Below, piece by piece: positions 1 through 64,000 of a DNA stretch of 64,000 nucleotides. The stretch spans positions 1,178,001 through 1,242,000 of the forward strand of contig NC_063068.1 in the NCBI RefSeq assembly GCF_022605165.1, given 5' to 3'. The position numbers were made by a program, and so were the translations under genes. A model generated the notes under the pieces. That model saw nothing but the letters and a program-made list of their open reading frames with translations, made no database searches and had not been told where the DNA came from. Position 1 is the stretch's first letter. Each line of letters opens with the position of its first letter. The DNA is from Purpureocillium takamizusanense (Eukaryota > Ascomycota > Sordariomycetes > Hypocreales > Ophiocordycipitaceae).

Positions 1-2344
1 ATTGCTTACCTGCCCGCAGCTTCTTCATGTCTATCGGCAGTGTCATTCGCTCCGACGGCGACCCGAAGTTTCACGAAATGTACATGCGGGCGCAACGGCG
101 CCCGATCGTATTGATGGCGAATCCGGCGTGGCGGAGGTCGACGTGAAAGCGACCGCATCAAGAAAGCTATACACGTCAACATCTGCAGCATCCATGTACC
201 AATTATGGTGATATACCCACCACCTCTATTTGTAAAATACAAGAAGACGTCTGATCACAGACATTGAGTTCTGGGCAGGAGGCTGGAGCGACGGCACTCT
301 TCAACGGTCCTCGCAAACACATCAAACACCATTCAGAGGCGCAGAGTGATTTCATACACCATCAATGTCTGGGAGCGCCGTGTCGCCCCTTCCACGGTGG
401 CTGTCTTGCCAAACTGTACGACAGCGACGATCCGGCGGCATCAAGCGAATAAGCGAGCACCAGATCTCGGGCGCTCTGCCTCGACCATATGCCGACCAGT
501 CGCCTCGTCTTTGCCACTTCGCACTGCCTTCTTCGGCCCTCGTAGGAATTCATGGGTCCAGGATCTTCTGCCGGCGTCGCGACGACAATTCCGCGGCGTG
601 AAAACAAAACTATTTCTGCCAAGCTTGCGGGATATTGGCCATGCCACCGGCGCCGGCGCCCAAAATCCTCTGACCACGTGTTGACAATGGCATGGCGGTC
701 AGACACTCGATAGTCGGTAGCAACTGACAATCGTGTGCAGACTCCGCCTTCGGTCTGGAGCACGGACTGCGGGACGGAGTCATGGCTGCTGTGCACACTA
801 GCGAGCAAAACTGCGGAGATGGGCGGGCGGGCCGGCCATGATGCTGTCGATGTCCTCGGAACCCCGCTCGCAGCCGTCAGTGCCCAGATTCCTCGACGTA
901 ACCGTCGTACATTCGCCAAGCCGGACGCGCTTTCGCGCATGGGTACAACTCGTTGGACAAAGTTGCCCAGAGGTCAAGATCAAGGTCTGGAGCTAGCAAA
1001 TGTGAGTGCACATTTTGACAGCTCGACAAGGATGCCCTCGTCTCGGTTGCGGCGAACCATCCTACCATTTGCAACCGATGCACGTATGGAAACTTGTACA
1101 TATGTACTACTACGTTGCTTTGACATGAATCATTCATTGGTATTGCAGGGGCCATAAGCCCACCTAGAGAAGTCAAAGACCGGATAGATCCGCCGACTAT
1201 ACGAGTCGTTCGTTGACATACGGAAACGGGCCGCCGCTAGGCCCCTCATGGCAGTCGTCAAGAGGACTCAAGAGTTGACAAGGCCAAAGTCGGACCTTGG
1301 ACTCGGCAGTCAATCCGGTCCTCAACCCCAACGGCACGGATTATGGCTGTGGTGCTTCTTTGGCAGCCGGAGCCTTTCGAGAAGGTATGGCAACGGCATA
1401 CACGTGCGCACGACGACAGACGCTATTCCTGTCAAGCTCTATGCGGCCCCCAGCGTGATGCATAGTCCGGCTCTGACGTTCGCGTAGCTTGGTTCGGCTG
1501 AGTTCCCGATCCGTGACGACCGGGCTGACCTCCGGTGTAAGCAGACCACATGGCGCGGCATCGCGCGGTGCGACACGCCAACAGGGGCCAGTCTCGAGCC
1601 TCCCCGGAGACGTCGTGTCGCACGGCCTTTTCTCTCGCGAAGCGGGTCGCTGCGCATGAGCGGTCGTTTACCGCGACGGGGTGGCTGACCGTGACCTTGC
1701 ATTCCTCCACATAGCCGCCCCGGTAGGCTGGGAACGGTGACTTGCAGCCGACCGAGCATCGCAGCGCATGGTTGGCACTTTTGGGTGCAGCTGCTGTGGC
1801 TGCCATGCCTTGCCGGCTGCGCTGGCTTGGCCACGGCCTATGGAGCTCCCCTGCGCGCTGGCGTTGACGCAGGAGTTGCTTTTGGCGATGTCATCGCGCA
1901 CGGTCGCGGGCTTTCTTCGAGTATGTACATGGATGGAGCGACCCGGCTCAAGGGCGTCACAACACGGCATTAGTCCAGCGGCTGTGCTGGCTGAGGACAT
2001 GGGACAGCCTGACTCACGGTTCTGGCCCTCACGGCGTCGCTGATATGCCATCTTACGAACCGTGATCCTGGCTCTGGCACATTATACGAACCAGAGCGGC
2101 TGAGGGCCTGACTTCGTGGCTTCGTGTCTGTATAGCAATGGGAAGCACCGAAGCGGACTCTTGCCGGTCTCCGAAAAGGCGCAGCGTTGGGTGCTGTATG
2201 CTGCCTCGTGTTTCGAGCCGACTTCGAGACATGTTGATCCGAGCTGACTTCATAATGGGTTGAGCGGGCTCGGGCGCAGGTCCGATGTTCGAGGCCCAGC
2301 TCTGTGGCTTCGCGGGCCATGGACTATATAGTCTCGCAGCTATC
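1..2344. other. gene-free left flank
   Basis: I see no reading frame here with a recognisable domain. The open frames on both strands are short, overlap one another and lack a plausible splice structure. The last few hundred bases presumably hold the laccase promoter. A gene continuing from the left of the window cannot be excluded, but nothing supports one. Confidence 0.5.
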
Positions 2345-4485
2345 ATGGGACTGTCCAGCGTGATGTGAAATTGTGGGAGAGTGTCTATAAGACTTTGAAT
2401 CTGGCAACGAAACCTATACGACGCTGCAGAGCTTTTTGAGCCTCATTGTGCTTACCGCAGACATCGTCATGGGCATCAGCAGCAGCCACCTCCGGCGTGA
2501 TGTCGCCGCGAGTGGCTTTCAACCCTTCAGCGTGGTGAATGGTCTCCCACAAAACTCGACTAATGGGTAAAACACATCTCTTCCAGTTTATCTTGGCATT
2601 TCAACGTGGTTTGCTAATACCGACCAGAAACTCGGAGCTCGGAACCCTCGACGCACAGACTCTACCTGCGTTTCAGACCGACAACCCACTGCCGAACGGA
2701 TTCCCTTGGAGCCTGTTGAATGTCCAGACCAATTACTACAAAGAGAATCCGCGCACTGGGGTTATCCGGCGGTATGATTTTACCGTCAGTCGAAAAACAA
2801 TTGCTCCGGACGGGTACCAGGTGGAAGGCCTACTTGTCAACGGAGCGTTTCCCGGCCCCCTGATCGAGGCCAATTGGGGGGATACGATACAGGTCACAGT
2901 GCACAACAACATCTCAGGACCGGACGAGGGCGTGGCGCTGCATTGGCACGGCTTCCTCCAAACAGACAAGCCGTGGGAAGATGGCGTGCCCGCCGTGACC
3001 CAGTGCCCTGTCCCTCCTGGGAAGTCCTTCACCTACTCCTTCGAGGCCGAGTTATACGGCACGACTTGGTATCACTCGCACTATTCTGCGCAATACGCCG
3101 GTGGTCTTTTCGGACCCATGGTGATTCATGGGCCGATAGAGAGGGAGTACGACATTGACATTGGTCCGGTCATGCTAACCGACTGGTTTCACAAGAACCA
3201 CGATACGCTCGTAGAAGAGGTCATGGATCCCAAGGGACGGGGCATAGTGTTATCTGTTAACAACTTGATCAACGGAAAGAACAACTTTGACTGCTCCAAG
3301 GTCGATGCCGGCGACAAGACGCCGTGTGTAAGCAACGCAGGGCTCTCCAAGTTTCGCTTCAAGCGCGGCAAGACGCACCGCCTGCGACTGATCAACTCCA
3401 GCGCCGAGGGCCTGCAGCGCTTCTCCATAGATGGACACAACATGACCGTCATCGCCAACGACTTCGTCACCGTCGAGCCGTACACTACAAACGTGGTGAC
3501 ACTCGGCGTCGGACAGCGCGCCGACGTGCTCGTCACGGCCGACGGGCCCGCGGACGGCGCCTACTGGATGCGCGCCAACATGTCCGTCACATGCAGCCTG
3601 ACGAAGCAGCCGAACGCGCTGGCCGCCGTGTACTATGACGATGCGAACGTCTCTGAAGCCCCCAAGTCGACGGGCTGGGACGTGCCGGACCCCAAGACGT
3701 GTGCCAACGACGACCTGGAGTTGACGCGCCCGACCATGAAGCTCCCCGTCCCGGAGCCCGACCTGACGTACGTCATGGAGATCAAAAACTTCCGCAACGA
3801 GACGGGCCACCCGCTGTGGTCAATGGACGGCGTCGCCTTTCGGGGTAACTACAACAGCCCGACGCTGCTGATGAGCCACCTCGGCAACTTGACTTTTGAG
3901 AAGGAGTGGAACGTGCGGAACACAAAGAACGCGAAGAGCGTGCGAGTGCATGTCAAGAACCTGGCGGCAGTATCGTGAGTCAACCAACTTTCAAGGACCC
4001 TTGCGGGCTGATGATGATGATGACGGCTAACATTTGAGCGACCACAGGCACCCGATGCACTTACACGGTTTCAACATGTACCTCCTGCACGAGGGCGAGG
4101 GCCCCGACTGGGACGGCACAATCCTGCACCCAGAGAACCCTCAGCGGCGAGACGTCGTCCAGCTGCGGGCGAGTGGACACGTCGTGATACAGTTTGACGC
4201 CGACCAGAACCCGGGTATGCGCAGGCCCCCTTGTCTTGCTCAGTTCCCCCTCAACCCCCAAGCCGACTCCTCCGCAGATACTGACTGTCATGGTGGTGTC
4301 TAGGTGTATGGCCGTTTCACTGCCACATTGCGTGGCACGTCTCGGGCGGCCTCTTTACGCAGTTCCTGACGGCCGCGGACAAGGTCAGCCAGATGCGCCC
4401 TCCGAGCGTCGTGGCGGAGACGTGCCGACAGTGGGCGACGTGGACAAACACGAATATTCCGAACCAGATTGACAGCGGGCTGTGA
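2345..4485 (+). CDS. secreted laccase (multicopper oxidase)
   Basis: This is an extracellular laccase that oxidises phenols and reduces O2 to water at a four-copper centre. Four copper-ligand motifs are visible in order: HWHG, WYHSHYS, HPMHLHG and HCHIAWH. The protein ends in DSGL, the C-terminal motif typical of ascomycete laccases. My model has five exons: 2345-2359, 2430-2566, 2628-3974, 4048-4214 and 4304-4485, giving 615 aa, a normal laccase length. The 15-base first exon is an inference. It supplies an ATG for a hydrophobic stretch (SFLSLIVLTAD) that acts as signal peptide and is followed by an RR site. Without it the first ATG is at 2469 and the protein has no secretion signal. The remaining splice junctions preserve frame and have good GT/AG and branch signals. 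Role could be pigment polymerisation, lignin or phenol turnover; the sequence does not decide. Confidence 0.9.
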
Positions 4486-4680
4486 TGGCTGTACATGTCT
4501 CTCCCGGGATGGCTGTGTCGTGAGCATGCAAGATTGGGCACCTCATAACATGGTGGTAATTCACGAGGATGGGCCCGCAGGCAAGGAAAAGAAAGGATGA
4601 ATATATATTGGGAGTCGCAGTCATGTACATGAGCTCGGGTGGTCTATATGGATAAGGCGCTGTATATGAGATGCCCTTGT

Positions 4681-6031
4681 TTACAAGAGAGGCTTTTGTC
4701 TGTCGTCGTGCTTGTCATCAACATTCGTGTCGGTAATCGGGGGCCGGGGAACTGTCTCTGGCTCGGATGTGACTTTCTCTGTCGTCCTGTCGAGTTCATC
4801 GACAGATCCAGGCGGCCCTGCAGTCTTGCGATCTGAGTCTGTCTGACTTGCTGTCGCATTGCTCTCATCATGCAAGGGGCTCTTCTCGTCGCGATCTTGG
4901 CTTCGCGTGTCCTCCCCTGTCTTCTCCTCCGCTTGTTGGTCGCGACCCTTGTCGGACGCGTCTGATTCATCAAAGGTGAGGACCGCCTCGACCTCCTCGG
5001 TCAGCTTTTGGACTTCCTCTTCCACGTCCTCATCATGCCACTTCTGGCTCCGCAGCTGCCTCTCCGCCTCCTCCGTGCCCACGAGGCCGCGCCAGACCTC
5101 TTCCAACTCATCGCGCCAGCCAAGCTCGTCCGCCAGCTTGCGGATCCCATCATCGATGGCTCCCAGCTGGACGACATCATCTGCGCGGCTGCCGATGCGG
5201 CCCACCCGCTCCATGTTGAAGAGCACGCGCGGCGCGCCCTCGCGAGCCATTTCGGGCAGACCGGCGAACGGATACACAGTTAGACTTGTGCCGATGATGA
5301 GCACGAGATCTGCCATGGCAGTGTGGTGCGACTTTTCTGAAAAGTCGCGCGGCAGGGACTCGCCGAAGAAGACAATGTCGGGCTTCACGGTCCCGCGACA
5401 GTTCGGCTCCGCGCAGTGCGGCACCTCGCCTCTAGAGACATGGCTGTGCATGTCCTCGTCGGGGAATTCCTTCTTGCATTCGATGCAGCGCTGCGTCGCG
5501 AAGCTGCCGTGCGCCTCGACGATGCGGTCTGCGGGTACGCCGGCACGGCGCTCGAGGCAGTCGATATTCTGTGTGAAGAGCATTTGAAGCAGGCCGCGGC
5601 GGGCGAGCAGGGCGATGAAGGCATGGGACACGGTCGGATGGAAGCGACCCGGGTACAGCTCCTGGGCGAGGACGTAAAAGGGCTCTGGGTGCTGGCGGAA
5701 ATAGTCGATGTCGAAAACGGCTTCGGCGTAGGGGAGATTGAGACGCGCGAGGTTGTTGTAGAGGCCCGTCTTGGGTGATCTGAAGTCGGGAACTGGTGCA
5801 TCGTCAGTCTTGCACACTCGACATGTGAGCGGGAGTATCGGCTGCCCGCCGAGACAAAGGGGAAGACGGTGGCGTACTGCCTGCGGCGGTGGATATGCCC
5901 GCGCCAGTTAGAACGACAATCTTTCTCTGTCCAGCATCCTTGATGTATTCTGCGACGGCGGACAGGTTCCTGGCTGAGAGCGTCTGCGGTACGACGCTCT
6001 GGTCGACGAGGGTGGACTCGTCCTGTCCCAT
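4681..6031 (-). CDS. hst2: NAD-dependent protein deacetylase, Hst2/SIRT2-type sirtuin
   Basis: This sirtuin removes acetyl groups from lysines of histones and other proteins using NAD+. Exons are 6031-5878 and 5792-4681, giving 421 aa. The split codon restores the NAD-binding motif GAGISTAAGIPDFRSP, which supports the intron. Also present are TQNID, the catalytic HGS, a zinc ribbon with Cys pairs in RCIEC and HCAEPNC, and GTSLTVYPF. The start MGQDES matches the N-terminus I recall for fungal Hst2 proteins. The last ~150 residues are an acidic, Asp/Glu/Ser-rich low-complexity tail, as in other fungal Hst2 proteins. The gene is convergent with the laccase, 195 bases between stop codons. Confidence 0.93.
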
Positions 6032-6619
6032 GTTGCGACGAGCCCAGCGCGGGACGTTGCGGGGTCCGGTGCCGGGCTTCCCCTTGCGGTCGCGGCGTCG
6101 TCTGCCTATGACTGCGACTGTCTGAGCATCTGCGACCAGAGACTGGGTTGGGTGCGCGTGTAGTGGCCAAGGCAACGGTCAAGTGTTCACATGAGGTAGT
6201 ACAGGCAAAGAGAGACCCGGCTGGAGGGGCCGCGGGGAGATTTTGGGACTAGAAGGAAGACGATCCTTATCGATAACACGTCGCAAGTAATCGGTCTTTT
6301 TACTGCAACATGAGTCGTCGACGTCCAACCCACTCCACGTCTGGCATCAGCCATCCCGGACGGGTATGGCCCAACTGTGTCTGTGTCTTGACGACGAGGA
6401 CGAGCATTGATTGTTTCGTTCAATTACCACCAGAGTCAGTGGACCCCATCATCAATACGATGAGACTGGCGCCCGGGGCACCAGCGTTCAACAGCCGCCG
6501 CAAGCGCACCGCAAGTGCATCCTGTAAACAACAAACAACCGCATTCCCTGTTTATATATCCCTTGTTACAACGCCAAGCAATGCCCACAGCGACGCCGAC
6601 AAATCCAACAAACCAGTCA
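6032..6619. other. sirtuin upstream region / NC2-beta 3' flank
   Basis: About 590 bases without a supportable gene. It should contain the sirtuin promoter and the 3' UTR of the following minus-strand gene. The open frames here are short and have no family signature. Confidence 0.4.
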
Positions 6620-7638
6620 TCACGTGTGTCGTTGCCTCGCCTGGGCAAACTGCTCCTCCTGCAGGCGAGCGAGCTCTTCCATCGACATGCCGCTGTTAGC
6701 AAACTTGTCGGCTTTCTTCTCGCGGCCCTTTTCAAGCAAGGCGTCAGCGTTTGTCACTTGATTTGCCTCAAGGAAATGAGAGGCGGCGGCGGTGGAGTTC
6801 AAGATACCTTTTGAACCTCCTTGTGCTCCGCGGCAGCCTCGAGCACGGCCGGCACGTAGTCGGAGAAGCCGAGCTGCTCCAGAGCCTTGGTGATGTGGTC
6901 GCACGCAATTGTCTTCTTGGCCTCCTTTTCGGAAATCTCGTTGGCCTCAGACGAGATGAGCGTGATGAACTCGACGCAGCATTCTATGAGGAGATCGCGG
7001 GCTTCTTTGGCGAAGGCGACGCCGCCTTGAGGAGGCAAGATCTCGCCGACAATCTTCTGCACCGTTGCTAGGCCGTGTTAGCAAAAGTCATGGCGCGCAG
7101 GGGTCATCGAAGCCTGCCGGCAACTGATCCCGACGTCAAAGCTAACGTCGAGTCCGCACCGAGCAAGGTCCACATACCCTTGGGCAGAGACAGGTCATCG
7201 TTGCCTGGAACGCAGTTAGCCCACAGCTCACAGCAGTGCTGGCAGGTCATGCAACTGGTATCGACGCCCAAGTCGAAGCGCAACCAATACCGGTCTTGTG
7301 CTGGGCCGCCTCGAGGGCACATGGTGAGGCGCGGAGGGAGAGCAACGCGAAACCAAGCGTGCGCAAGCGATACGCCGGAGCAAGAGTGCGCGGCCCCGAC
7401 GGTCTTTATGCGTGCAGGACGGGCACACAAAGGAGAGTCGTCGCTTATCGCAGTGTGCGCACAGCCCCCAGCGTAGGCGTTGCGTTGAGTCAAGAGTACG
7501 TGATGCCAAGGCCTGGGGCTCGATGCCATCCCGTGGACGGACTACACGGACGCATCGAGGCTCCAGGCACAGGCAGGCGGCGCCGAGACACGTGGGGAGA
7601 GTCATGGACAACTCACCTACAAACTCGTGATCCGACAT
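6620..7638 (-). CDS. ncb2: negative cofactor 2 subunit beta (Dr1/NC2-beta)
   Basis: This is the histone-fold subunit of the TBP-binding NC2 complex, a nuclear regulator of RNA polymerase II initiation. Four exons, 7638-7617, 7204-7178, 7067-6808 and 6727-6620, give 138 aa, the usual size. The spliced product opens MSDHEFVGNDDLSLPKATVQ and continues with the NC2 histone fold (EARDLLIECCVEFITLIS, EANEISEKEAKKTIA), followed by the conserved tail GREKKADKF and MSMEELARLQEEQF. The two small 5' exons were found by requiring PKATVQK before the fold, and all phases agree. The first intron is 412 bases, long for this genome, and may carry regulatory sequence. Very sure of identity. Confidence 0.93.
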
Positions 7639-9076
7639 GTTTGAATAGACGCGCCCAGGGCACGAGGGCGGGACAAACCGACTGGCTGTGCCACCGAAGG
7701 GGTTTGCCGCGTTGTTTGGATGAAGCTTCAGTCGCCGTCCCCTGCAGGCTGCTGCTGGTGCGTCGGTGCTTGGGGGCCGTTTCACAGGACGGAAGAAGCC
7801 AACACGAGATATCGTACGACGAGGCAAAGGACGGCGTGCGCCAACGCGAAGGAGCCTCAAGTTGCGTCAAGGAGCAAACCAGGTTCTGGCGGACACGGTG
7901 ACGATGCGTCGGGGCACGCGGTGGCGGGCGTGTTGATGATATGATGAGCGACGAGACCTGGAAGGACAAGGTGGACGGCGATAGTGGGGCAGTCGCGGGA
8001 GCTGCAGCGGCTTATAAGCTCCAGGGCTTGCATGGAGGGCTCACCGCAGCTCCCGCCTCAGGCCTGTGGGCGCGGCAACCCGCGCTAGGGAGCCTCCACC
8101 AGCGCTACCTAACAGCAGTGGGCGGCAGCCGTCCACCCTAGTCCCAGCTCAGCGGGCAGCCTCCACTGGCCCAATTCCGTATTCATGACCGAGAGCGGTG
8201 GCGGGCATTTGGTGCACGTGCCTGAGGCGGCATGGACCCGCTCCAAACCTGTCCAAGAGAAAAAAAAATCGACCCGACCTCTGCTGTGAGCTTTTCCTTC
8301 TCTTAATTCCCCCATCGACCGCATTCGTGTCTGCCACGACACTGTGCCTCCCGTCGGTCGCGCCCATGTTCCACGCAGCGTGGAAGCTGTGGCTGCCATC
8401 CAATTGCCAGGTAAGAACCCGTCATCTACCTTCCCTGCGTCGCTGCGTTGAATGATGAGATATGTTGTCGCCCCAGACAGAGGAGGTTCGACAAGCCTCC
8501 TGTGTTGAGAGACACAGTCTTATGCCAAATAGACATAGCTGAACCCTCGCATGCCTTGCTGCTTGCTACTCTTTTCGGCTTCTGTAGTCGTTACCCGGCT
8601 AACAGCTTGTCTACAGGCCGCCAAGTCTGAGCAGTAAGCGATGCCCGACCTCGCCGCTCGTGATCGCCGTGATGCTATTTGCTATCTGGTGCTATCAAAT
8701 ACCGATCATACATGACGGAGACAATTCGATAGCCTGAGCGAATTCATTAACGACAATTGCCGCAGCAGCGCTCGGAGGACCACGTCGTACTGACTGCCCA
8801 AGTGCTGCATGACAGGACCTGCCGCTGCGCTCCGCTTCTGCTTCCATGCCTCCGAGGTAAGGAACATTTTATTTTGCGGTTCTGCACAGTTCATGTGTAC
8901 CTATGGCTTGCGTGATGAAGAAACTTATATTCCATGCTAATACTGAAGCACCCATGTGGAGTATATTAAGAGCTTTTCATCTTTCGACTGACTGCAAGCG
9001 TTGTGTACTCTATTGTTGATGCCTGTTCTGGTTGATGGACATGTGCTAACGTCCACTCGAGTCATAGGAACGTATG
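7639..9076. other. gene-free interval upstream of NC2-beta
   Basis: About 1.4 kb with only short overlapping frames on both strands. Nothing resembles a known domain, tRNA or repeat. It likely includes the NC2-beta promoter at its left and the SDR 3' region at its right. Confidence 0.4.
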
Positions 9077-9988
9077 CTACCTCTGGTAAGATTCCAGCTC
9101 GGGCGAATTCCAGCTGTGGCTCTGTCAGTACCATCATCGTGACGTGCATCATGACTACACGTACTTGAGACATCGCCCCGAAAGCCCGGCATTGGGGTTT
9201 GCAACAAACTTGGCGATGACGTGCCCAGGTTGCTCCGGCTCCAGCAATTGGCCCTGTTCGAACGCGTCGACGAAGGTGTCATACTGAGCCTTGTTCATGG
9301 TATCTTTGCCCGAAGCTCTCACCGCCGCCTGCATGTCGGTGTTGACCCTACCTGGGGCCACGGTGACACTGGTGATGTCTGGCTCCTCTACGGCGAGGTG
9401 TGTCGAGATGGACTGCACCGCAGCCTTGGAGGAGCCGTACGCTGCCCATGCGTTGTACGGCTTGTTGGCGGCTCCAGATGACAGCCACACAACGCAACCC
9501 TTGGTCTTGCGCAGCTCGGGGATGCCCGCCTTTGCCTATGCGAAGAGTCAGGGTCGGAAATAAGGCTCAAGTGAGCATTCGTACCATGGCAAGGCAGCTA
9601 AAGACGTTGATGTCGTAGACGCGCTTCCACGTCTCGATTGCTGACTTGTCAATTGTCTGTGCCTCCAAGATGCCGTGATTGATGACGATCCCATCGAGCC
9701 GGCCAAATGCCTTGACTGCAAGGTTGGTCAGGTTGCCCGCCATCTAGTAGAGCCGTTAGTTTGAGCCAATATATGAAATTTTGAACCGCCTGAACACACG
9801 TCTGAACTGGTCATGTCGCCGGCAATGTATTCCACCTGGCTGGGATGTGACTTTTTGACCGACTCGAGCAGGTCGCCGGAGCGGGCGGCCAAGACGACCT
9901 TGTGAGACTGCCCAAGGAGGTAGGATGCGATGGCGGCGCCAATGCCTTTGCTGGCGCCGGTGACGATGAAGACTTTTGCGGCTGCCAT
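9077..9988 (-). CDS. short-chain dehydrogenase/reductase (SDR, classical type)
   Basis: An NAD(P)-dependent oxidoreductase of 251 aa in four exons: 9988-9800, 9743-9585, 9535-9165 and 9113-9077. It has the N-terminal cofactor motif TGASKGIG, the NHG variant of the NNAG motif, an active-site Ser in WLSSGAA, and the catalytic Tyr-Lys pair in AAYGSSKAA. The 37-base last exon was inferred because it yields the ending NWNSPELESYQR, which fits fungal SDRs of this kind better than a read-through stop. The substrate is unknown. It diverges from the FAD oxidoreductase gene with 324 bases between start codons and may share a promoter. It lies 8 kb from the PepM gene, so a role in phosphonoacetaldehyde reduction is possible but unsupported. 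Confidence 0.88.
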
Positions 9989-10312
9989 GTCAACGGGTTT
10001 CCCTCGAGTGCGAGGACGGCGGGCGGGCGCATGGGATGTTGCAAGTGTTGAGTGTAGAGAAGCTGGGTTTCAATGGTGTGGGGATGCGGCGGGTTTTGGC
10101 TTATGCTGCGGCGGGGCTTTTCCTCTGCTGTGCGAAGACGGATTCCATTTCACAGCATGCCGCCCTGCCGAGTCGGCTGGTTGACTAGTTCGTGGTGGGG
10201 TTCTCGTCGAACGGCGGCTCCAAGCTCATGTTGTTTGTTGGTCGGCGCCGTCAGCGACGTCATTTGCGTATTGGAGCAACACCACGCCACGTACGACCTT
10301 TTTGCCGTGGAG
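9989..10312. promoter_or_regulatory. bidirectional intergenic promoter region
   Basis: This 324-base gap separates the start codons of two divergent genes (SDR and FAD oxidoreductase), so both promoters must lie within it. I see no obvious TATA box or paired binding site that I would name. Confidence 0.4.
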
Positions 10313-11646
10313 ATGGCCGCCACCGTCATCGTGGGCAGTGGCATCGTCGGCTTTTCAACGGCCTACTACGTCTCTCGCCAGCAGCCGGGCTCGTCCATCC
10401 ACCTCGTGGACGCGTTCCCCACCCACGGCTCTTCGCCTCGGCGTCAGGCTACGCAGGCGGCTTCATCGCGAGGGGACTGGTTCGACCCCAGACTCGCTGG
10501 GCGCGCCTTGAGCTACAAGGAGCATGCCGAGTTGGCACGCGAGCATGGCGGCGCGGAGAGATGGGGCTACACGAGGACCGTGACGCTGGGCTACGAGTCG
10601 CGGAGTAAGGTGAGGGTGAGTAATTGGAATGGTGATGGTGAGGGACAGGGCGATTGGCTGCGTGAGGGAAGGGGCAGGGCGAGCGTTGTGGGTGGGAGTC
10701 AGAGCTGGAGGGGCCGGGCACCTCCTTGATGGAGGATGAGGGAGGGCGATGCGGTGACGGTCATGGATGGCGGCGACGGGACGGCTCTGGTGTAGGCACA
10801 TTCGTTTATAGGGAAGACGAGGTGTATGTATGCTACAAGGGAACAGGGACCCGTTGAAGTTGTGCGAGTTCGTCCTCGAGCATGTCAAAGCGGCCGGCGT
10901 CCATGTCCACCACCCAGCCCGCGGTCCTCTCCATGGCGACCGACGTCCGCGACGAGCTCGCAAGCGTCACCATCGGGTACGCCAGCTCCTCCACCGAGAC
11001 AGAGACGCCCGCCACGCGCCTGCTGCTGTGTGCCGGCGCCTGGACGCGGCGTATTCTCTCGTCCTTGTTCCCCCTCATCAGGTCGTCGCGGCCGCCGCCC
11101 GTTCATATCAAGCCGCTGGCCGGCCACTCGCTGGTCGTGCGGACGCCCAGGTTCAGGCTCGGCGACGAGTCGCATTTTCGCTGTTTTGCACGCTCCGCGA
11201 CGAGGGGTCTCGCGCTGGAGCTCTTTGCGCGGGCGAACGGTGTTATCTACGTGTCGGGCGTAAACTCATCGAGCACGCCATCGGCGCTGCTGCCCACGGA
11301 TGCGCAACCGGACGGGGCGTCGCTGGCAAAGTTGAAGGACTTGGCGCGGCGGCTTATCGCCCTGCCGCCCGGGGAGAAGGAGGAGGAGGAGCAGGAGCAG
11401 GAGCTGGAGGTGGTGCGAGAGGGACTGTGCTTCCGCCCCGTCACGGACCGTGGAGTGCCGTATGTGAGACGGCTGAAGGACGAGCAGCTGGGTGTGAAGA
11501 CACGCGGGGGCGGCGAGGGAGGCGTCTTCGTGGCAGCAGGGCATGGGCCGTGGGGGATCTCCTTGTCGCTGAGGACGGGTAAAGTCATGGCGGAGTTGAT
11601 GGCTGGAAGGGAGACGAGTGCAGACGTGAGCGGACTGGGTATCTGA
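10313..11646 (+). pseudogene. FAD-dependent oxidoreductase (DAO family, Tda3-like), disrupted
   Basis: The gene codes for a DAO-family FAD oxidoreductase: N-terminal Rossmann motif VIVGSGIVGFSTAYYV and C-terminal FAD-closing segment FVAAGHGPWGISLSLRTGK. The body is broken. Around 10425-10485 the conserved ASGYAGGF segment lies in a different frame from the sequence before and after it, as if one base were lost and one gained (GGGG near 10480). An in-frame TGA sits at 10727-10729 in a region that still reads like coding. A further one-base shift occurs near 10920, between HVHHPA and LSMATDVRDELAS. One intron ending at about 10850 restores GTALVDPLKLCEF. No splicing I tried removes all lesions. 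It is either a decaying gene or a stretch of base-call errors; other genes nearby are clean. The start ATG at 10313 is clear. Confidence 0.6.
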
Positions 11647-11654
11647 ATGTGTTT

Positions 11655-12719
11655 TCACTTGCCTAGCAACGCGTGACGAAGGCGTTTGATGTCGTCTGCG
11701 CCGGCCATGCAGCACCCGCCCACGATGATCTGGCGCCATGCTCCTCTTTGCTGAGTGCCGAGCACGGCGTCCCTGAGCTGGTCCTCCCACGTTTCCCGGC
11801 TCTCGCCCTTTGCATCCTCGGGCAGCTCCCATTTCTGCGTGGCCGTGTTGTACACCTCGCCGTTTGTGCCGTCTGGGTACAGCACCAGCGCTGGCCACGC
11901 CTCGATGAGGCCGTCGGAGAGCAGGCCCGCGACGGCGGCCTCGTAACGCCGCAGCAGGGCGTCGAGCTTCCATACCTTTGTGCAGTTGATGCCCACGCCC
12001 CACGGCCGGGCGGACGCCACGCCCGGGTCGAGCATCGCGCGGACGGCTTCCTCGGCCGACGACCCGTCGGGGAGGGTGTCGTCGTCGGCGGCGTGCGGAA
12101 ACAGGCAGCTCATCCAGAACGGCCGGCGCGCCAGCTCCGGCACCGCGCCGATGGCCCTGCGCAGGGCGCGGATCTCGTCCACGCGTGGTATCGTCTCCAG
12201 CGCGACGTACTGGATCCGCGAAGCCAAGTCGGCGACGCCGCCGAAGAGCCGCATGCGGTCGGCGTGCCACTCGCGCAGCGCGTCCTCGGCATCATGCTCC
12301 GCGTCGTACCGGCCGCTGTATTCCTGACTCGGGATCATGCACGCGCCGTACGGGCCGAGGCTCAGCGCCAGGCGTGCATGGCCGCCCTCATGTCGCGGCA
12401 TCCCGCGCGCCTGCTCCGCGACGCGGACGGCCGCCTCGACGAAGCGCGGGATGTCGGGCCTGGGGATGCCGCGCGGGTGGTCTGGCGTCCTGGTGCCCGC
12501 GAAGCCGGCGACGGAGAACTGGTAGGTGGCGGTGAGGAGCACGTCGACGGGGACGCCGCGCGCAAAGTCGGCCTGGCAGCGCTGCAGCAGGGACGGGTCG
12601 GAGACGAGCAGGTGCGATGACCAGAGGGGCGTGGCGGGCGTGAAGACGCAGCCGTAGGAGCGCTCGAGCGAGGTGCCGAGGCCGCCGTCGAGGATGAGTA
12701 TCGGCGGCTCGGCAGACAT
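11655..12719 (-). CDS. homocysteine S-methyltransferase family protein
   Basis: A single exon of 354 aa with the homocysteine-binding domain. It transfers a methyl group to homocysteine (from S-methylmethionine or SAM in characterised members) to make methionine, using a Zn ion held by three Cys. Visible are the N-terminal ILDGGLGTSLE, TATYQFS, a Cys in WMSCLFP, and the paired Zn-ligand Cys in VGGCC near the C-terminus. The ATG at 12719 immediately precedes the conserved start. The stop is only 9 bases from that of the convergent FAD oxidoreductase gene. It lies about 5 kb from PepM. A tailoring role in a phosphonate pathway is conceivable, but ordinary sulfur metabolism is the simpler reading. 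Confidence 0.92.
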   Translation of the reverse strand: MSAEPPILILDGGLGTSLERSYGCVFTPATPLWSSHLLVSDPSLLQRCQADFARGVPVDVLLTATYQFSVAGFAGTRTPDHPRGIPRPDIPRFVEAAVRVAEQARGMPRHEGGHARLALSLGPYGACMIPSQEYSGRYDAEHDAEDALREWHADRMRLFGGVADLASRIQYVALETIPRVDEIRALRRAIGAVPELARRPFWMSCLFPHAADDDTLPDGSSAEEAVRAMLDPGVASARPWGVGINCTKVWKLDALLRRYEAAVAGLLSDGLIEAWPALVLYPDGTNGEVYNTATQKWELPEDAKGESRETWEDQLRDAVLGTQQRGAWRQIIVGGCCMAGADDIKRLRHALLGK

Positions 12720-13654
12720 GGTGAGCCGACGTTGTCCTGGTGCTGTAAGTTGAGTGTTGTGAGGTTGAGATGATGAGGTTGCGCTTTTCGTGTAGCTTAT
12801 TGGGTGGTGGCCCGCCTTGGGGTTGCATTAGGTGGGATCCTTGGTGGAGAGGACGAGTTGACATTGCCGTTTTGGTCGACGGTCTGGCGCTTTATTACAC
12901 GGCTCTAAAAGACAGGACGCTACAAGACACTATTGATAATCCAGTATTGGGGCATGTACACAGAGAGCGGTCGTCTTCAAGTTTATGTTACTACCTAGAG
13001 CATCGCCAAACAAAGGAAGCGTGCTGTTGGGTTGCAACATGAACGGCCCCACGCGCGGGAGCCACCAACAGCGTTTGTGAGTTGTGAACCCCCGCCACAG
13101 TGTGGTGTTATATGGGAGCTGATAACCCCACGAGCGTGAGCGAGCGTTGGCAACGACTAAACCACTTCTTGTCAAGCGTAACAAAGTGGAAACAGCTCGG
13201 ATTTATGATCTCGGCTCTGGGCCCAACCAACAGGGCCCCCAACGACTTCCGGGCTGCGGCATAACTGCATGTGTGGCTGAGTCCATGTGTCCATGTGTCC
13301 ATGTCGACGACGACTAAACGTGACACACAACACAATGTCAGCTCTCTCCACGACTTTTCTCGATTGCAAGTCGTCGATCCTCCGGTAGTGTTATCGTTTT
13401 CAATCCTTCCAAGTGCAATCAATTCGGTTCGATAACCAGTGGTCGTTGGCTACTCAAGTTCAACTAAAGCATTTCAACATCTCTCCACTCAAAGGGCGCA
13501 TAGGGCGTGACCGACATTTCCCTAGCAGAAGGCTAAATATATGACGGCGATCAGCGCAACTGCTGCGTCGATACTTCTATACAGGCAACCGAACTACTCG
13601 TCTGTTTGAGCAACCCACGTTTGAGCGACATTGCCACATAGCGACTCCGCAACA
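12720..13654. other. divergent intergenic region, methyltransferase / MFS
   Basis: About 935 bases between two divergent start codons, holding both promoters. No coding frame with a recognisable domain is present. A small direct repeat of TCCATGTG occurs near 13284-13303. Confidence 0.4.
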
Positions 13655-15364
13655 ATGGCGACCCAAACGGAGGCGGTGAAGCTTGAGCCTGTCGCGGCAG
13701 GCATCGTCGACTCTCAGAGCACCTCCCGCTTGAGCCACAGTGACAGCGCGGGGAGCCCCGGAGACTACGACAACAGCAACTCGTTGACAGCCTCTCGACT
13801 GCGCAAGGTGGCCGTGACGTTCCAGCTGGCCGGGGTCAACTTTGCCTCGAGCGCCACGAACGGACTTGTCGTCGTCGGCCTGCCCCGGATGACTGCCGAC
13901 CTCCATCTGCCCGCGTCGCTCGCGTTCTGGCCATCGTCTGTTCCCGGACTGGCCACGGCATCGGCGCTCCTGCTTGCCGGCGCCTTTGCCGACGTTGTCG
14001 GCCACAAGTCGATGGAGCTCATAGGATGCGTCGTCAGCGGCGCCATGATCATCGGCTGCGGGTTCACCCGACGCGGCGAGGAGCTGGTCGCGCTGCGGGC
14101 ACTGCACGGTGTGGCCATGGCGTTGCATCTGTCGAGCTCCGTGGGTCTCATCACCAACATCATGCCGCGCGGAAAGGGGCGCAACTTGAGCTTCGCGTGC
14201 GTCGGCCTGAGCCAGCCGCTCGGCTTCTCGGTCGGCTTGGTCATGGGCGGCGTCTTGGTCGACACCATCGGGTGGCGCGCGGGCTGGTATCTCTACGGAG
14301 GCATCACCCTGCTGCTGGCCGCCGTTGGCGCCTGGGCGCTGCCTGCGTCAGGACCGGTTGGTACGCTCAAGACTGTGGTGAGGGACATGAGGACCAAGGT
14401 CGACGGGGTTGGGGCACTGCTCGCGTCGGCCTTTATGACGCTGATATCGTACTTTTTGGCGTATGTGACTGAGCGAGCATCGACTGATCCGAAGCCTAAC
14501 CCGCTGCTAACAAAGTCTCATCACAGGATCATCAGCACCGACGTATACAAGGTCAAGGAGCCTACGAGCATCGTGCTTCTCTGCCTGGGCGTCGTGGCCC
14601 TTCCTCTGTTCATCGGGTGGATGCATCGCCAGCACAGGGCCGGGAAGCCTGCTCTGATACCCAACTCTTTCTGGAGCAACTCAAGCTTTGCGACCATCTG
14701 CGCGACCATCGCCCTGTCCTTTGCGGTGCTGAACTCCCTGGAACTCTTTGCGAGTCTTTAGTAAGTCTCCATGTTCAAGTTGAGTCTCATATTGAAGATC
14801 TGTGTTTGACGATGGCACAGCTTCCAAGAGATACAGCACTTCTCCGCTCTACAAGCCGCGCTGCGTATTGTGCCGAGCGTTATAGTTGGCGTCGCGCTCA
14901 ACTTTGCCACCGGCCTCGTCGTGCACAAGATTCCGGCGGTGTGGCTCATCGTCATCACTTCTCTCCTTACGGCCGGTTCTCCGCTCCTGATGGCCTTGAT
15001 CAAGCCTCAGTCAACGTACTGGACCGGCGCCTTCTTTGCGCAGATTCTCATGCCATTCTCCGTGGATGTGCTGTTCACCGTCGGCCTCATCATCGTGACC
15101 GACACATTCCCCGACGACAAACAAGCAATCGCCGGCGCCGTGTTCAACACTGCATCGCAGTTTGGGAACTCACTCGGGTTGGCCGTCATGCAGGTCGTCT
15201 CGACGCTCGTGGCCAAGAACAACGCTCGCATGACGCCGCCTGGCCCTCTTCTGGAAGGGTACAGGGCGGCCTTTTGGACCATGCTGGCACTCATGATTGG
15301 GTGCACGGCTATAGGAGGTATTGGGCTACGAAAGACTGGGAAGATTGGCTTGAAGCAGGAGTAA
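13655..15364 (+). CDS. MFS drug:H+ antiporter-type transporter (DHA2-like, 14 TM)
   Basis: A membrane exporter of 527 aa in three exons: 13655-14460, 14527-14760 and 14821-15364. Introns have gtatgt/cacag and gtaagt/cacag borders and keep frame. After a ~45-residue Ser-rich N-terminus come many hydrophobic segments. Between TM2 and TM3 is a loop AGAFADVVGHKSMELIGC, a degenerate form of the MFS signature. The DHA2 hallmark arrangement is seen: GLSQPLGFSVGLVMGGVLVD followed by GWRAGWYLYGG. Substrate unknown. It is the left-hand transporter beside the PepM/Ppd pair, so it is a candidate exporter of that pathway's product, by position only. Confidence 0.88.
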
Positions 15365-15967
15365 AGGCGTTAGTCGGTCCAAGAATGTAGGCGCCGTTCA
15401 GCCACTTGAATGCTAACAAATGGCGAATCAAGCTTAAAAGGGTCATTTTCAGTGAACCTATGCAAGAAGCTGCGCTGACGGTCGCTGCAATGGGATAGTG
15501 CTTCTCTTTCATCCAGTGATTCACAGCTCGAAGCACCAGGGCGGGTGACTCAACGCCGCGCGCGACCCTCTGAACAGGCCTGTTCAGGTGATGAATGACA
15601 CGCTGTAGGTACGAGAGCTTAGCAGTCAAGCAAACATTCACTGGAGCGATGGTAATGGAGGTGGTTGGGGGGGGGGGGCAGTGACTTGCCTGTTCACCCA
15701 GGACGCCCGCCTACTCTTTGACCTGTTCTGCCCCAGCGCCATCCTTTTCTACTTCTCTTCCCACAACGTCGCTGTCCTCTTAGAGAAGCATCCTGAACCG
15801 CCTTGACGGACAGCCTTTTTGTTGTACTTCGTACATATCCACCTTTGCGCACCGGTCTTGAACACGCGACAAGATCTCTCCCGTATCGCCTCTGATCTTT
15901 CTATCACTTTCTCCCGTCGCGCTTAACTTCAAGACCTTCATCCTCTCACTTACTTTCGATCATCAAG
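15365..15967. other. intergenic region with a G homopolymer
   Basis: About 600 bases without a gene. A run of 12 G lies at 15667-15678, followed by a pyrimidine-rich stretch from about 15700 to 15960. That pyrimidine-rich stretch is typical of fungal promoters just upstream of transcription starts, which supports the ATG at 15968. Confidence 0.5.
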
Positions 15968-17246
15968 ATGGTATCTCTCGCTACAATTGACGAGGCGAAT
16001 CGCACCATAAAGCCTATGCGCCCTTTGAAGGGTATTCTAAAGCAGAAAGTCCAGCTAAGCTTTGCTCCTGTCGAATGTTGGTCTCATCTTCCCTTGTCTT
16101 CGGCAAGTCCCATCAATTCTTCAGTATAGCTGACATAGAAGCGCAGTCCACGGCGGATCTCAAGTTGACTGCGCCCAAAACCACCACTTCTTTGCAGCGC
16201 CTGGTATCAAGCCTGAGCACGTGCCCAGACAGTTGTAGGACGACTATCTGTACCACTTGCACATCGCTTCGGTATCGGACTGGTACTCCCGCTACCCACC
16301 TGTGGACGGGAGCAAGAAGAACCGAGTCACATTTGACGACCATCGGACGGTCAAGGTGTTTCTGATCGATGGTCCCATGGCGGAGTGGCCCTGCTACCCG
16401 CACCACGACCCGGGCCACATCCGCGTGTCCGAGCAAGAGTACTCCACGGAGGATCTGGAGATGATCAATAGTGTGCCAGACGACGACGACGATTGCCCGG
16501 AGCAGCTGTACGAGTGTTCAGACTCGAGCAGTGACACCTCTAGCGAGGGCGGTCTTGCCACGCCTCCGCTCGGCCCCATCAGCACCTTTGATGTCCTCGA
16601 CATCAAGTTTGCCTCCCGCAGCTGGGACGATATGATGGAAGAAGACGAAGAGATTGAGCTTGGAGTTCCCGTGTTGGAAAAGACCATCTCCACCACTCAT
16701 TCGAATATCGCCATCTTTGATGGCCTCGGTACCGGCATCAAGGGACGACGATGGGACGAGGACGATGAAGACGACTTGCCTGTCTTGCCCATGACGGCTA
16801 CGCCATGGAACGCCGACGTTTTCGACGGTCGAGGCCTTGGAATTACAGGGAAGCGATGGGATGAAGACGATGAGGATGAGATTGCCCTGGATGTCTTGTC
16901 GGCGACCATCTCCCAGCGCGCCGCACCACAGATTACTATTTTTGACGGACTCGGTACGGGGATCAAAGGACGCCGGTGGGATGACGATGACGATGACGAT
17001 GACGACTTTGACATCTCCTCCTACGCTATCGTCGCAGCGATGGCAAAGCAATCCCAGCGGAACACGGACGCTTGTCGTGCTTTGGGAAACCGCCTAAAGA
17101 GCCCGTCTGGGAATGACTCGGAAGATAACAACGAGGTCCGACGAGGGGAAGCGTGTAAAAAGAGCCCATGCATAGACGTATGGGATGGCAGGGGTCTCTC
17201 ACTTCGGGGCATGCAGTGGGCTGATGACGAGCTTGAGGAAGATTGA
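15968..17246 (+). CDS. acidic tandem-repeat protein, function unknown
   Basis: I do not recognise this gene. The proposed model is 15968-16076, 16142-16203 and 16239-17246, about 392 aa. The first intron (gttggt...catagaag, CTGAC branch) is plausible; the second is only 35 bases, which is doubtful. The frame holding 16239-17246 is certainly coding. It contains four imperfect copies of a unit [IV][FW]DGxGxxxxGxxW followed by a run of Asp/Glu, at 16713, 16818, 16938 and 17178. Upstream are RPLKGILKQK and KKNRVTFDDHRTVKVF, which resemble the KGILK and RVxF docking segments of protein phosphatase 1 regulators; that link is inference. There is no signal peptide or membrane segment. The gene sits between an MFS exporter and PepM, tail-to-tail with the latter. 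Confidence 0.7.
16713..17243 (+). repeat. four-copy coding repeat, ~21 residues each
   Basis: Copies start at about 16713, 16818, 16938 and 17178. Units 1 and 3 share FDGLGTGIKGRRWD; units 2 and 4 share DGRGL. Each ends in Trp-[DA] and then acidic residues, up to nine Asp in a row in unit 3 (GAT/GAC codons). Spacing of 105, 120 and 240 bases shows the units are embedded in variable linkers rather than being a simple microsatellite. Confidence 0.85.
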
Positions 17247-17604
17247 CGACAGCGCATTGAGGGCCGCCAAGGAACCATGGGGGTCGTCAGACCGAATGAT
17301 ATGTATCTAATTAACGTACATGTAATGAGCGGTGCTTTGACTAGGTGATAGCGGGCTGTTGATAATCTGTTTGTATTCGTTCGATCTTGAGATATAGAGC
17401 ATCCTGCCGCCCCAGTCCTTCAACATGAATGTTCCTTGGCATATCACTGCTGCTATCGACGCTCTCGTCGCTGCCGCTGCCTTCGCGGCCCAACTGGTTA
17501 CCCATATTATACTCAATGATATATGAAATAGCATGGGCTGGTAGCTGAGCCCATCTATCTCCTGAAAGAGAAAGCTCATGCATCTCGCCGTTGCCAGCCC
17601 CAAC

Positions 17605-18951
17605 CTACGCCCCCTTGCCCTCCTGTGGCACTGCCGAGTTCATTCCAGTGAAAAACACCTTGAGCCAATTTGCGAATGCATCTTGGATCGCCCCTAACCA
17701 TCCGGAGCTGTGCTGGCCGTAGCTGGGGCCGTCTCCTCGGCGGTCCTTTGTGGCCGCCAAGGTCTCGACGCCAGTCTCGGGCCACGACATGGAACCCAAC
17801 TTGAAGGTGACTTGGGAGCCGTTGATACGGAGAAGGTCGGCAACGGGGATGATGTGCCTGTCGGCGCCCCCCGATGTCTTGGAATCCAGGAGACTCGTGA
17901 GAACGTTTCGCATGCCCTCGACCGCCCCGCGTTCGAGTTCTTTGCCATACTGTATGATGGCCTCGTTGCGGTGTTCCATTTCCGAGATCTTGGCCAAAAG
18001 ACAGCCAAAATTCTGCAAAGATGCGCATCTCCCCAGGGCGGGTTCGGCCGAGAGGAGTCCCGGATTAGTGGCAAGGATCCCGTCGGATACCCGGTTGGCC
18101 GTCTTGATCTTGGCCCTCATCAAATGGTTGGCATAGATGATGACGTTGGCACCGGCGTTGTATAAGACGTCTTCGGGCGTGGTAGAGTACGTCGTCGGCA
18201 CCACGACGATGGGTGTGTGGCGGTTTCGGACACGGAAGCGTCGGATAAAGTCCAGGATCTCGTCGGGCTTCTTGCTCTTGCTGTGGATCATGATTGCGTC
18301 GGCACCGGCGGCGCAGTACGCCTGCGCGCGAGCGAGGGCGTCTTCCAGGGCGGCGCGGACGGACGCCATCTCCTCGGTGGCATCTTGCTTCCGCTTGCGC
18401 GTCGTGAAGCTCTCGATCCTCGCCGTGACCATAAAGTCCGCAGACGACGCCGCCGCCTCTTTGAAAGCCATGATGGTCGCTGAGAACTCGTGCATATTGG
18501 CTTGCCCCTGGGAGGCGGACGACGCAGCGAGCGAGTTGACCTTTGCGCCAGGCTCCGAGACTTCCTTGTCCTCGATGACCGCCATGGAGATGCCCATGCT
18601 CGACAGCTTCGCGACGAGAGCTGGGATCTCGGCCCTCGGGCCGCCGCTGTCGGCGTCAAAGGCCCAGCAGAGCTTCCGGGACTCGTCGTTTTCGTGACGG
18701 CCCGCGTCGGCATATGTAATGAGAGAGGCCCGCTCCAGGGGCGTTATCATTTCGGTGTCGGGGATGCCCAGATATGTGGTCTGGGTGAGGCCGCTGACCC
18801 AGACCCCGTGGAATGACTCGCCATCGCTGCCAATGGTTGTTCTCACGAGGTCAATGGACGAAGGGTCGTGAGCCTCCACGAGGCGGACCTTGGCGCGGTT
18901 CTGAGCAAGTGCAGACTTTACAGAGCTCGACATGGCTTCTGAATTGGTCAT
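17605..18951 (-). CDS. pepM: phosphoenolpyruvate phosphomutase (PepM)
   Basis: PepM rearranges phosphoenolpyruvate to phosphonopyruvate, the step that creates the C-P bond of nearly all biological phosphonates. It is a single exon of 448 aa. Expected active-site positions of the PEP mutase/isocitrate lyase superfamily are present: WVSGL (51-55), Asp65 in GIPDTE, FDAD (Asp99, Asp101), EDK (127-129), K-x-NS (Lys137, Asn139, Ser140), Arg178 in TARIE and His223 in MIHSK. VVVPTTYSTTP and ANHLMRAKI also fit PepM. Relative to the EDK(x5)NS signature of classical PepM, the loop has four extra residues. The C-terminus extends about 130-150 residues beyond bacterial PepM. Oxaloacetate hydrolase or a C-C lyase are alternatives by fold, but the adjacent Ppd gene favours PepM. 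The start could also be Met7 (18933). Confidence 0.9.
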   Translation of the reverse strand: MTNSEAMSSSVKSALAQNRAKVRLVEAHDPSSIDLVRTTIGSDGESFHGVWVSGLTQTTYLGIPDTEMITPLERASLITYADAGRHENDESRKLCWAFDADSGGPRAEIPALVAKLSSMGISMAVIEDKEVSEPGAKVNSLAASSASQGQANMHEFSATIMAFKEAAASSADFMVTARIESFTTRKRKQDATEEMASVRAALEDALARAQAYCAAGADAIMIHSKSKKPDEILDFIRRFRVRNRHTPIVVVPTTYSTTPEDVLYNAGANVIIYANHLMRAKIKTANRVSDGILATNPGLLSAEPALGRCASLQNFGCLLAKISEMEHRNEAIIQYGKELERGAVEGMRNVLTSLLDSKTSGGADRHIIPVADLLRINGSQVTFKLGSMSWPETGVETLAATKDRRGDGPSYGQHSSGWLGAIQDAFANWLKVFFTGMNSAVPQEGKGA

Positions 18952-20618
18952 CAGACGGGAGGGCTTTTTTTGTTCCTTGAGAGCTGTGAATAAGAAACAA
19001 AATCAAAAGGTACAGGGCGCGCAATGAAGTCAGAAGCACCTGTTGTTGACAGTGGATATTCAAAGTTGGAAACACCACAAGATGTGATGGCCAGATCCCA
19101 CATGTACTGAGCACCCTTTTCTTATGCTCCAAGCCTTTTCGTCAACGCATGTACATGACATCAGCTACGCGAGGATAAGAGACACCAAGAGCAGGCATAC
19201 TCTCCCGCTCTGCCCCGCGGCGGGAGTTGCAGCGATCGCCGACAGCATTGCCGCGACTTCATCATCACAAACATGCAACAAGAACCTCCCCACCAACCAT
19301 GAGGCTTCAAAAGCTGCAAGTGAGGCAATCACCCGTCCGTGCTCGGTGAGGTCCTCTGAAGCACGTCGCAGCTGAGACATTCAGCCGGCCGTGTCTAATC
19401 AGACGCTGCCGTCTATGCGCAGTTTCCCCATGTCAGACACGCAGGACCTTTCCCGGCCGGGCCGCGGCCAGCTGCATAATGGTCGTGTGGCCACCTTCCA
19501 AAATCGTCTTGAGAGGACATGATGCCGCCCTCCCCCAGTTACTTTGCGACCCCCCGGCCGTTTTTGTCTTACCCGAGCATGGACAGGGCTTCGTCTGGTG
19601 CTGGACCGTTGCACGATCGCTGCACGTAGTTCGTGCCGGCGTTTATCAGTCCAGTCATTCCCTCATCTTCATCTCAAGCCGGGTCGGTCAGCAATTGCAT
19701 GTGACCAGTCGCGCGCCACCAGAGACCCTGGTCACTATGGGCTGCAGTGTTTCCAAAAGCATAGTGACAGGACCACAGAAATATGCGACGAGAAACACAA
19801 CATAGGCTCGAGACGGCAGGGATGATGGGGCCGGCCGCGGTCGTGCAACCATGTAGGCAGCCGCCTTCTGACAGCCTGTGCCGCAAGAGGATGCCACGAA
19901 TCCTCGGTTATCATGTTACGACTTCATGTTGAGTTGCCGACAAGTATTTGCTGATAATGACCAAATATTGCGTCAATGTCGGTGTAAGGCGAACCGTTCA
20001 AAGGCCACAGACAAAGGCGCCTTCTGTATTGTCAAGGTTACAACGTCGTATCGGCACGGCCGCATCAATATTGAGCGTACTGCCCACCCTGCTTGGCTGT
20101 ATTGGGCTACTTACAGTTGCCACTCCGAGACACTGTACGCGAGTTGCAGGGGCTCTTTGCAGGCGGCGGCTCGAATGGTCCGCTGGTATGTATCCTGCGC
20201 CAGCTTGCCGAACGCCTGTCGTGTTTCTGATCTCAGCTCAAGCCTGGCAAGCCACTGGTGTGCCGTTTCAATTGATGGCTGCAGTAGAGGGCTTGGAGAT
20301 AAGCACAAAGGAAAGCTGAAGAAGTCTACGTAATGTAGTAGCTCGAAATCGACAACGATCAGCGAGTTCAGCAGAGCTATGCTGTCGCCTATATTTAGTA
20401 GTCAATGCTTCTGTGCAATTTGTATGGCCTCTTACACAGCCGAGAAAGTACATGTAGTACTCGTGCTCTAGATTCACTGTCCGGTAGGGTACTGGTCTCG
20501 TGCCCCCTCCCTAGATCCCAGTCTGCACATCTCTTTAGCCTTGCTCCCCCTCTTCTCTCTCTGCTCGCCCGCCCTTGTTCATGCCCATTGAGCATCTATC
20601 CGCTTTACCGCCAGCGCC
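18952..20618. promoter_or_regulatory. divergent promoter region of pepM and ppd
   Basis: This 1,667-base gap separates the start codons of PepM and Ppd, which are transcribed away from each other. No coding frame inside it has a recognisable domain. A GC-rich, CGG/CCG-dense patch lies near 19380-19570, and the last 100 bases before the Ppd ATG are pyrimidine-rich. Shared regulation of the two enzymes from this region is an inference from the arrangement; no specific binding site is claimed. Confidence 0.45.
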
Positions 20619-21806
20619 ATGACGCCATTCGACCCCGAGAAGTTCCACGACGAGGCGCTTACACCCAATGGCATCGATTCAATATTCGGAGTCCCTGACT
20701 CCAGTCTCAGCGGGCTGTTGAGCTATCTGGCTGCCAATAAGCCGAAGCCACAGCACGTTGTCATGGCCAACGAGGGCGGGGCCGTCGCGCTCGCCGCCGG
20801 ACACTACCTCGCCACGCGCAGGGTGGCAATGTGCTATCTGCAAAACTCGGGTCTTTCTAATGCGTTGAATCCCCTCCAGAGCCTGGCTGCAAAGGAAGTG
20901 TTTGGTATTCCCATGCTGCTCATGATAGGGTGGCGCGGCAAACCAGGAATCAAAGACGAACCTCAACATGCTTTGATAGGTCCGCGTCTTTTAGACAACC
21001 TCAGAGCCAACGACATCCCTTTTGAGGAGTTGCCAGAGTCTATACAGCAGTCAAAGGAAGCAATAGGGCGGTTGATTTCAAAGGCACTAGCAGAGAAAAC
21101 GCCGGTCGCACTCATCGTGCCTCCCGGAGCCTTCACCCCCTATACCAAGGGAGCGACAATCACAGCCGTAGGCGGCTGCGAGAAACGTGTTCATGTTGAA
21201 GCCGAGAGATGGTTCACCCCAGAGTCAGAGTTGCAGCTTTCCCGCGAGATCGTTGTGAGGCGCGTGCTCGCGCACATGAAAGAGGCCGATGTCTCCGTGT
21301 CGTCGCTCGGAGGGACCAGTCGAGAACTATACATGGTCCGCAAGGAGAGAGGCGAGTCTCTCTCATCAAACTTCTTTTGTCTCGGAGCCATGGGACATTC
21401 CTTTGCCGTGGCCAACGGCATCAGGCTCCGGCGTGCCACGGGGCGAGTGTTTTGCATCGACGGCGACGGGTCTTTTGTGATGCATTTGGGGAACAACGCC
21501 GTGTTGGCGGACATATCACAGCCTAACCTGGTGCATGTGGTGGTCTTCAACGGGGTCCATAGCTCGACGGGTAACCAGCCCCTCACGATTAGCAGAGAGG
21601 CATTTCTGGCGGCCGCCAATGGTCTCAGCTACGAACGCAAGTTCTTTGTCGACAATGCTGAAGCGCTGGATCGGGCGTTGGGCATGTTGGACGGGCGGAG
21701 CACTCTCATCTTGGTGCTGGCTAATGAATCGGCGTCAGCGAGCCTTCCGCGGCCGTCGGAGACTGCCAGAGAGTTGAAAGACGTTTTTATGGGGTTCTTC
21801 AGTTAA
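20619..21806 (+). CDS. ppd: phosphonopyruvate decarboxylase (Ppd), ThDP-dependent
   Basis: Ppd decarboxylates phosphonopyruvate to phosphonoacetaldehyde and so pulls the unfavourable PepM reaction forward. A single exon gives 395 aa, the normal size of the family. Visible motifs: FGVPDSSL near residue 23; the catalytic Glu in NEGGAVALAAGHYLAT (Glu52); NSGLSNALNPL; GWRGKPGIKDEPQH; and the ThDP/Mg site GDGS (282-285) closing with Asn311 in FNGVHSSTGNQ. These follow the Ppd pattern rather than that of acetolactate synthase or pyruvate decarboxylase, which are ~550-600 aa. The ATG at 20619 gives no extra N-terminal sequence and no targeting signal, suggesting a cytosolic enzyme. It diverges from PepM, which makes a phosphonate pathway the most economical explanation. 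Confidence 0.93.
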   Translation: MTPFDPEKFHDEALTPNGIDSIFGVPDSSLSGLLSYLAANKPKPQHVVMANEGGAVALAAGHYLATRRVAMCYLQNSGLSNALNPLQSLAAKEVFGIPMLLMIGWRGKPGIKDEPQHALIGPRLLDNLRANDIPFEELPESIQQSKEAIGRLISKALAEKTPVALIVPPGAFTPYTKGATITAVGGCEKRVHVEAERWFTPESELQLSREIVVRRVLAHMKEADVSVSSLGGTSRELYMVRKERGESLSSNFFCLGAMGHSFAVANGIRLRRATGRVFCIDGDGSFVMHLGNNAVLADISQPNLVHVVVFNGVHSSTGNQPLTISREAFLAAANGLSYERKFFVDNAEALDRALGMLDGRSTLILVLANESASASLPRPSETARELKDVFMGFFS

Positions 21807-22183
21807 GATCCTTGATGGTCTGGGGTTGGGTTCGTTGGTTGGTATGTACCTTGTAGTTGAAAAGAGCTATGGGGTACTGTTCCCTCTCTATACATGGTTG
21901 GCGAGGTTCCCTGAACACTGCTATCGTTTCAATCGCTGGCAATGCCTCGGCAGCAACTCGAGCAACAGTAGTCCTCGCGCGAGAAGGACAAGCAACTAAA
22001 TTAGCCATCATCCGAATCATATCTTACATTACTACAGTAGTTTTGCTAGCTAGTTTAGAAACATGCATGCTGTTTTCATAAGAAGGCATCCATGTGGTTG
22101 CGCCGTCATGTTTTAGGTTCCCACAAGCCAAGTCAGTCGCTACTGACGAATTCTGATAAGACACCAAGTCCAGTCCCGCCGTT
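21807..22183. other. convergent 3' region of ppd and the MFS gene
   Basis: This region holds the two 3' UTRs. It is AT-richer than the flanking coding sequence, and I see no gene in it. Confidence 0.4.
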
Positions 22184-23740
22184 TTAATCTTCATTCCCAA
22201 CACGTCCATTCTGGCCGCTACATGTAGGAGCCTCCTCATCACTCTGCTCGTGTTCCTCTGGTAATTCATGAGCGTGCAATTTCATGTTCACAAATATGAC
22301 GAATAGGCCCAGGTCATAACCAATTCGCAAGGCGCCAGCGATGACAAAGGCAATCCAGAACCGGTCGGTGCCAGCAAGCCAACCAGTCAGACTGGGGCCG
22401 ACGGTGGACGCCAGCGTTCGAAGCATGCCCGTGATGCCCATGACGGCAGTGCGCTCCTCGGGCTTCACGACGGCTGCGATGAAGGCGGCCCGGGGGCCTT
22501 GGTCCATGTTGTTGAGGCCGGTGCGGATGAAGAGGAGCACCACCGTCAGCGACACGCTCTGGGGGATCGGGAAGAGCAGAACCGCGGTGGAAGATGGCAG
22601 GTGCGTGAATACCATGGTGTTGATGAGTCCTAGGTGCCGGGCAAGTGGTCCGGCGAACATGGAGGAGACGGCCATGAGGACGTAGCTGATGGACATGATG
22701 TCGCCCAAGACCGACTCGTCCAGGCTGAACTTGCGCGCGAGGTAGTAGTTGGTCAGCGCGTACGAGACCATGCCGTCTGCCAGTGAGTCGATGGCGAGCA
22801 GGATCCAGATTTTGATGGAGACGACCAGTGACTCTTTGGATATTTGAGAGAAGCGGCTGAAGAGCCCGTTCCTGCGCGGCTCATCTCGCCCGACTGGACT
22901 TGCGGGACGTAGTCGTCGCTGCTGCTGGTCCGCGTCAAGTTGAACCGAATCAGATCGGTCCCGGCCATTGCCTTGTGCAATTGCATCTCCCTGATAGCCG
23001 TTGATGCGATCGTGTTCCGCGGGGCCTAGAAGCGGATCCGCGTCGGGGGATTTATCGTCTGTATCCGCCATCAAGTCGGGCGACTCGCACTTGTCGCTCA
23101 TGAGGAGGGCGCAGATGAGCGAGGTGACGCCCATGGCGGCGTAGATCCAGAACATGTCATGGTATGCCTCGGTGACGGTGCCGCCGCGCCACTCCTGGAG
23201 GACGTGGACCATGCGGCCGGCGACTTCGGTGCCCACGGCCGAGCTCATGGTCGAAATGGTCACGTACCAGGACAGGACATCGGCACGGGTCGAGGGCTCG
23301 GTGAGGTGCGACAGCGTCGACTCTTCGATGGAGCGAAAGGGCCCAAAGTCGCCGCCCGTGGCGCTGATGACGCCGACAACGGCGCCGAAGAGCAGGATCC
23401 AGTAGTTCTCAAAGTAGACGAAGACGAGGCCCGAGAAGACCATGAGGGCGCCGCCGAGGATGAGGATGCGGCGGCGGCCGGTGCGGTCGGCGACCAGGGC
23501 GGTGAGGAGCGAGAGGATCACGTCGCCGACCAGAGTCAGGGTCATGAACAGGCCGATCTTGAAGTCGGAGTAGTTGAGTGACGACATGAAGAGGGCAATG
23601 ATGAGAGAGATGGCGCCAAAGGCAAACATGCGGCACGTCCGGCCGAGGATGACGAGCCATGCGTCCCGACCAGTCACCCACACAGAGGTGAGGCCGAGTT
23701 CTCGACATGTCCATTGCAAGGCGCCGCGAGCCGACGCCAT
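22184..23740 (-). CDS. MFS transporter beside the PepM/Ppd pair
   Basis: A single exon of 518 aa with about 12 hydrophobic segments and the MFS loop motif ADRTGRRRILILGG after TM2. The central cytoplasmic loop (about residues 220-300) is long, acidic and Gln/Arg-rich, as in other fungal MFS proteins with two six-TM halves. The second half has GPLARHLGLINTM and a GPSLTGWLAG segment. Substrate unknown; family members of this shape include bacterial-type multidrug and sugar carriers. It is convergent with Ppd (377 bases between stop codons) and forms the right-hand transporter of the suspected phosphonate locus, where it could export product or move an intermediate. Confidence 0.88.
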   Translation of the reverse strand: MASARGALQWTCRELGLTSVWVTGRDAWLVILGRTCRMFAFGAISLIIALFMSSLNYSDFKIGLFMTLTLVGDVILSLLTALVADRTGRRRILILGGALMVFSGLVFVYFENYWILLFGAVVGVISATGGDFGPFRSIEESTLSHLTEPSTRADVLSWYVTISTMSSAVGTEVAGRMVHVLQEWRGGTVTEAYHDMFWIYAAMGVTSLICALLMSDKCESPDLMADTDDKSPDADPLLGPAEHDRINGYQGDAIAQGNGRDRSDSVQLDADQQQRRLRPASPVGRDEPRRNGLFSRFSQISKESLVVSIKIWILLAIDSLADGMVSYALTNYYLARKFSLDESVLGDIMSISYVLMAVSSMFAGPLARHLGLINTMVFTHLPSSTAVLLFPIPQSVSLTVVLLFIRTGLNNMDQGPRAAFIAAVVKPEERTAVMGITGMLRTLASTVGPSLTGWLAGTDRFWIAFVIAGALRIGYDLGLFVIFVNMKLHAHELPEEHEQSDEEAPTCSGQNGRVGNED

Positions 23741-24686
23741 GGCTGTTTGTTGCCTACCTTGTGTGAGGCAGGAGAGTTTTGGTGGTCGCGTGCGTGATGT
23801 TTGGTCCGGCTCAACCGGAAGGGGCGGGATGAAGGAAAAAAAAACCAGAGGTCAACAACTCGTGAGATTGACAAACAAGCTCGTGTGCCCGATTGACAAA
23901 ACTGGATAGTGGGGGGGTTTGGGCCACATCACTAACGCGTCAGCACCCGGGGCCATGGAGGGTAGCACGGCAGTTACGTATGTTGAGAGGGAGGGTAAGC
24001 GATGGCGCAATGGCCTGCAGGATGGACGGCAAACCCATCTGTCTGTCTGTCTGCACGAGAGTGCCAAAGCGATGTCTCAGTGGCATTACTGAATCAGTGC
24101 GCTTGCTTGCCTTTGCTTTTGTGTGCCGCCTCTGCAGAGCCCCCCATGTCGTCTGTGACGATATCATATGCAACTACTCCTGTTCGTCGTCACACAGGGA
24201 CATGGATTAGTATTCCACATTGATGGTGTCGTATATGCATGACGGCTGGACACGGAATCCCCGTCCGTTCTCCCGCGATAGCTGAACCGCGGATGGCGTT
24301 GCCTTGCATCAAGCGTTCCGAATGTGGCTGTATCTCGGCGGTTACGCAACGAACTGGGCGCACAAAGCTCGCTCGTCTCATGGCGCGGGCGGGCGGGATA
24401 GAGTGAGCATGGTTCCGGGCCGGGGGGGACTAGGTTATCGCTTGGTCGGGCCGGATGGATGAGCTCCAGTCCGTCAGGGTCGATCCTGAATCTCCAAGGG
24501 GGAGGGGGGAGGGGGAGGGGACGTCTTTTACTTCTTTACCCCCATTGAAGTATTGGCCAACATCCAGCCCCTCCAGGAATCCAGACTGTTCAACTGCGAC
24601 GAAATTCCCTGCTAAACTGCCAGCATCTACTTCTCCTCCAGTCGTACGTGCTGGGGTTATCGATTGACACTTGATCGTCCAACAAG
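23741..24686. other. divergent intergenic region, MFS / peroxiredoxin
   Basis: About 945 bases holding both promoters. A purine-rich G/A run (GGGGGAGGG type) lies at about 24497-24519, roughly 170 bases upstream of the peroxiredoxin ATG. No coding frame is supportable. Confidence 0.4.
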
Positions 24687-25334
24687 ATGGCAGCTCTCAA
24701 AGCCGGAGACAGCTTCCCCGACGGAGTCACCTTTCAATATATACCTTATGCTGAAGAAAAGGAAGGTGTCAGCTCTTGCGGCGTTCCCATCGCGTACGAT
24801 GCCTCTAAAGGTGCGCTCCTTCCCCCTCCTCCTCCCCCTCGTCCGTCCGCTTACATGCAACCCCGCGACAGAGTTTGCAAACAAGAAAGTCGTCTTGTTT
24901 TCCGTCCCCGGCGCTTTCACAGGCACATGCTCCGAGAAGCATCTCCCGGGTTACATCAAGAACGTGTCCCGCTTCCGAGAGAAAGGGGTTGATGCCATTG
25001 CCTGCATCGCCTACAACGACGCATACGTCATGAGCGCCTGGGGCAAGGCGAATCAGGTCAAGAATGACGATATTGTGAGCCTATGCCTGCCTGCGCGCCC
25101 TGGTGTCTTGGCCGCTCAAGAACAGATTTGCTAAGAGTTTTTGTTTTGTTTTGTGCTCAGCTTTTCCTATCCGACACCAACACCGCCTTCTCCACGAGTC
25201 TCGGGTGGCTCAAGGGCGAACGCACGGCTCGATACGCAATTATTATTGACCACGGCAAAGTAGTTTACGCAGAGAAGGAGCCGGCGCGAGAGGTGACGGT
25301 GTCGTCGGCCGAGTCTGTATTGGCGCAGCTCTGA
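24687..25334 (+). CDS. Prx5/PMP20-type thiol peroxidase (peroxiredoxin)
   Basis: This enzyme reduces hydrogen peroxide and alkyl hydroperoxides through a peroxidatic Cys. Exons are 24687-24810, 24872-25074 and 25161-25334, 166 aa in all. The peroxidatic site is VPGAFTGTCSEKHLPGY (Cys61), the Prx5 form of PxxxT/SxxC. The tail SLGWLKGERTARYAIIIDHG and the ending SAQL also fit the family that includes the fungal allergen-type PMP20 proteins. The C-terminal AQL is at best a weak peroxisomal signal, so the protein may be cytosolic. Both introns keep frame. Confidence 0.93.
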
Positions 25335-25606
25335 GTTGCGCGGACGCTCAAAGAGGCATTCCCTGCTGCGGTATCCCCGCAGGCTCTGCGATGTCCTGGT
25401 TTGCAACGAGCGTGTTGGCGCTGGGCGATGGCATCTCGTCAAGGCGAAGCGTCAGAGTCACTCAATGTAGTCAGGTGCGGTGAAAGTGTCGCTATAGTAT
25501 TAGTAGTGCAATGATACTCTGGAATGTCTCAATCATGATGAATGACCCAGCGACTCCAAACACCAGCAGACCATGAGCACACTCCAACCCCGCCCAAGTC
25601 TCAGCA

Positions 25607-26158
25607 CTACTGGGAATAGCTCGGCGGATGCTGGTCGACAACATAGAATGTCGCCTTGAGGAAACACAGCACCTCAAACACCGCCTTCGCAATGTCAATG
25701 GCCTTCTTCTTCCATTCCGACTCGGACCACAGGCTCCGCAGCATGTTATCCTGGATGACGGTCACGATGAAGCGCACATGGTGGTCCTCGGCCGTCCAGC
25801 CCGTCTTGTTGGGGTGGTAGACGAGGTACTTTTGCGACCGCGAGTTGATAGCGTCTTTGGCGGCCTGCGCTGCGCGTCCCTTGTCGGGCTCGGGCGCGGC
25901 GGCGCTTGACGGACCTGTGCGGGCCGTCTTGCCGAGGAAGTCGGCGTGGAACTCGAGCCACGAGCCGCGCACCCAGTCGCTGTTGAGCCACTCCTGGAAC
26001 TTGGCGCTGTCCTTGAAGGGGAGGAGCTCGAGGATGAGGCGTTCGTGCTGGGCAGACAGGAACGAGGTCGACGGGGGCCCGGCGAAGGGCGTGGGGCTCA
26101 TGGTGGAGTTGTTGTTGGCGGACATTGGAGGGTGTGAGGAAGAAGGTGGTGCGCCCAT
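25607..26158 (-). CDS. small conserved-looking protein, function unknown
   Basis: I do not recognise the family. From the ATG at 26158, which has a strong CCATGGG context, it encodes 183 aa. The first ~40 residues are Pro/Ser/Asn-rich and look disordered. The rest is amphipathic and helical: QHERLILELLPFKDSAKFQE, WLNSDWVRGSWLEFHADFLG, then EDHHVRFIVTVIQDN and KKKAIDIAKAVFEVLCFLKA. No signal peptide or membrane segment is evident. A later ATG at 26125 is an alternative start. Regular composition and length of the open frame support a real gene. Confidence 0.6.
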   Translation of the reverse strand: MGAPPSSSHPPMSANNNSTMSPTPFAGPPSTSFLSAQHERLILELLPFKDSAKFQEWLNSDWVRGSWLEFHADFLGKTARTGPSSAAAPEPDKGRAAQAAKDAINSRSQKYLVYHPNKTGWTAEDHHVRFIVTVIQDNMLRSLWSESEWKKKAIDIAKAVFEVLCFLKATFYVVDQHPPSYSQ

Positions 26159-27082
26159 GGCCACGACTCGCGGATATGCAGATGCAGGGAGTGAGTCTGA
26201 TGATGGCAACTGGTGATAGCGTGAGGTAGATTTGCGAGCCCGTGGGAGGCACATGGATCAGTTGCTAGAACATTGGGCAAACAAAGATACACAAACGCCC
26301 ATTTCCAAGAGCTATGGGCAATCCACAGGGACCCCTCGCTTGGGCAGAAACGGCATCTTATAGACGACTTTTTGCTGGACGACTCTCGGGTGGCTCGCAA
26401 CAACAGGGCCGTTGGTCGCGACTCGGCTGCCTCCTCCCGCCCGGCCGGTGCTGTAAGACGATTGGCCCGCGAATGCGACGAGGGCGCGTTGTGGAGGCTG
26501 AGTCGTCATGTTCGGGGTGAGAAGCTGAGTCCGTTGCAGCGAATTAGCGCCAGAGGGCCCTCCTTCATGACGCGGCGCGGGCGCCGAGCGTACGTCGACC
26601 CTTGATAGATGCATGGCGGATGGTGTTGACACCCACAACTCGGGGCTTTTGATGCAGCTATCCAAGAAAGACGTGCTTGTAGCGGGAATGGGCCTCCTTT
26701 ACCGGGTAGAGTATGCCAGTGACCGGGTTGCTTTTCCTGTTGCCTGGGCTTAGCGGCGACGCGAGTTTTACGACGGGAGTCGGCCAAACAGTGCCGCGAC
26801 CAAGATCCAAGGTCGCAACCAAGTGAGGTATTTCTGATGCCGCAGCGGCAGCGGCGTCCAAGAGATCAAACCGTCTGTTGATATGCATGTTTCCCTGGTG
26901 TGATGATGAAAAGGTACAGATGTGGACGACTCGGGGATGTATAGATGTCACGGCTACTTGCAGCCCAGACTGATACAAGTAGTGGATGGTCGTGATGGTG
27001 CTTGGCTCGTTTGTGACTACATTCACCGTACGGTGCACTACTCTCGTACATTTCGCAAGACTAGCAAACGAGAGAGTTCGTT
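26159..27082. other. intergenic region
   Basis: About 920 bases between two minus-strand genes. A 66-codon frame on the minus strand starting MTTQPPQRALVAF (about 26512 to 26312) has coding-like composition, but I cannot link it to either neighbour or to a family. Confidence 0.35.
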
Positions 27083-28078
27083 TCACAGAGTGCAATACGT
27101 GTCAAGTGCCCGCTTCTCCTTGTCCGGATCCAGCCCGACCTTGATACCCGCAGGCAACCCGTCGTCGTCCAGGGACTTTAACCACTCCCACGTATCCGCA
27201 ATCGTCTCCTTCGCCGGGCGAATCTTCAAGCCCGCCTCCATCGCCCTGCTCACGTCCACCTGGTACGCGGGGCGGTCCTTGGCCTCGGGCCGCGCAACCC
27301 ACATGGGCATCTCGACCCAGTCCCCGATGCCGGCCTCCTTGACCTTGTCCATGCCCAGCCAGCACAGCTCCGCCTTTCCGCCGCCGGCAACGCTGTTGGC
27401 CGTCTCGAGGAAGTCGCCCATGGAGATGTGCGCCATCTCGGAGACGAGGTTGTAGGCGCCGTCGAGTCTCCGCTCCGCGACGTCGACGACGACGAAGCGG
27501 GCCAGGTCCCTCGCGTCGATGAACTGCAGCTGCATGTCCCTTGGCCCGGGCGCGAGCGTCTTGCCCCCCCTGGCCATGCGGGTGAGCCACCACGGAAGCC
27601 GCCAGATGTTCTCAAACGGCCCGAGGATGACGCCGGGCCGGATCAGCGCGGTCGGAACGCCCGACTGCAGGGCGAAGCGCTCCCCGCGCACCTTGTCCTT
27701 GAAGTACTGCACCTCTGTCTTTTCGGGGTCAAACAGCGGCGTGCTCTCCGCGAAAGGCCGCGGGGCGCCTTCAAAGTTGTACACGCTTATGGTCGAGACG
27801 TAGATGTAATGCTTGACCCGGCCGCGGAGAGCCGCCACGGCCGACTCGACGGCTGCCGGGTCAGTCGCCCAGGTATCGACAACGGCGTCGAAGGAATGGC
27901 CGTCGAGGTTCGCGTATCCCCCTTTGGCCAAACGATCGCCGACAATGGCCGCGGCGCCATCGGGTGCGGCCGAGAGGCCGCGGTTGAAGACCGTCACATC
28001 GTGACCCCTCCTGAGGGCTTCCTCTGCGACGTGGCGACCGACGAAACTGGTGCCTCCGAGAATGAGTATCTTCATCAT
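27083..28078 (-). CDS. NAD-dependent epimerase/dehydratase family reductase (bacterial-like)
   Basis: An extended-SDR Rossmann protein of 331 aa without introns. It begins MMKILILGGTSFVGRHVAEE, then RRGHDVTVFNRG and VDTWATDP. It has the family's YVSTISVY and, further on, IRPGVILGPFENIWRLPWWL and LQFIDARDLARFVV. In extended SDRs the catalytic pair is YxxxK; here the sequence near TEVQYFKDKVRGERF gives Tyr-x-x-x-Lys. The pattern is that of actinobacterial NAD-dependent epimerases of about 330 aa. Starts at 28078 or 28075. Substrate unknown. Lack of introns and bacterial resemblance hint at horizontal transfer, unproven here. Confidence 0.87.
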   Translation of the reverse strand: MMKILILGGTSFVGRHVAEEALRRGHDVTVFNRGLSAAPDGAAAIVGDRLAKGGYANLDGHSFDAVVDTWATDPAAVESAVAALRGRVKHYIYVSTISVYNFEGAPRPFAESTPLFDPEKTEVQYFKDKVRGERFALQSGVPTALIRPGVILGPFENIWRLPWWLTRMARGGKTLAPGPRDMQLQFIDARDLARFVVVDVAERRLDGAYNLVSEMAHISMGDFLETANSVAGGGKAELCWLGMDKVKEAGIGDWVEMPMWVARPEAKDRPAYQVDVSRAMEAGLKIRPAKETIADTWEWLKSLDDDGLPAGIKVGLDPDKEKRALDTYCTL

Positions 28079-28313
28079 TTCCGAGTTGCCGACCTTTTTT
28101 CCCTTGGTATTTCGCGACGATGCGGCGTTGGTTGCCTTTATAGGTTGCGAAGACTGCTCGGCCACCCGGATGCCAATTCAGCCGTCTTAGAGCGACGCCT
28201 TCGGGTACTGCGCCCGCCTGTGCTGGAAATAAACAGCCCTGGTTGGTACTAAATGACACGTACGCTATTGCCATGGGAAGATGCTCAAGTCGCCCCGGTT
28301 CGAAAGACGCTCC

Positions 28314-29453
28314 TCATTCTTCGTCGCCCATTGTCAATGATACGCTGTGCAAGTTTGGCAGCCCAGCCTTAAACTCATCCAGGTACTCCTGATCAATGTC
28401 TAGATCCCACGGCCCATTGCACGATTCTCTCTCCCCAAAGTCGATGTTCAGCACGCGGAGAGTCTCCCCGTGCCTGGCCCTGAGCTCTTCCATGTGACGT
28501 CTCGTCGGCGGCGAGTGCGGGCTGCCCAGCGTCTTGCGTATGCCCTCGTTGAAATCGTACGGCGTCCAGCAGAACTCGCGCAATCGATGCATCGTCTTGA
28601 GGGCATCGGGCTGGAACACGAGCGATTCTTCGTCGTCGCTGTCGTGCAGTATGCCGTCAAGCACGAGCGCCTCCAGGCACGGAAGCTGTGCCTCTGAGAG
28701 AGCGGCTGCGAGGCCCTTGCGTCCGAGGCAAGGCGTCAGACACCCTTGGAGCTCGAGGCGTCTGAGCAGCGGAAATCTGGGAGCCGGCGGCTCGATCCAT
28801 TCGTGGAAGTCGCTGTACATGTCGGCAGCCATGTCGGTGAACATGTCAATGTGTATATGATGAGTGTAGAGGTCGAGGAAAAGCTCCCTCAAGCCGCGAA
28901 ACTTGGCCATGGCGCTCCTGAGGCGCGCGTCTGTGCCCCTGTCGTGAGAGAACGGGGGATGCCAATGGTAAGGCAATTCTAGACGGAGGCTGCGTAGTGT
29001 CGACGGCAATTGGCCCAGCGCGCTCGTGGCCTCTTCAATGTCCTTTTGGGCCGTGGCGTCGTCGCGGGGGTCGTGCTCGTAGTCGTCGTCCGAGTATAGA
29101 GCGACCGAGACGTTCCTCACGCGCGAAATCCTCTCAGGCCCCATGGAGGTCAGCAGCAGCTGCAGATCCGGCGTGTCGCTGACCCGGAAAACCGATCCGC
29201 TCAACAAGAGAGAGCCGGCGATTTTGTTCAGGCGCCGTGAGGCCAGAAGCAGCGGCACGATGGGCGCCTTGCTTTCGGCGCGCTCCTTTAATATGCGTTT
29301 TCTCATCCACGGCGCGATCCCTGGCACAAACTCGGGGGACGCAATGTTGAAGCATCGCGCCGTGTCGACTGAGCCGTCTGCCGGACCGAGGCCGAGCGCG
29401 AGGCGGACCACTTCAATGAGGACTTCGTCAGGGAGGCATAGGAGCGAAGGCAT
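28314..29453 (-). CDS. F-box/LRR-like protein
   Basis: A single exon of 379 aa from the ATG at 29453. The N-terminus MPSLLCLPDEVLIEVVRLAL reads as a short F-box (LPxEVLxxI), and VPLLLASRRLNKIAGSLL matches its second half. The remainder has spaced leucine-rich stretches (LRSLRLELP, LRELFLDLYTHH, LLRRLELQGCL, LEALVLDGIL) that resemble degenerate LRRs. Such fungal proteins are putative SCF ubiquitin-ligase adaptors or orphan F-box proteins. The target is unknown. Confidence 0.72.
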   Translation of the reverse strand: MPSLLCLPDEVLIEVVRLALGLGPADGSVDTARCFNIASPEFVPGIAPWMRKRILKERAESKAPIVPLLLASRRLNKIAGSLLLSGSVFRVSDTPDLQLLLTSMGPERISRVRNVSVALYSDDDYEHDPRDDATAQKDIEEATSALGQLPSTLRSLRLELPYHWHPPFSHDRGTDARLRSAMAKFRGLRELFLDLYTHHIHIDMFTDMAADMYSDFHEWIEPPAPRFPLLRRLELQGCLTPCLGRKGLAAALSEAQLPCLEALVLDGILHDSDDEESLVFQPDALKTMHRLREFCWTPYDFNEGIRKTLGSPHSPPTRRHMEELRARHGETLRVLNIDFGERESCNGPWDLDIDQEYLDEFKAGLPNLHSVSLTMGDEE

Positions 29454-30162
29454 GCTGACTTGTTGTCTTGGCGCGTCGAGTAGCCCAGGTCTATGAGGCG
29501 ACAACTTGAACGACAACGACCCAGGCTGTCAATTGAGGAAGCATCGTGTCCGATGCGATTGAGTCCATGTCGGCGCTGGATCCTTTTTGACAGTACGACA
29601 AATACGATAAGCGGGGTTGCCGTCTGGTGGTGGTTCCGAGTCATTGTGCGGTTTCTTGCGGTAGCGTTGAATGGCGATGAATAGCTTCACTGCGAAAATG
29701 GAGGGAGATTGTTTGGCGACTCTTCATGTCCACACCAGCGGATGGGCGTGTTCATCTGGCTCTCTGCTCTTGCTCAGTGGATGGCGCACTTCCACCAACG
29801 TCTAAAGTCGAGTCAGTTTGCAACGCCCCCGCTAGGCCTGCTCCCACGAGCTCTTCAAGACGGTGCCGTAACCTGCGAGCTGTCAATGAACAAAAACCAC
29901 CCTCTCCCATGGCTTGCACGACCAAAAGTACAAGAGCTTGTCAGCAGAATGTCTTGCCTGCAGCACCAAACGGCGACGCCGTCCCGTTTGTGAGCTGCGT
30001 CCGCCGCTCGGCGCGCACTTCTGCTGGCACTTCTAGAACCATCGCATCGCCAAGTTCCGGACAGCCGGGACGGGGCGACAGACGCCACAGGGACGAGCAG
30101 CCAGTGCCGTGTCATCATGTTTCGGCACTTGGGAGAGGCTCTCCTCTTCCTGACTGGACGCA

Positions 30163-30191
30163 TACGGTACGGTACGGTACGGTACGGTACG
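30163..30191. repeat. (TACGG)n microsatellite
   Basis: Nearly six perfect tandem copies of TACGG over 29 bases in non-coding sequence. Confidence 0.9.
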
Positions 30192-30290
30192 AACCAGACA
30201 CGCGACGCTAATAGCAGTAAGAAACAAAGCTCGGCGCTTTCCAGGGCACGGGTTGGGTGACAAATGTCAAGATCCCGTCAGATCGATCTG

Positions 30291-30308
30291 TGCCTGCCTG
30301 CCTGCCTG
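30291..30308. repeat. (TGCC)n microsatellite
   Basis: Four and a half copies of TGCC in non-coding sequence, 100 bases downstream of the TACGG array. Confidence 0.85.
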
Positions 30309-31105
30309 TCAGCACACTAACTTACTAGTTAAATGCCGTGCGCTGCATCTCCCCGAATCTCGCAGCACCAGTGGCCCCTGTAAGCCGTATATACTTTGTG
30401 CGTTTACAAGCCGGACTCCACCTGTGTCTTTGACGCGGACCCTGATCTGATCTGCTTCCTGAGGCATCATGGTCAACAATGGCCAGCTGTTGAGGGAATC
30501 GCCTCGCAGGTTCTAGCAAACAACATTCGGGGGTTGATCCCAACCCTGCCTCAAGCTGTGGGTGAACTACCTAATAGCCCCCAACGCCGTGGCCTTCCAC
30601 GGCGCCCAACGCAGATGAGGTCATCGGGGGCGCGGCCGAATTGTCAAAGTCCGCCGCGCCACCAGAGAGTGGAGTCTTTGCCTCGGCATGGCCTCTGCTG
30701 GGTGCCATTTAACTAAGTTACGAGTATGTCATCAAACGATAGTTACAGTAGCAGACAGAGCTCCTCGGTGAGTGGGACCCTGCTGTGCTTGCCATCCTCC
30801 CCCCCTACCAATTTACTACCGGAAGAGGCGTCCTCTGGCGTCACCGCAGGACGCAACCAGAACTTTTGCTCTTGCAGACTTTTAAAATCCGAAGCATATT
30901 ATAAATCCACGGCGTCTCGACACTGCCATGTAGAAAGTAGAGCCACTGTAACGCTTAACGGTCCAAGTCGTGGCTGATGAAAGAGTGGCACCCGCGGATG
31001 AATTGACTTGCCGCCATCGCAAAGCTACGCGTCGCCATGATGAAATAAATAGTCGCCAGATCCGGGCGCCAGAAGATTGGGGAGCATTCAGGTTATAGCA
31101 TCTTC

Positions 31106-32369
31106 ATGCTTCAGTCTGCTTCTTGTTCGACGTTGAACCGTGCATCTTGCTCAATCATAACCAAGCTCTTCTTCCGTCCTGCAACAAGACAGCTTCATAT
31201 CACCACCACCCTCACTCACCAACCAAAGCGACGACTCGCCACAACAGCTATCATCATGGCTCCCAACAAGACCCTCATCTACAAGCAAATCCCTTCGGGG
31301 CTCCCCAAGCCCGGCAAGGACCTCGTGGTCGAGTCGCGCGACACTGATCTCGAGACGGCCCCCAAGGGCGGCCTCATCGTCCAGATCCAGTATGCTTCGT
31401 TCGACCCGTATCTGCGCGGCAAGATGCGCGACCCCAAGATCAAGTCCTACTCGCCCGCCTTCGAGGCCAACAACCCCATCGTCAATGCCACCGTCTCGCG
31501 CGTCCTCAAGAGCGACAACCCCAACTTCAAGGAGGGCGACTTTGTCGTCGGCGCCACCCCCATCGCCGAGTACGCCCGCATCGAGAACCCCGCCGCCCCC
31601 CTGATCACCAAGATCAATAACGAGCACAACCTCGACCTCGGCATCTTCCTCGGCCCCCTGGGCATGCCCGGCCTGACCGCCTGGTCCAGCCTGCACAAGA
31701 TTGGCCAGCCCAAGAAGGGCGAGACCATCTTCATCAGCTCCGCCGCCGGCGCCGTCGGCCAGGTCGTCGGCCAGGTCGCCAAGCGCGAGGGCCTCACCGT
31801 CATCGGCTCCGTCGGCTCCGACGACAAGCTCGACTTCATCACCAAGGACCTCGGCTTCGATGCCGGCTTCAACTACAAGAAGGAGAAGCCCCTCGACGCC
31901 CTGCGCAGGCTCGCCCCCAACGGCATCGACATTTACTACGAGAACGTCGGCGGCGAGCACCTCGAGGCCGCCCTTGATGTAATGAACCCGGGCGGCCGCA
32001 TTGTTGCCTGCGGAATGGTACGTCACCGTCACCCCCCCTCGATGCCGTCAACGTCAAGCAAGCAAAAAAACTAACTACCAGGCCTGCCTGCAGATTAGCG
32101 AGTACAACGCAAAGCCCGAGGAGAGATACGGCATCAAGAACCTCATGTACATTGTCACCAAGCAGATCCTGTTCCAGGGCTTCATCGTCGGCAAGCCCGG
32201 CTTCGGACCCGCCTACTATAAGGAGCACCAGGAGACGCTGTCCAAGTGGCTCGCCGACGGTAGCGTCAAGGCGAAGCTGGACATTTCCGAGGGCATTGAT
32301 AACGCTGCCGAGGCGCTTGTTGGTATGCTCCAGGGCAAGAACTTTGGCAAGGCCGTCTTGAAGATTTGA
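31106..32369 (+). CDS. NADP-dependent alkenal/leukotriene B4 dehydrogenase-like MDR reductase
   Basis: A medium-chain reductase of the alkenal double-bond reductase type, saturating 2-alkenals or enones with NADPH. Exons are 31106-32017 and 32094-32369, 395 aa. Seen in order: YASFDPYLRGKMRD, the SSAAGAVGQVVGQVAKREG cofactor-binding motif, and YENVGGEHLEAALDVMNPGG. It lacks the structural-zinc Cys cluster, as expected. From the first ATG the N-terminus is Arg/Ser-rich and amphipathic with no acidic residues (residues 1-50), a likely mitochondrial presequence. An internal ATG at 31256 (MAPNKTLIYKQIP) matches the usual cytosolic start, so two forms are possible. The intron has a CTAAC branch point. 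Confidence 0.92.
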
Positions 32370-34013
32370 TTACGCGAAACAAAAAGCATAGCGAAAATTT
32401 GATTCTGGTATTTTTGTGATGGAGCATAGTGGACGTTCCACAGCGCATGCCTCGTGATTTGACGCCCGCTGAGACTTGAAGTTTGTTGGTAGATATGTAT
32501 AAGCGACACTCGATCGAACAGAAGGATGTGACTTCAGAAGCTCGCTCAATACGATGGCCTATCCGGTCTTCTCCATATCTGCCGCCGGACGCAACCACTC
32601 ACACAAGCATCGGCCACGACGGCTACAGCGGCTACAGCGGCTTCAATTGCCCCTGGCCTCGTGGGGGGCAATCTGGCGATGATGTCGACTGCTGCGTGGA
32701 ACGGCCGGCTGCAGGTATTATGCGGCATAGTGGACGCGAGGACTGTGAAAGCCGAGCTCTGCGGCGCGATGAGCTGCGAAAACGGAGAAATGTGCGTGAT
32801 GGCGCGTTGTGTTTATCGGGCAGAGCCGGCGATCAATGTCGTCACCGTTCGTGTCGCAGTGGCACAATAAGAAACGAGAGGGTACGGGGCCCTGCGACTA
32901 CGGTGACCCAAAAATAATCTGACAAGTGCTGGCTGTGATCATCACCAGAGCAGCCGATCGCGCCCATCTGTTTTGTCGTCGGCCATGAGGTATGTAGATG
33001 CAGGTGACTGGCAGCAGCCTCAGTACACATTTCAACGGCATGCATCACGCAGTGGCCACGTCGCAAACATATGAACAATTGACCTGGGCAATAAAAAAAG
33101 CAAAGCAACGCGGAAATCATTTCATCCAAGCGGACATATTCGTAACCGTCATTTCGTGAATGCATGCAGAATGCTAACACGAGCAAAAAAAAGTTTCGAC
33201 AGGAGTCGAACTCGTGGGGTTCCAAAGATTGAAGTACGGAGTCTTCTCGGCGAATCACATGCGAAAAACGGTAAAAGGCAGTTCTTTGGCAATAAGAGAT
33301 TCTACCGACTCCACCCAATTCGCTGGCAATTTTGCTTTATATACCGCCACCCACAACAAACGCGAGAGAGCAACTGACCACGCCTATATCAGTCATGTCC
33401 AACTGCAATCAAGCCATCCGCAAGTGCGACTCGGCTGCGCGAACATGATCCGATTAATAGACTGTATGTCCTCTGTCAGGCTACTCTGCTCACATGTACG
33501 GTGTCTCGGTGGCTTTTATGGCGCATCACGGCGGACTTTGGTCAAACAAACCCGTGCAGTCAACTGTAGACTGCAGACCTGCGCCCGTTAATTGCCATGA
33601 CAATCACCCCACGATGCCTGAATCCCAAAATAACTGAGCATAATGCGCTTGGAGCTACCTGTTGTGTGGCCAATTTTTCTTAGACGCAGGTACCGTGCAT
33701 CGAGTAGATTTTCCGAACCTTGCGAGTACCCGAACTGGCATTCTCGCGCAGGTCACGTTGCGTTTTGCATCGTACCATGTCACTTCGGTGCAGATGGCCG
33801 AGAGGAAACTAGTTAGCATAGAGGTGTAGGCAATGAGGCTCATCTTGGTCATAGATTGTGGATAAGGAGCTCAGAAAGATGCAAGTAACGAAAAAGCTGT
33901 AGACGTCAAACTTACGTGACTTATTCAGTCTGCATATGACGAGCACCATGAGGCGGAGACTGAAGATTAAACAGCTAAACGCTTTTACCGCGTAGAAACA
34001 TCATTTCAGTGCC
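32370..34013. other. gene-free interval
   Basis: About 1.64 kb. No frame shows a family signature. A short stretch near 33183-33230 looks superficially like a minus-strand tRNA 3' half but does not fold as one (see rejected items). A direct repeat GGCTACAGC GGCTACAGC occurs at about 32620-32640. Confidence 0.4.
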
Positions 34014-34664
34014 TCATGGCCAGCTGAGAGTCTTGTCTTGATCCGGTCTTGTCACCGAGAACCGTTTCGCTCGGCAAACATGGTAGGGAATCCGGGTGTC
34101 CATGCTTGACTCGTCGCTCCTGTTAGAGATCGGCTTTGCGAGAAGCTCTTCCTTGGTGCCTTCCCACCACGGCCCTGCCGATGCCTCACCTTCCAAAATA
34201 CCAATCTCGTATGTCCTGTCGTCGTCGAAGCTATGGGTATACGGCCACTTCCATACCGATGGCAAGCTCTCCTGTAATTCTCTGTATTCCTTGGCGCTCA
34301 TCCCAAGGCGCGGCGAAATCGGCCCTTTGCTTTCTATGGGCTTCAGCTCGGCAACAATAGTATGTGGTCTTCCAGGGTATAGCGTGGTGAAATGTTGCTG
34401 TGTTTCTGGTGATAGGTGCTCCCTGCCTACGGGTCCACACACGTCTTTATGCCCGAGTTTAAGTCGTTGACCAGACTCGACGTCTTCGAAAGTCAAGCCT
34501 CCCCTGTAAAGAATGTTCCCATCGAAAAGGCATGAGCTAGAGTTATCTAACGTGATAGGCCGGTCATGCTCAAGCAGGAAGCGCAATGTGATCACAAAGG
34601 GTCTTTCCGAGGTAAGATCTAACACTGAGGATGAGGTGTCAACCTCAATACTGATGAACGGCAT
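34014..34664 (-). CDS. hypothetical protein, beta-rich
   Basis: Function not recognised. From the ATG at 34664 it encodes 216 aa beginning MPFISIEVDTSSS. Alternating hydrophobic residues (FVITLRFLLEHDRPITL, CLFDGNILYRGGLTFEDV) suggest a beta-sandwich N-terminal half. There is a linker with HLSPETQQHFTTLYPGRPHT and a Trp-rich part (VWKWPYTHSF, GPWWEGTKEELL). No signal peptide or TM. Similar short proteins are common and multi-copy in filamentous fungi, as I recall, but none has a role I can name. The open frame and composition support a real gene. Confidence 0.65.
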   Translation of the reverse strand: MPFISIEVDTSSSVLDLTSERPFVITLRFLLEHDRPITLDNSSSCLFDGNILYRGGLTFEDVESGQRLKLGHKDVCGPVGREHLSPETQQHFTTLYPGRPHTIVAELKPIESKGPISPRLGMSAKEYRELQESLPSVWKWPYTHSFDDDRTYEIGILEGEASAGPWWEGTKEELLAKPISNRSDESSMDTRIPYHVCRAKRFSVTRPDQDKTLSWP

Positions 34665-35989
34665 CGTCAAGCAATCAGGGATGAAAGTTCGTAGCAATAG
34701 CCTGGAGTGTCAAGAGATAAATGTGCCACGTCAGGACATACACGAATGTCGCGCACAGAAATTGCACAAAAACAAGGCGCGGTGAAGAGAGGTCGCTTCA
34801 TATAGTGAGAGAGCAGCCAGCCACCCAACACCACTACGTCATGCCTGACGTAACCAGTGAATTCCGTCCGACAAGTAACAAGCACAGTTGACACTTTGCA
34901 AATGGTGACACCTTGCCTCGGTGGACGGGTGACGTATGTATCCGAGTAACTTCTTTGGGTTGTGACTTTGGTAGCCCGTAGATGTCTATTTACGGGATCA
35001 AACTGCTCGAATTTACTTCAATGGCTCTGTGGATCACTGCAACGACCACTCCCAAGTGAGCAGTACGCTTCTTGCCGTCTGATACCGGAGAGAAAACATA
35101 AATTCCGAAGAAGCAGGGCAAATGGCCAAGTAATGTCCTTAAATCACACTTTAACACGTATGAGGTACCGGGGTTTGTCTCGAGCACTTGGGGGTGAGGG
35201 TGATCACCGCCTATAACATCAGGGCCGTTGGCCAAGGTTGAGGTCCATTTAACAATACAACCCCAAGCTGACCAACAGCTGAATGAACGAAAACCGATCA
35301 TTGGCTGCAACTATTGCACATGAGCACTTACCTTGTCCACCGACGTTGCATTCCATTCCACCCTGAGACGATACTTTTACGACCAGACGGTCAACTGCTT
35401 AGCCTGACATGATCACGTCCCTGTTTGGTGACCAGGTCAGATACTACATCTGTGAAAGAACATCGCGACAGTGGAAGCGAGCAAGTGACTGAGCTTGCCG
35501 TGCATAGAACGTATGAAGCCTCCTTACAGACGCTTCATGATTCCCTAGAAGGGAACAACTGCCAACATCGTGAGACGAACTTCCCGCGCTTGATCCTACT
35601 TTGGTACGCTGTCAAGTTGTCGGCCTCCCGCGTCAAGGTTCAGGTCGGACAGCCTGGTTTGTTTTCGTGCCGTTCTTGCATTGACCATGACATCGATGCT
35701 TGCAGTTAACTGACACCAGACTCAACCAACACTCCTTCGGTAGGCGATGATGAAACCAACAAAACCATGCATCCCTGACAGTTGATGACGAGTTGCATGT
35801 TCACGATGCATTATGAAGTAATGCGGCCTAAGACGGGGGGTAACGCCTCGATTCTCTGAAGAAAAGGATTTTGCTCAATGTATCATATGCCAGCCTAGAG
35901 CATGAAGTATAAAGAAGAGCCCCAATGTGCTTGTCGGGTTTGTTTCTGATTATTCTCTATATTCACAACCCATTGAAGACTTCGCCAAT
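34665..35989. other. gene-free divergent interval
   Basis: About 1.3 kb between divergent genes. AT content is a little higher than average, and no coding frame has support. A TATA-like tagagcatgaagtataaagaag sits about 85 bases before the next ATG. Confidence 0.4.
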
Positions 35990-36526
35990 ATGATGGTTAC
36001 TCTTTCTACCTTCGTATTCGCCCTTGGGCTACTCCGCGTCGCGAACGCTGTGCCACACACTCCTCATCCTGACACTCATCGCCTGTAAGTTAACGGTGAG
36101 CAACGCGCTGTTCTACGCATATGTCCTGGTGGTTGGAAGTTTCCCCTCTACGACGATACTACTTGCGAGAAAGTTGGAGAAAAGGTCAGTGGGAAGATGG
36201 GTAGCCTTGCAGGCATCATTCTACATTAAATCATGTATGTCGTCCCTTGAATGTCCATGTTTCCATCGCTGACAGTGCCCAGGCATTTCGACGTCGTTGG
36301 TCACGCCTCAGTCGGTTCGCACATTACAGATTATAAGACCGGTTATGGTCCATTGAACACGCAGAAATTCAGCCGAGGGCCCGACACCGCATTCCCGTCT
36401 TGGAATGCCGACTCTTATCGCTGGATGGCGCAAGAGCATTACCTGTCTACGCTTTGTGGACGAAAGTTTAAGTCTGCAACTAGTAACAGCGATTATTATA
36501 CCTGCGAAACCTGCTGGCCTCAGTAA
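35990..36526 (+). CDS. small secreted protein, M35-like tail without catalytic core
   Basis: Proposed exons 35990-36084, 36140-36184 and 36283-36526 give 127 aa with every splice phase consistent. The first exon encodes a clear signal peptide, MMVTLSTFVFALGLLRVANA. An LEKR kexin-like site precedes HFDVVGHASVG. The last ~45 residues, WNADSYRWMAQEHYLSTLC, resemble the segment after the active site of fungal M35/lysine-specific metallo-endopeptidases, where NADSYxxF/W is usual. The catalytic HExxH is absent. Four Cys lie in the C-terminal third. It could be a small secreted effector-like protein or the remains of a protease gene. Exon 2 is the least certain part. Confidence 0.5.
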
Positions 36527-36849
36527 TCCGCACTACATTTATGAATCGGTTACACTGGTCTCAATCAATTCGAGGCGAAACAGGTTCCCTTGATCAGGAT
36601 CATGTCAAGTCTTAAGCTTCTTCGTACCCTACATATGGAAATTCCGTTTCTCTCTTTCATTCTCCAGCTCAGGGTTATCAGAGCTGCGTGGCGGCGAGGG
36701 CTGGACTTTGTATGCGTGGGATTTGGTATGATTCATTTGCAAGCAGCCAAGGGATATTGGCTGGCCATAAATTGGCAATGAACACAGTGTGCTATTTTCC
36801 AGATGTCCTAAGACTAGAGGTGCCCCTTATCCGCCGCTTCGCTTCACCA
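36527..36849. other. convergent 3' region
   Basis: About 320 bases between the stop of the small secreted protein gene and that of the sugar transporter. No gene seen. Confidence 0.35.
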
Positions 36850-38901
36850 CTAAGACAGGTCCGACTTCTCTTTCCAAGACTCATTCGACTTCTCCTGATG
36901 CCTGTACAACGGTGGCAAGGGCTCCAGTCGCTGCCGAAGCACATATCTGCGAAAGTGCCAGATGCTGTTCTTGATCTGGTAGCTCATGTGCTTCCGGGTG
37001 CTGACGTTGAAGACCTGGTCCAGCTCCTCGAGCGTGAGGGCCTTTGTCTCCGGGACAAAGAAGAGGATCAGGAACCAGAGGATCACACACCACGCGGCGT
37101 ACCAGGCAAAGGCTCCTTGCTCAGTGAATGCCGTCCGAAGGTGGTTCCAGGTGAATGAGATGATGAAGTTGAAGCACCACGTCGTCGCCGTGGCCCACGA
37201 CATGCCTACATCGCGGACGTGGACAGGGAACGCCTCGGCTGAGTATGTGAAGGGGACTGGGCCCTCGCCTGGAGAGTAAAACACTTCGAAGAGGTACATT
37301 CCCGCCGTGACCATACCTAGGCGGGCCTTTTCGTTGGCGATGAAGAACGACATGCCTGTCCAGAGAAGTGTGATTGCGAGGAAGGGAAACGTGAAAAGCA
37401 ACAGGTTTCGTCGTCCCCATCGGTCGATTGTGAAAAGTGCGGGGATGGCAAACACCCAGTTCAGGATCCCAGTACCCATGGACGCCAGGAGAGCCGAGTT
37501 AATGGAGTAATTTGCTTCCAGAAAGATGTTTGTGCTAAAGTACGCGATAATGTTGACCTGTACGTGTTGTTAGCAACCATACAGAGACAGCATTCGGGCC
37601 AAGGGATTTGCGGACGCCACAGAATTGTTGCCCCAGCATCAGAATCCACGTAGCCCATGTAGCGCGACGGTTACGGGGAACCTTGAATAACTCAATGAAT
37701 TGAATAAACAGATTTTTGCCCTTGTTTGCTTCGCGCTCGAGTTCGACGCCGACATAGGTGTAGTACGTATCGCGAGCGGCTTGGACGTTGGAATAGCGGA
37801 GACGCTGGAACGACCGGAAAGCCTTGCCGACCTTGTTATGCTGTATATACCACCTGCACGAGCTTGTTAGCGCTCTAGGGCGATATGAGGGCCAATGTTT
37901 CACCTCATACCTTGGCGATTCTGGACAAAAGTAGACTTGCGCGCAAACGATGAGAGGCAACACCACGGTCGAACCCAACATCAAACGCCATCCTAGAGAC
38001 GGGTCGATGCCGGTGGACGGCCCAAAGGCCACTCCCATAATATTGCCGAGCATTATGCCAAAGGCAGTCCACCTATATGTGCCGTTAGACTTTAGGACTC
38101 GGTCTTTTGGTGATGATGAGCGTACATCTGCCACTGCATGACCAGCGCACCGCGGATCGGCGCAGGAGAGCATTCTGCCGCATAGACTGGGACCGTGGAC
38201 GACTTGGGACCAATTCCAAAGCCCAGAACAAAGCGAGCGACAAAGAGGTTAACCCAAGAATTGGCAACCCCCTCCCAGATGGACGCGACGGCCGCGATGA
38301 AACAAGAGACAAAGATGGTGCCGCGACGACCCAAGACCCTGTTGAGCGGCTCCGTCAACCAGCAGCCGATAACGGCACAGCACAGATACGGCGCGCCGAC
38401 AACGAGCCCCGTGATGCTGTCCTGCATGCTCTTGCTGAAGCGCGTGACGTTGGGGCCCGCAATGTCCAGGTCCTCGAGGTACAGCGCCTGGGCGCCGTTG
38501 TTGACCGTCTCGTCCATGCCCTGCACGGCGGCGGCGAGCGAGCACATGACGCAAAGCCTGTAGAGCGTGAACGGCTGGCTCCAGCGGTGGGTGCGCTCTC
38601 GCTCGATGATGTTGCGGTCGTCGGGCGACAGCTCGGGGATGCTGGCGTACTGGTCCGGATTCTGGGCGACGAGGGCGCCCTTTCGAAAGTCGTCTGTAAA
38701 GTCGGTCAGGTGGAAGCGGCGACAGAAGTCGTCCACGTCGGCCATGAGTTCCTCCTTGGAGCGCCGCTTGAGCGGGTTCTCCATGACCGCGGACAGGTTC
38801 TCCATGTTTTCGAAGCCCAGGGAGCTGCGCCGGCGGGGCGCGTGCTCGACCGTTTCCGCCTCGGCCGAGTCGCGCGTGGCCTTTTCCTCATGCTGGTCCA
38901 T
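36850..38901 (-). CDS. MFS sugar/polyol transporter (SP family)
   Basis: A plasma-membrane sugar:H+ symporter-type carrier. Four exons, 38901-38126, 38072-37911, 37853-37616 and 37557-36850, give 627 aa. Sugar-porter signatures are present: GRRGTIFVSC after TM2, ARFVLGFGIGPKSSTVPVYAAECSP, PESPRW at the end of the first half, the GQQFCGVNIIAYFS segment, DRWGRRN and the terminal VPETKALTLEELDQVF. The N-terminus before TM1 is about 130 residues, longer than in typical hexose carriers and closer to maltose/alpha-glucoside and related fungal permeases. The third intron starts gtccgc, a weaker donor, but it restores the conserved GVNII junction. Substrate cannot be read from the sequence. Confidence 0.92.
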
Positions 38902-41580
38902 CCCGGTGATGGCGTCGTGTAGATAGTTGCTTCACTATAGTCTGAACTTTTATAGATGGCGACTACGGGGGCAGTTGCGGCAAACCGAGAGAGACAAACC
39001 GAGAGACGAAGTATCAGTGATCGCGCAGAGCTGCTTCCAATGCTGGCCTTCACACGGACGGCGCACGTCGATGGAGACGATAGGGTCCTACGCTACTTGA
39101 GGCTCAGGCTCCCTCCATGATATAACCTTCGTTCCATCGCTACAACGTCAGGCCACCTTGGGCCCACTGACGTTACTTGCAGCCACCTCACGCCTCGAAG
39201 GATTCATGTGGAAGCATGTTGCGCGTGTGGATGGCAGCACGGCGTGTTTCCATCCCCCACTACCCCGGACACTCCACCCTGGCGATCGATCACCGCTGTC
39301 AGGACTCCGGACTCCGGACTCCGGAGAAGCATCAAGTGGAGCGAGGCAAGCCGCCAGGCGGCAGGAGCAGCATCCCACGGAGCTCAGTCCTACCGAAGCG
39401 ACTCGGCGGACTGCAGTATTGTGGCAGCGCCATCCGGATCGACACTACGAAGTACACGTTACGAACAACCAGGCTACTGGTCTGGCTTCTCGCATCGCCT
39501 TGCCTTCAAGCCGAGTAGACATGTCGTATCTTGGAAACAGGTCCATGCAATGTGCGATATTGTCGTACTACGCGCGTTCAGTCTTTTCACAACGGCTCGC
39601 GGCCACCAACTTGTGTCGTCCAACAAAATGACGTCGAAACGACATCGAGAGGGAGTGGTAAGGAACAAGCTCCGTTCGCGAAACCCCACCTCCCTAGACA
39701 AGATCCTTTCCCGAAACGTGGAGCGAGACCTGGGGTGGTGGGCTGCGGCGCGGGGGAGTGATGTAATTGTCGTTGGATTGACTTCGAGATGTTGGTGTCG
39801 CTCCCCAACTTGATTGGATCTATTCGTAGATGCCAGCAAACAAAGATTGTTTTGCCCTGTGTTACAGTGTTGTTCCAGGGCCTAAACAATGAACGCACAT
39901 GGCACTTCACCTCATGGCAAGACGCAGACCAAGGCGCATGGGCCAACAAGCACTGTCCCCGTTGAAATACATACTGATCGCCATGCCCTTTTGGCGGCGC
40001 ACAACAACAAGTGCGTCACACTCAAGTGTCCCGGGGCGATTGAAGCGACCCTACATGCAATTACATCGGGTGCGGTCCTTGGGCGGCTCCCACGCATAAC
40101 GGCCGTGCCTCAGCATCATTCATGGTAATGTTTCAGATCGATACTACAGCAGTATCATTCCCCTTTAGACTACACAAGCTTCCGTAGCATGAACATGGCT
40201 GTGAGGCCCCACGAAACCCAGCCCAGCCGCCTATGCCAGCGGACTTGCTGCTCTATTGACTCTGTGCCTGGTGTTGCTCCTGTAGTCCAAACCTTCATTT
40301 GACGTCCTTGTATACTGTACAGTATTGTTCAACCCCAGCAGGGGACGTTGGGCGGTGGCAAAGCAGGCGAATCTCGATCTGCGGCATGATGTGCAAATGT
40401 GTCGTCCGGTGGTGTCATGCTCGGTTACAGCGGCAGCAAGAGACGCAAGTTACACTGCTGAAGTGCTGACATCTCCAACCACCCACTCACTGCCTTGGCG
40501 CCTTGTCCTCTCCAGGTGTCCACGATGTCTAGCGCATCCATCAGCGAAGCAACATGAAGCGCAAACGACTGACCGTCAGCCAACACAAGACACAAACATT
40601 TAGACAAAGCGCAACGTCATACTGTATTTGCGAGGGCAGAGGAGCTCTGCGAACAACGGCCTACACACAGGAGGAGGCATCCTTTGCCATGACCCCCAAC
40701 ATGAAAGCGAGGTTCTGACGTCAATACTCCAACCAAAGCTGCCAACGCCTGTAGGTGGATCGGTACAGACAGGCACTAATGGGGTGTCTGATGGCGTAAA
40801 GCGTGACACGGCGTTGTCCGGCCGAGCAATACTCGTCCCGTAGCTGCACATCTCGTAACTCGTAGCCACTCCACTTGCAGTCTAGGACTGGAATATGCCG
40901 CCCGGATGACAACAACAGCGAGTCGTACTGGTCTGGTGCTGTTTCCCACAAGTGAGCGACGAGACTGTGACAAGGACGGCACAAAGTGCATGAAGAAAGT
41001 AAGGCTCATCGCCCAGGTCTCTAAGCTTTCCACTCTCCCCATGGCTGCATGGAGCCAAGTGACGTGGAACGATGCATGTCGCAATAATACAGGCGCAGGC
41101 CACGATGATGGCATATCCAACGCCGGCAAGGGCCCTGTAAACAAACCAGACCAGCCTTTGCGGCGAAAGTGAAGCGGCGGATGGAGCGGTGGCCGACCGG
41201 GCGGGGCCGGAGCGGGGCCGAAGAAATTGCCTGTTTCGGCAGTGGGCGAGAAGCAGAAGCACTTGGAGACGCCGGTCGCTTGACTCCCCGACACTGATGT
41301 TCATAATGTACATGTATTAAATTATGACCCGGTTCTAACCGAGTGTAGAATTTGCATCTCTAGTCTATCCATCATTATCCGGGAAACTCCCAGCGCATTT
41401 CGCTCAAATGACGCTCTATGCATGTGGCGGCGAAACGGAGTCGCACGCTGTCTAGTTCTTCCCGGCGGAACCAAGTCTTTTCCTTGGTGCCAGTCGCCGA
41501 GGCCCGCAAACGCCCTTCCCGAGGAAAAAGAGAAAAGAAAGAAAAAGAAAACATCAGCCCTCAACAACAAGATGCGCAGT
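38902..41580. other. long gene-free interval
   Basis: About 2.7 kb, the longest gap in the window. Open frames exist on both strands but are short, overlapping and without domain signatures. A GACTCCG tandem (about three copies) lies at 39302-39324. I see no transposon terminal repeats. A poorly conserved or non-coding gene could be hidden here. Confidence 0.4.
39302..39324. repeat. (GACTCCG)n tandem
   Basis: Just over three perfect copies of a 7-base unit in non-coding sequence. Confidence 0.85.
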
Positions 41581-42878
41581 CTATAAATGCGTCTTGTCGT
41601 TGCTCGTGACGGCATATCTATCCTCGTTAAACGTGCTGTTGAGGGTGACGCGGCCGACCACGTTCTTGGTCTCGAGACGGATCCACGTCTGCAGGGCCTT
41701 TTGCTGGAGCATCTCCTCGGTGACGACAATGTGGCGGCCGCCGCGGACCCAGTCGCCGTAGCCGCCGTAGCCCGCGTGCTGGCCGTAGCAGAGGTGGATG
41801 TTGTTGCCGCGCACAAAGGTCCCCGGCAGGACCTCCCTCCAGCGGCGGCACCACGTGTTGCCGTGGTCGTGGCCGGAGAAGACGGCCAGGAGGCCCTCGG
41901 TGCCCGACAGGGCCTGCATGAAGGGGACATCCTGGCCGCCGTAGCGGCAGTTGGGGTTGCCCCCGCCCCAGGTCCCGTCGGGGCACCAGTCCTGCGCCTG
42001 CGGCGACACGGGCGTCTCGTCGTTGATGCCCGGGTTCTGGTCGCCCTTGACCTTGCGCTGGATCAGGCTCGTGGCGTTGGTCGGGATGTGGACGAAGGCG
42101 AGGGAGGGGATGACCTTGCGGTACTTGCGTCGGAGCCTCACGCTCTCCTTGCGGAACCATCTGACGACGTCGCGGTCGACCCAGTCGGCCCGGGGCACGG
42201 GCTTGCCGTCCTCGCCGGTGGCGCCAAAGACCTTGCCGCCGCGACTGTCGAAAAACCACAGCAGGAGGTTCGGCGCGCAGGGGTCGTCGGACGAGTCTTC
42301 CTTGGTGCAGTTGGAGGCGTAGACGGGGAGCCAGTAGTTGGTGACGCCGGCGTCTCTGCCCATGACCATTCGCTCCGTGAGAGCGCCGGGGTGCTGCTTC
42401 TCGCGCTCAAGGATATTCCTCGGGTCAAGGGTCTGACTGCTATCGTGGTTGCCGTAGGTGGAAGCCCAGAACGTCCCGCGCTTCATCATGGGCTGCACGA
42501 TGTCGTCGACGTAGCCCGACATGTTCTTCGCCTGGGAGGCATCGCCGCTGATGAGGTCCCCGTTGAGCACCACCAGGTCTACGGGATCTGAGTCGAGCAC
42601 ATTGTTCATGACGTTGATCGTCTTCTCGTCTTGCCGCGGGCCCTCGGCGGTATCTGCCTCTGTTTTGATCCCCCGTTAGCGCCCCCCTTGTCGTTGCGGC
42701 AAGTGCTGTCTGTAAACTTACTTTCGCCAAAATGAAGATCGTTAAAGACTGTTAGGTGAAAGCTTCCGTCGGGTCTAAACCGCAGCTTGTGGTTGTCGTA
42801 GCCTCGCCGGGCAATCGGTGAGGGCGCGGCCTGGACGGCGGCCGCGGCGATGACGGCGGCCAGCAGTGCAGAGCGCAT
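41581..42878 (-). CDS. secreted calcineurin-like metallophosphoesterase (Dcr2/PAP-like)
   Basis: A two-metal phosphatase with signal peptide MRSALLAAVIAAAAVQA. Exons are 42878-42722 and 42659-41581, 411 aa. Metal-binding motifs run in order: FNDLHFGE (the D-x-H block), VVLNGDLISG (GD), YGNHDS (GNH), FVHIPT and GHDHGN. The spacing resembles the fungal Dcr2-like and purple-acid-phosphatase-like secreted enzymes. Several Cys (NCTKEDSSDDPC, DWCPDGTW, NTWCRRW) and N-glycosylation sequons (NMS, NCT, NAT, NST) suit an extracellular protein. Likely role is phosphate scavenging from organic esters; inferred from class. It is a reminder that phosphorus metabolism genes occur in this window, but it is 23 kb from PepM. 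Confidence 0.9.
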
Positions 42879-43392
42879 TTTTCCGGCTCGCTCCAAGTGA
42901 CTGGCGTCGGGGTATTCGAAGGTAAATTGGTTGCGATATTAAAATTCCATAAATATTATCAGACAAAGACGCTACGTGGATACTGAGAGAGTCCGTCCCT
43001 TGATCTTCCTCAAGGTTAGGCCTTTATACATGTACGCTGCACTGTTGGCACAGAGCAGTAGGCAACGTCATCGCGCGAAGATACGTCTAAAATTGGACAA
43101 CGACGAGAGCGGACTCTCGCGCGACGTCAAACTCGCACCGTTCATACGATGGTCCTGTCTACAGCGATTGCCCTCGATTTAGAGCCGCGTTGCGACAAGG
43201 GCTGCGGACGATGACCAGCAGAATGAAACGAGAGAGGGTGGCTTAGAATCACCCTCCGACTCAACCCCCCTTTGTCGCCGTTTGCTAACGCGGCTTGAAA
43301 CTTGTTGTCCGTCGCCCGACCAGACCACATGTTTCCGAAGAACGCCGCCTGGGGTCGCGTCCGGTCCGTGCGGTTGGTGTTGAGGGCAGCCT

Positions 43393-43407
43393 GGGGGGGG
43401 GGGGGGG
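43393..43407. repeat. poly-G tract, 15 bases
   Basis: Uninterrupted G homopolymer in non-coding sequence; its true length is uncertain in any assembly. Confidence 0.8.
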
Positions 43408-44812
43408 ACTGTAGCAGCAGCTGGTTTCTTGGGATGGTCACTGCCGCGTTTGGAGCTGTCAAGCGTCTGAGGCTCATCACCTACAGAGGGGCCCACCCGC
43501 GGATGGCCTCTGCTTTTTTTTCCCCGCCGGGAATAGGACCGCGGAGGAGTTGGGGTGACGGGAAGCTGCGGGCGGGAGGGCATGTTTCAAGTGTGTTGGA
43601 ACAGATCTGACTGGAGTCCCGACGACACGGAGCACAGCCGTGTCAGATCTGTGAAAGGGGAGTGAGTGATTGAAGCCTGATTGCAATTGTGGGTAAGAGT
43701 TACGAGAGGAGTGACTCTGCAGCCATATCAGGCACGGTGATGCTGCATCTTGGGGATTACGTGCAAAATGTTATGATAATGGTGTTTCTGGGGAGCGCTC
43801 TGCAGCGATAATTGCGAGTCACAAGGCCAGCACGTACTCTCAGGGGTTTTCTTGAACATTTGTTGGGTTTTCTTTTCCTGATCTGCTTCCCGAATTAAAC
43901 ATTCGCCTTTGGGGATTTGAGAGCATACGCAGCTAATCACGCGCGGCTCATCGAGACCTATATATCCAACTATACTTGAACAGAGTAAATAACTTCTTAG
44001 TAGACTCAACTACGCCGGCATAGGCGACACTCCAGTCAACAGCTTCCATGATCGCACAACGGGACCGCTCCACTCGTCATGCTTCAGATCGGATCCGGGG
44101 CTGATCGCCAGCGCCAGTCTCTCTTCTGCTTACAGGCTGTTTGTGACGGTTACACTGCGGCGCGCCGCCGCCCACACATGGCGACTGGAGCCTGCACATC
44201 TCGACTATCGGCGTCGCACCACAGCAAATCGGCGCCGCTCGTTACACCGCCGCCCGCCGCATCCATTTTTGCGGAGAGGCCGAGATCTTGAATGCTCCCT
44301 ATTTTTTTTTTTTGCACTCTCGGCGCAGCCCGATCCGCGCGGGTCCGCGAGATGGCAAATCACCATGTCCAACATGTTCCCCATGACGCCATTCCCCCCC
44401 GCTCTCCTTTCAGAGACTCGATGGAGCTGGAATACTACGTTGGTAGTTTATTACTACTGCTCGTTAGTAGCGGGCAAATCCAAGCCAAGGCACCACGCAC
44501 CCGCCCGGCTAGCGTCCCCAGTCCGCCCGCCTCTCCCAACACTGATGTGAAAGTCTTTTTTTTTCTCTCACGGGGGGGCCGCCGCGGCGAAAGGAGAAAG
44601 GAAGCCGTCCTACCCGCAATAACGGATCCTTCCCCCCCGGGGGCGCGCGTGCGATTCCCACTTGACGCCCCGACGGCGCTGTCGATGATGGGTTTCACGA
44701 CCGGCGCCGTCGATGGAAGCGTCGCAAGCGTGCCCCGACGTGCACCTATCGTCCGTCCTTGAAGGAATGTTGTGCGACAGCTTCCCCGAGCGAGCGAAGC
44801 GTTATTTTGTGT

Positions 44813-44870
44813 GTTCGTGTGTGTGCCTGTGTGTGTGTGTGTCGCGTGCGTGCGTGTCGGTGTCGAGTAT
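44813..44870. repeat. GT-rich microsatellite
   Basis: Interrupted GTGTGT/GTGCGT array in the leader or promoter of the following gene, about 100-150 bases before its ATG. Confidence 0.7.
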
Positions 44871-44959
44871 ATAACTCATCCGTGCCCCCTCGTGCAGGGA
44901 TTGCAGTCGTCGTCTGGTCACCGCCAACCTGCCGGTAGCATCACATCGCATCGCTCGTC

Positions 44960-46660
44960 ATGGCCTCGAAGCCACAGCCGGAGCAGCAGCAGCAGCAGCA
45001 GCAGAAGGCGTCTGAGGAGGACCCGCCGCCCCCCCGCGTCGATGCCGTCCGTGGCCTCGTCGGCGAGGAGCTCCTCCAGACCGAAGACGACGATGCCTCC
45101 TCATCCGTGCCCGAGACGACGCGCCGCGAGGTCTGGGCCTGGTACGCCTACTACGTCGGGGCCAACGGCCTCGCGCTCTTCAACTACGGCCCGACGGCCT
45201 TCCAGAGCCTCCTCCAGCAGGCCGCCGACGACGCCGACACCAACGCATCGTCCGCGGCGGGCCTCCTCCCCTTTGCCGGGCGCGACCGCGACGTCAACTC
45301 CATCCTGCTCATCGCCAACGGCGTCTCCTTCGCCGCGCAGGCCGTCCTCTTCCTGCTCATCGGCGCCTACGCCGACTTTGGCCCGTCGCCCGTCCGCCGC
45401 GCCATCCTGCTCGCCTGGTCGCTCGTCGGCTGGGCCGTGGGCTTCGCGTGGCTCGCCGTCCGCCACCCGAGCCAGTGGCGCGCCGCCACGGGGCTCTACG
45501 TCGTCGGCCTCATCGCCTACCAGCTCACCCTCACGTACTGGACGGCCGCGTTCCCCGAGCTCGCCCGCAACGCGCCCGGCATGCGCGAGGCCAGGCGCGA
45601 GGCGGCGCGTACGGGGCTGACCGAAGGCTTGCTGCGTCGCGACGAGCTCGAGCGCAGCCGCCTCAGCAACGTCGCCTTTTGGGCCCAGTCGGTCGGCGAG
45701 CTGGCCATCCTCGCCGTCATCGTCGGCATCCTCTTCGGGCTGGGCTACTCCAACGCCGCCGACGTGGACCCCGCCGCCAACAGCCGCGGGCTGAGCATCG
45801 TCATCGCCTTCACCGCCGGCTGCTGGCTCGTCCTCTCCGCCGGCTGGTTCCTGCTCGAGAAGCGCCGGCCCGGGCGCCCCATCCCCGCCGGCCGCGGGCC
45901 CCTGACCGTCGGGCTGTGGCAGCTCCGCGAGGCGGCCGTGCTGATATGGCGGCTGCGCCAGAGCCTCATCTTCCTCGCCGGCTACTTCCTGCTCGGCGAC
46001 AGCCTCAACACCACCGTCACCGTCATCGCCACGCTGCAGAACCAGATCGTGAGCTACAGCACCCTCACCCTCACCTACCTGCTCATCGTCGGCATCGCCG
46101 CCCAGGCCGCGGGCATCGGCGCCTTCTGGCTCGTCCAGCGCCGCCTGCGCCTCGGCCCCAAGGCCATGTTCTGCGCCGTCATGGTCGGCATCGTCCTGCT
46201 CGACGGCTGGGGCATGGTCGGCAACTGGACCGACCGCTTCGGCTTCCGCAACCCCTGGGAGGTCTGGGCGTACCAGGCCTTTTACGGCCTCTTCGTCTGC
46301 CCTTGGTACAGCTACTCGCAGATCATGATTAGCTCCGTCACGCCCCCGGGCCACGAGTTCCTCTTCTTCTCCGTCTTCAACGTCATCGGCAAGGCCTCGA
46401 GCTTCATCGGCCCCCTCATCAGCAGCGCCATCATCGATGCCTCACCTGGCGGCAAGAACAACAGCGCGCCGTTTTATTTTCTCTTCGCGCTCAGCCTGGT
46501 CAGCGCCGTCGCCATCTGGCTCTTTGTCGACCTGGATAAGAGCGCCAAAGAGCAGGCCGACTTTCTGGCCCAGGAACAAAAGCGTCTGGCCGGCACTAGC
46601 AGCGATGATGAGGCGCCCGGTGTCAACATGAAGTCGGGGAAGCCTCATGCCGTCCGGTAG
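44960..46660 (+). CDS. Atg22-like vacuolar effluxer (MFS)
   Basis: A single exon of 566 aa with about 12 TM segments. The Atg22 family exports amino acids from the vacuole after autophagic breakdown. Supporting features are REVWAWYAYYVGANGLALFNYGPTAFQSLL split by an acidic N-terminus, the TYWTAAFPELARN motif, LSNVAFWAQSVGE, AGYFLLGDSLNTTVTVI, and PWYSYSQIMISSVTPPGHEFLFFSVFNVIGKASSFIGP, all typical of the family (shown here in parts). A CAG-encoded run of seven or eight Gln lies at residues 9-16. The reading frame is very GC-rich, and the opposite strand is also open over 417 codons, a shadow. Confidence 0.92.
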   Translation: MASKPQPEQQQQQQQKASEEDPPPPRVDAVRGLVGEELLQTEDDDASSSVPETTRREVWAWYAYYVGANGLALFNYGPTAFQSLLQQAADDADTNASSAAGLLPFAGRDRDVNSILLIANGVSFAAQAVLFLLIGAYADFGPSPVRRAILLAWSLVGWAVGFAWLAVRHPSQWRAATGLYVVGLIAYQLTLTYWTAAFPELARNAPGMREARREAARTGLTEGLLRRDELERSRLSNVAFWAQSVGELAILAVIVGILFGLGYSNAADVDPAANSRGLSIVIAFTAGCWLVLSAGWFLLEKRRPGRPIPAGRGPLTVGLWQLREAAVLIWRLRQSLIFLAGYFLLGDSLNTTVTVIATLQNQIVSYSTLTLTYLLIVGIAAQAAGIGAFWLVQRRLRLGPKAMFCAVMVGIVLLDGWGMVGNWTDRFGFRNPWEVWAYQAFYGLFVCPWYSYSQIMISSVTPPGHEFLFFSVFNVIGKASSFIGPLISSAIIDASPGGKNNSAPFYFLFALSLVSAVAIWLFVDLDKSAKEQADFLAQEQKRLAGTSSDDEAPGVNMKSGKPHAVR

Positions 46661-46860
46661 CGCGCGTGCGCGGCGTGATTGCATTTCTCATTCTTACTGG
46701 GGAGTCACGCCCGCCACGGCAGCAGCAGCGAGAGGCAACGCAGTATGGGGAGGCAAACGATGCCCTGGATGTGTTTATTCTTTTTTTGTTCTTCTCGTTT
46801 TTCTTTTGCTCTCACCGATGGCCCTCGGATGCCTTGTTGCCGGCGGCAGCTGCGCCTTCT

Positions 46861-48579
46861 CTACATCTTGGGCAGCACCGTCCTGCAGTAACACGAAGAG
46901 CTGATGGGCACGTCTGCTCGTGCCAGCGCGGCCTGCAGCTGCGGGTGCACCCTCTTCGCTTCCTCCGTCTCGCCCAGCCGCAGTAGGCACTCGTGATAGC
47001 CGTGCAGCGCCCACACGTTGTTGGGGTGCCGGTGCACCCGGGGCAGCGACTCGTCCAGCCCGAGATCGGCTCTGTAGACGCCCAGAGCCTCCTTCACGTG
47101 GCCCTGCTCGAGAAGAAGCGCCCCGTAAGCGTGGCGCGCCGGCTGCATCCACCCCCAGGGCTCGTCAAAGGGCAGCTTGTCGTAGCGGCGAATCGACTCG
47201 CGGAGGTGATGAAACGCGGCGTCAAAGTTGCACCGCCGGTACTCGACCTCGCCGTCGAGCATCGCCTCGGCCACGCATAATATGTCGACGCACTTGTTGT
47301 TGAAGAGGGTCCGAGATGGCTTGACCCGCGGAACGGCCCCGCGGAACAGCTGGCGCTGGGCGACGGCCTCGTCGACGCGGCCCATGGCGGCGAGGGCCAT
47401 GCCCCGTGCGTAGTAGACGAGCGCCGTGGTCACGCAGTAGAGGTCGCGGTCCTCGGGCAGGCGGATGGCCAGCACGTCCCGCCAGCGGCCGAAGCGGACA
47501 AGGGCGTGCACGCGCATGGCGAGGAAGGCCTCGAGCCAGTCGGCCATGGGGGGTGACTCGACGCGCAGCAGCTCTTCCGAGATGCTCGCCTCGAGCATGT
47601 CGACCGTCTCGAGCGCGATGCGCGACTGGCCAGAGAAGAGGGCGGCGTAGAGGCGGAAGTGGTAGTCGTGGCTGCGGTACAGCGTATAAAAGTTGAGCGG
47701 CCCCTCGCGCTCGAGGAACTTGATGTCGGCGCGCACCGCGTCCGAGTTGGCGTCGACGGCGCGCGCGTAGTCGCCGACGAGGATGTCGAGGTGGCTCGGC
47801 ATGTGGTTGAGGTGGCCCGCGTCCGGCACCAGCCCCCGCAGCTTGTCGGCGGCCGGCATGGCGGCCTCGGGCGTCTGTGACATCTCCATGAGATGAATGT
47901 ACATGTGAAGCACGCCGGGGTGCCGGTCGCCGCCGTCCTGCGCCAGCGCGCGGTCCAGCACGCGCTTGGCCTCGAGGGTCCGCGCACCGCGTGCCGGCAC
48001 ACCAGTCCGTATGTCCCATAGGTTCCAGGGCGTGAGGTTCATCAGCGCGTCGGCGTACAGGGCGGCGACGTCGAGGTCGTCGGGGAAGCGGGCGGCGACG
48101 GCGCTCATGGCGTCGGCGTACGCGGCGTTCCATATGCAGGCCTCAGGCTTCCCCGGGGCCTGGTCCGTGGGGTATCGGTGTCGTAGGGCGTCTATGAGGG
48201 CGCCCTCGACCGGGGAAGCATCGCCGGCGAGGGCGAGGGCGAGGGCCTGCTCGACAGCGTGGTTCGTCCTCTCGGCGGTCGTCTGGCGCTCGCGACGACC
48301 AAACAGCTCCCAGGGCTTGTTGTAGTTGGGGCCAAGCGCGTAGGCCAAGCCCCAGTGGCCGATGGCGCACGCCCGGTCGGTGGCGATGACGCGCTCGAAG
48401 CACTTGGCCGCCTCCTCATGGTTGAAGCCATAGCACCAGACGAGGCCTCGGTCGAACCAGGTCTGGGCGGCGGGATAGGCGGTGGTCACCGGTCGGTGAA
48501 GGTGGCCGAGGTCGTAGTAGGCGTCGTCATGGCCGGCGTCTTGGATACGGGGCGATTGCTGGCCGTCGCTGTCGGTCAT
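46861..48579 (-). CDS. tetratricopeptide-repeat protein
   Basis: A single exon of 572 aa. The N-terminal part contains WFDRGLVWCYGFNHEEAAKC followed by FERVIATDRACAIGHWGLAY, a clear TPR unit. Further helical repeats follow: LDRALAQDGGDRHPGVLHMY, AMPAADKLRGLVPDAGHLNH, and a C-terminal TPR with LLLEQGHVKEALGVYRADLG and NVWALHGYHECLLRLGETEEAKRV. Also present are conserved HLNHMPSHLDILVGDY and YRSHDYHFRLYAALFSGQ. Similar proteins occur in bacteria and fungi. It is probably a cytosolic scaffold; the partner is unknown. It is convergent with the Atg22-like gene, 200 bases apart. Confidence 0.9.
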   Translation of the reverse strand: MTDSDGQQSPRIQDAGHDDAYYDLGHLHRPVTTAYPAAQTWFDRGLVWCYGFNHEEAAKCFERVIATDRACAIGHWGLAYALGPNYNKPWELFGRRERQTTAERTNHAVEQALALALAGDASPVEGALIDALRHRYPTDQAPGKPEACIWNAAYADAMSAVAARFPDDLDVAALYADALMNLTPWNLWDIRTGVPARGARTLEAKRVLDRALAQDGGDRHPGVLHMYIHLMEMSQTPEAAMPAADKLRGLVPDAGHLNHMPSHLDILVGDYARAVDANSDAVRADIKFLEREGPLNFYTLYRSHDYHFRLYAALFSGQSRIALETVDMLEASISEELLRVESPPMADWLEAFLAMRVHALVRFGRWRDVLAIRLPEDRDLYCVTTALVYYARGMALAAMGRVDEAVAQRQLFRGAVPRVKPSRTLFNNKCVDILCVAEAMLDGEVEYRRCNFDAAFHHLRESIRRYDKLPFDEPWGWMQPARHAYGALLLEQGHVKEALGVYRADLGLDESLPRVHRHPNNVWALHGYHECLLRLGETEEAKRVHPQLQAALARADVPISSSCYCRTVLPKM

Positions 48580-49389
48580 GATCGAGCAAGCTCCAAGAGC
48601 CGGTGTGGGTGGTGCGGGAGGGAGGCGAGCCTGGATGGAGGTTGGGCAACCGAGGAAGTGACTTGTTACTTGTCACCCCAAGTCCGGCTCCCAATCCCGC
48701 AGTCGGCCCAGCTGCCCGTTGGTGGGTCCTTCGGAGACCAACTAAGTAAGAGGGGGCCTTCCCTACAAAAACCCGATACACGGCGTGTCTAGCCCATACA
48801 CCAACAATCGCGTTTTCCCATAGTAAACGCGGCCTCTTTGCTGCCAGCTACGATAGCCCACGTTATAATTAAAGACTTATCTATTTAGCTACTATAAGAC
48901 TAGTAGTTTCCCTATAGCCTAGCCAATATAGTAATTAAATTATAGCCCTAGTGAAGGCGGCATAGCTAACGCATAGCTAACGTATTATTCCGCTATAGCG
49001 ATTTCTTATTAATATCGGAGGTAATATACCTTCCGCCTGAGGTTATTTAGGCTCCCCCGCCTTTCCCTCGTATATCAGATTACGAGGCGAGAAGAAAGAT
49101 GTTTACGGACGAGCCCGATAGAATAGGAGACGACCTATATTGATTGAGCTATGTTCCTGCTGCGAGAGCATCTAGAGTAGCTCTATTTGCTCAAGAAGGT
49201 AGGCAACAATGGCAGTGACAAACTATGACACATATTCTCTTCTCTGTTTCTCGTCTCGTTGTCTCATTGTCCCTCATCAACCTGCGTTGTCGGTTCGCAA
49301 CTGTTGTATGTGGATGTGATGGTGCTCGCATTTGCGTCTACTCTTCCCTGACTGAGAGAAAAGAGGCCGAATGGCGACTCATTGCTGAT
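48580..49389. other. intergenic region with AT-rich island
   Basis: About 800 bases between the TPR gene and GNAT gene. Its first ~200 bases have normal composition and should include the TPR promoter. The centre is the AT-rich relic listed separately. Confidence 0.5.
48790..49140. mobile_element. AT-rich relic, probably RIP-degraded transposon
   Basis: A sharply bounded block rich in TA steps (for example taattaaattatag, ttataattaaag, cttattaatatcgg) inside otherwise GC-rich DNA. Its composition is unlike any neighbour. No reading frame, terminal repeat or target duplication could be recognised. C-to-T damage by repeat-induced point mutation of an old repeat copy is the usual cause of such islands in ascomycetes. 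A near-palindrome GGAGGTAATATACCTTCC lies around 49016-49033. Confidence 0.5.
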
Positions 49390-49962
49390 TCACTTGCGCA
49401 TTACCACCAACTTTAGATCCTCAGCGCCTGGCAACTGAACAAACTTCTCGTCGGCTTGTGAATAACCACAGCTTTTATATAGTGGCACAGCATTTACAGT
49501 TGAATGCAGTTCAAACTTGACAGAGCTACCTTGTCTTTGAGCGGCAGCCTCGCATTCCTTTACCAAACGAGTGCCCAGCCCTCTCCTGGCCCAGTCCGGG
49601 TGCACATATATCCCGCGAATCTGGACGGTTGGGGCCATCGTCCCGAACAGTCCTTCCGCCGCAAGGTTTGAGCGGGGGTTCATGTCCCCCGATAAAGAGT
49701 AAGAAGCCCTGGAGACATTCCAGCCGCCGCTGGCAATGATACGGTTCGGAGTCCCACGCGGACAGATGACGAAATACGTTGACGCGTTGATGAGCTCGTT
49801 GTAGCGGCCGTCGAGTGACTGGATCATGGCGCACATTTGAGACTCGGTGTGGCTCGCCGCGCAGAGGCGCGAAACCGAGATGGACATGAGGGAAAGCAAG
49901 GCGGGGAGGTCTTCGGTAGTCGCAGGGCGAATTGCCAAGTTTTGATCTGACGAACCCTCCAT
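49390..49962 (-). CDS. GNAT family N-acetyltransferase
   Basis: A single exon of 190 aa with the GNAT fold. The acetyl-CoA pyrophosphate-binding motif is YVHPDWARRGLGTRLVKECE (R/Q-x-x-G-x-G/A), preceded by the beta-4 strand VQIRGIYV and followed by KFELHSTVNAVPLYKSCGY. The N-terminal IRPATTEDLPALLSLM is also typical. No signal peptide. Acceptor substrate unknown. The start at 49962 precedes the fold by about ten residues. Confidence 0.9.
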   Translation of the reverse strand: MEGSSDQNLAIRPATTEDLPALLSLMSISVSRLCAASHTESQMCAMIQSLDGRYNELINASTYFVICPRGTPNRIIASGGWNVSRASYSLSGDMNPRSNLAAEGLFGTMAPTVQIRGIYVHPDWARRGLGTRLVKECEAAAQRQGSSVKFELHSTVNAVPLYKSCGYSQADEKFVQLPGAEDLKLVVMRK

Positions 49963-50684
49963 TGCGTTAATGATGGCCGGGAGTATTGAGAAAGAAATGT
50001 CAGACCATTGTCGCTGGAGATGGCATGAGTTGGGCTGATGAGACTTTCTTTACTGAACAAGGACAGCAGGGGCTCCTGCAGGATTGAAACCGCGCATTTC
50101 TTTCTGCGCGCGTTGAGAGCATAACTAATGACTCACAAATCACAGGTCGGGACAATGAGTCAACCAGCTTACATTACGGGAACCATGGAGCATCGGCCAC
50201 CGCGGCTTCACATCGTGCGCTAACTAGACCCGTTCCTCACAGCATTGCCAACCCGTCCATAGACAAGTACCGGCCCGCACTGCGCGAGCCGCAGCTGAGC
50301 GGCAGTGCATTAGCACAGGTCGATATTTTCCCCATAAAATGCCGACACCTTACGACTGGCGACTAATCTACTAATGCCCTTGTTAATTGCCACCAGGCAT
50401 CCGTCCAGCAGCAGACGCACTGTAGATATGCCTGAGACATCAAATGTCGGCACTGCGGTCTGGCGAACGGAGCACCTACCTTTGATGTTCCGTTGTTATA
50501 TCCGGGAGGAGCGTCTCGACTGTCACGAATCAAGCAAGATGCCGTTCCCTTTTACAGTCGGGTCTTTGCAAGCCGACCGCCTGCTCCTCATATTTCGTGT
50601 GAGCCAGCACACGCGCCAACTACAAGTATAATTCGTACATTTAGTATCCTCCCAATATTATTGAAAGCCAGCGTCGAGCACGCT
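49963..50684. other. intergenic region
   Basis: About 720 bases between two minus-strand genes. No supportable gene. Confidence 0.35.
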
Positions 50685-51415
50685 CTAGAACCCTGCCTTG
50701 CAAATCTGCACGGCCAGGCCGACCCATTTCTGGTACGCCGTGGGCTTCTCGGAAATCTGCACCGCCTGGCACACCACGGCAACGTCCGTCCCCTGCCAGT
50801 TGCCGACCGTCTTCATCCGGATGATGAAGGCCCGTGTGCTGCAGTCGGCTCGCATGCTGCAGCTAATGTCGTTGTACCACTGCGCGCGCTGCTGGTAGAT
50901 GCCGACGCTGTCGTAGTCTGCGCCGACGCCCTCGTTGGGGAATTGTAGCGACGCCGGCACGGCGTGGTTTGCCAGGATGCGGATGTTGGACTGCGTGATG
51001 CTGCGTCAGTCATCATCAAATGTTATCCGTGGTCGTTTCGGCGTACCTCTGTGAGGGCAGTAGTGATGGCCACCATGCAGCCCTGCCATCCGGTGCCTGA
51101 CTTCTTGACCTCCTGCATGATTGCCCAGGCGTTGCGCGACTGCGACGGGTCAAGGCCGGGCAAATTGCCTCGAGACGCGATGTGCTTATTTGTTGAGATG
51201 CTCCTGAGGTCGAGACCGTCCTTGACCGTGTCCACAGCAGCTTCATGTTCGTCGACGACTCCGTCGACACCCGAGACGTCGTCACGCACAACAATCGGCC
51301 CATTGTTGCTGATGCCGAAGGACACGCCCTCGTCGACAGAGTCGGGCCCGGGCGTGGGCGCCGCAATGGTGATTCCAAAGACGGCCAAGGCCGCGAATAT
51401 ACTAAGTCCCTTCAT
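50685..51415 (-). CDS. secreted protein with bacterial-type DSVGxxQQR domain
   Basis: Two exons, 51415-51047 and 50990-50685, give 224 aa. A signal peptide, MKGLSIFAALAVFGITIAA, is followed by a Pro-rich, acidic propeptide-like stretch to about residue 80. The mature domain has NAWAIMQEVKKSGTGWQGCM, ALTESNIRILANHAVP, YDSVGIYQQRAQWYNDISCS and AYQKWVGLAVQICKAGF. This pattern (ALTESxL...DxDSVGxFQQR...VQxSxYPxxY) is one I know from actinobacterial secreted proteins, often near NlpC/P60 enzymes, and from some fungi. The fold may be lysozyme-like, with Glu in ALTES as a candidate acid; that is inference. The intron junction restores TALTESN exactly. Confidence 0.8.
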
Positions 51416-53529
51416 CTCGACAAGTTGTAAAAAATGACGCTTCGTGTGGTTTGAACAGCTGGCAATCGAATTGTGGCGATGATTCCTGTTTCAAGGCTGC
51501 AGCGTCGTCTTTATACTATCGGAGGCCGAGGAGCTACATCCGCGACGGACAAGCACACTGTCCGGCAGCATCAACACGAGGCTTCAAGGTGTGGTATGCT
51601 CACTAAACGGCCCGTGAGCTCCTCTCCTCGGGTGAGGGGTACATGTATTGTATGTATGTGTATCAATGCCGGGAGATGACATGACATGCCGAGCCTACCA
51701 CGACTGGAGCCATCAATGCGTCCTCGGGCATGGGCCAGCTCACCTGTCTCCCAACATTCACGCCTTGGTGCATGCTGGCTAGCTAGCTCTTACCAGGAGA
51801 CTAGATGTTTCCGCCATGATGGCATTTGAGACGACAAGATCGACCGCGGCGAACGAGTTCACGGTTTCTCCTGCTATCTTGTAACAACAGCCTTGTTCTC
51901 AAAGGTCCCCTGTCCCACGTGTTGTTTCCGACTCCAAACCAAACCCCTAGCATTTCGAAACAGATCCAACGGAGCGGGTCAGTGGCAGCAACATTGAACC
52001 CTCTGCTGCCCGTGCACCGGCTACTAATACTAACTCGTTTGTGGCAGGGAAGGCGGTGCCGCAGCCTGGCACGTTGCGAGACTCGGGGAAGAATCAGGGA
52101 CGCTGACAGGAGCCAAAGTGTCGACAACACGCTTCATGCTGCGACTTGGGTGGAATCTGGAACACACGCGTAAATGCGACCTATGCGTTCAGTCCATTTG
52201 ATCCACGGCGACGAGGTCGGAGGAGACAGCCCTACGTACTGTCCTGTCAAACAGGTGGCCGTCTGGAGTTAAAAATGGCGCCCCGATGAGGCGTGGCAGG
52301 GAGATGGTGCCGGGGCGCTTCCTGGCCCAAGCACACCTTGACCCGGCACGTGCGAGGATGCCGGCATGTCTGGCGCCGGGATGGCAGTCCGCCGTCACTC
52401 GGATAGTACTCATCGCGAGTGGTACCTATCAAGCCATCGTCTGTCTGGCGCAGAAGCCCTTCCAGCCAGCCTGGTCTGTGCACCAACACGAGCGGACAAC
52501 AGGGTGAAGGTGACCAGTAACTAGTTCTACAATCCTGTACGTTGTGCACTGTTAGTACCTGGATCGTAGGCCATACATGCGGCTGCAAGAGGGCAGCACG
52601 CAGCCTACACCGCCATGGAACCGCATGACAATGCCTGCAAGGCATACTGCACAAGCTGCACGCACGAACGGCTGAGGCTCCGCATATGTCAGTACAAGAA
52701 ACCTAGTATGTTCAATTGGTAAAGAACGACAACAGGCGCAAAGTCTCACCCTATACCAAGAGTCTTGCATAAGAGCTCTGAAAGTCTGGGCAACCAATCT
52801 AGGGCACCTGGGGTCAACCCTCTGAAGGTCAGTTGACTTTAGGTCGGGCATCAGTCGAATGCATGTGCGGACCTTGGGCAAATGCGACGGCTTGCCACAT
52901 ATGCAGAGTGCCTACATATACGTCGTATTTTCGAAACAGTAGAGCAAAAGAATGCGCATGATACTCTAGGTACCAAGTATGTGCATCCACGATTGCGACG
53001 TCGACGGCTATGAATGAGAGTCAAACACCCATAGGAAACACCAATAACAGCAGAAATCAAGGTGGAGGTTGGAGACAGTCCGGGCGACCCGGGGAAATAA
53101 ATTCAAACGACTAGTGCCGCTGTGTGCCGGTTTACTTTTGTGCGGCATCGGCATGCATCTCGGCTTCTTCCTAATCAAAATCCAAGCAAATGCGGGGGTG
53201 CGCCCTCCGGCGTCGCGATCTGGGAATGAGGGGCGGCGATTGATACCGAACAGCGGCAAGTGCGACTTGTTGGACTGGCGAGCGGCTGACTTCGTCTCAC
53301 TGCCCCCGTCCTAGCCCCTTCAACTCTCGGTAGATGCGGCCCAACAGTCGAGGGGGCCCGGTCAACGTGGAATCAACAAGAACTTTACTTACTGGCGCTT
53401 CATCCTGCCAGCCTACAACACCAGCTACTAAGCTAATAACTCTCCAGACACATCCTGCCTGGCGCATCTCATTCATTATCCCATACCTATACCTACAGTA
53501 TAGTACAGTAGTCCGACCGACACCCTAAA
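51416..53529. other. gene-free divergent interval
   Basis: About 2.1 kb between the secreted protein gene and the amine oxidase. Only short overlapping frames are present. CT-rich and TATA-like sequence in the last 100 bases (acctatacctacagtatag) fits the amine oxidase promoter. Confidence 0.4.
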
Positions 53530-55821
53530 ATGGGATCTGTGCCGTCCCCTCCTCCTCAGCCGCACCCGCTGGCGCAGCTCTCCAAGGATGAGTTTTGCAA
53601 GGCACGCGACGTCATCGTCAAATCTCATGACTCTAGCGAATCGCTCTTCTTCCGTTCCATTTACCTACAGGAGCCCAGAAAGGAAGAGCTGGTCCCCTTC
53701 CTCGAGGCCGAGCATGCGGGTACCCTCAGTGATGCCACTCAGCGCCCGCCGAGGAGCGCTTTCGTGGATTACGACATTGTGAAGCCCGATAAGCACCAGA
53801 ATGTACGGAGCGTCGTTCGTCTCGACAGCGGAGAAGTCGTGTCCAGCCAACACACTGTTGATGAGGCATACCCATACTTCACCTTGTGAGTCCCCCCCTG
53901 CTCTCTCTCGCTCGGCTTTGCGCCTTTGCTGACAACGAACGACTGCAGGGCCGAGTTCGCCAAGTGCGAGGACATTATCCTCAAGTCAGACTTGTTCAAA
54001 GAGGCCATGTCCGAGTTCTCTTTACCCGAGGGCTTCGTCATCACTGTCGACCCCTGGCCAACCGGTGGCGCGGACGGTGCTGGTGAGCCTCGCTACATGC
54101 AGGGACTGGTGTTTGCGAAAGACGCATCCAAGAAGAATAACGACACAAACCATTACGGCTTTCCGATACCCATCATCCCCATCATAGACTGGGTCACGCT
54201 CAAGGTCATCCGAGTCGACCGACTCGCCACCGGCGGCGCGGACGACGGCATCGAACCCGCACCACGCGGCAACGCGCCCAAGAAGCTGTTCAGGAACATC
54301 CGGTCGGCAGAGTACGTCCCGGAGCTCCTGGACCGGCCGTTAAGGGAGGGCCTGAAGCCCTTGAACGTGGTGCAGCCAGAGGGGGCTTCCTTCACCGTGC
54401 AATCTGATGGCCTCGTCGAGTGGCAGAACTGGAGGTTCCGGCTCGGCGTCACGCCCCGCGAAGGCGCCGTGTTGCACGATGTCTGCTACTCAAATCGCCC
54501 AGTCATGTACCGGCTCAGCTACAGCGAGCTTACAGTGCCGTACGGCGATCCTCGCCCCCCTTTCCATCGCAAGCAAGCCTTCGACTTCGGAGACGGTGGA
54601 TGTGGGCGGGCGGCCAACGTCCTGGAGCTGGGTTGCGACTGCTTGGGCGCAATCCACTACGTCAGCAGCTTCATCGCTTCTGCGGATGGCTCGCCCACGG
54701 AGGCCAAGTCCGTCGTTTGCCTTCACGAGCAGGACAATGGCATACTTTTCAAGCATACAAACTTCCGGACCGGGCGCGCCGTGGTGACGCGGTCGAGGGA
54801 GCTTGTCGTACAGTTCATCGCCACCCTCGCCAATTACGAATACGTCTTTGCCTTCAAGCTCGACCTCGCCGGCGGCATCACCCTCGAGACCAGGGCGACA
54901 GGTATTGTGAGCGTGGTTGCCATTGATGAGGGGAAGAAAAGCAACTACGGCAACGTCGTCTCGCCGGGTGTGCTCGCGCAGAACCATCAGCACATCTTTG
55001 CCGCGCGAATCGATCCGGCCATCGACTCTTACAGGCAAGGCGACACGCAAGTTGTCGTCGAGGAGAGCCACGGCGCAAAGATTGACGCAAAGACGAATCC
55101 ACATGGGAACCTGTACGAAGTCCGGAGGTCGACCGTGGCCGCTCCCACGTGGATCGACGCCGAACCCAAGGTCAACCGCACGCTCAGACTCGAGAACCCC
55201 AAGAAGCAGAACGAAGTCTCTGGAAAGAAGGTCGGGTACAAGCTAATGGCGCCGGCAACGCAGATGATGATGGCCGACGATGACAGCATCTTGGCCAAAC
55301 GTGCTCCGTTCGCCAAGCACAACATGTGGGTGACGGGCCACCGGGACGGGGAGCTGTGGGCTGCCGGAGAGTTTACGAACCAGAGCCGCCGCGAGAAGGG
55401 GGGCGTGAGTGACATGGTTTCACGCGGCGACTGGTTTACGGACGATGGCAACTCCCACACTGCCGATGCTGCCAACGGAAATGGCCACCTTGATCCTCAT
55501 GACTCGACGTCTGGCAGGAAGAGCAGCCCGGTGCTTTGGCCAGTGTATGGCTTCACTCACAACCCAAGAGTTGAAGACTGGCCCGTAATGTAAGTGGCAT
55601 TTCAATCCGTATGCCCCTTCGGTCAATTTAGGCTGACAAGACGCTCCAGGCCGGTCGAGGCGTATCAGATACACCTGCGCCCAGCTGACTTCTTCACAAG
55701 CAACCCCGCCTTGGATGTCCCTTCTACTCGCAACCAATCGAGCGTACTGGTGCAATGCTGCGGCGATGTGGACGAACAAGGTAAGACTGTTCGGGAGATC
55801 CTGGGGAATGGCCAAGGATAG
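53530..55821 (+). CDS. copper-containing primary amine oxidase
   Basis: It oxidises primary amines to aldehydes with release of H2O2 and NH3, using topaquinone and copper. Exons are 53530-53885, 53949-55589 and 55650-55821, 722 aa. The topaquinone Tyr is in ATLANYEYVF (consensus T-x-x-N-Y-D/E). Copper His ligands are in QNHQHIFAARID and, near the C-terminus, in WPVYGFTHNPRVEDWPVMPV, and the active-site base region is YVSSFIASADG preceded by GCDCLGAIHY. No signal peptide; the C-terminus lacks an SKL. A last short intron (gtaagactg at 55780) is possible, so the final ~14 residues are uncertain. The gene is convergent with the quinolinate phosphoribosyltransferase gene, 158 bases apart. Confidence 0.93.
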
Positions 55822-55979
55822 AATACTGGTGGCGAGCCGCAAAGCCACGGCGAAACGCAATCCTCGGTGGACAAGGTGGAACGGCAGCTCGGCGCTGACA
55901 GGGCTGTTTACATCCAAGAGCAAGGACTCTGAGGCAAGCAACTAGGGTCGAGATGAGTTTGTATCGATTCAGCGCGGTG

Positions 55980-56965
55980 CTAAAATGCAACGAAATTTTG
56001 CGGCTCCCGGTGCTCGATTTTGAGCGAATAATCCAAATGCGTGACGCCTTGGTGTATGGAGCTCGTCGACACAATATCCACGTCTGCAAGAATATTGAAC
56101 ATTAGCCATGGCACCTTTTCCCGTCCAAATCAGACTCACCGTTGCAAATGTATGGCTCAACATTGTCCTCCCTCAGGCCGCCGGACACCTCTATGAGGAA
56201 ATGGCGTTTGCCCTGCCATCGCTCCTTGAGGCTGCGCGCGGCGACCTTGACGCCGTCGCCGGTAAAGTTGTCGAGCATGACAATGTCGGCGCCCGCCTCG
56301 ATTGCCTCGTCAGCCTCCTGCTCGGACTGCACCTCGACCTCGACCTTCAAGCTGAAGCCGGCGACGCGCTTGGCGGCGCGCACAGCGTCCGTGATCGAGC
56401 CTCTGCTCCAGACGTGGTTGTCCTTGAGCATGACGCAGGAGCTGAGGTCGGTGCGATGGCCGTCCACGCCCGCCACCAGCATGCCGTACTTTTCCACGAG
56501 GCGGAACCCGGGCGTCGTCTTGCGCGTGCCGGCGAGGATGCCGGTGTAGCCCGCGGCGCGCATGCGGGTGAGCAGGGCGCGGGAGCGGGCGGCGACGCCG
56601 GAGCACCTGGCGATGGTGTTGAGGGCGACGCGCTCGCCGAGGAGGATGCCGCGCGCGGGGCCCCTGACGGTGGCGGCCCTGACCTTGCCGTCTTGTTGGC
56701 TGCTGGGGTCGACGTCGGCGCCCTCGTCCAGGTGCCACTCGACGGCGCAGCCGCACTGCGCAAAGACCTCGTCGAAGAAGGGCCGCCCGGCGACGACGCC
56801 GGCCGACTTGGCCCAGAGGGTGGCGGTGCGCGGCGCCTCGCCGACGACGTAGCCGGCGTAGTCGAACGAGGGCGTGTCCTCGGCGAGCCAGGCCGTGACC
56901 TGGGTCTTCCAGCTCGGGGGGAGGAGGTGCGCGAGGGACGAGGGGGAGGAGGCGGCGGAGGACAT
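55980..56965 (-). CDS. bna6: quinolinate phosphoribosyltransferase (decarboxylating)
   Basis: It makes nicotinate mononucleotide from quinolinate and PRPP in de novo NAD synthesis. Exons are 56965-56140 and 56083-55980, 309 aa. Family motifs in order are GERVALNTIARCSGVAARSR, AGTRKTTPGFRLVEKYGMLV, GGVDGHR-like VAGVDGHRTDLSS, MLKDNHV, VEVEVQSEQEADEA, VMLDNF and LIEVSGGLREDNV. The second exon was recovered from a gtgagt...ttgcag intron and adds DVDIVSTSSIHQG, the conserved C-terminal end; without it the frame ends early. ATG at 56965 is chosen because upstream in-frame sequence is Arg-rich and unlike the family. NAD supply ties it functionally to the sirtuin and dehydrogenases only in a general way. 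Confidence 0.95.
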
Positions 56966-58016
56966 GGTCGAGTAGCGGGGGGGAAGGCGCACGGGAATTC
57001 GCAGGCGTTCTGGGTCGGTTGATCGGTCGGTTCGATGCGTCTCTGTCGTCGCGACGAGGGCTGGAGGACGCGAGAACGGGAGAACGACAGCGGGAGGAGG
57101 GCGAGGTTGAGCAAGGGCAGAGGCGGGTTGTTGAATCGGAGAGAGACGGGTCAACGGAAAGGCGTACGGTGTTTGGGGGTGTCTCGGCCTGGGACGATGG
57201 GTTCGGGACTGACTGGCGGGTCGCTGGAAACCGGAAGGCACAGCGGGGCCTGTCGGAAGCGCCTGCCCGGAGCGACGCCAGAGGCGAAGTCCGCGTCCAG
57301 ACTCAGCCTGCGACCTGAAATTCAGCCTGTGCCCTCCGTCTCTTGCAATCACACGAACACTGTCCAGAAAAGGCGTATAGCACTTCAATTGGGCATCCGA
57401 ACCCCGCGCAAGGTGCCCAGCCCATGCCGCGGGCATGGCTAATACGTGCTCGTTTTTGCGGTGCTGCCTGGCGCTTCGATCACGGCTCTAGCGTTAATAA
57501 AGCCCCCGTTCGAGGTGTTCAACTACCTAAGGAAGTGTTTATATACATGCCGTGTCATTCTAGCCACATCGGCGTGACAAGGATTGTCTCAAGGGGGCCC
57601 GGGGCTCAGAAATGACTTAGTTGTGGCCTTTCTAAGGGTTCCACGCCAGAGAGGGAGGGGGGGGAAGAAGACTCACTCTGGTCGAGGGTATAGCAAAAGG
57701 AACTCTCGCGGCACCTCAGACGGCCAAGCTGTGACTCAGATACTCATGCGTTCAAACTGGTGTCTTTGTTGACTCAAGTGCAGCTTCCGCATTGCTCGCG
57801 GCCATAATCTATCCGAGCGCCATCCCCTTTAGGCAGAAGAACGAGCCGCCAGCAACTCCGATTGGTCACTTCCAGCGCAAGGTCAAGCGGTTCATGATTT
57901 CACGATCCTGTGTTGCGCCCTCAGTTCATGGCATATAAAATGCCTATGTCATCGCCAGACTCTATTTCTCAGGCATAATGATCATCAATTACAACAAATA
58001 GAACCACGACTGAAAC
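56966..58016. other. divergent intergenic region
   Basis: About 1.05 kb with the promoters of the phosphoribosyltransferase and GRE2-like genes. A G-run of 11 lies at about 57656-57664 onward. A TATA-like ggcatataaaatgcc sits about 85 bases before the 58017 ATG. Confidence 0.4.
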
Positions 58017-59060
58017 ATGGTGCGCGTGCTACTCACAGGGGGCAATGGCTTCATCGCTAGCCATGTGCTAGATACCCTTCTCAGTATCCCAGTCAACACG
58101 GTCACCATCACGGTTCGAACAAAAGCCAAAGGTGACCAGGTGCTCGAGAGATACGACGCGCCAACTCGTGGCAGGCTGTCCGTCGAAGTCGTCGCGGACT
58201 TCACGGCCCCCGGCGCGTTCGACGAATGCCTTCAATCTGCCGCATTCGACGCCATCCTCCATGTTGCGTCACCCTTCTACTACTCCGCGACAGATATTGC
58301 AGGCGAACTTCTGGATCCTTCCATCGTGGGAACCACAGCCCTTCTAGACGCAGCAAGCCGGCACCCTTCTATCAAAACCGTGGTCATCACATCTTCATTT
58401 GCCGCTATTCTAAACAGCCACAGTGGGAACGATATTCCAGAGCATACATACACCGAAAGAGACTGGAATCCGCTCACCAAAGAAGAGGCCTTTCAAAACA
58501 CACTCAACGGCTACCGAGCCAGCAAGCTGTTCGCGGAAAAGGCCGCATGGGAATTTGTAGACTCTCAGAAGCCTTCCTTCTCGCTGGTGACGATATGTCC
58601 GACACTATGCTTCGGGCCGGTGATTCAGCCGCTCTCCAGTCTCGACAGCATCAACACGTCGAGTCAACGCATTTACAGTTTTATCTCAGGTGCATTCAAG
58701 ACCCAGATCCCGGATACGGGCACCTCTTTCTTCCTATGGATAGACGTGCGGGATCTGGCGTTGGCGCACGTAAGGGCAATGGAGTCGCAGCTTGCCGCCC
58801 CCCGAAACCGACGATACCTTTTGACGGAGGGGTACTTCACCAACAAAGATATTTGCTCAATCATCAGCAATCAGTTCCCAGAATATCGATCCGTCCTACC
58901 GAGCTGCGAGGGAAATGCCGGTGGTTTCCCAAACGGCGGCGTGTATAAGTTTGACAACAAAAAGGCAACTGAAGAACTCGGTTTGAGCTATAGAAAGCTA
59001 GAAGACAGCGTTGTGGATACTGTGAGGTCATTGAAAGCCCTTCAGGACCGGATCAATTGA
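58017..59060 (+). CDS. GRE2-like NAD(P)H-dependent ketoreductase (extended SDR)
   Basis: A single exon of 347 aa in the dihydroflavonol-reductase/methylglyoxal-reductase (Gre2) class. It has VLLTGGNGFIASHVLDTLL for NADPH binding, a conserved HVASPF, the Ser of VVITSSFAAI, and the catalytic pair in GYRASKLFAEK (Y-x-x-x-K). The tail NKKATEELGLSYRKLEDSVV is also standard. It reduces aldehydes or ketones; the natural substrate is unknown. A strong TATA-like element lies upstream. It is 36 kb from Ppd, so a link to phosphonoacetaldehyde is not suggested by position. Confidence 0.93.
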   Translation: MVRVLLTGGNGFIASHVLDTLLSIPVNTVTITVRTKAKGDQVLERYDAPTRGRLSVEVVADFTAPGAFDECLQSAAFDAILHVASPFYYSATDIAGELLDPSIVGTTALLDAASRHPSIKTVVITSSFAAILNSHSGNDIPEHTYTERDWNPLTKEEAFQNTLNGYRASKLFAEKAAWEFVDSQKPSFSLVTICPTLCFGPVIQPLSSLDSINTSSQRIYSFISGAFKTQIPDTGTSFFLWIDVRDLALAHVRAMESQLAAPRNRRYLLTEGYFTNKDICSIISNQFPEYRSVLPSCEGNAGGFPNGGVYKFDNKKATEELGLSYRKLEDSVVDTVRSLKALQDRIN

Positions 59061-59301
59061 GGTTGGGATTGAGCTGAGTGAGTTGTTTGCGGCCTCAGAC
59101 GTGCTCATATCGACATGGAATGTCGTGTGAGTGGTTGGGGCTCTTTGGGACATGGAGCGAGGTGGCTAAGGAAGCTGCACAATAGAGTACGCAAGCCACT
59201 GCGAGCCATACGTTACAGATGCACCATATTGAGGCTGAGAGCGTTCGACACCAAGTCGGGCATCCTGTTGGCATCTCGCGCCGTGTAGGTGCCTTTGATC
59301 A

Positions 59302-60647
59302 TTATAGCTCCTCCGACTTCTCAAAGTCCCTCCGCGCCGCATCAGCCAAGCTTCCATCCAACAGAACCCGCAGTGCTAGCATGGCCATTCCCTTGCCAGC
59401 ACGAATGGCGGCCGCGTGCGCCTCATCTGTCGCCGCAGCTGCCGTAAACTGCGGGCTATGTATGGCTACGTTTGGCGCGGTAGGGACCGCAAACGCGCCG
59501 TGAAAGCTTGGTACAATCTGCGAGACATTGCCCATATCGGTCGATGCGGTCAATGGATGTTCCTGATGAACGAGCACCTTTTCGCCAATGTGAGCCATGT
59601 CCTCGGCATAGGACCGACAAAGTGTATCGTTGGCTCTAAGACTGGCATATGTTGGCGTCCTGAGAGAACAATTAGCTTCTGTTCCATCAAGCCTTCGTAC
59701 ATGAAACGCTCGTATACGACGACCTACATGACGATTTTATGCGTGCAGCCGGTCGCCAACGCAGCTGCCTCGATGCACCGCTTGACGCGCTCAAAAAGTA
59801 TCTCGGCGCGACCCATGGCAGGGGCTCTGACAAACCAGCTCATGCTGGTAAAGTCGGGTATGACGTTTGGCGCGTCGCCGCCCTTGGAGATGACGCCGTG
59901 GATGCGCTCGTCAGGACGAATCTGCTGTCGCAGTATGGACACGTTATTATACGCAGCCACGGCCGCGTCCAGGGCGTTGGTGCCGCTCCAAGGCTCCGCG
60001 GCGGCGTGAGCCGTCTGTCCGCGAAACTCGACTTGGAACTTGAAGCAGGCGAGAAGCCGGAGCCCTGCAAGTCCGGTGTGGCCAGACGCCGCGCCGGGCA
60101 GGGAGTGCTGGGCCAGCGGGTGCGCCATGATGGCCGCGGCGACATCGTCGCGCGGGTCGAAGGCTCCGTTGTCGATGAGGACGGCCTTGCCGCCACCGCC
60201 CTCCTCGGCCGGGGTGCCGAGGATTCGAAGGCGTCCGGGGACCCCGAGCGTCGCCATGGCGTGTGCTGCACCCAAAAAAGCCGCCATGGAGGACGTCGCG
60301 ATGAGGTTGTGCCCGCAGGCATGGCCTATACCGGGCAAGCAGTCGTATTCGGCACAGATGACGACCTGTCGACCGCCCTCGCCGAGAGTGGCCTCGAAGC
60401 TAGTATCGAGGCCATACGTGCTGCGCTTCACGGCGAAGCCGAGCTGCTCGAGGTACGAGGTCAGGGTTTCGTGCGCAATCACCTCCTTGAAGCCCAGCTC
60501 GGGATTGCCGTGGATGACCTTGTTGACCTTTTCGCGGAGATCATCAGTCAGGCTGTCGATACGGCCGTTGATGAGCTCGCGGGCCTTTTCCATGTCACTG
60601 GTGAAAGACTCCGAAGCGCCGCTGCCATGGGTGTGAGAAGCTGCCAT
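59302..60647 (-). CDS. M20 family metallo-amidohydrolase (PM20D2/AbgB-like)
   Basis: A zinc hydrolase that cleaves amide bonds of N-acyl amino acids or small dipeptides. Exons are 60647-59728 and 59659-59302, 425 aa. Zn-binding and catalytic residues are visible in ICAEYDCLPGIGHACGHNL (Asp, His) and TPAEEGGGGKAVLIDNG (Glu-Glu). The dimerisation domain starts at FKFQVEFRGQTAHAAAEPWSG, and the C-terminal metal site is in VPSFHGAFAVP. The intron (gtaggt...ctctcag, 68 bases) joins HKIVM to TPTYASLRAND in frame. No signal peptide, so likely cytosolic. Start at 60647; a second Met lies at residue 19. Confidence 0.93.
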
Positions 60648-62542
60648 CTTGAAGAAGAGGGGACGCAGTGCATGCGTCCAACATGAGGGAGTTAAGCAGC
60701 TGGCGCAGTGATGAAAATGTCGTCTCGACTCGCGCTCAGGTGCAGTTGTTTTATGACTGGACGTTACACATTGACCCTCGCACCGCCGGCCAGCTGTCAG
60801 TTGACAGGGATCAAGGATGTTCCTGCAGATTGGTCTCGTGAGGGAATAGTCGACACCAACAAGTCTGGTACAACCAACAGATACGCAGGTTCATGAACAA
60901 GGCGGATGGAGACCAAAGCCGACATCGCGTAGTAGTTCCGATCCCTGATTGCCGTATTTACGTATTGGGGAAGAAGTGTGGTGTATGCCATCGGAAAGCC
61001 GAAGGAGCCCGTTAAACCCAGTGCCGTCACGCTCCCAGCAACACCGTCGGGTACATGCGTAGCACGCTTTCCAAGCTGCTGCTGTAAGTCACGACCGCAG
61101 AGGATCCAAACGAAGGCTTTCAAGGCATAAGCTCAGACCGCCGTCGGACCGCGACTGAGTTGCCCGTTAGCAAAGCGTCGCGACCCCGGGATTGGGCGAC
61201 TTCAATCAAGCCGCCCGTCGCCCAACTGCACAACGTCTCGTAGCCCATGCACGACACATGTACCTCCCGAGCGGCGGGTGAGCTCCACCGACGTCTTTTC
61301 TTCAAAAAGCGGGCATGTCCGACCGGGAGCTAGTAAAGCCATGTTAGCTCCGGCAACGTTGGACGGGAATGGGCGAGGGCGCCATCAATCCGTCGGGGCA
61401 ACCCCTGGCGTAAGCACCCTCTTTCCTTGGGCCTCGGCGAACCAACTAATCAGGGCGGGGCAGATTATCGAAAGCGACAAACGACCTGGCAGTGTCTCCA
61501 AGGTCGCTTGAGGCGGCAAGACCAGACGTCGTGCCCGGGTATTGAGGCGAAGCGACGAGGATGGTCGAAGCAAGCGTGATACGCCAGCTCGGTGGGTTGT
61601 CCGAGAGATGACCATGACGACAGGCCCTTTTGTTCCGAAACGCGGTACCGTTACCGATCAAGGCAACCCCGCACGAGATGCTCCCACGCTCTATCAAGAA
61701 CGAGTACTTCGTACATGTAGACAACGCGGTTATACCTTGAACTGGAAGCGATGTTTAACGACAGCGTTAGCGACTCAGTCTCTGATGAATCAACAGCATC
61801 TATGATCGACGTGCTATCAGGCTCGCTTGTTGCCATTGTCAAGCACCAAGTTAAGCAGATCTGGCGTCGCGTCGCTGCGCTTTGTACCCAGGTTCTGACG
61901 CCTAATAGACACCAGGCATCCCGGGATCGGCAGATAATCTGGGGAAGCGGGCCAGGCGGGATCCGCCCCCGATATCCTGCCAGTCTCTCATTCGCGCAAG
62001 GAGAGTTGAGCGGAGACGGCTCGCGGCGCTTCCGTCACCATGCCGCGATAGCTTGAGCACTCAAGCAGTCCCCGCCACGCTGCCTTTGATCAGCGATAGC
62101 CATCATCTTGCTCATCAAGAAGCTCGTTCACCATCCCTCGCGGAGTACTCCCCGCCCGATTCAACCGCCGACGGCGTCTATGTGGCGCCCGCAAAGCTCC
62201 CCCAAAGCTCCCGGCTCGAAGCGCGCCATCTATGCCTGCCCGTATCAGGCGCCATCGTGCTCTGTAGTGCACGCCAGCAGCGTCCCTGACAACGGCGGCA
62301 TCCCCTGCCCGTGAGCTGAAGCTGACGGACGTGTGCTGCCAATGAATTGGCCGCGCTCGATGATACTGACTCTCCGCTCAACCGGTCCTTTTCTGAGACC
62401 AATGACAAGCTGTGTCACCTGGGCTCAGTACATACGTAATTACCTGTCTCGCCTCCCCGAGCAGGGGGGTTAACACCGCCGGCGCCGGCTCTATCTACAG
62501 AATTCCCCTCTCCGCAGTCACGCAGACGGTTCATACGCTTCA
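60648..62542. other. gene-free divergent interval
   Basis: About 1.9 kb between the M20 hydrolase and the permease. Short overlapping frames only. The last 150 bases, with gaattcccctctccgcagtcac, lead into the permease ATG. Confidence 0.4.
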
Positions 62543-64000
62543 ATGGCCGAGAAGAAGGAATACACCAAGGATGAGGAAATCGTCGCCGCGGGGACCGTCG
62601 GGGCGGAGCAGCTGAGCCCGGAGGAGGACAAGAGGTTGCTGCGCAAGATTGACCTATGGTGAGTTAATGAAACACTCCAGACGGTGGGTTTAGAGCCCGG
62701 GTTAAGCTGAGTCGATGCCACCACAGCCTGCTACCCGTGATGGCCTTGTCCTACCTGTTCCAGTTCCTGGACAAGTCCGCCCTGGGCTTCACGGCCATCA
62801 TGGGTCTTCGGGAGGACTTGCGGCTATCGGGTCAAGACTTTTCCTGGGCGTCGAGCATCTACTATTTCGGGTACTTGATTGCGTCGTACCCGGCCGGTCT
62901 GGTCATGGTGCGCTGGAAAGTCGGCAAGACGATTGCCGTCGCGGTGTGAGTAAATATTCCTAAATAACGACCTCCGCCATTGGAGGTTTTTTTTTTGGAA
63001 CTGACACGGTCCCCGCGAAGCGTCTTTTGGGGCGCCATGCTCATGCTGACAGCCGCGACGTCAAATGCCGCCGGACTGCTGGCAGTCCGTTTCCTGCTTG
63101 GAGTCTGCGAGGCACCCATCGCCCCCGGTCTGTCCGTCATTGTGGCCATGTGGTACAAGCGCTCCGAGCAGCCGCTCCGGCACGCCGCGTGGTTCTTGGG
63201 CAATACCACGGCCGGCATCGTAGGCGGGTTGGCCGCTTATGGTATTGGCCACGTCCAAAGTATTGCAACTTGGAAGGTACGTGGCCCTCTCCTTTGGCCA
63301 AGCCCCGGGATACGTTGTGCTCAAGGGGAACGGAGCAGGCCGTGTTTCTCATCTTCGGAGGAGCCACCGTCGCCTGGTCGGTCGGTGTCGTCTTTCTGTT
63401 GCCCGACGTCCCTATGACGGCGTACTTCTTGAGCGAGGAGGACCGCGCCAAGGCGGTGGCACGAGTGACGGAAAACCGAACCGGCATCAAGAACAATCGC
63501 TTTAAATGGAACCAATGCCGCGAGGCGCTCCTCGACCCCAAGACCTGGATCATCGTGTTGATCCAGATATGCGGAAACATACCCAACGGCGGCATTCACT
63601 CGGTAGGTTCCTATTGAGTCGATCCGGCCTATTCGAGCTTATAAGCTGAACTTTGATGCAGTTTGGATCCATTGTCATCGAAGAGGGCCTTGGGTTCGAC
63701 ACGTTGCCGACACTCTTGTTGACCAGTGCCAGCTATCTCTCCCAGCTTATCCTCGTGCTGTTAGCCACGGGGGGCAGCACCTACTTTCGCAACACACGGA
63801 CATATTTCATGATGCTGAATTATGCGCTGGCCATTGTGGGCTCATGCATGGTGCGCCAGCTGCCGCCCGAGCAGAAATGGGCGCGGTATGCCGGCTACTG
63901 CCTGATTATGGCATTCAGCGCCAACTTCCCCGTGGTCATGTCGCTCGTGTCAGGCAACTTTGGTGGCTTCACCAAGAAGATGACGGTCAATGCTACCGTG
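62543..64000 (+). CDS. Dal5/allantoate-permease-family MFS transporter, 3' end beyond the window
   Basis: A carrier of the anion:cation symporter family, which imports organic anions such as allantoate, nicotinate, pantothenate or ureidosuccinate. The visible exons are 62543-62658, 62727-62945, 63021-63276, 63339-63602 and 63662 onward; the coding frame is still open at base 64000. Diagnostic segments are PVMALSYLFQFLDKSALGFT, WASSIYYFGYLIASYPAGLV, RFLLGVCEAPIAPGLSVIVA, WYKRSEQPLRHAAWF and IPNGGIHSFGSIVIEEGLGF, all typical of this family. A T-run near 62986-62995 lies in intron 2. The last membrane segments are missing only because of the window edge. Substrate unknown. Confidence 0.9.

Follow-up and report, generated by a model that had tools for sequence, protein, structure and literature searches.

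A divergent gene pair predicted to commit carbon to phosphonate biosynthesis in Purpureocillium takamizusanense

Main reading of the locus

Two neighbouring genes of Purpureocillium takamizusanense, an insect-infecting fungus, probably encode the committing steps of phosphonate biosynthesis in this genus, with coupled enzyme activities predicted for their products (we put the probability at about 0.84). Known phosphonates are mostly bacterial, and antibiotics and herbicides are among them. Our reading draws on the genes themselves, their families, catalytic residues, a predicted fold, tree position and recurrent linkage. The genes and their surroundings lie in the 64,000-nucleotide stretch of contig NC_063068.1 that we analyzed (positions 1,178,001 to 1,242,000, hereafter the window), with the following features:

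13655..15364, plus strand: second MFS transporter, two or more exons recognised
16239..17246, plus strand: Asp-rich open reading frame with a repeated FDGLGTGIKGRRWD-type unit, of which the part 16302-17069 was scanned against Pfam
17605..18951, minus strand: PepM, phosphoenolpyruvate mutase-like protein of 448 aa (442 aa from Met7, at 18933), with PF13714, an EDK-x9-NS loop and a C-terminal extension
18952..20618, no strand: intergenic stretch between pepM and ppd, 1,667 bp
20619..21806, plus strand: Ppd, phosphonopyruvate decarboxylase predicted by profile, ThDP-dependent, 395 aa
22184..23740, minus strand: MFS transporter of 518 aa, candidate product exporter

Both genes were found where the initial annotation had placed them, divergently oriented and each as a single intact frame: pepM counts 448 codons (minus strand, 17608-18951, stop codon excluded) and ppd 395 (plus strand, 20619-21803, stop codon excluded). 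Given this geometry, the spacer between them is a possible shared promoter region. Since most relatives in a 25-row alignment begin at the window protein's Met7, the true start of PepM may be at 18933, and the residue numbers given below may then be 6 too high.

In the scheme that we infer, PepM would create the rare carbon-phosphorus bond by rearranging phosphoenolpyruvate (PEP) into phosphonopyruvate, an unfavourable reaction, and the ThDP enzyme Ppd would decarboxylate phosphonopyruvate to phosphonoacetaldehyde, so that the PepM-Ppd sequence would become irreversible. A reductase or another enzyme would convert phosphonoacetaldehyde into the end product, which could be 2-hydroxyethylphosphonate or a compound derived from it and which the neighbouring MFS transporter (22184..23740) may export.

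Identity of the PepM-like protein

All the active-site residues on which the initial annotation had based its PepM assignment are present: Asp65, Asp99, Asp101, Glu127-Asp-Lys, Lys137-x-Asn139-Ser140, Arg178 and His223. They are taken to correspond to catalytic residues of the mollusc PEP mutase, of which D58 is named in the title of a structure entry. The best model for the protein was TIGR02320 (PEP mutase), with a match far beyond chance in the profile search (E 3.4e-66). It also scored above the gathering score of PF13714 (134.7 vs 31.5 bits), a domain that is not specific to PepM because it is also common to lyases. The curated equivalog cut-off of TIGR02320 was missed (223.1 vs 319.55 bits), as it was by the five further fungal rows that we tried, making 0/6 for the fungal type, whereas three of three bacterial PepMs tried passed it. 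A similar divide concerns the literal PepM motif EDKXXXXXNS (EDK-x5-NS), as given in a published survey (PMC6697681). This motif occurs in 77/77 prokaryote PepM rows and is not matched by the window protein, where the spacing is EDK-x9-NS, as in 118 of the 120 fungal-type rows among the matches listed (window included). In most fungal-type rows, the segment from the active-site Arg to the His is also longer by 14 residues.

PEP mutases ranked at the top in both the sequence and the predicted-fold comparisons. By sequence and fold, the closest solved structures are the mollusc and Streptomyces PEP mutases (1pym and 5unc), which differ from the window protein in alignments by a shorter gating loop and a shorter Arg-His segment, and in chain size (295 and 337 residues, respectively, vs 448). 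One may ask whether the longer loop and the second insert serve some other reaction of the superfamily (C-C lyase or hydrolase), in which case the protein would have left phosphonate chemistry and Ppd would act on that other product. We regard this as unlikely, considering that all eight checked catalytic residues, including the Lys and Asn of K-x-NS, are retained in 117 of the 120 PepM rows among the matches listed, that PEP mutases lead both rankings, and that the partner passes the Ppd cut-off.

The genome has six PF13714 matches, the window PepM among them, and we compared it with two of the other five (L009 and L011, leaving out L012-L014). By eye, these two lack the EDK..NS motif, and they were placed outside the PepMs. 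The split between PepM and these two own-genome lyase-like paralogues received support of 99/98, in a tree that has very long paralogue branches (program warning) and no characterised lyase. Such a separation is what the initial assignment implied. Within the PepM tree, the window protein clusters with 4 other Ophiocordycipitaceae rows; the P. lilacinum PepM stands at 76% to it. Taken together, the best model, the eight catalytic residues checked, the fold prediction and the position in the tree indicate that it is most likely a PEP mutase. Hence, the proposed identity is retained, with the qualification that the curated cut-off and the literal motif are both missed, here as in the other fungal-type rows tested.

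Identity of the Ppd-like protein and linkage of the two genes

The plus-strand partner passes NCBIfam's curated cut-off for phosphonopyruvate decarboxylase (equivalog TIGR03297, 323.3 vs 312.5 bits; E 1.9e-96 in the profile search, far beyond chance) and is the only match in the genome above it. Its predicted identity, proposed on the basis of Glu52 and the ThDP site GDG(282)-x26-N311, all of them present, is thereby strengthened. Comparison with other ThDP enzymes was made by profile score, the Ppd tree consisting of Ppd rows only.

That the two genes work together had been suggested from their adjacency and function. The adjacency of pepM and ppd was found again in other fungi, 28 of the 98 fungal-type Ppd rows come from a contig of exactly the same length as that of a PepM row, and the distances in the two trees correlate (r 0.86), an agreement part of which comes from vertical inheritance alone. 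Recurrent linkage and congruent trees thus support a joint role at the level of sequence comparison. The PepM and Ppd locus tags are not consecutive in Alectoria. The initial annotation held that related species keeping one gene without the other would speak against the pair; this apparently occurs in a different PepM clade, where 0/36 rows have a linked Ppd. Among the four relatives nearest to the window, both genes are present in P. lilacinum, P. lavendulum and Hirsutella rhossiliensis; for the fourth, Cordyceps sp. RAO-2017, the Ppd list contains no row. The PepM-Ppd modules of bacteria and archaea are built from the same two enzyme families and their genes are likewise neighbours, PepM being present at 77 of 80 retained Ppd loci.

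Fosfonochlorin as a candidate product

If the locus were the fosfonochlorin (ffn) cluster, the pathway would continue from phosphonoacetaldehyde with a reduction, a cyclisation catalysed by an FfnD-type iron/2-oxoglutarate enzyme and a chlorination, and PepM and Ppd would be the early steps in common with that pathway. The compound, mentioned in the initial annotation, is indeed a phosphonate of fungi, and its cyclising enzyme FfnD has been published (PMC10764440, citing Gama et al. 2022 for the pathway). We nevertheless consider it quite improbable as the product, because the PepM clade differs and TauD and PhyH matches are absent from the window. Another PepM clade unites Fusarium avenaceum, F. 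proliferatum and Talaromyces islandicus (19 rows, support 100) and, going by species names only, probably makes fosfonochlorin. The window PepM falls outside this clade and shares 50-51% identity with the F. avenaceum and T. islandicus rows. The assignment of that clade is limited by the spread of Talaromyces and Fusarium rows over more than one PepM clade. The genome-wide oxygenase search covered the TauD and PhyH families, and none of the 8 PhyH and 13 TauD matches is in the window. Nor was any 2OG oxygenase found among the 30 window exons scanned against Pfam, out of 40 picked by codon bias (PepM and Ppd were scanned separately).

Neighbouring genes and later pathway steps

Homologues of the MFS transporter at 22184..23740 have a locus tag next to that of pepM in two lichen fungi, and the P. 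lilacinum homologue stands at 84% to the window protein. This linkage is not universal: the tags of MFS and PepM are non-consecutive in Alectoria, as are those of MFS and Ppd in Claussenomyces, and the 120 MFS rows listed include none under the name P. lavendulum. The Asp-rich frame had no Pfam match within its scanned part, and the tandem repeats near the locus and the tRNAs in the window revealed nothing relevant. Within the window, an SDR lies at 9.2-10.0 kb and a dehydrogenase of the zinc type at 31.2-32.0 kb, neither with any tie to pepM-ppd.

Enzymes of known phosphonate pathways were searched for one exon at a time, which lowers the scores of split genes, and with models trained on prokaryotes. 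Formation of AEP via PhnW was rejected, the best match in the genome reaching 39.6 of 400.8 bits (TIGR02326, the sole model), as was a phosphonate-type Fe-ADH, whose best match lay on a different contig and scored 80.4 of 423.7 bits. These misses are weak evidence, given such searches and the fact that fungal PepMs miss their own cut-off. A catabolic or phosphorus-recycling role, with PepM returning phosphonopyruvate to PEP or the aldehyde being cleaved to phosphate, would agree with a PepM equilibrium that lies towards PEP, but it is scarcely credible since Ppd would be a competitor for the phosphonopyruvate and the same exon-by-exon search of the genome gave no phosphonatase above its cut-off (38.2 of 220 bits at best).

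Published fungal loci and implications

The available texts of several studies report phosphonate or fosfonochlorin-like clusters, called by antiSMASH or similar, in Purpureocillium lilacinum FDZ8Y1 (PMC11576294), the Fusarium solani complex (PMC10455376), F. oxysporum f. sp. lentis (PMC12213878) and BPF55 (PMC13117560), Phaeoacremonium minimum (PMC6099105), and lichen-associated Ascomycota (PMC13169696). In these texts the clusters are counted or listed, without residue, linkage or clade analysis of the present type. The description of the window as a candidate fungal phosphonate locus therefore stands, as one of many in Ascomycota and not as the first, fungal phosphonate biosynthesis having already been published. 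In the literature searched, which included PMC9302088 and left subscription journals mostly outside its scope, we found no report of the fungal loop size or of PepM-Ppd-MFS linkage.

More tentatively, fungi may have an old branch of C-P bond enzymes that evolved separately and whose enlarged gating loop and second active-site insert would let it escape the literal PepM motif. This branch might have diverged into several types of pathway. One of them would be a compact PepM-Ppd-MFS cassette (the window locus and lichen fungi) that makes a phosphonate not yet described and exports it; another would lack Ppd and have the mutase equilibrium driven by a different enzyme. The apparently Ppd-less clade raises the question of what pulls the mutase forward there. 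For genome mining, the fungal-type enzymes seen here would be lost both to a filter on the literal EDK-x5-NS motif and to the curated cut-off, if these were applied to fungi. The Purpureocillium pair belongs to a PepM branch outside the presumed fosfonochlorin clade, and the conservation of the module over several ascomycete classes, including lichens and insect pathogens, suggests that fungal phosphonate chemistry extends beyond the one compound with a published pathway.

Identity of the gene pair

The two divergent neighbours proposed in the initial annotation are borne out as open frames. The pair and the genes around it are:

17605-18951, minus strand: phosphoenolpyruvate mutase-like protein (PepM), open frame of 448 codons
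20619-21806, plus strand: ThDP-dependent phosphonopyruvate decarboxylase (Ppd), open frame of 395 codons
22184-23740, minus strand: MFS transporter gene, convergent neighbour of the pair
16239-17246, plus strand: Asp-rich ORF with a repeated FDGLGTGIKGRRWD-like unit, beyond PepM, candidate member
13655-15364, plus strand: second MFS gene, beyond PepM, only a candidate member

Ppd scores 323.3 bits against TIGR03297, the phosphonopyruvate decarboxylase equivalog (cut-off 312.5), versus 81.2 and 75.9 bits against sulfopyruvate decarboxylase models, and these profile scores are the basis for separating it from non-phosphonate ThDP enzymes. It alone passes the TIGR03297 cut-off in a genome-wide profile search, and the ThDP-site residues claimed earlier are present (Glu52, GDG282-x26-N311). 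In a tree of Ppd homologues only (22 fungal-type and 26 prokaryote), all the fungal-type sequences lie on one side of one branch (SH-aLRT 100). Two public models of the P. lilacinum Ppd (P0127 and P0128, 319 and 294 aa versus 395 aa in the window) lack an internal stretch found in the window protein; the gap looks like the result of intron over-prediction.

The PepM tree comprised 25 fungal-type sequences (those clustering with named fungal ones), 23 prokaryote PepMs, and two lyase-like paralogues from the same genome. The fungal-type sequences form one clade (support 100/100). Grouping with the two lyase-like paralogues was not seen: the PepMs split from them (99/98), whose branches are very long and, as the tree program warned, may mislead. 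The window PepM falls into one group (96/88) with those of P. lilacinum, P. lavendulum, Hirsutella, and Cordyceps RAO-2017, a grouping that has no support in a quick tree of 143 sequences. Since most relatives in the 25-sequence alignment begin at the window's Met7, the protein may start at 18933 instead of 18951. At the other end, residues 385-448 (window 17605-17799) make up a tail of low confidence, in which a helix is predicted at 419-436 within GWLGAIQDAFANWLKVFF. Two other Purpureocillium sequences have similar tails, that of Hirsutella is longer and different, and most of the remaining sequences in the alignment stop short of this region.

Linkage of PepM and Ppd

We took as fungal the 98 Ppd homologues ranked above a drop to 40% identity. 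For 28 of them, the window pair included, a PepM homologue has exactly the same longest-contig size, each match being indirect evidence because the sizes are those of 90% clusters. Serial tags, read by eye, are consecutive in 6 of 7 readable cases (Fulgogasparrea, Geoglossum, P. longicatenatum, T. islandicus, Monosporascus, and Neoarthrinium, not Alectoria). Across the 28 pairs, PepM and Ppd tree distances correlate (r 0.861; 0 of 2000 permutations as high), and the agreement extends to clusters of mixed orders, for example Penicillium and Talaromyces with Hypoxylon and Dactylonectria.

The association is apparently not universal. A PepM clade of 36 sequences (support 99; e.g., P0085, P0107, and P0103), including P. 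citrinum, P. chermesinum, F. culmorum, Metarhizium guizhouense, and Helicocarpus, has a Ppd on a contig of the same size in 0 of 36 cases, compared with 28 of the other 84 (Fisher p 1e-5, for a clade picked after the fact and with non-independent sequences). All 36 retain the eight catalytic residues. The Ppd list looks complete at the sensitivity of the search, because the 98th is directly followed by sequences near 40% identity, of which the single named one is bacterial; a diverged Ppd could escape. One gene without the other, which the initial annotation regarded as contrary evidence, thus apparently occurs in this clade, which is not that of the window PepM. Three of the window's relatives, P. 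lilacinum, P. lavendulum, and H. rhossiliensis, carry both genes. Cordyceps RAO-2017 has no Ppd among the homologues listed.

Insertions in fungal-type PepM

The window PepM fails the EDK-x5-NS filter for PEP mutases described in a survey of prokaryote genomes (PMC6697681). Among the best 120 of 1,229 PepM matches, 118 carry EDK-x9-NS, a single one has x10, and the last gave no motif match. The prokaryote set consisted of the best 80 of 575 confirmed Ppd loci; a PepM is present at 77 of the 80, in every case with EDK-x5-NS. The Arg-to-His segment spans 45 residues in 108 of these 120 fungal-type proteins and 46 in 5 more (no reading or an odd value in the remaining 7), versus 31 residues in 54 and 32 in 8 of the 77 prokaryote ones (14 without a reading, one odd value). 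All eight catalytic residues checked are intact in 117 of the 120. Using what we take to be the gating loop of the mollusc enzyme, we infer that both inserts would lie at the active-site mouth; confidence in the corresponding loop of the window PepM is low in its predicted structure (blocks 131-150 at 67 and 65). The Talaromyces stipitatus PepM (P0119) may be inactive, because Glu replaces the K-x-NS lysine and Arg the active-site His, yet a Ppd homologue has a contig of identical size.

Neighbouring genes and fosfonochlorin

Homologues of the MFS transporter have serial tags, matched by eye, that directly adjoin the tag of PepM in Fulgogasparrea (MFS 002460, PepM 002461, Ppd 002462) and in Loxospora (006260 and 006259). 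In Hirsutella a homologue is on the same contig, one of chromosome size. Another homologue is on a contig of 23,468 bases, the size of that of one Ppd homologue (P0126). Several findings speak against this linkage: tags are far apart between MFS and PepM in Alectoria and between MFS and Ppd in Claussenomyces, the family is large, P. lavendulum is not named among the best 120 of 1,822 matches, and dermatophyte transporters are closer to the window gene in the tree than lichen ones. The gene is single in the window's genome (next match 29-51% identical). A Pfam scan of 16302-17069, within the Asp-rich ORF, gave no match. Genome-wide profile searches for PhnW, phosphonate Fe-ADH, and phosphonatase, run exon by exon with prokaryote-trained models, found none over cut-off, and 0 of the genome's 13 TauD and 8 PhyH oxygenase matches are in the window.

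The initial annotation described fosfonochlorin as reported from Fusarium and Talaromyces. A review gives F. avenaceum as a source (PMC13302981), in agreement with this, but a 2014 study did not detect the compound in that species and doubted older reports (PMC4237347). A clade of 19 PepMs (support 100 in the 143-sequence tree) holds F. avenaceum, F. proliferatum, Clonostachys, Dactylonectria, T. islandicus, T. rugulosus, P. longicatenatum, Hypoxylon, and Biscogniauxia. Because both genera are named as sources of the compound, these species names suggest that this clade is probably the PepM of fosfonochlorin; the window PepM lies outside it. The PepMs of F. culmorum, T. stipitatus, and T. proteolyticus sit in other clades.

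Relation to published loci

The same review puts pepM in 4.2% of eukaryotes (PMC13302981). Fungal phosphonate biosynthesis is published for FfnD, the cyclising enzyme of the fosfonochlorin cluster, and fosfonochlorin (PMC10764440), and clusters are reported in the F. solani complex (PMC10455376), F. oxysporum f. sp. lentis (one fosfonochlorin-like region and one unmatched; PMC12213878), F. oxysporum BPF55 (PMC13117560), Ascomycota from a lichen (PMC13169696), and Phaeoacremonium minimum (PMC6099105). The closest published case is the single phosphonate cluster of P. lilacinum FDZ8Y1 (PMC11576294). Since such biosynthesis is already in print, the locus represents a variant of an established kind rather than a first case, with a putative phosphonate product.
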